Below are positions 1 through 29,209 of a DNA stretch of 29,209 nucleotides, one piece after another. The stretch comes from Oribacterium sp. (GTDB lineage: Bacteria > Bacillota_A > Clostridia > Lachnospirales > Lachnospiraceae): the NCBI GenBank assembly GCA_017940955.1, contig JAGAXP010000322.1:1-29209 (forward strand), written 5' to 3'. Every line of letters starts with the position of its first letter. Position 1 is the stretch's first letter. The translations under genes were made by a program, and so were the position numbers. The notes beneath the pieces were generated by a model, which saw nothing but the letters and a program-made list of their open reading frames with translations, was not told where the DNA came from and did no database searches.

Positions 1-108
1 ATCGAAAGTAACCTTGTCGCCTTCCTTTACATCAAGTTTCTCAACTCTAATGATATCGCCTTCGCTTACCTTGTACTGCTTTCCACCTGTAAGGATTACT
101 GCATACAT
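1..108 (-). CDS. rplU: 50S ribosomal protein bL21, N-terminal part
   Basis: The minus strand encodes 36 residues beginning [14 protein letters not shown], the characteristic N-terminus of ribosomal protein bL21, which binds 23S rRNA in the large subunit. The gene runs off the left edge of the window, so only about the first third is present (the family is usually just over 100 residues). The ATG at 106-108 is preceded by a perfect AGGAGG (118-123) with nine bases of spacing, which fixes the start. A promoter lies upstream, so the gene is probably transcribed separately from the NlpC/P60 gene before it. In Firmicutes rplU is usually followed by a small cysteine-protease gene and rpmA; those would lie outside the window. 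Confidence 0.95.
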
Positions 109-195
109 TACGAGGGTCCTCCTTTTTATCATTACTCGCTGACTTCGGTGGTACATAAACGCACACTTTAACCTCGTCACGCGGCATACTCAAGT

Positions 196-224
196 ACTTT
201 AAATGTAAGTGCCGAAATTGTCAA
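196..224 (-). promoter_or_regulatory. Promoter and leader of rplU
   Basis: On the minus strand a perfect -35 TTGACA (219-224) is followed after 17 bases by TAAAGT (196-201), a fair -10. The transcript would begin near 189 and carry a leader of about 80 nt before rplU. The leader has short complementary segments (GAC with GTC, and GAGGU with ACC-rich sequence) that could form a hairpin before the AGGAGG. bL21 leaders that act in autoregulation are known in Firmicutes, but I cannot confirm a match here. No terminator separates the preceding NlpC/P60 gene, so some read-through into rplU is possible. Confidence 0.65.
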
Positions 225-238
225 TGGGTTTTGAAGAA

Positions 239-2875
239 TTAATTTATTAACTTTCTATAATATGGATAGCTTGCGGTAACTTCATTGACGGAAACATTGT
301 TTGCTCCCGAGTTTTCATGTATAGCAATCATTTTTCCGTTGCCGGCCCATCCCAGGAACATCACCACATGGGAATCGGCTCCGGTTCGTATAACAACATC
401 ACCGGGCTGAAGATCCGCTCTGTTTATCTTCTCGCCTTCTCCTATAAGGCTCGAGGTACTGTAAGCTCCGTTCAGGTTTTCTCCTATGGAGGACCAGTAT
501 ACCCATTGTATCCAGCCGGAACAGTCAAGTCCTCTCAAAACTCTGCCTCTGTAATCAGCCTGAACTATGCTTCCGAAAGCATTGCCCTCGTAGTCCCTGC
601 TGTTTGCCTTACCTCCCCAGTAGTACGGAATCTTACCTACTGACTCAAGGGCAAATTTTATAACCCTTTTCCTGTCATTGGAAATATCCTTCGGAAGTCC
701 GTCAAGATACCTGGAGATTTCCTCATCTGTCAACGGATTCTTGGGATCGATGGTGGAGATAGAAAGGCCATAAGTTTTAAACCAGTCCTGAGCAATAAGT
801 CTTTTGGCATATGCCTTCTGTTCATCGGTCCAGCCCTCCCAGACACTTCCTGCAGCCTTTGCTTCAGGTGTCTCCGCAGTCACGGCTGTTTCTTTTACTC
901 CGGTTTCTTCCGAATCAGACTCTTTCCCGGATGTTTCTTCAGACTTTTCCTCAGTTGTATCTTTAGTTTTTTTCCTGGAAGCAGCTTCGGACTCTTTCTT
1001 ATCGGATCCATCAGTTTCCTCTGCTTCAGCTGTTTCATCCTGAAGCTTTTCCTCAGCTTCAAGCTCAACACTTCTGAGTCCGGCGTCCTCTTCGAAACCG
1101 TAAATCGTAACGCTCACGTAAAGATCCACATGTCCCGGACAGTATTTCTTACTCTTTACATCAGTTTCTCCGTTACCTTCCTCCGAGGTTTCCTTAGCCT
1201 CAAGAGACTCTTCTATAAGACTGTAGAGGGTGGCATCATCCATGTTTCTGAGTTCTTCTCTGGTAAAGGTCCCGAGAATTATCCTCTCCTCTTCACTTTC
1301 GCCGGTGCTGCCTTCTTCTGTTTCCGAGGATTCATCCTCTTCTTTATCTTTACCTTCACCTTCTGATGAAGCCTCTGCAGTTTCCACCGCCTCTTCACCT
1401 TCTGCTTCCGCAGATTCGTCTTCCTCAGTTGTACCGTCATTGATAATGTCTATACCCTGACCTGCTTTATACTGGGAATATCTGCCGGTTGTAGATTCAG
1501 GTTCCTTTGTTTCCAATGTTTCCTTCGCAGAGTTATCATACAATGCCGGTACCAGGCTTACCGATTCATACGCTGTAGAACTCTCTTCGGTTGACTCTTC
1601 CGAAGTCTCCTGCTCCGTTTCAGCCGCTGCCGTTTCAATCGCCTGAAATTCGGCATTCTCCTCTGATGACGCGTCCTCTGAGAGCTCAGCTCCATATGCC
1701 GTCAGCAAAGGATTGATGCTTCTTAACACGGAAGCCCTCTTAAACATCTTTGCCGCAGCCAGTACCATACCGCCATCTACATTTCCGGTATCTGAAAGTG
1801 AGCTTTCCTGCTGAGAAGTCTCCTGCTGAATTACTTCCTGTTCCGAACCTCCGTCATTACCGGTCTGTGCCCCGGAATCTGATTCACTGCTCTGAACCGG
1901 TATTTCGGACAGCTCAGAGGACGTCTCACCGGATGCGGCAGAAGTCTCCTGCCGGGTTTCCCCCTGAGAAGCTCCGGCATCATCACCGTAAGCCCCCGTT
2001 TCAGTTCCGGAAGACTCCGGAGAATTGCCACTCTGACCGCTTTCATGAGAGGAATCCGAAGATTCGGTTTCGGAATCCTCTTCTGCTTCCTCTGTAAGCT
2101 GCTTTTTCAGTTTTTCAAGCTCCTCTTCAATCTTCCTGGCTTCTTCCGCTTCCTCCTTAGCCGAGCGATTGATACAACCGCTGTCGTAATAAACCTTACC
2201 AATGCTTATGGTATACCTTCTGGACTTATCATACAGCTCTTCGCAGTACTTTTTGAATGTCTCGACATCAAGATAATCATGGGAATAGGTATAAACCGAT
2301 GCCATTGACATGATCTCTTTAACATTGGAATACTCATTTACCCTTTTACCTTCAGCATCGTAAAATGAAACATTAACATTTTTGAAAGTCGGAATGTACC
2401 AGGTTGCCGGGTTATCCGGATCCTGCCCGCCGGCAGAAGGGTTATACTTACCCATTACTCTTCCGGCGTTTACTCCCAGTCTTTTCGCAAGAGATAAAGG
2501 AGTCACTCCCGAGGTGTCATAAATATTGGCAATGTAATCATTGTCCTCTTTCATGAGCTCTTTGTATATCTCTCCGGCATAGCTGTTAAGAGGATCGCTC
2601 TCATCCACTCCCTCCGGAAAAACATAAGCAAGATTTAACTTGTACGGAGATGGCACGAATACCTCTTCGGTTTCGGGTTCTGTTTCCTCGACAGTAGTCT
2701 CAGGTATTTCCGAAGGAGTTGCCGTTGTTTCAACAACTGCCTCTGATTCCACCGTTGTACCGGATCTTTGAGAAACAGCAGCCACTAAAAGTCCCAACCC
2801 TACACATAAGGTCAGGACTCCAAGCTTGATCTTTTTCAATTGTTCTTTAGTCAATTGTATTTTTGGTTTACTCAT
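239..2875 (-). CDS. Very large membrane-anchored NlpC/P60 (C40) peptidoglycan hydrolase
   Basis: This 878-residue protein has a basic N-terminus and one membrane segment (about 14-36), then a conserved-looking region (76-237), an extremely Glu/Ser/Thr-rich stretch (about 240-575), a short ordered patch with CPGHVDLYVSVTIYG (579-593), a second acidic linker (about 605-675) and a C-terminal NlpC/P60 domain (about 735-875). The catalytic triad is visible: Cys785 in GLDCSGW, His836 in DSHVVMFLGW and His853 in AIHENSG. Such enzymes cleave peptide stems of peptidoglycan outside the membrane. The linkers make it far larger than typical C40 enzymes and contain hardly any hydrophobic residues for long runs. 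The gene starts seven bases after the pseudouridine synthase stop with only a weak ribosome site, suggesting translational coupling. Its partner or exact bond specificity cannot be read from the sequence. Confidence 0.85.
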   Translation of the reverse strand: MSKPKIQLTKEQLKKIKLGVLTLCVGLGLLVAAVSQRSGTTVESEAVVETTATPSEIPETTVEETEPETEEVFVPSPYKLNLAYVFPEGVDESDPLNSYAGEIYKELMKEDNDYIANIYDTSGVTPLSLAKRLGVNAGRVMGKYNPSAGGQDPDNPATWYIPTFKNVNVSFYDAEGKRVNEYSNVKEIMSMASVYTYSHDYLDVETFKKYCEELYDKSRRYTISIGKVYYDSGCINRSAKEEAEEARKIEEELEKLKKQLTEEAEEDSETESSDSSHESGQSGNSPESSGTETGAYGDDAGASQGETRQETSAASGETSSELSEIPVQSSESDSGAQTGNDGGSEQEVIQQETSQQESSLSDTGNVDGGMVLAAAKMFKRASVLRSINPLLTAYGAELSEDASSEENAEFQAIETAAAETEQETSEESTEESSTAYESVSLVPALYDNSAKETLETKEPESTTGRYSQYKAGQGIDIINDGTTEEDESAEAEGEEAVETAEASSEGEGKDKEEDESSETEEGSTGESEEERIILGTFTREELRNMDDATLYSLIEESLEAKETSEEGNGETDVKSKKYCPGHVDLYVSVTIYGFEEDAGLRSVELEAEEKLQDETAEAEETDGSDKKESEAASRKKTKDTTEEKSEETSGKESDSEETGVKETAVTAETPEAKAAGSVWEGWTDEQKAYAKRLIAQDWFKTYGLSISTIDPKNPLTDEEISRYLDGLPKDISNDRKRVIKFALESVGKIPYYWGGKANSRDYEGNAFGSIVQADYRGRVLRGLDCSGWIQWVYWSSIGENLNGAYSTSSLIGEGEKINRADLQPGDVVIRTGADSHVVMFLGWAGNGKMIAIHENSGANNVSVNEVTASYPYYRKLIN

Positions 2876-2882
2876 ATATCAT

Positions 2883-3794
2883 TTATTTCCGCAGTCTGTC
2901 CATAAGCCGCTTTAAATATTCCGGATACTCAGAATCAAACTCCACATATTCTCCCGTTGAAGGATGTATGAATCCAAGAACCTTCGCATGGAGGCATTGC
3001 CCTTCCAGGGTAAAAGGACATTTCTTCGGACCGTATACGTCATCCCCGAGAACCGGATGTCCTATGGACGCCATATGAACACGTATCTGATGTGTGCGGC
3101 CGGTTTCCAGAATACATTCCACAAGAGTATAGTCAGAAAAGCGCTCCAAAACCCTGAAATGCGTAACCGCATCCCTTCCGTCCACCATATCGATGGCCTG
3201 TTTCTTTCTGTCCTTTTTGGAACGTCCCAATGGCGCATCCACTGTACCGGAGTCTTCTTTTATATTTCCGCATACGATCGCCACATATTTTCTTGTTATG
3301 GAATGCTCCTTCAGCTGCTCTGCCAGGGATTTGTGAGCCTTATCATTCTTACATACCACAAGAAGACCGGTAGTATTCTTGTCTATTCGATGCACTATCC
3401 CGGGACGCATAACTCCATTAATCGTGCTGAGTTCTTCTCCGCAATGGTTCATCACAGCATTAACAAGGGTTCCCTGATAATGTCCCGCTGCAGGATGTAC
3501 CACCATCCCTTTCGGCTTATTTACAATGAGAAAATCTTCATCCTCATATACTATATCAAGGGGAATGTCCTCAGCCACCACATCAAGGGATACGGGTTCC
3601 GGCATATCTATCAGAAGCTCATCTCCCTCCTTAACCCTGGAACTTGCCTTACAGCTTTTTCCGTTTAATTGTATGCGGTCATCCTTAATTAGTTTCGAAG
3701 CATAGCTTCTGGATATTTCAGGTTCCTCCAGCGTAGAAAGAAACTGATCCAGACGAACCTGATCAACCCCCGCAGGAACATTGACCTTAATCAT
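2883..3794 (-). CDS. rluD: RluD/RluA-family 23S rRNA pseudouridine synthase
   Basis: The 303-residue product has an N-terminal S4 RNA-binding domain (about 12-70, with VRLDQFLS and SRSYASKLIKDDRIQLNG) and a RluA-type pseudouridine synthase domain. The catalytic aspartate is Asp138 in HRIDKNTTGLLV, and the later GRTHQIRVHMASIGHPVLGDDVYG motif is typical of the family. Members isomerise uridines in rRNA or tRNA. The exact target cannot be told from sequence; the S4 domain and the position next to lspA match B. subtilis ylyB and the RluD-like group. The ATG overlaps the lspA stop codon (ATGA), a classic coupled arrangement. Complete, with normal family length. Confidence 0.93.
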   Translation of the reverse strand: MIKVNVPAGVDQVRLDQFLSTLEEPEISRSYASKLIKDDRIQLNGKSCKASSRVKEGDELLIDMPEPVSLDVVAEDIPLDIVYEDEDFLIVNKPKGMVVHPAAGHYQGTLVNAVMNHCGEELSTINGVMRPGIVHRIDKNTTGLLVVCKNDKAHKSLAEQLKEHSITRKYVAIVCGNIKEDSGTVDAPLGRSKKDRKKQAIDMVDGRDAVTHFRVLERFSDYTLVECILETGRTHQIRVHMASIGHPVLGDDVYGPKKCPFTLEGQCLHAKVLGFIHPSTGEYVEFDSEYPEYLKRLMDRLRK

Positions 3795-4348
3795 TTTTCC
3801 TCCATAAGTGAATCATCTTTGTCTGATTCTGCTCCGGCTCTTTTTTTACTGCCTCTCAGATAATCAAAGTCTTCATCTTTATAATAAAACAGAAGCAACA
3901 GTACCATGATGATGCATCCGCAGGTAACATATATATCGGCTACATTAAAAACCGGGAAATCTATGGGGCTGAAATATATAAAGTCAACCACATATTTTTG
4001 GCTTACACGATCTATGAAATTTCCTATGGCTCCGGCAAAAACAAGCTCCGCAATCACCAGAACCGGATAATAACGCTTGTTTTTCAAAGGTGTTTTGTAT
4101 ACCACATAAAGGATGCCGATAAGCACCACTATGGTTATGATATAAAAAGCGTACTGAGCTCCCTGAAACACTCCGAAAGCGGCACCCTGATTTTCAACAT
4201 AAAGCAGATACAAAACATTCCTGATAATCGGGATTCTCTCATTCCCCTTAAGGGTTTCCACTGCCAGCTGCTTTGTAAGCTGGTCGGGAATGATCAAAAC
4301 CACCGCCATGAGCAAAAACAGAAGTATTCTCTTAATTCTTGAATTCAT
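3791..4348 (-). CDS. lspA: Lipoprotein signal peptidase (signal peptidase II)
   Basis: This 185-residue integral membrane aspartyl protease removes signal peptides from prolipoproteins after diacylglyceryl modification. Four hydrophobic segments are visible (about 6-24, 64-83, 93-112 and 138-156). The two catalytic aspartates are Asp113 in GNFIDRV and Asp138 in FNVADIYV, and the VENQGAAFG motif (51-59) is present. A charged tail of about 30 residues follows the last membrane helix and is longer than usual. The best Shine-Dalgarno (AGGAG near 4364-4368) is about 18 bases from the ATG, which is too far, so initiation may be weak or use a structured leader. One likely substrate, the carboxypeptidase lipoprotein at 8331-9350, is encoded in this window. 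Confidence 0.96.
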   Translation of the reverse strand: MNSRIKRILLFLLMAVVLIIPDQLTKQLAVETLKGNERIPIIRNVLYLLYVENQGAAFGVFQGAQYAFYIITIVVLIGILYVVYKTPLKNKRYYPVLVIAELVFAGAIGNFIDRVSQKYVVDFIYFSPIDFPVFNVADIYVTCGCIIMVLLLLFYYKDEDFDYLRGSKKRAGAESDKDDSLMEEK

Positions 4349-4397
4349 ATTATTCTTTAGTGATATCTCCTAAGTTAATAATGTTTATTGAGCTCCG

Positions 4398-4422
4398 ATA
4401 TCCGACATACGGCTGTCGATAT
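4398..4422 (-). other. Hairpin between aroB and lspA
   Basis: The 84-base gap between aroB and lspA contains a stem of ATATC and GACA pairing with TGTC and GATAT (nine pairs, one bulged base, six-base loop). No U-tract follows on the minus strand, so it does not look like a terminator. The segment also contains GTATGTCGGA followed downstream by ATAAAC, in the same order as in the repeat before aroB and mrdA. That resemblance is short and could be chance. Confidence 0.35.
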
Positions 4423-4432
4423 ATCAGACCAC

Positions 4433-5512
4433 TTATTTTGATATATATCCTAATGCATCAAGCATGCTCTCATCGGATACATTGTTATCTATATAGGCAT
4501 TTCCCAGGCTATGTATCAGAATGAATCTGACACGTCCCTTATCCATTTTCTTATCTTTTCTGGTAGCCGCAAGGATTGCCTGATGATCCATGGGTTTTAA
4601 AACGGTTTGAAGCCCGACTGCTTTCATTAGTTCACAAACAGCTTTGTTTTCTTCCACGGTTGTCACATCGGAGATATGCATGGCAGCAAGGCATCCTAAA
4701 GCAACGCATTGGCCATGACTATAGGAGAAATCAGAACATTTCTCAATTGCATGTCCCAATGTATGACCAAAATTAAGAAGCTGTCTCTCTCCTTTTTCTT
4801 TAGGATCCTTCTCAACTACTTCCTTTTTTATGACATTACTCTGATATACCGTCTCCATGAGAACATCCGTATCACGATTCCTGAGACCCTCAAGATTATC
4901 TGTAAGGAATCTAAAATAGTCCTTGTCCTTAATGAGAGAATGCTTTATCACCTCTCCCATGCCGGAGGCATATTGAATTGCATCCAGGGATTCAAGCGTG
5001 CTGACAGCACTGTAAACAAGGGAAGGCATGTGAAAAGCACCTACCATATTCTTGTAGGCACGAAAATCCACTCCTGTCTTTCCGCCTATGGAGCTATCCA
5101 CCTGCGAAAGCAACGTGGTCGGAATCTGAATAAATCTGATACCTCTCATATATGTTGCGGCGGCAAATCCTGTCATATCTCCCACAACTCCGCCTCCGAG
5201 AGCCACCATGAAATCATTTCTGTCAAAATCATCCTGTATAGCCTTTTCATAGATATGGGCTATGGAATCTGTATTTTTATTTTCTTCCCCCGGTGTCAGG
5301 ATGATCTCATCCACAAAGCAAAAACACTCCGAAAGGATATCCTTAATCTTATCAAGATATAAAGGTGCCACATTCTTATCTGTAACTATCAGCGCCCTTC
5401 TGTCAGAAACCTGCAGCCCGGAAACAGCATCCCTTAACTCCTCAAAGGTCTTTTCTATGTATATATGATAAGAAAACTCATCCTCATAATTGACATCCAG
5501 TTTTTTAGACAT
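4433..5512 (-). CDS. aroB: 3-dehydroquinate synthase
   Basis: The 359-residue enzyme converts DAHP to 3-dehydroquinate, step two of the shikimate pathway, using NAD and a divalent metal. The NAD-binding glycine motif ALGGGVVGDMTGF (104-116) and RFIQIPTTLLSQVDSSIGGKTGVD (about 126-149) are diagnostic. Metal ligands are expected at Glu187 (GEVIKH), His250 (LNFGHTLGH) and His266 (YSHGQ), and all are present. The length is normal. The start is fixed by AGGAGG six bases before the ATG. It is the first gene of an aroB-lspA-rluD-NlpC/P60 group. Upstream is a 59-nt sequence repeated before mrdA, directly after the sepF terminator. No other shikimate gene is nearby. Confidence 0.97.
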   Translation of the reverse strand: MSKKLDVNYEDEFSYHIYIEKTFEELRDAVSGLQVSDRRALIVTDKNVAPLYLDKIKDILSECFCFVDEIILTPGEENKNTDSIAHIYEKAIQDDFDRNDFMVALGGGVVGDMTGFAAATYMRGIRFIQIPTTLLSQVDSSIGGKTGVDFRAYKNMVGAFHMPSLVYSAVSTLESLDAIQYASGMGEVIKHSLIKDKDYFRFLTDNLEGLRNRDTDVLMETVYQSNVIKKEVVEKDPKEKGERQLLNFGHTLGHAIEKCSDFSYSHGQCVALGCLAAMHISDVTTVEENKAVCELMKAVGLQTVLKPMDHQAILAATRKDKKMDKGRVRFILIHSLGNAYIDNNVSDESMLDALGYISK

Positions 5513-5524
5513 AGCTTCCTCCTA

Positions 5525-5583
5525 CTATAAACGAATGTTTTTCGCCGTTTATCTTTGACATACAGTTGAAGATCTGATCGGCT
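5525..5583 (-). repeat. 59-nt leader repeat, copy A (before aroB)
   Basis: On the minus strand this segment aligns without gaps to 13877-13935, with 46 of 59 bases identical by my hand count. The best-conserved blocks are CTGTATGTC, then ATAAACGGCGAAAAA, then CGTTTA-AG. The outer parts of the last two blocks can pair (ATAAACG with CGTTTAT), giving a seven-pair stem with a 12-nt purine-rich loop (GCGAAAAACATT). The aroB ribosome site follows within about four bases. It begins about three bases after the sepF terminator tract, so it must either contain the aroB promoter or act as a leader on read-through transcripts. Function unknown. Confidence 0.65.
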
Positions 5584-5586
5584 CCC

Positions 5587-5620
5587 AAAAAGAAAGACAT
5601 ACCCTTTTTCGGATATGTCT
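5587..5620 (-). terminator. Rho-independent terminator of sepF
   Basis: Fifteen bases after the sepF stop, the minus strand forms AGACATA paired with TATGTCT, extended by CC/GG with one bulge, followed directly by TTCTTTTT (5587-5594). Position and U-tract fit a terminator ending the monocistronic sepF transcript. Confidence 0.75.
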
Positions 5621-5635
5621 CTCGGCTTCTCATTA

Positions 5636-6154
5636 TCAAACTCTTAAATTAAGTCCGTTAAAACCTGCATCTGAAGTGCCGGCGAGAATATTCTGAAAAT
5701 CTCCCGACAACTCTACGCTCTGCGGTGTCGCGATAAAGATATAATTGGAAATCTTCTGAAGATTACCATTCATAGAATACGCTGCTCCGGAAGTAAAATC
5801 TATGATCCTCTGGGCTATCTCCATATGAAGCCCTTCCATATTGAGAACGACTGCCTTTCCATCAAGAAGATAATCACAGATATCTCTGGAATCATCCATA
5901 GAGGTTGGCTTGATCATGGTCACTTCCATACTTCTGTGTGTCTGGGGCTGAGCCGGTTTCTTCATGAAAAGAGTAGGCCTCGCAGGTCTCTCATCCTCTA
6001 CGTCATCATCCTCATCCTGAGATCTTCTTGAAAACAATCCGTTTCTCTGAGGTTCATCATCATAACCGTCCTCAAAATCATAGTCATCCTGAAGATCATA
6101 CTCATCATCCTGATTGACCCTCATGTTTTTCATTATATTACCGATAAAACTCAT
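5636..6154 (-). CDS. sepF: Cell division protein SepF
   Basis: The 172-residue protein has the SepF layout. A short amphipathic N-terminus (MSFIGNIMKNMR) can bind the membrane. A highly acidic, disordered linker follows (about 15-75, rich in Asp/Glu). The C-terminal SepF (DUF552) domain spans about 77-160, with VTMIKPTSMDDSRDICDYLLDGKAVVLN and RIIDFTSGAAYSMNG. SepF anchors FtsZ to the membrane and shapes the division septum in Gram-positives. The start has AGGGGGACAGGA just before the ATG. It has its own promoter (6204-6231) and terminator (5587-5620), so it is probably a single-gene unit. The usual ylmE/yggS neighbour is absent; the genes before it are an HlyD-like protein and a P-loop protein. 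Confidence 0.96.
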   Translation of the reverse strand: MSFIGNIMKNMRVNQDDEYDLQDDYDFEDGYDDEPQRNGLFSRRSQDEDDDVEDERPARPTLFMKKPAQPQTHRSMEVTMIKPTSMDDSRDICDYLLDGKAVVLNMEGLHMEIAQRIIDFTSGAAYSMNGNLQKISNYIFIATPQSVELSGDFQNILAGTSDAGFNGLNLRV

Positions 6155-6203
6155 TCCTGTCCCCCTATAACCATCGATGAGCAGACCTCATCTAATACGT
6201 ATT

Positions 6204-6231
6204 ATTTTAAACTAATTTCTATCCTTGTCAA
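6204..6231 (-). promoter_or_regulatory. Promoter of sepF
   Basis: A perfect -35 TTGACA (6226-6231) is followed after 16 bases by TAAAAT (6204-6209). The short leader contains a six-pair hairpin, GATGAG paired with CTCATC (6176-6192), just before the ribosome site. The 161-base gap between the HlyD-like gene and sepF holds nothing else I recognise; a TATCAA/TTGATA stem at the end of the upstream gene lacks a U-tract. Confidence 0.75.
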
Positions 6232-6315
6232 CAAATCATCCTGCGATGTAATGGCTTAAAAACTATCAAAACGTCAATCGTCAGAAAATTGTAAGCTGTT
6301 GTTTTTATCAAGCCA

Positions 6316-7752
6316 TCATTGATATATCAGCTGACCCTCATAAACCAGGGATGCATCCATCACTATATGATCATAAACAGAGATGCCATAATCTGTATTT
6401 TTTTCAACAATGGCATATTCGTTATTCTGTTCAATAGGAATTATCTGCCTGAAAACGCAAAAACCTCTGTTAATGTTGTAAACCCCCTGGAGAGTCTTAA
6501 CAGGGCCCACATGATAGGTATTTGAAACCTCGGCATTCTGGGAACCTTCAGCCCCGGGTCTTACTATGAAATCATTTAGTTTAAGAGCATTTGTATCTGT
6601 TTTTTCAGGGATGGTTATATAGCAATACTGCTGATCAAGACGATAAATATCACTTTCAACAAATTGGATCTCTGTGCCGGTTCCGTCCGCAGAAAACACC
6701 TGCCTGTTAAATCCGGTAGTCCCGTCATCATTTGTCACCATGAAATCTCTGGGAATGACAAAAAAGTCTTTACCGGTTATAGAGCTGAGCGGAATCTTCA
6801 ACCCTCTTCTGTCACTTGTGACTATCTCAAATCTTATGAATCGTTCATCGCAGAACTCTTCCATAAGCTCATTAAGCGAAAGCTGACCGTATTCTTGTCC
6901 GTCTGCGGCTGTATATATATCCAATACAGCATTGGTGTAAAGATCCTTATCTGTAAAATGTACTTTTACTTTGCGCATATCCCGGTACTTTTCTTTAATC
7001 TCCTCATCCACCGGAAAGACGATGGACCAGTTGGAGCTTGTGATCAGTTTATAAACAGGTACACCACCTTCAACCAGGTCTCCGGGCTTTGTGATATTCA
7101 TCTTGTACCCATTCATAAAAAACATGTCTTCCTTAACCGCATCCGGTGTCAGATTCTCATACCCGTCAATGGAATAAGATACAACGCCTGCCTTTTCAGC
7201 AGTAATACGCGAGTAATTTATTCCAAGCTGTGACAATACCGAATCCAGATCCTGAGTGTTCGAGATACTTGAATACTCCAATGTTGCGGCATCCAGGGAA
7301 ATCTTTGCATTATACAGATCGGAATAATTGATATTTTTAAATGATTGCGAAAAATCCGAAAGCTTATATCTGATATCTGCTACCTGTTCGTTTGACAGCT
7401 CCTCGGTAAGTTCAGGATGCTCCTTCAGATATGATTCCAGAGAACCGGTTTCATCCACAGTATATACGGCTGAACCCACAGCCACACGTTTGCCATCCTG
7501 GATATAGTAGTGTATATATCCCGAAGAAACCGCATCCACAGCTTCCTCTTCCCTTATGGCAACTCCCGAATACTGTTCCTGCCTTACGATACTGCCTTCC
7601 AGCACCTCATAATATCTTATTTGATCTCTCTTGATATATGAATATACACTAAAAACAATGTAGAGACTGATAATCACGAAGATTACCATCCCTACATTGA
7701 TCTTAGGCAAATTATTATGTTTTATAACGTTAGATGTATCTTTAACTGCCAT
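6316..7752 (-). CDS. HlyD-like membrane-fusion (adaptor) protein
   Basis: The 478-residue protein has a short charged N-terminus, one membrane helix (about 20-40, MVIFVIISLYIVFSVYSYI), and a large extracytoplasmic region. Right after the helix, YYEVLEGSIVRQEQYSGVAIREEEAVDAVSSGYIHYYIQDGKRVAVGSAVYTV resembles the split biotinyl-lipoyl-like domain of HlyD/RND adaptors. A helical stretch (about 100-170) and mixed strands follow. Such adaptors usually link a transporter to the outside, but no ABC, RND or MFS transporter is encoded in this window. HlyD-like proteins next to sepF are common in Clostridia, so a division or envelope role is possible. The gene starts about 13 bases after the P-loop gene stop with a poor ribosome site, suggesting coupling. 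Confidence 0.75.
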   Translation of the reverse strand: MAVKDTSNVIKHNNLPKINVGMVIFVIISLYIVFSVYSYIKRDQIRYYEVLEGSIVRQEQYSGVAIREEEAVDAVSSGYIHYYIQDGKRVAVGSAVYTVDETGSLESYLKEHPELTEELSNEQVADIRYKLSDFSQSFKNINYSDLYNAKISLDAATLEYSSISNTQDLDSVLSQLGINYSRITAEKAGVVSYSIDGYENLTPDAVKEDMFFMNGYKMNITKPGDLVEGGVPVYKLITSSNWSIVFPVDEEIKEKYRDMRKVKVHFTDKDLYTNAVLDIYTAADGQEYGQLSLNELMEEFCDERFIRFEIVTSDRRGLKIPLSSITGKDFFVIPRDFMVTNDDGTTGFNRQVFSADGTGTEIQFVESDIYRLDQQYCYITIPEKTDTNALKLNDFIVRPGAEGSQNAEVSNTYHVGPVKTLQGVYNINRGFCVFRQIIPIEQNNEYAIVEKNTDYGISVYDHIVMDASLVYEGQLIYQ

Positions 7753-7767
7753 TGTCTGTAATCTTGA

Positions 7768-8187
7768 TTAAAGTGAAATAGCTACATCCTTCTTAACACT
7801 GTCCGGAAGCTCATCAGCATCCATAGAAACACTTATAACAAATGTTATCTTATACTTCTCGCCAAGGTCTTCAAGACGCTTGATGCAATTTGAAATGTCT
7901 GCACCCTCTAAAGATGAAAGCTTAAGGAAACTGTCGAGGAACATATACTCGAGATCATGATCCTGAGAAATGATACCACTTACGAAACCCACAAATGCAT
8001 CCTCAGAGTCAACAGGATATTCATTAACATTAATAAGACGGATCTTATTGTTGAGTTCATACATATGCTGCGCAGATTTATCGAGAAAATCTACATTTCC
8101 GTTTGCTTCCTTAACAACTGCATTTGCCTTATCAAGAAGCTGTTTTGTCTTTCCTTTGCCCCTCTTGCCTACAATCAACTGTACCAT
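7768..8187 (-). CDS. Small P-loop ATPase-like protein
   Basis: I place the start at the ATG of MVQLIVGKRGKGKTKQLL (8185-8187), because AGGAGG lies nine bases before it and the promoter at 8218-8246 overlaps the upstream extension of the frame. The resulting 139-residue protein opens with a Walker A motif (GKRGKGKT, about 7-14). LEYMFLDSF is a possible Walker B strand, with the acidic residue after four hydrophobic ones. It is far too short for a full PilT or AAA ATPase, although similar proteins are sometimes labelled PilT-like. It is cotranscribed with the HlyD-like gene. Function unknown; it could be a nucleotide-dependent partner of that membrane protein. Confidence 0.8.
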   Translation of the reverse strand: MVQLIVGKRGKGKTKQLLDKANAVVKEANGNVDFLDKSAQHMYELNNKIRLINVNEYPVDSEDAFVGFVSGIISQDHDLEYMFLDSFLKLSSLEGADISNCIKRLEDLGEKYKITFVISVSMDADELPDSVKKDVAISL

Positions 8188-8217
8188 AGTCAAGTACCTC
8201 CTAAACTTTGTAGTTTC

Positions 8218-8246
8218 AGTATAGTACATTAAACGGTCTAATTCAA
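8218..8246 (-). promoter_or_regulatory. Promoter of the P-loop/HlyD-like gene pair
   Basis: The -35 TTGAAT (8241-8246) and the -10 TATACT (8218-8223) are separated by exactly 17 bases. This is a strong housekeeping-type promoter about 30 bases upstream of the AGGAGG ribosome site of the P-loop gene. Confidence 0.8.
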
Positions 8247-8293
8247 GCAACAATTACCAATTAAAGCCTTATGTACCACACCCTTTTTTGTAT

Positions 8294-8332
8294 AAAAATC
8301 ACCTAAACAGATTTCTGTTTCCTCATCTGTTT
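8294..8332 (-). terminator. Terminator at the end of the elongation operon
   Basis: The stop codon of the carboxypeptidase gene is part of an eight-pair stem, AAACAGAT with ATCTGTTT (8305-8312 and 8325-8332), followed by AGGTGATTTTTATAC. The U-run (8294-8298) is six bases after the stem, slightly far, so termination may be imperfect. It is followed at once by the promoter of the next transcription unit, which supports the assignment. Confidence 0.6.
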
Positions 8333-9350
8333 AATGTATTTTTTGAAGAAGTGCCGTCATATTATTATAAAGCTCATCCTTTGAAGCTGCCTTCATGACA
8401 GTGCCTATATACTCCTCTCCGGTAGACACTTTTTCCGCAGCAGTTGTGAGACAATAACCTGCTGCATTGGTAGTACCCGTCTTTCCCCCGAGAACCTTTA
8501 TGCCGTCCGGGGAAGCCGCTTCTCCCAGCAGATACCTGTTGGTGCCGGCCCATTCCTGGGTTTTCGCAACACCGTTTGAATCCTTATACTTCGGACTGTA
8601 GCTTATGGTTCCCACAATCTTTCTGAAGACATCATACTTCAGAGCCTCATTCATGGTGAGATAAATATCAAAGGGAGTTGTGAAGTGGTTATCATCCGGG
8701 AGTCCATGGGGGTTCACAAAGTGAGTTCCTGTGGCACCTATCTGAAGAGCTGTCCGGTTCATCTCCTCAATAAAGGCATCCAGAGATCCGCAGGTAGCTT
8801 CGGCAACAGCCACCGCTGCATCATTTCCTGATGGTACCAGCATACCATATAAAAGATCTTCTATCGTCATGGTCTCGCCGGTTCTGAGCCACGCCCTTGA
8901 TGAACCTGAAACATTGATGGTTGAATTTTGGGTTATGGTAAACTCCTGACTGAGATCATCAATATGTCTTAAACACACAAGAGCTGACATAACCTTGGTG
9001 ATACTTGCCTGATATGTCCTGGCATAAGGATTCTTATAGGCAATGGCCTTCGGATCATCTTTGCCATACTCCACGAGAAGCGCTGCCTCTGCGGTGATAT
9101 CCTCGGAGTTATAATTTGTGTTGTCGGGAAGGGCCAATCCCACCGAAAAACCCTGTGCATGAACACCTTCAGTCAGACTCGTATTGACGGAATTCATACG
9201 TAAAAGTCCCTCATCCGCATTGTATCTGTTTTCAAGCTTCTGTCCGCAGCCCGTCAGAAACATAAGACATAAAAGAACCGGAAGTGCTGTACGGATACAG
9301 CTTCCTCCGGATCTTCTTTTTATTTCACGAGTAATAATGCTATAAGTCAT
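8331..9350 (-). CDS. D-alanyl-D-alanine carboxypeptidase lipoprotein (peptidase S11)
   Basis: The 339-residue protein has all three penicillin-binding motifs of family S11: Ser116-Ile-Thr-Lys119 (catalytic serine and lysine), Ser174-Gly-Asn and Lys290-Thr-Gly. The enzyme trims the terminal D-Ala from peptidoglycan pentapeptides outside the membrane, limiting cross-linking. The N-terminus has a basic stretch, a hydrophobic core and a lipobox (FLTGC, Cys35), so it should be a lipoprotein processed by LspA, unlike the usual C-terminally anchored DacA/PBP5. It lacks the C-terminal beta domain of PBP5. It is the last gene of the radC-mreCD-mrdA-rodA operon, ten bases after the methylglyoxal-synthase-like gene. 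The start is supported by AAGGA eight bases upstream. Confidence 0.93.
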   Translation of the reverse strand: MTYSIITREIKRRSGGSCIRTALPVLLCLMFLTGCGQKLENRYNADEGLLRMNSVNTSLTEGVHAQGFSVGLALPDNTNYNSEDITAEAALLVEYGKDDPKAIAYKNPYARTYQASITKVMSALVCLRHIDDLSQEFTITQNSTINVSGSSRAWLRTGETMTIEDLLYGMLVPSGNDAAVAVAEATCGSLDAFIEEMNRTALQIGATGTHFVNPHGLPDDNHFTTPFDIYLTMNEALKYDVFRKIVGTISYSPKYKDSNGVAKTQEWAGTNRYLLGEAASPDGIKVLGGKTGTTNAAGYCLTTAAEKVSTGEEYIGTVMKAASKDELYNNMTALLQKIH

Positions 9351-9359
9351 ATATTTTCC

Positions 9360-9749
9360 TTAAATATTTCTCCACTCAAGATCGCCTCTCTCCAAAGCCT
9401 TGATAAGCAGCTCTGCAGTGGCAAGATTGGTAGCAATAGGGATATTATAGGTATCGCAAAGCCGTACCACTGAGTTGACCTCCGGCTCCTGAGCCTTAAC
9501 ATGAAGAGGATCCCTTAAAAAAATCACCATATCAAGATTGCCCTGTTCTATCTGTGAAGCAAGCTGTCTGGCTCCTCCGGTTTCTCCCGGAAGAAATTTA
9601 TGTATACGGAGGTTTGTCACCTCCTCAACAAGCAAACCGGTGGTTCCGGTTGCATAGAGGTCATGCTTACTGAGTATACCACGATATGCTATGCAGAAAT
9701 TCTGCATCAGTTTTTTCTTTGTATCATGTGCTATCAATCCAACATTCAT
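9360..9749 (-). CDS. mgsA: Methylglyoxal synthase homologue lacking catalytic residues
   Basis: The 129-residue protein aligns along the MgsA core with no gaps in the regions compared: GLIAHDTKKKLM, LYATGTTG, IEQGNLDMVIFLRDPL and NIPIATNLATAELLI. MgsA converts DHAP to methylglyoxal and phosphate. From memory of the E. coli sequence, with a constant offset of 11, the phosphate-binding ATGTTG region and His8/Asp9 (E. coli His19/Asp20) are kept. However, the catalytic Asp71 (GGDQQ) is Ala60 (GGARQ), His98 is Gln87 and Asp101 is Glu90. It is therefore probably inactive or altered in chemistry, and may be a ligand sensor. It sits between rodA and the carboxypeptidase in the cell-elongation operon, an odd place for a glycolytic bypass enzyme. 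The gene symbol marks homology only. Confidence 0.85.
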   Translation of the reverse strand: MNVGLIAHDTKKKLMQNFCIAYRGILSKHDLYATGTTGLLVEEVTNLRIHKFLPGETGGARQLASQIEQGNLDMVIFLRDPLHVKAQEPEVNSVVRLCDTYNIPIATNLATAELLIKALERGDLEWRNI

Positions 9750-9771
9750 TTCAAAACCTTTCCGGATCGGA

Positions 9772-10920
9772 TCAGATCAAACCTCCGCTCTCTTTTCGCT
9801 GCAGTGCAACATTAAGCACTAAACCCAGTCCTATATAGACCGAAATCAGGGAGCTCGCACCTCTGGAAAAGAAAGGAAGCGTTATTCCTGTATTAGGGAA
9901 AATACCCGTGGCTACTGCGATGTTGGTATAGGTCTGAAACCCTATCCACGCCATCATGCCCACACAAATAAGACGTCCGCCCAATTTTTTTGCCTTTGAT
10001 GCTATTATAAGGCATTCAAGAATAATCAACAAGAACATAATAACAATAAATACAGAGCCCCGGAATCCAAACTCTTCACCGATAACCGCAAAAATAAAGT
10101 CATTATCCTCCTCGGCAAGGAAATTACCGTTCTTTACAGAAAAGATGGAATCATTATTAAGTCCTTTTCCCGTAAGCTGTCCTGAGCCTATGGCCATAAT
10201 GGAATACATCTGCTGATAGAAGGTCTGAGTATTTTCCGACGGGTTAAGGAAGGTACGTATCCTCTCCGCCTGATAACCCTGGAGAAGCGGAATTCTGTCA
10301 TACAGACCGGATTTAAACAGATATATAAATATCAACGCAAAGGGGACAATGATAAGCACCACTCCCATGATCCACTTAAAGCTGATGTCCGAAGCATAAA
10401 CCATGGCGGCAATAATGACCGTCATAATGATCGCAGTACTGAGATTAGGCTGCAAAAGCACCAGAAGTATCGGAATCGCGTAAAGCACAAATGCCATGAT
10501 AATGACATGCAGAGAATTGATCCGCTCCCTGTTTTTATAAAAATATCTGGCAAAAAATATGATAAGTCCTATTTTAACAAACTCTGCAGGCTGAACCTGT
10601 CCCAAAACAGGCACCTGTATCCATCTCACCGCTCCATGTCCCGAAGCTGTACCATAGATTTTTACACCAAGGAGCATAAGAACAGAAAAAAGATATATCA
10701 GATTTGCCTGTTTCAATATAAATCTGTAGTCGATCAGGGAGATCAGGATACAGACAGTGAACCCCGCAAAAGAACCCATAATCTGTCTAACAACCTGAGG
10801 GTCCTTAATATCCGAAGCATTTATTGCCGAAGCCATGATCAGAACTCCCAGTACATTGAGAATCACCATATAAATAACTAATCTAAAATCATAATTTTTG
10901 AAGTTGTAATCAAATTTCAT
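9772..10920 (-). CDS. rodA: RodA, SEDS peptidoglycan glycosyltransferase
   Basis: The 382-residue polytopic membrane protein shows about ten hydrophobic segments and the SEDS signature EDNDFIFAVIGEEFGFRGS, whose Asp before FIF corresponds to the catalytic aspartate region of RodA. TGITLPFFSRGASSLIS near the C-terminus is also diagnostic. RodA polymerises lipid II into glycan strands during side-wall growth and works with a class B PBP, encoded just upstream (mrdA). A GAGGAG lies directly before the ATG. A ten-pair hairpin fills the gap between mrdA and rodA. FtsW is the alternative, but linkage to mreCD and PBP2 favours RodA. Confidence 0.95.
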   Translation of the reverse strand: MKFDYNFKNYDFRLVIYMVILNVLGVLIMASAINASDIKDPQVVRQIMGSFAGFTVCILISLIDYRFILKQANLIYLFSVLMLLGVKIYGTASGHGAVRWIQVPVLGQVQPAEFVKIGLIIFFARYFYKNRERINSLHVIIMAFVLYAIPILLVLLQPNLSTAIIMTVIIAAMVYASDISFKWIMGVVLIIVPFALIFIYLFKSGLYDRIPLLQGYQAERIRTFLNPSENTQTFYQQMYSIMAIGSGQLTGKGLNNDSIFSVKNGNFLAEEDNDFIFAVIGEEFGFRGSVFIVIMFLLIILECLIIASKAKKLGGRLICVGMMAWIGFQTYTNIAVATGIFPNTGITLPFFSRGASSLISVYIGLGLVLNVALQRKESGGLI

Positions 10921-10939
10921 AATCTCCTCGCATGGAAGA

Positions 10940-10973
10940 CCGGTCCCTTACGATATAAACAAAAAGGAACCGG
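10940..10973 (-). other. Hairpin between mrdA and rodA
   Basis: The 66-base gap holds a ten-pair stem, CCGGTTCCTT with AAGGGACCGG (one G-U pair on the transcribed strand) and a 14-base loop, ending about nine bases before the rodA ribosome site. There is no U-tract after it, so it is more likely an mRNA processing or translation-tuning structure than a terminator. Confidence 0.5.
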
Positions 10974-10986
10974 CAAGGCTCTCCCA

Positions 10987-13860
10987 TCAGTCTACGACAT
11001 TCAATGCAGAAACGCCTGATGCATCTCTTGAAAGGATTGCGTCCAGACTATCCTTGCCATAGCAATAGTTATAAACCGTATTAGCCAGGTTTGCGGCATT
11101 TCCGGAAGAATATCCGTAAGGAATGTTTACGGTAACGGTTATCTCGGGATTTCCATAGGGTGCAAAAGAAACGAATACGGCATGATTTCCTCTGTCCTCA
11201 CGTTCCTGAGCCGTTCCTGTCTTACCCGCTATAGGAATGTCCTGACCAAGGAAAACTCTCTTGGCAACACCCTCTGTGATCATTTCACGGAGTCCCTTAT
11301 GAACCGCATTCCAGGTAATATCACTGAAATCCAGGTTCCTCACCACAACAGGCTCGATGTTTTTCACTATAGAACCATCCGAGTTTGTGACCTTATCAAT
11401 AACCGAAAGATCAAAAACAGTCCCCTTATTTGCAACAGCAGTTATGTACCTTGAAAGCTGAACAACATTGTACGCATGATTTCCCTGACCCATAGCGGAA
11501 CGCTCGGGGTCATAATCGGAGATACGGGGCATAGCTTCATCTATCTCTACTCCGGAAAGAGAATCAAGACCAAACAGTGAAGCATACTTATGTATTCTTT
11601 CAAGACCGATGGTCTGATTATAATTTCCCGCATCATCCGTAGAAAGCAGGTGACCTACCGCCGCAAAGAAAAAGTTACAGGAATTCTTGATTCCGTCTAC
11701 AACATTCTCTCTTCCATGGGACTGCGGATATATCCAGCATCGGATATTGGGAGTAACCTCCTCGTAAACACCGGTACAGTCAATGACGGTATTCAGTGTC
11801 ATTACCCCTTCCTCAAGAGCCGCAACCGATGTTAACGGCTTAAAGGTAGATCCCGGCGCAAGCTGTGTCTGGGTTGCACCGTTAAGAAGCGGCAATGACA
11901 AGTCATTATTGCATCTTTTCAGATAAGCGGGATCAGTTATCCTGTTGTTGTCAAAGCTCGGATATGTCACAAGCGCGCGCACCTTTCCCGTATCAACATC
12001 CGTAACCACCACAGATCCGTTACACGGATCAAGCGCAAGCTGAGCCGGAGTAATCTCGATTTTTCTTATCTTTGATATCAGGAAAGTATATGCGTAATGT
12101 TCATCTCCCGCGGAAAGCTGAGCATAGGCTTCCGGATCCTCCTCCAGTACTCCCTGCTCAAAAAGTGCCATAAGCAGTACGTATCCCGGAATGATCCGGT
12201 TTGCTATTGCATATCTATAGAGTACTTTATCAAAATCAGGATTGCTGTTCAGCTGATCTATCAGCATCTGAACAAACAAGGTATAGACATTATCCGAATC
12301 ATAGTACTCATCGGACAAATCAAGCTTCGAAGTGTCCAGCCATGCTTCATCTATTCCACTTAAGATAAAATCTTTAAGAGTAATTGTATCATCCTTCCAT
12401 GCCGCATAGGCTTCCGACTCACGATACTTTTGATCGGTGATGTCTATGATCCCATTCTCCTTTTTCCCAAGGTAGTCATAAATATATACGATATAAGCCT
12501 GCATATCCTGCGGCAGCTCTTTCAGTCCGCTGGTTGTAGGATGAAGCAGTTCCTCCTGGATAGCCGCAAGCTTAGTCTTCTTGTTCGCCTCAAACGCCTC
12601 GGCTATACGACGCTCAGCTGTTCCCTCTTCCGCACTGCTGAAATGTGCCGAATCCAGAATATTGTTATTGATAAGCTGATAATAGGCATCTTTAACCGGA
12701 ATTGTGATCTCTGACTGCTCGATCACAGCATTATCATCGTTGAGATCCTGTTCTGTGATCTTCGAAGCCAGAAGACCGGCAAGCTCCTGTTCAAGCAGAT
12801 GATATATGGCGATCTGATCATTTGCGGAAATGGTTGTATAGACATCATTTCCTGCGGCAGCATCAGTCTCGGAAACAACCTCGAGAATGGAGCCAACGGA
12901 GTTAAGGTACATCTGCCGATGTCCTTTTTTACCCTTAAGCTCTGACTCCATACTCTTTTCTATGCCCCAGACTCCCACAACATCATTAAGTTCATAGGAA
13001 TCATCCGTTTTCTTCAGCTCCTCGAGCTGTTCTGCATGAACCTGACCTGTATAACCTACGATATGGCTCATATAAGGCGCGAAATTATACTTTCTCACAG
13101 AAACATTATCAATGTCTACGCCCTTAAGCTCGCCCTTTGCTTCAAGTATCTCTGCCGTACACTCTTCCGAAACATTTTTTACTATGGTTGTGGTCTGGTA
13201 CCTCTGGTAGGCAGTAAGACGCATGGTATAAAAGATATTGATCATATCCAGGGCCAGCTTATCCGACAAAACGATGGGATTTTTCTTCTCATCCCACATA
13301 TTGTCAAATCTGTATCTGCTTTTTGATGTCTCAAAGGCCTGTCTTGCAGTCACATTGAAATCCTTTTCGGAAAGATCCTCAATGTTTCTGCCTCTTATAT
13401 TTGAAATAAGTCTCTTCCGGTCATCCTCCGAGCTTGTGGTGAAATAAAATTCTCCGGAATCATCCAACTTTATCTTGTACTGCCCGTCAATGTCATACCC
13501 GTGTTTTTCAATGATCCGGGCAAGGCGCATCAGCATACGGTTTCTGCTGTTGATTCCCTCTGTGGAGGTGTCATAAGCACCGTTATCCGTAATAGTGATG
13601 TTGTACTGAAGCTCATTGTAGGCCAGCAGTTTACCATCCCTGTCGTAGATATTGCCTCTTGTTCCGTTGCTTGTTATCTCTGCAAGAGTACGATTCTGAT
13701 AATCCGACAGGTATTTTTCACCATTTACTATCTGAAGATCAAATAAACGAAACCCCAGAACCATAAACAAAATCGAAAAAATAAGTCCAAGCGCAAAAAG
13801 TCTTGAACTTACGAATCGAACAGTAAATTCTTTGATTACTTCAAAAATTTCTTTGAACAA
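10987..13860 (-). CDS. mrdA: Penicillin-binding protein 2, elongation transpeptidase
   Basis: The 957-residue class B PBP has a short cytoplasmic tail, one membrane helix (about 20-40), the PBP dimerisation region starting at TRGNIYDRDGKLLAYN (67-82) and a transpeptidase domain. Motifs are Ser671-Thr-Phe-Lys674, Ser727-Cys-Asn729 and Lys880-Thr-Gly. It cross-links side-wall peptidoglycan with RodA. Between VYTTISANDQIAIYHLLEQEL (about 340-360) and GSVVVTDVDTGKVRAL (615-630), which nearly adjoin in E. coli PBP2, about 245 residues are inserted, making it much longer than usual. The start is TTG at 13858-13860, with GAGGAG eight bases upstream; an in-frame stop lies just before, and no ATG occurs until inside the membrane helix. 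The leader repeat at 13877-13935 precedes it. Confidence 0.94.
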   Translation of the reverse strand: MFKEIFEVIKEFTVRFVSSRLFALGLIFSILFMVLGFRLFDLQIVNGEKYLSDYQNRTLAEITSNGTRGNIYDRDGKLLAYNELQYNITITDNGAYDTSTEGINSRNRMLMRLARIIEKHGYDIDGQYKIKLDDSGEFYFTTSSEDDRKRLISNIRGRNIEDLSEKDFNVTARQAFETSKSRYRFDNMWDEKKNPIVLSDKLALDMINIFYTMRLTAYQRYQTTTIVKNVSEECTAEILEAKGELKGVDIDNVSVRKYNFAPYMSHIVGYTGQVHAEQLEELKKTDDSYELNDVVGVWGIEKSMESELKGKKGHRQMYLNSVGSILEVVSETDAAAGNDVYTTISANDQIAIYHLLEQELAGLLASKITEQDLNDDNAVIEQSEITIPVKDAYYQLINNNILDSAHFSSAEEGTAERRIAEAFEANKKTKLAAIQEELLHPTTSGLKELPQDMQAYIVYIYDYLGKKENGIIDITDQKYRESEAYAAWKDDTITLKDFILSGIDEAWLDTSKLDLSDEYYDSDNVYTLFVQMLIDQLNSNPDFDKVLYRYAIANRIIPGYVLLMALFEQGVLEEDPEAYAQLSAGDEHYAYTFLISKIRKIEITPAQLALDPCNGSVVVTDVDTGKVRALVTYPSFDNNRITDPAYLKRCNNDLSLPLLNGATQTQLAPGSTFKPLTSVAALEEGVMTLNTVIDCTGVYEEVTPNIRCWIYPQSHGRENVVDGIKNSCNFFFAAVGHLLSTDDAGNYNQTIGLERIHKYASLFGLDSLSGVEIDEAMPRISDYDPERSAMGQGNHAYNVVQLSRYITAVANKGTVFDLSVIDKVTNSDGSIVKNIEPVVVRNLDFSDITWNAVHKGLREMITEGVAKRVFLGQDIPIAGKTGTAQEREDRGNHAVFVSFAPYGNPEITVTVNIPYGYSSGNAANLANTVYNYCYGKDSLDAILSRDASGVSALNVVD

Positions 13861-13876
13861 TGTATATGCTCCTCAT

Positions 13877-13935
13877 CTGTAAACGCACTTTTTTCGCCGT
13901 TTATTTCCGACATACAGATGCACATCCAATTGGCT
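13877..13935 (-). repeat. 59-nt leader repeat, copy B (before mrdA)
   Basis: This is the partner of the repeat before aroB, aligned without gaps over 59 bases. Its first bases overlap the mreD stop codon, and its end lies a few bases before the GAGGAG of mrdA, so it fills nearly the whole mreD-mrdA gap. The ATAAACG/CGTTTA stem is kept, while the loop differs (GCGAAAAAAGTG) only after the shared GCGAAAAA. Because this copy lies inside an operon, an RNA-level role such as translation control or processing is more natural than a promoter role. Confidence 0.65.
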
Positions 13936-14470
13936 ATCTATCTATCTTTTCCGTTGCTGTAAATACAAATCTGTAAAGGATCAATGTAGCAAGCAATGAA
14001 AAAACAACTGCCGGAAGCACTACATGTATCAGATAGTACGGAAGATCCAGTTTAAGGCGGATCAGGAAACGGAAAATATATATATACGCATGGTATATAA
14101 ACTCATTGATGACACACATGATCATAGGAAGAGTTATGTATTCTTCATAATAAACATTGTTGAACAACCCGTTTATATATCCGATGAAAATAAATATCAG
14201 GCTGTAAAAGCCAAAGGCACCGGAATAAAACATATCCATGAGGAGTCCTGCTCCGAGACCATAGATCATGCCCGGCAGACTGCCATGGATGAAACCTATT
14301 GAAAATGTAAGGATCAAAAGTAAATTCGGAGACGCAGAAAGAAAAGGAATCAGCGGCATGACACTGGTCTGAATGAGAAATGCCAGTACCAGTGATATCA
14401 CATACGAAAGGATCCTTAATCTGTTCTTTGTGCTCTTTTTTAACGAAGTCTTTTTGAATATTTTTTTCAT
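13934..14470 (-). CDS. mreD: Rod-shape protein MreD
   Basis: The 178-residue protein is almost entirely membrane-embedded, with about five to six hydrophobic segments after a very basic N-terminus (KKIFKKTSLKKSTKNR). The SPNLLLILTFSIGFIHGSLPGMIYGLGAGLLMDMFYSGAFG stretch (about 46-87) is characteristic of MreD. It is part of the elongasome with MreC, PBP2 and RodA. It starts nine bases after mreC with no real Shine-Dalgarno, so translation is probably coupled. The stop lies in a short TATC tandem (13934-13948), giving a C-terminal KIDR. Confidence 0.92.
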   Translation of the reverse strand: MKKIFKKTSLKKSTKNRLRILSYVISLVLAFLIQTSVMPLIPFLSASPNLLLILTFSIGFIHGSLPGMIYGLGAGLLMDMFYSGAFGFYSLIFIFIGYINGLFNNVYYEEYITLPMIMCVINEFIYHAYIYIFRFLIRLKLDLPYYLIHVVLPAVVFSLLATLILYRFVFTATEKIDR

Positions 14471-14479
14471 TATATTTGG

Positions 14480-15838
14480 TTAACCCGGATTTTCTTCGAT
14501 TAATTCTTCTGACGAATCCTCTTCAGCCGCTGTTTCCCTGACAGTTTCCTCTTCGTTGTTTCTTTCCTGAGAAACCTGTTCAGTCCTTCTGTCTGTTTCA
14601 GGCGAAGAGGTAGTTTCGGTTTCCCGGTTTTCTTCCTCACTCTCTTCCTGCCTGCCCGGGTTTCTGCTCTGTGAAGCACCTTCGTCCCCTTCATTATCTT
14701 CATGCGCCGAAGTACGGGAAGCTCTGTTTTCCCGGTTTCCCTCACCATCGTCATCTTCAGATTCAGCGGAACCTATGGTAACACTAGGTACATCGCTTAT
14801 ATCCTTTGCGGTAATGATATAGTCATCCGCTGTGTCGGCAGAATGATTTTCCACCACCTCACTAAGTGGTGTAAGACCTTCCATGCCCGCCCAGGAGGAC
14901 TTGACATTGGCACCCGGGGCAACATTGGCTGTCTCCGGCAAAGTATCTCCGGATTCTGTTTTGTCTTTGGTTCTGTTCAGGGCTGCTTCTCCATTGTTCT
15001 CATCCAGGAAGCTGTCACTCTTAACTTCTTTTATAACCAAAACTTCCGAAAGATCGTTAAAATCCGCAGCCGGGATCAGATAACCGTCTTTCATAAGCCT
15101 CTTTTCATCTTCTTTTACATCAACCGCATATCCGATAAGGATCCCCGGCATGAACTTTGCGGAGATTGAAGAGGTGACTATACGGTCACCATCCTGTATG
15201 GAGGCATCCTTCTTCATATCCGTAATTTTGAGGCGTCCCTTTTCATACAAGGTCAGGTCTCCGGCTACTATACAGGTATCACTGGCCTGTATACCCATGG
15301 CAGAAACTCTTGACTCATCATCGATTATGGAACGAACCGTAGCATAATTAAGCCCAACGTCAGTCACTATACCTATGAGACCTCCGTTAGCCATAACATT
15401 CTGGTCAACCCTTATGCCATCCTGAGACCCTTTGTTTATACGGAAAACCTGAAACCAGTTTTCCGAGTCCTTTGCTATGACTCTTGCAGCAATCTTTTCA
15501 TACTGCATATAGTCACGGTCAAGATCATACAGCTCTCTTAATCTCTGAAGCTCTCCGCTGTCCTGAGTAAGACGATTGTTCTGCTCAACAAGAACACCTA
15601 TCTTCTCATTCAGCTTTTTGTTTTCTTCAAGCACCTCTTCCAGCGTGCGATGTTCCTTCAGATTCTCATATATTCCGAATCCAAGGGTATTGACTCCGTT
15701 CTGAAAAGGAACCAGCACATATCCTATAGTGTTACGTATAGGATTCATGATGCCGTCCTTTACGGAAGAAATCACTATCATCATTATGCACGCCACAGAA
15801 AGAACTATGAATATATACTTGCTTTTCTTATTTTCCAC
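14480..15838 (-). CDS. mreC: Rod-shape protein MreC with long acidic tail
   Basis: The 452-residue protein has a membrane helix (about 8-26), a coiled coil (about 60-105, LEENKKLNEKIGVLVEQNNRL), and the MreC beta-barrel domain (about 115-272, with VIAKDSENWFQVFRINKGSQDGI and NGGLIGIVTDVG). The remaining 180 residues are a Ser/Thr/Glu-rich, probably disordered tail absent from classical MreC. MreC organises PBP2 and RodA at the outer membrane face. The start is GTG at 15836-15838, with AGGGA eight bases before, and it overlaps the 3' end of radC by 11 bases. The tail resembles the linkers of the NlpC/P60 protein in composition. Confidence 0.95.
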   Translation of the reverse strand: MENKKSKYIFIVLSVACIMMIVISSVKDGIMNPIRNTIGYVLVPFQNGVNTLGFGIYENLKEHRTLEEVLEENKKLNEKIGVLVEQNNRLTQDSGELQRLRELYDLDRDYMQYEKIAARVIAKDSENWFQVFRINKGSQDGIRVDQNVMANGGLIGIVTDVGLNYATVRSIIDDESRVSAMGIQASDTCIVAGDLTLYEKGRLKITDMKKDASIQDGDRIVTSSISAKFMPGILIGYAVDVKEDEKRLMKDGYLIPAADFNDLSEVLVIKEVKSDSFLDENNGEAALNRTKDKTESGDTLPETANVAPGANVKSSWAGMEGLTPLSEVVENHSADTADDYIITAKDISDVPSVTIGSAESEDDDGEGNRENRASRTSAHEDNEGDEGASQSRNPGRQEESEEENRETETTSSPETDRRTEQVSQERNNEEETVRETAAEEDSSEELIEENPG

Positions 15839-16529
15839 TGATTAATCCCTGTTCGCTGAAACTGAAATAGACATTGTCCCCTATCACAACATGATCAATG
15901 AGTCCAATGCCGATAACTTTCCCGGCTTCACACAGCTCCTTTGTAAATCGAATGTCATCCCCGGAAGGTTCCGGATTGCCGCTCGGGTGATTGTGTACCA
16001 CAATAAGACATGACGCGCTAAGCTTAAGGGCCGAAATAAATATCTCTCTTCCCGATATTGCGGAATTGCAGCTTGTACCTGCGGAAAGCAATTCATCCTT
16101 GATCAATTGCATCTGATGATCAAGATACAGCACACGAACAACTTCGTGGTCCAGGTATCTGAGATCCTCCATGTAATAATCCGCCACCTGTTTCGAATCC
16201 GTAAAACGCATATGTCTTATACGCTTCTTACGATTCCAGATTCTGCGGGCTATTTCGCCGATAACACTCAACTGGATAGCCTTCACCTTCCCGATGCCAT
16301 TGATCTTCATGTACTCTTCGGCACCAAAATGCATCATTCCAACGAGACCGTCATATAGAGGGTTCATATCCAGAACCTTTTGGGAAACCTCCAGCACTGA
16401 AGATCCCTGTGTTCCGGTACGAAGAAGCACAGCCAGAAGTTCAGCGTCGCTCAAAGCCTCCGGTCCGTTTTTGATGCACTTTTCGTAAGGCATCTCATCC
16501 TGTGTAAGCTTTTTTGTTTTTAAATTCAT
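15828..16529 (-). CDS. radC: RadC/JAB-domain protein
   Basis: The 233-residue protein has an N-terminal helix-hairpin-helix-like region (about 25-95, ALSDAELLAVLLRTGT and KINGIGKVKAIQL) and a C-terminal JAB/MPN domain. The metalloprotease-like motif is His179-Asn-His181-PSGNPEPSGDD, and the family is conserved. Despite the historic DNA-repair name, the biochemical role of RadC is not established. In Firmicutes it commonly precedes mreBCD; here it precedes mreC directly. The start is fixed by AGGAGAAAAA before the ATG, and a promoter is visible upstream, so radC is probably the first gene of the elongation operon. Confidence 0.95.
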   Translation of the reverse strand: MNLKTKKLTQDEMPYEKCIKNGPEALSDAELLAVLLRTGTQGSSVLEVSQKVLDMNPLYDGLVGMMHFGAEEYMKINGIGKVKAIQLSVIGEIARRIWNRKKRIRHMRFTDSKQVADYYMEDLRYLDHEVVRVLYLDHQMQLIKDELLSAGTSCNSAISGREIFISALKLSASCLIVVHNHPSGNPEPSGDDIRFTKELCEAGKVIGIGLIDHVVIGDNVYFSFSEQGLISGK

Positions 16530-16572
16530 TTTTTCTCCTGTCCCAAAGAGAAGCAGGAGCCCACGGTTGATT

Positions 16573-16601
16573 ATTGTAACATAAAGCGTTTAAAGCGTAA
16601 A
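16573..16601 (-). promoter_or_regulatory. Promoter of the radC-mreCD-mrdA-rodA operon
   Basis: A TACAAT -10 (16573-16578) has an extended TG element and lies 17 bases from TTTACG (16596-16601). A tandem repeat of CGCTTTAAA/CGCTTTA lies in the spacer, partly overlapping the -35, a plausible place for a regulator. It lies between the 172-nt repeat element and radC. Confidence 0.65.
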
Positions 16602-16610
16602 CAGCACAAG

Positions 16611-16782
16611 GAGAAAATGCCATTAGATGGCGCTACGTTGGGAACCCCGGCCCATTGAAACTCGCTTCGCGAGGGCCGGGGCTATATGACAAGTTCCCTG
16701 CGGAAACTTGCCACGAATCGCGCCGGGCATTTTCGTTTGATTTCGGCTTTCGCCGAAACCAGCCTCGCCGGCTGGGCGGCAT
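16611..16782 (-). repeat. 172-nt modular structured intergenic element, copy 1
   Basis: This and 24298-24469 share a core of three hairpins: GAAAATGCC/GGCATTTTC enclosing GGCGC/GCGCC, then TTTCGGC/GCCGAAA, then CCAGCC/GGCTGG. The 91-nt core is almost identical in the two copies (differences only in loops and at junctions). In copy 1 the 81-nt module B (16638-16718) is inserted in the loop of the first hairpin. The element starts at the base of a hairpin that contains the ynbB stop codon. It encodes no protein. I do not recognise it as a named family; it resembles REP/MITE-type dispersed elements in size and structure. Confidence 0.85.
16638..16718 (+). repeat. Module B, forward copy
   Basis: These 81 bases read TTGGGAAC to CCACGAAT on the plus strand. 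They form two hairpins: a nine-pair stem CCCCGGCCC/GGGCCGGGG enclosing CTCGCTTCGCGAG, and a 12-pair stem around AAGTT/AACTT. It matches 24375-24455 in the opposite orientation (about 64 of 81 bases by hand count), with paired changes in the stems. Confidence 0.75.
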
Positions 16783-16805
16783 CATCATTTCTTCGAAATG
16801 ATGAT
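16781..16805 (-). other. Stop-codon hairpin of ynbB
   Basis: ATCATCATTT and AAATGATGAT form a perfect ten-pair stem with a five-base loop. One arm is the last ynbB codons and the other contains the TGA stop. The 172-nt element follows directly, and there is no U-tract, as if an element had landed where a terminator tract once was. Confidence 0.6.
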
Positions 16806-18074
16806 AAGTCCTTTCTCGTACATCTTCTGTACTGCCATCATGATGCCGAGCTTTGCATGGTACCAGGTGAGACCGCCCTGGAAATAAACATTAAACGGCG
16901 GCTTAATGGGGCCATCTGCAGAAAGCTCGATAGAACTGCCCTGAACGAAAGCACCTGCTGCCATGATGACCTTACTGTCATAACCCGGCATATCGTCGGG
17001 ATACGGTGTTACGAAGCTGTTTACAGGGGCTGCTGCCTGTATTCCCTGACAAAAGGCAACAACAGCCTCCTCGGAACCAAGTGTAATAGCCTGTATGATG
17101 TCATATCTCGCGCTGTCAGCAGTGGGTTGACAGACAAAGCCAAGCTTCTCAAATACCTTAGCCGCAAAGATCGCTCCCTTTTCAGCTGCTGCCGTTATGG
17201 TAGGCGCCAGGAAAAGTCCCTGATAGAAGCTCTTGTTAACGTCAAGAGACGGTCCTACTTCCTTTCCAAGTCCCGGAGTTGTGAGACGAACCGCGCATCT
17301 TTCGATACACTCCTTTGTTCCGGCTATATAGCCTCCGATAGGAGCAAGTCCGCCGCCCGGATTCTTGATAAGTGAACCCACAACCATATCTGCTCCAAAG
17401 GTCGAAGGCTCCTCCTTTGTCACAAACTCACCGTAACAATTATCCACCATACAGATGACGTCCGGCTTGATTCCCTTTATAAACCTTATAAGCTCACCGA
17501 TCTTCTCCGGTGAGAATGTATCTCTTGTGGCATATCCTTTTGATCTCTGTATCTCCACTAGCTTTGTCTTTTCATTTATTGCAGCCTTAATGCCTTCATA
17601 ATCAAATTCCGAACCCGGAAGAAGATCCACCTGGCGATAGCTTACTCCATACTCCTGAAGACTTCCCACTGAAGGTCTGATGCCGATGATCTCCTCCAAA
17701 GTGTCATAGGGTTTTCCTGCAGGGCAAAGAATTTCATCTCCCGGTCTTGTATTAGCATAAAGCGCTGTGGAAAGTGCATGTGTACCGCAAACGATCTGTG
17801 AGCGGACAAGCGCATCCTCCGTGTCGAAAAGATTGGCATAAACCTTTTCCAGGGTATCACGGCCGATGTCATCATAGCCGTAGCCTGTGGTTCCGTAGAG
17901 GTGAGCCTCAGAAACCTGGGCATCCTGCATTGCCTTGATAACCTTAAGCTGATTGTACTCGGCAATGTCATCTATCTCCTGAAATCTGTCCTTAAGTGTA
18001 CGGAGCTCTGTCTCGCAGAAATCATAAATCTCCGCTGCTATCCCAAGAGACTCAAACATTTCTCTGTTATCCAT
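16785..18074 (-). CDS. ynbB: PLP-dependent methionine gamma-lyase-like (aluminium resistance family) protein
   Basis: The 429-residue protein is of the Cys/Met-metabolism PLP type known as the aluminium resistance or YnbB family. The PLP lysine is expected at Lys237 (VVGSLIKNPGGG), and Asp211 (CMVDNCYGEF) should contact the pyridine nitrogen. YGTTGYGYDDIGRD (60-73) and RSQIVCGTHALS (91-102) are typical. The substrate is not established; a C-S lyase activity is inferred from the fold. It overlaps the miaA 3' end by 37 bases, and its AGGA lies inside miaA, so translation is linked. Complete; the stop codon sits in a perfect hairpin followed by a repeat element. Confidence 0.92.
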   Translation of the reverse strand: MDNREMFESLGIAAEIYDFCETELRTLKDRFQEIDDIAEYNQLKVIKAMQDAQVSEAHLYGTTGYGYDDIGRDTLEKVYANLFDTEDALVRSQIVCGTHALSTALYANTRPGDEILCPAGKPYDTLEEIIGIRPSVGSLQEYGVSYRQVDLLPGSEFDYEGIKAAINEKTKLVEIQRSKGYATRDTFSPEKIGELIRFIKGIKPDVICMVDNCYGEFVTKEEPSTFGADMVVGSLIKNPGGGLAPIGGYIAGTKECIERCAVRLTTPGLGKEVGPSLDVNKSFYQGLFLAPTITAAAEKGAIFAAKVFEKLGFVCQPTADSARYDIIQAITLGSEEAVVAFCQGIQAAAPVNSFVTPYPDDMPGYDSKVIMAAGAFVQGSSIELSADGPIKPPFNVYFQGGLTWYHAKLGIMMAVQKMYEKGLIIISKK

Positions 18075-19039
18075 TCTGTAATCCTGTCCTTCTTGTAATC
18101 AAAATCCTTTATATTTACAAAATTCACATTGCGTTCTCTTTTGAACCATGTGATCTGTCTTTTAGCATAATTCCTTGAATCCTGCTTTATCTTCTCGACA
18201 GCCTGAACGATTATAGCACTTTTTTCCGATGCCGCAAGATTTCCTTTATCAATGGCCTCAAAGGCAGCAATAAGCTCACGGTAGCCGATGCCCTTCATGG
18301 AGGTCCTTTCCTCAGGAAGATGAAGCTCGTAAAGCCACCTGGCTTCTTCTATAAGTCCCTGCTCCACCATCAGGTCCACACGTTTGTTAATGCGTTCATA
18401 CAGGGTCTCTCTGTCATCCGTAAGCACAAAAAATGCGGGGGAATATACAGCCTGCTTTTCCCTCTCCTCCTCATTGTGGGCTGAAATGGGGGAGCCATGA
18501 AGCTCATAAAACTCAAGTGCCCTTATAACGCGGCGAATATTGTGCTCATGGATTTTTTCCAAAGATTTGGGATCCACCTCCGAAAGCTTTTTATACATTG
18601 CCTCGGGACCTCCCGGTTCCTTTGCCATAGCCTCCAGCCTGTCTCTTATCTCCTTATGAGCTCCTTCGTCCTCTTCCGTGAAATCTATACCATAAAGAAG
18701 CCCCTGAATGTAAAACCCGGTGCCTCCCGCAAGGATGGGCACATGACCCCTCTCATATATCCCTTCGATAGCATCGGAGGCCATCTTCTGAAAAAGGCTC
18801 ACATCATAATCCTCAGTCACGTCGATAATGTCTATGAGATGATGAGGCACACCTTCCATCTCGTCTTTTGTGACCTTTGCACTGCCTATATCAAGCTTTC
18901 TGTATACCTGAACAGAATCCGCCGAGACTATCTCACCGTCAAGGGCTTTGGCCAGAGCAACTGATGTTGACGTTTTCCCCACAGCTGTAGGCCCCGCAAT
19001 AATGATAAGAGGCTTCTTTGTTAAATCAATTTTTTTCAA
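18038..19039 (-). CDS. miaA: tRNA dimethylallyltransferase
   Basis: The 333-residue enzyme transfers a dimethylallyl group to A37 of tRNAs reading UNN codons. The P-loop GPTAVGKT (16-23), SADSVQVYRKLDIGSAKVT (about 34-52) and the KGIGYRELI motif are diagnostic, and the length is normal. The start codon is TTG at 19037-19039, with GGAAGG eight bases before; no in-frame ATG exists upstream before a stop. Its product is the substrate of MiaB, encoded in the same region (24487-25926), so both steps of ms2i6A37 synthesis are present. It is placed between mutL and ynbB, as in many Clostridia, but hfq does not follow. Confidence 0.96.
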   Translation of the reverse strand: MKKIDLTKKPLIIIAGPTAVGKTSTSVALAKALDGEIVSADSVQVYRKLDIGSAKVTKDEMEGVPHHLIDIIDVTEDYDVSLFQKMASDAIEGIYERGHVPILAGGTGFYIQGLLYGIDFTEEDEGAHKEIRDRLEAMAKEPGGPEAMYKKLSEVDPKSLEKIHEHNIRRVIRALEFYELHGSPISAHNEEEREKQAVYSPAFFVLTDDRETLYERINKRVDLMVEQGLIEEARWLYELHLPEERTSMKGIGYRELIAAFEAIDKGNLAASEKSAIIVQAVEKIKQDSRNYAKRQITWFKRERNVNFVNIKDFDYKKDRITEWITEKCLSLLG

Positions 19040-19125
19040 ACTTAATACCTTCCAATGTCACGACCCCCCTCCGTCTACGGATTAATGTTCCGAAGTCAGA
19101 TAGTCTTATGACATATATAAAACTG

Positions 19126-21354
19126 TTAAACGATACGTTTAAATTTCTTTTCCAGCTCATATTTTGACATGGAAATGATGGTAGGGCGTCCGTGGGGACA
19201 GGCATAAGGATTTTCAAGCTCCAGAAGCTCTGAAATAAGGGTATCCGCCTCCATCAGACTAAGTTTATTATTGCCCTTCACTGCCGCCTTGCAGGACATG
19301 GAGGCAATCTTATAATATATGGAATCAGGTGTTGTCATGCCGGTTTCGTCACTTAAACCATCAAGCATCTCAAGAAGAAGCTCCTTCTTTCCTATTTCCG
19401 GAAGGTCCGTCGGAACTGCGGAAATGCTGAAATCCCTGCCTCCGAGGTCACTGATCTCGAATCCCAGATTCCGGAAGTACTCTTCATACTCATTGAGAAG
19501 CACTGCCTCTTCGGGGGTAAGTGTCACTAGAATCGGCGGATTTAGATACTGGCTTGCCGGTTTACGCTCCTTCAGGCGCTTCATCATTCTCTCAAAATTC
19601 ACCTTTTCGTGAGCTGCGTGCTGATCAATGATATAAAGCTTGTCGCCATATTCTATCAGCCAGTAGGTCTCAAACACCTGTCCTATGATCCTGTGCTGAA
19701 GCTTTGCTTTTTCACTCAGGAACTTTTCCGAAAATAATGTTTCCTGCTGAGGTTTCGTCATCAGCACCTTTTCGGATCCATTACCGGTTTCTGATGCTTC
19801 ACCTGCCGGTTCGGAGTTATCCGGTGCATCGGAAAGAGTTTTACTTTCTGATTTCTCAATGCTGTAAGCATCAGGCTCTTCAGAACTTCCGTTTAGAATG
19901 TTCTCCCGGATATAGTTCTTCTCTGCCTCATCTGCCGCCTTCTTAAAATCCGAAAGTCCGAATCCGGATTTAGGTTCTGCCACTTTCGCATCTACTGATG
20001 AGCTCCCGATACCTTCGCTGCTGTGCTTTGCTGCATAGTCCCTGCGATACTGACTGTATCCAACCGCATTACCGGACCAGCTGTTTTTTTCACTCACACC
20101 TGTGCCGGCAGCATTTTGCCCGTTCAGATATATATCCGACTTCGGTACCGCCTCCGGATGTATCTCCGGTCTCAGGGCTTCCTCATACTGCCGGTTTGTT
20201 TCTTCCTTACGGTTTTTCTCGAAGGGTTCCACATGAGGCAGGGTCTTTTCCTTTTCTTCTATCTCCACATGAGGGTCAAGGTCCGCTTTCTTTGAGGTAT
20301 TCTCATCTCTTCCGAAGTTCTCCAGATCCGTATTAAGTATAAGCTCTGTTTCCCTGAGGGCATTCTGTACAGAATCCACGATGGAATTGTATATGAGCAT
20401 GCCATCCGAAAATCTCACCTCCAGCTTCTGGGGATGAACATTAACATCCACTATTTCCGGATTCACATCTACCATGAGAACGGTAAACGGAAACTTATGC
20501 TGCATAAGGAAAGCATGATATCCATCCTCGATGGCCTTCGTAACCATAGGATTCTTCACGAATCTCGAGTTTACAAAATATATTTCAAAATTGCGGTTTG
20601 CTCTTGTGATCACAGGCTTTCCTATGAAACCCCGGACCGTTACCGCAGGAAGTCCCGTAAGCTGTGATCTTTGATATTGGCGATTTACAGTGATAAGCTG
20701 ATTCGTCACATCACGGCCGTAAATGGAGTAAATCACATCCAGAAGCGAACCGTTGCCAAGAGTCGCCAGTCTCTGACGGCCATCCTGAATGTATCGGAAC
20801 GCCACTTCGGGGTGTGCCAATGCTTCCTTCTCCAGAATATCCTGAATGCGGGCAGCTTCCGTCTGCGGACTCTTCAGAAACTTTCTTCTGGCGGGAACAT
20901 TTTTAAAAATGTCTCTGACGATAAAAGTTGTGCCGTTGGGAGCACCGATCTCGGAAAAGTCCTTCTCCACTCCGCCTTCTATCTCATAGTGTGAGGCCAT
21001 GAGTGCCCCGGGAGTCTTGCTTATGAGTTCAACTCTGGAAACACTTGCTATGGACGCCAGGGCCTCGCCTCTGAAACCAAGGGTCTGAATATTCTCAAGA
21101 TCCCTGGCCTCCCTTATCTTGGAGGTTGCATGTCTGAGAAACGCATTCCTTACATCATCCTTGTCGATACCGCCGCCATTATCGGTTATACGTATCATGG
21201 CGATGCCTCCGTCCCGCACTTCCACGGTGACCGAAGTGGAACCCGCATCGATGGCATTTTCCAAAAGCTCCTTAACAACGCTTAAAGGCCGCTCTATAAC
21301 TTCACCTGCTGCAATCTGGTTGATAGTTTCGTCACTTAAAACCTTAATCTTCAT
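19126..21354 (-). CDS. mutL: DNA mismatch repair protein MutL with endonuclease motif
   Basis: The 742-residue protein has an N-terminal GHKL ATPase domain (about 1-335; ELLENAIDAGST, ITDNGGGI, LGFRGEALASI), a charged linker (about 340-545) and a C-terminal dimerisation domain. The endonuclease signature DQHAAHEKVNFE (about 577-588), SCKAAVKGN and ACPHGRPT are all present, so this is the nicking type found in bacteria without MutH. It acts with MutS, encoded just upstream. A separate promoter is likely, because mutS ends in a strong terminator. Start: AGGA eight bases before the ATG. Confidence 0.97.
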   Translation of the reverse strand: MKIKVLSDETINQIAAGEVIERPLSVVKELLENAIDAGSTSVTVEVRDGGIAMIRITDNGGGIDKDDVRNAFLRHATSKIREARDLENIQTLGFRGEALASIASVSRVELISKTPGALMASHYEIEGGVEKDFSEIGAPNGTTFIVRDIFKNVPARRKFLKSPQTEAARIQDILEKEALAHPEVAFRYIQDGRQRLATLGNGSLLDVIYSIYGRDVTNQLITVNRQYQRSQLTGLPAVTVRGFIGKPVITRANRNFEIYFVNSRFVKNPMVTKAIEDGYHAFLMQHKFPFTVLMVDVNPEIVDVNVHPQKLEVRFSDGMLIYNSIVDSVQNALRETELILNTDLENFGRDENTSKKADLDPHVEIEEKEKTLPHVEPFEKNRKEETNRQYEEALRPEIHPEAVPKSDIYLNGQNAAGTGVSEKNSWSGNAVGYSQYRRDYAAKHSSEGIGSSSVDAKVAEPKSGFGLSDFKKAADEAEKNYIRENILNGSSEEPDAYSIEKSESKTLSDAPDNSEPAGEASETGNGSEKVLMTKPQQETLFSEKFLSEKAKLQHRIIGQVFETYWLIEYGDKLYIIDQHAAHEKVNFERMMKRLKERKPASQYLNPPILVTLTPEEAVLLNEYEEYFRNLGFEISDLGGRDFSISAVPTDLPEIGKKELLLEMLDGLSDETGMTTPDSIYYKIASMSCKAAVKGNNKLSLMEADTLISELLELENPYACPHGRPTIISMSKYELEKKFKRIV

Positions 21355-21446
21355 ATCTATAGTCCTGCCTGTATCTTCAGTCTAAACGAAATAATATCTC
21401 AACTGATATATGAGGAAACCCGTTCAGATTCCTCACCTCTGACCAA

Positions 21447-21476
21447 TTAATAATTCAATCATATACTCTGTATCAA
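21447..21476 (-). promoter_or_regulatory. Possible promoter and leader of mutL
   Basis: TTGATA (21471-21476) and TATTAA (21447-21452) are 18 bases apart on the minus strand. The following leader of about 90 bases has a seven-pair stem, TGAGGAA/TTCCTCA (21411-21435). A further stem (21502-21525) lies upstream, between the mutS terminator and this promoter. The -10 is only moderate. Confidence 0.4.
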
Positions 21477-21540
21477 ATGCAAGTTTTATTTTTACATAAT
21501 AGAGTAGGGAAAATACGCCCCACTCGATTCCACTTTGACC

Positions 21541-21552
21541 GTCACATGTGAC
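21541..21552. promoter_or_regulatory. Perfect palindrome GTCACATGTGAC upstream of mutL
   Basis: The 12-base perfect palindrome lies between the mutS terminator and the mutL promoter, flanked on one side by another TGAC. It could be a dimeric-repressor site about 65 bases upstream of the -35. It does not match the Gram-positive LexA box (CGAAC-N4-GTTCG). Confidence 0.35.
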
Positions 21553-21564
21553 AGCCTTATCGTG

Positions 21565-21599
21565 AAAAAATGCAGTACCCCTTTCATAGGTACTGCATT
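21565..21599 (-). terminator. Rho-independent terminator of mutS
   Basis: Ten bases after the mutS stop, AATGCAGTACC pairs with GGTACTGCATT (11 perfect pairs, nine-base loop), with a run of six U from 21570 to 21565. It is the clearest terminator of the window and separates mutS from mutL. Confidence 0.92.
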
Positions 21600-21608
21600 G
21601 CATCAGAA

Positions 21609-24272
21609 TCATACACCAAATTTTGATTTCAATTCATACAGAGTGTTCATGGCATCAAGAGGTGTCATGTGATTCACATCCAGAGCCTTGAGGTACTCAA
21701 GAGCTTCTCGGATATCGGCGCCGTATCCGGCTTCATTTTCGATGTCCTTCACCGCCTTTTCCTCATTCCGGTCTGCAAGGAAGCCTTCTTCGTCAAATGC
21801 TTCCTGAGTGAAGCTCTCACTTGTCTCGATATTCTTCGCCTTCGCTGTGATATCCGCATCACTCAGCTCCGCTGCGATAACCTTGGCTCTGTCGATAACC
21901 GGCTTCGGAACTCCCGCAAGACTCGCCACATCGATACCATAGGACCTGTCAGCGCCTCCCGGGATTATCTTACGGAGGAACACGATGTCCTGATCGTGGT
22001 TTGTAACAGCGATACAGTAATTGTTCACGCCCTCAAGCTTACCCTCAAGCTCCGTGAGCTCATGATAGTGGGTGGCAAAAAGAGTTTTCGCCTTAACAAC
22101 CTTTGCGATATATTCAACCACCGCCCAGGCAATGCTGAGACCGTCAAAGGTACTGGTTCCTCTTCCAATCTCATCCAGAATAAGAAGTGACCTGGTTGTG
22201 GCATTTCTCAGGATATTGGCAACCTCGTTCATTTCCACCATAAAGGTAGACTGCCCGGAAGCAAGATCGTCACTGGCTCCGACACGGGTAAATATCCTGT
22301 CACAGATAGATATCTCAGCGCTCTTAGCCGGTACAAAGGAACCGATGGAGGCCATAAGGACGATAAGTGCCACCTGTCTCATATAGGTGGATTTACCTGC
22401 CATATTAGGTCCCGTGATAACAGCGATACGATTGGTGCTGTCATCAAGGACCGTGTCATTGGACACAAACATACCATCCCTTATGAGCTTCTCGATAACC
22501 GGGTGTCTTCCATCCTTAATGTTGATTATTCCATTTTCGTTAATCTCCGGACGGCAGTAATTGTTATCCGTAGCCACCTTGGAAAGAGATATTATACAGT
22601 CGATAAGCGCCACATAGTGGGAGGTTCTCTGTATACGCTGAATGTTTCCGGCAATGGTATCTCTCACGTCGCAGAACAGCTCATATTCCAGCTGGTTAAG
22701 CTTCTCCTCAGCGCCGAGAATTGTGTTCTGAAGCTCCTCAAGCTTATCGGTAGTATAACGTTCACTGCCTGTAAGTGTCTGTTTTCTGATGAAATAATCC
22801 GGCACCATATCCCGGAAGGTATTGGTAACCTCAAAGCAGTACCCGAATATACGGTTGTACTTTATTTTCAGAGACTTGATCCCGGTCTTTTCACGTTCCG
22901 AGGCCTCAAGATCCGCGAGCCACTGTTTACCGCTGACACGGGAATCCTTATAACGGTCCACTTCCTCATGAAAGCCTTCCTTTATGACACCGCCGTCTCT
23001 TGAGGATAAAGGCGGATTCTCCTCTATAGCCTTATCTATAAGCTCATAAAGATCTTCCATGGGGTCAATGCCGTCATGTATTTCCTTTACAAGTGCGGAG
23101 TCAAAGCTTGAAAGCTCCTGAATGATATCCGGAAGCATCTTAAGTGACTGCTTAAAAGCTATAAGATCTCTTGGATTTGCAGACTTATAGCATATCCGTC
23201 CGAGAAGTCTCTCATAATCATAAATGGTATTCAGATACTCGGAAATCTCCTCACGATCGATGTAGTGAGAGCAGAAATCCTCCACCGCATCCTGACGGGC
23301 AAGAATAGCCTCCCTGTCTATAAGCGGCTGCTCCAGGAAGCGCCTCAGCATCCTGGCACCCATGGCAGTCTTTGTCTTATCCAGAACCCAGAGAAGGGAG
23401 CCTCTCTTTTTCTTTTCTCTCATGGTCTCGCAAAGCTCCAGATTACGCTGGGTAGCTGTGTCAATGATCATATACTGGTCACTGGAGTAATACTTTATAT
23501 TTGCGATATGCTCCACAGCATTCATCTGTGTATCATAAACATATCTTAATGCCGCTGCGGCACTGAGTCTTGCAAGGTCTCTGTCGGAAAGACCTATACC
23601 GCTGATGCTTGCATGGAAGTGCTCCTCCAGAAGCGTTGTTGCCTTTACGTCATCATAAACCTCATCCGGAAGCTCTGTGATGATAAGACCGAAACGGTTC
23701 TTGATATCATCGGTATCGATGCCGGAGATCATAAATGCCTGGTTGCAGACTATCTCCGCGGGAGAAAATCTGCTGAGCTCATCCATAACATCCTTTTCAT
23801 TGCCGCAGGTAGTGGTCATAAACTCACCTGTGGTAATGTCTACACTGGAAACTCCAAATCCTGTAGCATCATAAAATATACTCATGAGGAAGTTGTTCTT
23901 TGTTTCATCCAGTGCCTGCTCAGAGGTCAGGGTTCCCGGTGTTATGACACGGATAACTCCCCTTTTCACAAGCCCTTTTGTAAGCTTTGGATCCTCAAGC
24001 TGCTCCGCAATGGCTACCTTATAGCCGCTTGCGGCAAGACGTGCCACATATCCGTCCGCTGCATGGAAAGGTATACCGCACATAGGTGCACGTTCTTCCA
24101 TTCCGCAGTCCTTGCCGGTGAGTACCAGATCAAGCACTGAGGATGCGGTTTTTGCATCTTCAAAGAACATCTCATAAAAATCACCTATACGGTAAAACAG
24201 AATACAGTCAGGATACTGCTTTTTCGTTTCCAGATATTCAACCATCATGGGTGACATCTTCTTTTCAGCCAT
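21609..24272 (-). CDS. mutS: DNA mismatch recognition protein MutS
   Basis: I start at MAEKKMSP (ATG at 24270-24272) because AAGGAG lies six bases before it; the longer frame begins inside that ribosome site. The 887-residue protein carries the mismatch-wedge motif GDFYEMF (Phe32, Glu34), the lever and clamp domains, and a C-terminal ABC-type ATPase with GPNMAGKSTYMRQ, ILDEIGRGTSTFDG and ATHYHELTEL. It finds mismatches and recruits MutL. Upstream, between mutS and miaB, lies the second 172-nt element, so no separate promoter is evident; mutS is probably read from the miaB transcript through the element. Confidence 0.97.
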   Translation of the reverse strand: MAEKKMSPMMVEYLETKKQYPDCILFYRIGDFYEMFFEDAKTASSVLDLVLTGKDCGMEERAPMCGIPFHAADGYVARLAASGYKVAIAEQLEDPKLTKGLVKRGVIRVITPGTLTSEQALDETKNNFLMSIFYDATGFGVSSVDITTGEFMTTTCGNEKDVMDELSRFSPAEIVCNQAFMISGIDTDDIKNRFGLIITELPDEVYDDVKATTLLEEHFHASISGIGLSDRDLARLSAAAALRYVYDTQMNAVEHIANIKYYSSDQYMIIDTATQRNLELCETMREKKKRGSLLWVLDKTKTAMGARMLRRFLEQPLIDREAILARQDAVEDFCSHYIDREEISEYLNTIYDYERLLGRICYKSANPRDLIAFKQSLKMLPDIIQELSSFDSALVKEIHDGIDPMEDLYELIDKAIEENPPLSSRDGGVIKEGFHEEVDRYKDSRVSGKQWLADLEASEREKTGIKSLKIKYNRIFGYCFEVTNTFRDMVPDYFIRKQTLTGSERYTTDKLEELQNTILGAEEKLNQLEYELFCDVRDTIAGNIQRIQRTSHYVALIDCIISLSKVATDNNYCRPEINENGIINIKDGRHPVIEKLIRDGMFVSNDTVLDDSTNRIAVITGPNMAGKSTYMRQVALIVLMASIGSFVPAKSAEISICDRIFTRVGASDDLASGQSTFMVEMNEVANILRNATTRSLLILDEIGRGTSTFDGLSIAWAVVEYIAKVVKAKTLFATHYHELTELEGKLEGVNNYCIAVTNHDQDIVFLRKIIPGGADRSYGIDVASLAGVPKPVIDRAKVIAAELSDADITAKAKNIETSESFTQEAFDEEGFLADRNEEKAVKDIENEAGYGADIREALEYLKALDVNHMTPLDAMNTLYELKSKFGV

Positions 24273-24297
24273 CTGTCTCTCCTTAAATAAATACAAA

Positions 24298-24469
24298 GAG
24301 AAAATGCCATTAGATGGCGCTTACGCGCCGGGCATTTTCGTTTGATTTCGGCTCACGCCGAAACCAGCCTCGCCATTTGTGACAGGTTTTCGTAGAAAAC
24401 CTGTCATGTAGCGTCAGCCCTCGCGAAGCGAGTTTAAATGGGCTGACGTTCCCACCGGCTGGGCGGCAT
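24298..24469 (-). repeat. 172-nt modular structured intergenic element, copy 2
   Basis: Its core matches copy 1 (16611-16782) almost base for base, and the total length is the same. Here the first hairpin is closed by a short TTA loop, while module B (24375-24455) sits between the arms of the third hairpin, in reverse orientation compared with copy 1. The element directly follows the hairpin containing the miaB stop codon and ends 26 bases before the mutS start, so it is probably part of a miaB-mutS mRNA. No protein is encoded. Confidence 0.85.
24375..24455 (-). repeat. Module B, inverted copy
   Basis: Read on the minus strand, this is GTGGGAAC to TCACAAAT, 81 bases long like the forward copy at 16638-16718. 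Stems are CGTCAGCCC/GGGCTGACG and a perfect 12-pair stem, TGACAGGTTTTC/GAAAACCTGTCA. The CTCGCTTCGCGAG inner hairpin is unchanged between copies. Confidence 0.75.
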
Positions 24470-24493
24470 CCTAATTGCTGACGCAACTAGGAT
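24468..24493 (-). other. Stop-codon hairpin of miaB
   Basis: ATCCTAGTTGC and GCAATTAGGAT on the minus strand form an 11-pair stem (one G-U) with a four-base loop; the TAG stop is inside one arm. As with ynbB, the 172-nt element begins at the foot of this hairpin and no U-tract follows. Confidence 0.6.
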
Positions 24494-25926
24494 AACTCAC
24501 CAAAATAATAGAAACCTTTACTCTCCGTCAGCCTTACCATCTGCATGGTTCCGATGAGGCTCTTATCGCCGGGGAAGTGTACAAGCACGCTGTTTGAAAG
24601 TCTGCCTGTTACATAACCCTCCTGGTTCTTGTTCTCATCCTCAACCAGAACCTCCATTACCTTGCCCAGGTCTCTTGTCTCATTCTCCGCCGAGCTGTCC
24701 TGAACCACCTTGAGAAGTCTGTCAAAGCGGTCCTTAACGATATCCTCCGGGACCTGATCTTCAAATTTTGCAGCAGGTGTGCCGGTACGCTTGCTGTATA
24801 TAAATGTATACGCAGCGTCATACTTACACTCCTTAACAACATCAATGGTATCCAGGAAATCTTCCTCTGTCTCTCCGGGGAATCCGACGATTATATCTGT
24901 TGTAAGAGTTGCCTCGGGAATCGCAGTTCTTATCTTTCTCACAAGCTCAAGATAGCTCTCCTTGGTATAATGTCTGTTCATTTTCTTAAGAATAGCGCTT
25001 GAACCTGACTGAAGAGGCAGATGGATATGTCTCTCTATAATTGGATGAGTTCTCATTACCTCGATAAGCTCATCTGAAAAATCCTTTGGATTTGAAGTCA
25101 TGTAGCGAAGTCTCTTAAGACCCGGAAGCTCCGCAACAGCCTTTAAAAGCTCGGGGAAGGTTGTTGAACCGGGAATGTCATTACCATAGGAATTGACATT
25201 CTGACCGAGAAGCATGATCTCAAGACATCCATCTGCGATGAGCTTTTCACACTCTCTCAGGATATCCGTTGCATTACGTGACTTCTCACGGCCCCTTACA
25301 TAAGGCACGATGCAATATGTGCAGAAATTGTTACATCCGTAGCTGATATTTACAGATCCCTTGAATCTGAACTTTCTGTCAGAAGGAAGGTCCTCAACGA
25401 TCATCTTTGTATCATCGATAACCTCTACTGTACGCTTTCCGGTAACCAGTGACTTGTATAAAAGCTCTGCCAGCTTGTAGACATTATGTGTTCCGAACAC
25501 AAGCTTTACATAAGGATAATGCTTACATATGCCTTCAACCTCATCCTTCTCCTGCATCATACAGCCGGTGATACCGATGATCATTCCGTCACGCTTCTCA
25601 TACTGATGCTTAAGTCTCCCCACACGGCCGTACAGCTTCTGGTTTGCATTCTCTCTTACCGTACAGGTTGTGAAAAGCACGATGTCCGCATCCCAGTCAT
25701 CTTCAGTGGTTGTGTAGCCGCACTTCTCAAGGATTCCGAGAAGCTTCTCGCCGTCCTTGGCAGACATCTGGCATCCCATAACTTCAACCATACAATGAGC
25801 CTTGTAGCCTTCCTGCTTCTTGATCTCAACAAGCTCACGTACCCTGTCCATAAAGTAGTACTGTCTTGCGGGCTCCTCAGCCGGTGCCTGTTCAATTATT
25901 TCCTTGTAATCGATAATGTATTCCAT
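24487..25926 (-). CDS. miaB: tRNA-2-methylthio-N6-dimethylallyladenosine synthase
   Basis: The 479-residue radical-SAM methylthiotransferase adds the ms2 group to i6A37 of tRNA. Cys52, Cys88 and Cys122 (GCQM, TTCTV, GCMMQ) should bind the auxiliary cluster, and Cys198, Cys202 and Cys205 (GCNNFCTYC) the SAM cluster. A TRAM-like domain ends the protein (about 405-478). About 40 extra residues precede the usual N-terminus. The ATG at 25924-25926 has a short GAGG before it and a very stable hairpin (25941-25970) just upstream. It acts on the product of MiaA (18038-19039). Confidence 0.96.
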   Translation of the reverse strand: MEYIIDYKEIIEQAPAEEPARQYYFMDRVRELVEIKKQEGYKAHCMVEVMGCQMSAKDGEKLLGILEKCGYTTTEDDWDADIVLFTTCTVRENANQKLYGRVGRLKHQYEKRDGMIIGITGCMMQEKDEVEGICKHYPYVKLVFGTHNVYKLAELLYKSLVTGKRTVEVIDDTKMIVEDLPSDRKFRFKGSVNISYGCNNFCTYCIVPYVRGREKSRNATDILRECEKLIADGCLEIMLLGQNVNSYGNDIPGSTTFPELLKAVAELPGLKRLRYMTSNPKDFSDELIEVMRTHPIIERHIHLPLQSGSSAILKKMNRHYTKESYLELVRKIRTAIPEATLTTDIIVGFPGETEEDFLDTIDVVKECKYDAAYTFIYSKRTGTPAAKFEDQVPEDIVKDRFDRLLKVVQDSSAENETRDLGKVMEVLVEDENKNQEGYVTGRLSNSVLVHFPGDKSLIGTMQMVRLTESKGFYYFGELS

Positions 25927-25940
25927 AAAACCTCATTGTT

Positions 25941-25970
25941 AATCCCAGGGGACGAAAATCCCCTGGGATT
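25941..25970 (-). promoter_or_regulatory. Stable hairpin just upstream of the miaB ribosome site
   Basis: AATCCCAGGGGA and TCCCCTGGGATT form 12 perfect pairs around a six-base loop, ending about six bases before the GAGG of miaB. The U-run lies before, not after, the stem on the transcribed strand, so it is not a normal terminator of proA. It may stabilise the mRNA 5' end or control miaB translation. Confidence 0.55.
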
Positions 25971-25973
25971 CTG

Positions 25974-26019
25974 TAAAAAAATTAATTATTTAAAGCACTG
26001 AACCTCAATATGTTCGTGC
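25974..26019 (-). terminator. Probable terminator after proA
   Basis: GCACGAAC pairs with GTTC-A-GTGC (eight pairs, one bulge, eight-base loop; 25995-26019) and is followed by TTTAAATAATTAATTTTTTT. It lies about 108 bases after the proA stop. The 107 bases between the proA stop and this hairpin contain no gene or convincing promoter. Confidence 0.5.
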
Positions 26020-26126
26020 AATATTTCCGGCAATAAATAATGGAAAGCCAACCAGATCTGTATCTGTATGCCAGATATTAAGGCTCCCAAAAGCAGCGTT
26101 AACAGAGGAGGAGTATCCGGATCCGC

Positions 26127-27410
26127 TTATCTCGTCTGTCCGTTTCCGTATACCTTATATTTATAGGTTGTAAGCTCCCTGAGCCCCATGGGGCCTCTTG
26201 CATGAAGCTTTGCCGTGGATATACCTATCTCCGCTCCGAAACCGAAGCAGCCTCCGTCTGTAAAACGGGTAGAAGCATTCCAGTAAACACAGGCACTGTC
26301 GATGCCGTTCAGGAACTTCTCAGCCTTTTCCGCATCCTCTGTAAGGATGGCCTCACTGTGATGTGTACTGTTCAGATTAATATGCTCTATAGCTTCCTCT
26401 GCACTGTCAACTGTCCTGACGGAAATCTTGTAATCAAGATACTCTGTGGCAAAGTCCTCGGGAGAAGCCTCCTTTACAAGCTCCATACGTATTCCGGAGC
26501 CATCTTCTGAAGCCTTGTTCAAAACCTCAAATGACGCTTCATCCGCATAGGTAATAACACCCTTTTCCTGAAGCTTCTTAACCACAGGAACAAGCTTTTC
26601 CAGGGCTTCTCTGTCAACCACCAGGGACTCACAGGCATTGCAGACACCTATCCTCTGGGTTTTAGCATTATAAACGATAGGAACCGCCTTGTCGATATCT
26701 GCGGTCTTTTCAATATAAATATGACAATTGCCCGCGCCGGTTTCTATAACGGGAACCGAAGCATTCTTAACCACTGCCTGAATGAGGCGCTTTGATCCCC
26801 GGGGGATCAGCACATCAACGTAATCATTCATCTGCATGAAGCGGTTTGTGGTCTCATGATCCGTAGCTTCGATAAGCATAAGTCCGTCGGGATCTGCTCC
26901 GCTTTCCTCCATGGCTTTCCGTATAACCTCTGTTATGGCAATGTTTGAGTTGATGGCATCGGACCCACCCTTCAGAATAACGGCATTTGATGACTTAAAG
27001 CAAAGTGACCAGGCATCGCTGGTTACATTCGGACGTGCCTCATAGATGATGCCGATAACCCCGATCGGAGCCGAGGTCTTTAAGAGCTTAAGTCCGTTGG
27101 GACGTTCTATGGTCTCCAGCACCTCTCCCACAGGATCCGGAAGCTTTGTAATGTCTCTCAATGCATCAGCCATGTCCCGGAGCCGCTCTTCTGTAAGGCG
27201 AAGACGATCCTTAAGCCCGTCACTCATGCCGGATTTTTCGGCATTATCAAGGTCCTTTGCATTGGCTTCAAGGATCTTCTGCATGTTTTCCTCTGCCTCA
27301 AGTGCATCAGCCGCCCTTAAAAGCACCGCATTTTTCTCATCCGAAGAAAGCCCTGCAAGCTTACGGGATGCCGCTTTTGCTCTTTGTCCGATCATCAAAA
27401 GATCCGTCAT
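26127..27410 (-). CDS. proA: Glutamate-5-semialdehyde dehydrogenase (gamma-glutamyl phosphate reductase)
   Basis: The 427-residue enzyme reduces gamma-glutamyl phosphate with NADPH in the second step of proline synthesis. The catalytic cysteine is Cys257 in RIGVCNACESLVV; GVIGIIYEARPNVTSDAW (117-134), ILKGGSDAINSN and FGFGAEIGISTAKLHARGPMGLRELTTYKY near the C-terminus are typical. The length is normal. AGAGG lies five bases before the ATG. The 113-base gap to the preceding DUF896 gene has a GCAGG/CCTGC mini-hairpin but no clear promoter, so it is likely in one unit with proB. Confidence 0.97.
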   Translation of the reverse strand: MTDLLMIGQRAKAASRKLAGLSSDEKNAVLLRAADALEAEENMQKILEANAKDLDNAEKSGMSDGLKDRLRLTEERLRDMADALRDITKLPDPVGEVLETIERPNGLKLLKTSAPIGVIGIIYEARPNVTSDAWSLCFKSSNAVILKGGSDAINSNIAITEVIRKAMEESGADPDGLMLIEATDHETTNRFMQMNDYVDVLIPRGSKRLIQAVVKNASVPVIETGAGNCHIYIEKTADIDKAVPIVYNAKTQRIGVCNACESLVVDREALEKLVPVVKKLQEKGVITYADEASFEVLNKASEDGSGIRMELVKEASPEDFATEYLDYKISVRTVDSAEEAIEHINLNSTHHSEAILTEDAEKAEKFLNGIDSACVYWNASTRFTDGGCFGFGAEIGISTAKLHARGPMGLRELTTYKYKVYGNGQTR

Positions 27411-27523
27411 GGGAACCTCTCTTTCAAACTGTACGTCCGGAAATCATCCCGTACGTATGCCAATGAATCAATATGAACTATATAGACGACGCAGGATAAC
27501 CTGCCTACATAAACTTCACTTTA

Positions 27524-27838
27524 TCAGATATGCAGGTGGCTGGAAATCTCAGGATTTCCGGCCTTAGCCTCAGCTACGCTTTTCTCTTCACCTGCAAGCT
27601 CTGCATCAGTCTTTTCCATAGCCTTCTGAACCTTTTCCTTTACATCTCCCGATGTAGAGGTATCCTCGCTTGCATTCTTTATATCCTTAAGGTATACACC
27701 AAGGTTTGCCTTAACGGAATCTATATAGGCTCTTCTGAGCTTTGCCTGTTCTTCCTTTTCCTCGGCAGTAAGTCCGCCGCCTTCCCTTGATTTATGATAA
27801 AGCTCGTTAATTCTTGCTATTTCTTTCTCTGTAATCAT
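27524..27838 (-). CDS. DUF896 (YnzC-like) small cytoplasmic protein
   Basis: The 104-residue protein begins MITEKEIARINELYHKSREGGGLTAEEKEEQAKLRRAYIDSVKANL, a good match to the UPF0291/DUF896 family (B. subtilis YnzC), a small helical-hairpin fold of unknown function. YnzC is linked to the SOS operon in B. subtilis. Here the conserved part covers about residues 1-55, and an extra 50-residue charged tail (TSGDVKEKVQKAMEKTDAEL) follows that the short family lacks. GAGGAAATAA precedes the ATG. It is wedged between proB and proA, with no known connection to proline synthesis. Confidence 0.85.
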   Translation of the reverse strand: MITEKEIARINELYHKSREGGGLTAEEKEEQAKLRRAYIDSVKANLGVYLKDIKNASEDTSTSGDVKEKVQKAMEKTDAELAGEEKSVAEAKAGNPEISSHLHI

Positions 27839-27931
27839 TTATTTCCTCATTCTGCTTTTATATTTTTATGATAAACGGGCGAAAGGCTGAAGCCTGAATG
27901 CTGACATCACTGCACTTTCCCGTGCCTCGTT

Positions 27932-28798
27932 TTATTCATTCTGTCCAACGTATTCCATCAGGTCAAAATCCTTATTCTTGTGAGCCGCGAAAAGAGTGCC
28001 GATGTTTTTGCCCTCCAGAATATCGCTTATAACCTCAGCTCCCGTAAACCTGGCAATGACCATATCGGCACCTGAATCCGTTGCGATGCGGGCTGCCGCA
28101 AGCTTTGCGGACATGCCGCCGGTACCGACATTGGAACCGCTCTTGGACTTACCCATATCCAGGATCCTTTCATTTATCTCAGGAATAAACGGTATGAACT
28201 CTGCCTCCGGGTTCTCGTGAGGGTCGTCGGTGAAAAGTCCGTCTATATCCGACAGAAGAATCACGAGGTCAGCATTAACAACGGATCCCACTATGGCTGC
28301 AAGCTGGTCGTTGTCACCGAAGGTCTCCACCTGATTGATCTCAGAGGTCGAGATGGTATCATTTTCATTGACAACAGGAACCGTTCCCAGATTAAGGAGT
28401 TCCTCAAAGGTATTCCTTGTGTTACTGCAGGATTCCGGAATCAACATGACATTTCTGGTGAGCAGTACCTGGGCTGCAATGACACCGTACTCCGCAAAAA
28501 GCTTCTGGTAGGTCATCATAAGTCTGGCCTGTCCCACTGCCGCAAATGCCTGCTTTTCCTCCATAGTCCTGGGGCGTCTGTGTATGCCGAGGGTCTGTCT
28601 GCCGGTTGCGATGGCACCGGAAGAAACCAGGATGACATCTTTACCTTCACCATTCAGATCGGAAATAACTCTTACAAGCTTTTCGATCTTTGAAAGGTAA
28701 AGCCCGCCGGTTTTTGCATGGGTAATGCTTGCAGAACCGACTTTGATAACGATACGTTTCTTATCTTTAAGTAAAGCGCGCATTTCTTCGTTTGTCAT
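27932..28798 (-). CDS. proB: Glutamate 5-kinase, short form without PUA domain
   Basis: I choose the ATG at 28796-28798 (MTNEEMRALLK), since GGAGG sits five bases before it and falls within the first codons of the longer frame. The 288-residue kinase phosphorylates glutamate as the committed step of proline synthesis. RIVIKVGSASIT (glycine-rich start), VSSGAIATGRQTLG, VPVVNENDTIS and GTGGMSAKLAAARIATDSGADMVIA are amino-acid-kinase motifs. The C-terminal PUA domain of the E. coli enzyme (367 residues) is missing, as in other short ProB forms. The partner proA is downstream. No T-box sequence (AGGGTGGNACCGCG) is present in the leader. Confidence 0.96.
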   Translation of the reverse strand: MTNEEMRALLKDKKRIVIKVGSASITHAKTGGLYLSKIEKLVRVISDLNGEGKDVILVSSGAIATGRQTLGIHRRPRTMEEKQAFAAVGQARLMMTYQKLFAEYGVIAAQVLLTRNVMLIPESCSNTRNTFEELLNLGTVPVVNENDTISTSEINQVETFGDNDQLAAIVGSVVNADLVILLSDIDGLFTDDPHENPEAEFIPFIPEINERILDMGKSKSGSNVGTGGMSAKLAAARIATDSGADMVIARFTGAEVISDILEGKNIGTLFAAHKNKDFDLMEYVGQNE

Positions 28799-28817
28799 AT
28801 AGACCTCCATCTGATCA

Positions 28818-28987
28818 GCATGGCACAGACTTATAAATCACCCATTGCTCCGCTATGCTTCCGCAATGCCGCAAAAATCTCGAATCTGCGCCTATACGCT
28901 GCTTCTCGATTTTCGTTGTCGTGTCATATACATATGGGTTTTTGCATGCAGGCACGCCAAACCCATATGTGCATGACACAGACTTAT
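28818..28987. repeat. Structured intergenic element flanked by 17-bp direct repeats
   Basis: GCATGGCACAGACTTAT (28818-28834) and GCATGACACAGACTTAT (28971-28987) are direct repeats with one mismatch around about 136 bases. Inside is a long hairpin: GTGTCAT/ATGACAC (outer seven pairs) and CATATGGGTTT/AAACCCATATG (inner 11 perfect pairs; 28921-28979), plus weaker stems (CATTGC/GCAATG at about 28843-28867, and AAAATC/GATTTT). It fills the gap between the oxidoreductase and proB and is not convincingly coding. It resembles a small dispersed (MITE-like) element. Confidence 0.55.
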
Positions 28988-28995
28988 GCGAAATT

Positions 28996-29209
28996 TTACA
29001 ATGAATTATAATGTTTTACAAGCGCCTCCGCGGTTTTCATTCCGTCCATAGCGGCGCTCATGATTCCACCGGCATAGCCTGCACCCTCACCACAGGGGTA
29101 GATTCCCGGGATATTGGACTCAAAATCCTCATTTCTCGGTATCCTTACAGGGCTTGAGGTTCTGGCTTCGATTCCTGCCAGAACTGTATCCTCTCTCGAA
29201 AAACCCTTC
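28996..29209 (-). CDS. FAD-dependent oxidoreductase (COG2509-like), C-terminal end
   Basis: Only the last 71 residues are in the window. They include GIEARTSSPVRIPRNEDFESNIPGIYPCGEGAGYAGGIMSAAMDGMKTAEAL, which is the C-terminal FAD-binding part (GIYPCGEGAGYAGGI) of the large NAD(P)/FAD-dependent dehydrogenase family common in Clostridia. The C-terminus is complete (TAA at 28996-28998), and the gene begins outside the window. The substrate is not known for this family. It runs in the same direction as proB. Confidence 0.85.
   Translation of the reverse strand, partial: KGFSREDTVLAGIEARTSSPVRIPRNEDFESNIPGIYPCGEGAGYAGGIMSAAMDGMKTAEALVKHYNSL

Follow-up and report, generated by a model that had tools for sequence, protein, structure and literature searches.

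A probably mobile double-hairpin repeat nested in the hairpin tips of another repeat in Oribacterium

Two composite repeats in the window

The window, by which we mean the whole stretch of DNA that was analysed, is 29,209 nt long and comes from Oribacterium (Lachnospiraceae). Between positions 16611 and 24469 it carries two copies of a composite repeat, which begin at 16611 and 24298 as the first-pass annotation had them. Each copy consists of a core of several hairpins and a module, B, that interrupts one of these hairpins, and each lies beside the 3' end of a gene. The features are as follows.

Copy 1, 16611..16635, + strand: core hairpin 1, 5' arm (GAGAAAATGCC...GGCGCTA), from the sequence and as helix 1 of the core alignment
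Copy 1, 16636..16718 (83 nt), + strand: B module, forward, in the tip of hairpin 1; matched by model R1 at 16639-16717, and comparable to an 83-nt insert in RUI013 relative to KHPX15
Copy 1, 16719..16734, + strand: core hairpin 1, 3' arm, from the sequence
Copy 1, 16741..16758, + strand: core hairpin 2, from the sequence and core alignment
Copy 1, 16759..16775, + strand: core hairpin 3, no insert, from the sequence
Copy 1, 16781..16805, + strand: core hairpin 4, containing the stop codon of the Met gamma-lyase gene, from the sequence and core alignment
Beside copy 1, 16785-18074, - strand: Met gamma-lyase gene, with its stop codon in hairpin 4
Copy 2, 24298..24339, + strand: core hairpin 1, no insert (tip TTAC), from the sequence
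Copy 2, 24346..24363, + strand: core hairpin 2, from the sequence and core alignment
Copy 2, 24364..24374, + strand: core hairpin 3, 5' arm, from the sequence
Copy 2, 24375..24456 (82 nt), - strand: B module, inverted, in the tip of hairpin 3; matched by model R1 at 24376-24454 (-), and an insert missing in KHPX15
Copy 2, 24457..24462, + strand: core hairpin 3, 3' arm, from the sequence
Copy 2, 24468..24493, + strand: core hairpin 4, containing the stop codon of the radical-SAM/TRAM (miaB-like) gene, from the sequence and core alignment
Beside copy 2, 24487-25926, - strand: radical-SAM/TRAM (miaB-like) gene, with its stop codon in hairpin 4

As first described, the two core copies are nearly identical; the only differences are at the junctions with B and at two bases in the loop of hairpin 2. 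The core had been read as three hairpins ending at 16782 and 24469, but in both copies a fourth follows (16781-16805 and 24468-24493). In copy 1 B is flanked by GGCGCTA and CGCGCC, and in copy 2 it lies inverted between the hairpin 3 arms CCAGCC(TCGCC) and GGCTGG; both sites and both orientations are thus as originally proposed, although the inserts measure 83 and 82 nt rather than 81 nt. That both elements were given the same length, 172 nt, we regard as a coincidence of insert and tip sizes. No inverted repeat in the window is longer than the one formed by the two B copies (87 nt, 79% complementary); since the runner-up is only 31 nt long at 71%, chance is excluded. Among the differences between the B copies, put at about 79% identity by the first-pass annotation, many are matched by a change on the other side of the stem, so that both hairpins are preserved. 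Conversion of one copy into the other by a single inversion or rearrangement was rejected, because the core segment between the two sites keeps its orientation, as had been correctly argued, and because orthologous loci show separate insertions.

The core and B as separate repeat families

Alignment of 17 cores shows that 98.0% of the cells in the four core helices are paired. Hairpin 4 is variable in sequence with conserved pairing, six of the nine pairs of its helix having changes on both sides, and eight of the nine pairs of helix 1 are invariant. The core motif was found with at most two mismatches in 11 of 17 Oribacterium genomes, nine of them with four to nine matches each and the other two each with a single two-mismatch hit; Oribacterium genome G008 has a variant core and no match to B. 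A stricter, exact core pattern was present in one of 299 Lachnospiraceae genomes (298 genera), that of Oribacterium sp. NK2B42 (G001), where four copies matched it. Plasmids and phages searched with copy 2 (blastn, E 1e-5) gave no match, and viral contigs contained no exact match to a 21-base core pattern. A gene was called on the hairpin 4 side in 46 cases, and in 39 of them it reads into the core; in 23 of 53 core copies no more than ∼60 nt separates the gene end from hairpin 4. The core thus lies mostly beside gene 3' ends, which many REPs likewise adjoin. The presence of copies at orthologous sites in several species suggests that the core is an old repeat.

Several features of individual core loci are noted here. 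Core copies at L034 and L053 (C9), near contig ends, lie directly upstream of what we take to be the start of a 16S rRNA gene. At L033, L050, L054 and L078 the core has a copy of hairpin 4 on each side, partly with the neighbouring gene end included, resembling a long target duplication or a tandem remnant. At L005, L055, L060 and L063 inspection by eye suggests that a larger palindrome (GGGATG...GAGAT / ATCTCG...CATCCC) encloses the core, which may represent nesting one level further. Comparison of L080 with L049 shows changes on both sides of most hairpin 4 stem pairs, against ∼90% identity in the remainder of the region, which suggests replacement of the stem, perhaps by template switching, rather than point changes.

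B is an independent, non-coding element of 78 to 83 nt with two covarying imperfect hairpins. With up to 150 candidates scored per genome, model R1 gave at least 149 matches in eight of the 17 Oribacterium genomes, mostly away from the core; under stricter filters it matched at least three of 120 family genomes, the match in G103 being weak. With a second model, R2, also run under stricter filters, relatives of B were recovered in at least nine of 299 family genomes, representing eight genera besides Oribacterium. Because the distributions of B and the core differ, we treat them as separate families with different ranges. The weak G103 hits (L294, L297, L299, L302 and L305) look like another palindromic repeat family, in a different genus (GCACGCACAGC...GCTGTGC). 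For the set of loci used below, most R1 matches under about 41 bits were left out; 135 nhmmer rows were reduced to 119 B copies by removing rows with duplicate flanks and rows truncated at the end of a locus, and the 109 copies with a score of 25 or more served for the flank-pairing and start-codon counts.

Structure was assessed in 89 copies. The paired cells of the B hairpins amount to 92.7%, and 15 of 22 pairs have changes on both sides, a value reached in three of 500 shuffles; cells with both sides changed number 204 against a shuffled mean of 62.8, with no shuffle of 500 as high. Imperfect pairs comprise 65 G-U and 53 A-C and show no clear strand preference, as would be expected of a structure that matters at the DNA level, or of drift in old copies. 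The ends of B are TTGGGAAC and CACRAAT, with at most a weak outer stem and no terminal inverted repeats, and the target duplication is 0–2 nt (none at L049), the exact ends being uncertain by 2–3 nt. Both hairpins are preceded by tag-like tetranucleotides and have a common reading direction; on the gene-sense strand hairpin A follows GTAG in 30, ATAG in 31 and GCAG in 15 of the 89 copies, and hairpin B follows GTGG in 53 of 89. Many B copies lie within a larger terminal-inverted-repeat element (∼TGATRTRAGTGTCA), in head-to-tail arrays (L112, L177 and L187) or before genes. Four loci (L120, L130, L151 and L164) contain a larger mosaic element with these terminal inverted repeats and one or two B copies at similar places. 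A search of 20 loci with B or core against Rfam 15 returned three matches at E up to 1, all below their gathering scores, and a known RNA family was accordingly rejected for both repeats.

Insertion of B at orthologous loci

Comparison with sister species reveals both filled and empty sites. Relative to KHPX15, copy 2 of the window has a single extra stretch, cleanly inserted in hairpin 3 and 82 nt long, and the other blocks are 92–100% identical; the same site lacks B in JC7 too (L030). RUI013 and KHPX15 differ by a single 83-nt insert in hairpin 1 at one locus (L028 and L063, respectively) and by a single 82-nt insert in hairpin 3 at another (L080 and L052). This second locus, next to a presumably dus-like gene, can be followed in three species: B is absent from KHPX15, lies inverted in hairpin 3 in RUI013, and in NK2B42 (L049) occupies hairpin 1 in forward orientation, with hairpin 3 empty. 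B has therefore been inserted separately at orthologous cores, in two positions and two orientations. The arrangement is not a fixed one, and the empty and filled orthologous sites support the proposal, made from the window alone, that B is a separate mobile unit that enters hairpin loops, although entry into tips accounts for only a subset of its copies.

At the copy 1 site, NK2B42 and the window agree in the tip that holds B and in its orientation. The block that contains most of B is identical at 80 of 98 positions, and the other five are identical at 92/100, 96/100, 97/100, 98/100 and 70/72. These values suggest that B was replaced at this tip, or was inserted there twice, although fast compensated evolution in place could also explain the divergence.

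An orientation-free scan for pieces of the core within 70 nt found one in only 21 of the 119 B copies, 15 of them credible and six being weak hits of 9–12 nt; B thus exists apart from the core, one of the arrangements that the first-pass annotation had proposed to look for. Cores without B, also on its list, are seen too: among 57 readable cores (63 distinct core rows minus six unreadable), 48 lack B, three have it in hairpin 1, five have it in hairpin 3 and one is odd (L212). Within the 15 credible cases B is in hairpin 1 five times, always forward, and in hairpin 3 ten times, always inverted. These cases include the orthologous pair of window copy 1 and L006, the L035 tandem pair, the degenerate L078 and the truncated second B of L056; a stricter flank rule restricted to the two known arrangements gave four and nine copies. 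B in another loop, likewise on that list, was seen once, at L163, where a B lies cleanly in the tip of B's own hairpin (CGCTT^CGCG); within cores, the scan of the 119 copies yielded no other place or orientation. Half-structures are present at L113 and L114, and L164 looks like a product of deletion.

Core hairpin 1 and B itself share the target GCT[A/T]^CGCG, and the minus strand of hairpin 3 reads AGCC^GGCG. Across the 109 scored copies, the pairs that bridge B have a median of 3.6 against 3.7 for swapped flanks and a mean of 5.0 against 4.5. At least five bridging pairs are present in 40/109 copies (control, 38%), at least six in 35/109 (30%) and at least eight in 25/109 (17%). As the excess is confined to the tail of the distribution, tip targeting describes a subset of B copies.

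Nature and mobilisation of B

We consider it probable that B is a small, non-coding, non-autonomous mobile double-hairpin element, and a later, repeated invader of the older core, with hairpin tips as one favoured target. B would insert as a unit of 78–83 nt; at the tip of a GC-rich hairpin the site would set its orientation, and 0–2 bases would be duplicated. The core would be the older repeat and mostly vertically inherited, with B arriving later and more than once. The enzyme may recognise its target in the form of a DNA hairpin that is extruded or single-stranded; it would presumably act in trans, and would not have to be a Y1 transposase encoded in the genome that carries B.

A different role is raised by the position of some copies ahead of genes. 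Counting start codons 5–45 nt downstream of B with a frame of at least 100 aa, 37/109 copies have a downstream gene in the sense direction and 9/109 in the mirror direction; a spacing of 12–20 nt with a Shine-Dalgarno-like site occurs in 25/109 sense but 1/109 mirror cases, at about 20 loci after merging of orthologs. Judging from their N-terminal residues, we take genes downstream of B to include queA, enolase, araA and rpiB. In other genera, seven of 28 loci have a sense frame of at least 264 aa starting 15–23 nt downstream (L293, L296, L310, L311, L312, L314 and L326), and three loci have a mirror frame of 106–226 aa (L315, L321 and L326) with odd spacing or start codon. The pre-gene copies tend to be the more diverged ones, and some are orthologous across species with paired changes that are visible by eye (L198/L200/L210 and L118/L010). 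Fourteen pre-gene copies, read in the gene sense, have 13 G-U and 7 A-C pairs, and the other 75, read on the B strand, have 58 G-U and 40 A-C and lean the opposite way; in these small numbers there is a weak hint of RNA-level selection on the pre-gene copies. Copies just before Shine-Dalgarno sites may be kept as a transcribed leader.

Taken further, B could primarily be a cis-acting 5'-UTR RNA leader, and its copies in repeats would be by-products of leader copying. The orientation bias, the paired differences between orthologs (L198/L200 and L118/L010) and the similar placement in other genera are what such a leader predicts. However, most high-scoring copies are not before genes, the downstream genes have no evident function in common, the imperfect pairs have no clear strand bias overall, and no Rfam match reaches its gathering score; we regard this explanation as possible, if doubtful. 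A broader version makes B a mobile riboregulator, a self-copying leader RNA domain located mostly 12–20 nt before starts in one orientation in several Lachnospiraceae genera, which also parasitises the tips of repeat hairpins and needs no resident Y1 enzyme, possibly through an RNA or single-stranded DNA intermediate. This seems to us rather unlikely.

Could B instead be a REP- or REPIN-type element moved by a RAYT or another IS200/IS605 Y1 transposase? The tetranucleotides before its hairpins (GTAG or ATAG before hairpin A in 30 and 31 of 89 copies, GTGG before hairpin B in 53/89), the imperfect palindromes, and Y1_Tnp matches in four of the eight Oribacterium carriers of B are all compatible with this, and REPs with tags such as GTAG, as well as REP dimers or elements inside longer palindromes in A. 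variabilis, T. roseum and H. neapolitanus, are described in PMC3733652. In these mostly draft genomes, however, Y1_Tnp was not found in the other four Oribacterium carriers, JC7 (G011), C9 (G016), WCC10 (G017) and UBA4274 (G010, 73% complete), nor in six of eight carriers from other genera, whereas five of nine Oribacterium non-carriers have it and it was not found in three of 16 non-carriers of other genera. In 25 loci around Y1 genes, a subset of the Y1 hits, there was no convincing match to B or core, the best being 15 nt of B-flanking sequence (E 0.01). The B hairpins moreover point in the same direction and are not inverted as in REPINs. The link to a RAYT or IS605-type transposase suspected at first did not hold, and a strict Y1/RAYT partnership was rejected since Y1 was not found in many carriers and B had no convincing match at the 25 Y1 loci; we think this explanation quite unlikely.

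Homologous recombination or gene conversion, rather than transposition, might shuffle B between repeats, and both the tandem arrays and the divergence of the copy 1 B from its NK2B42 ortholog, which exceeds that of its flanks, could be read in this way. Such a process would not account for a B that lies in the tip of another B, or in a new hairpin whose flanks are unrelated, and we judge it improbable. An IS110-type recombinase seems to us an improbable mover. IS110 elements have no terminal inverted repeats and some target hairpin-rich sites, B likewise has no terminal inverted repeats and a short or absent duplication, and PF01548 is matched at E 0.001 or better in all eight Oribacterium carriers (in G012 only below the curated cut-off). 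But it is present in 14 of the 17 Oribacterium genomes, including six of nine non-carriers, and 30 of the 39 listed PF01548 loci contained no convincing match to B or core, the best being 17 nt of B-flanking sequence (E 0.04). That B was ancestral to all cores and then precisely excised from most of them is hardly credible, for while excision at short repeats can occur in principle, one locus has B in different hairpins and orientations in two species and none in a third, and 48/57 cores lack it.

A reverse transcriptase as sole partner was also rejected, since RVT_1, present in 11 of 17 Oribacterium genomes, was found in only six of the eight carriers (not in G010 or G014) and in five of the nine non-carriers. 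For the non-autonomous double-hairpin element that we favour, the mover may no longer be resident in the carrier genomes.

B works like a REP or double-hairpin element but we do not file it as a member of either. It resembles REPs, REPINs and BIMEs in being a short, imperfect intergenic palindrome with a tag-like tetranucleotide before the hairpin, in tandem and mosaic clusters; it differs in its same-direction hairpins, in having GTAG in only 30/89 copies, in the many carriers in which no Y1 was found, in the empty sites that orthologous loci show for two different tips of a single host repeat, and in its preferred place before start codons. No partner RAYT/Y1 transposase was found in these mostly draft genomes and B is not a pair of inverted REPs, as REPINs are (PMC3116915). 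Because these two hallmarks were not seen and the tag is present only in part, B is filed as REP-like and as a non-member. Neither terminal inverted repeats nor a fixed-length duplication, as in TIR-type MITEs, was found. We found no literature on palindromic repeats of Oribacterium or Lachnospiraceae, on nested bacterial MITEs, or on B among structured RNAs.

The nearest analogue for nesting is the Nostoc SDR, which Elhai et al. in 2008 are said to have described as structured repeats of 21–27 nt with covarying stems, nested in themselves or in other repeats and with no known enzyme. Very small size, structure and covariation are common to both, although B is ∼80 nt long, has two hairpins and is found in Lachnospiraceae, whereas the SDR is reportedly 21–27 nt and cyanobacterial. 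The BOX, RUP and SPRITE repeats of pneumococcus are, like B and the core, structured intergenic repeats of a Firmicute; B changes place and orientation, whereas BOX varies in boxB copy number within one order. The smallest bacterial mobile elements are poorly understood, because most REPs are associated with a RAYT and loci seen clearly both before and after an insertion are rare. In the present case three sister species show an orthologous host repeat empty, with B in one tip, and with B inverted in another. With this insertion series and the carriers without a detected Y1, both hairpin-tip targeting and the enzyme's identity can be tested directly. The near-fixed spacing before start codons suggests a route from mobile hairpin to gene leader. 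The modular build of BOX, for example A1B1C1, is given in PMC3049150. Mitochondrial double-hairpin elements and yeast GC clusters are also hairpin elements thought to be mobile, albeit organellar and unrelated in sequence to B: yeast GC42 clusters have the 2-base target AG (PMC4478555), and in sponges only a few complementary substitutions separate two of the hairpin types (PMC2800124).

Two further features of the window lie outside the repeats. The only Rfam 15 family matched in it, elsewhere than the two elements, is the Clostridiales-1 RNA (RF01699), at 28833-28987 on the minus strand with 73.9 bits, which exceeds the gathering score. A pair of 59-nt repeats, 78% identical, is located at 5525-5583 and 13877-13935, directly upstream of the starts of two minus-strand frames (4433-5512 and 10987-13860), and could be a shared promoter or leader.
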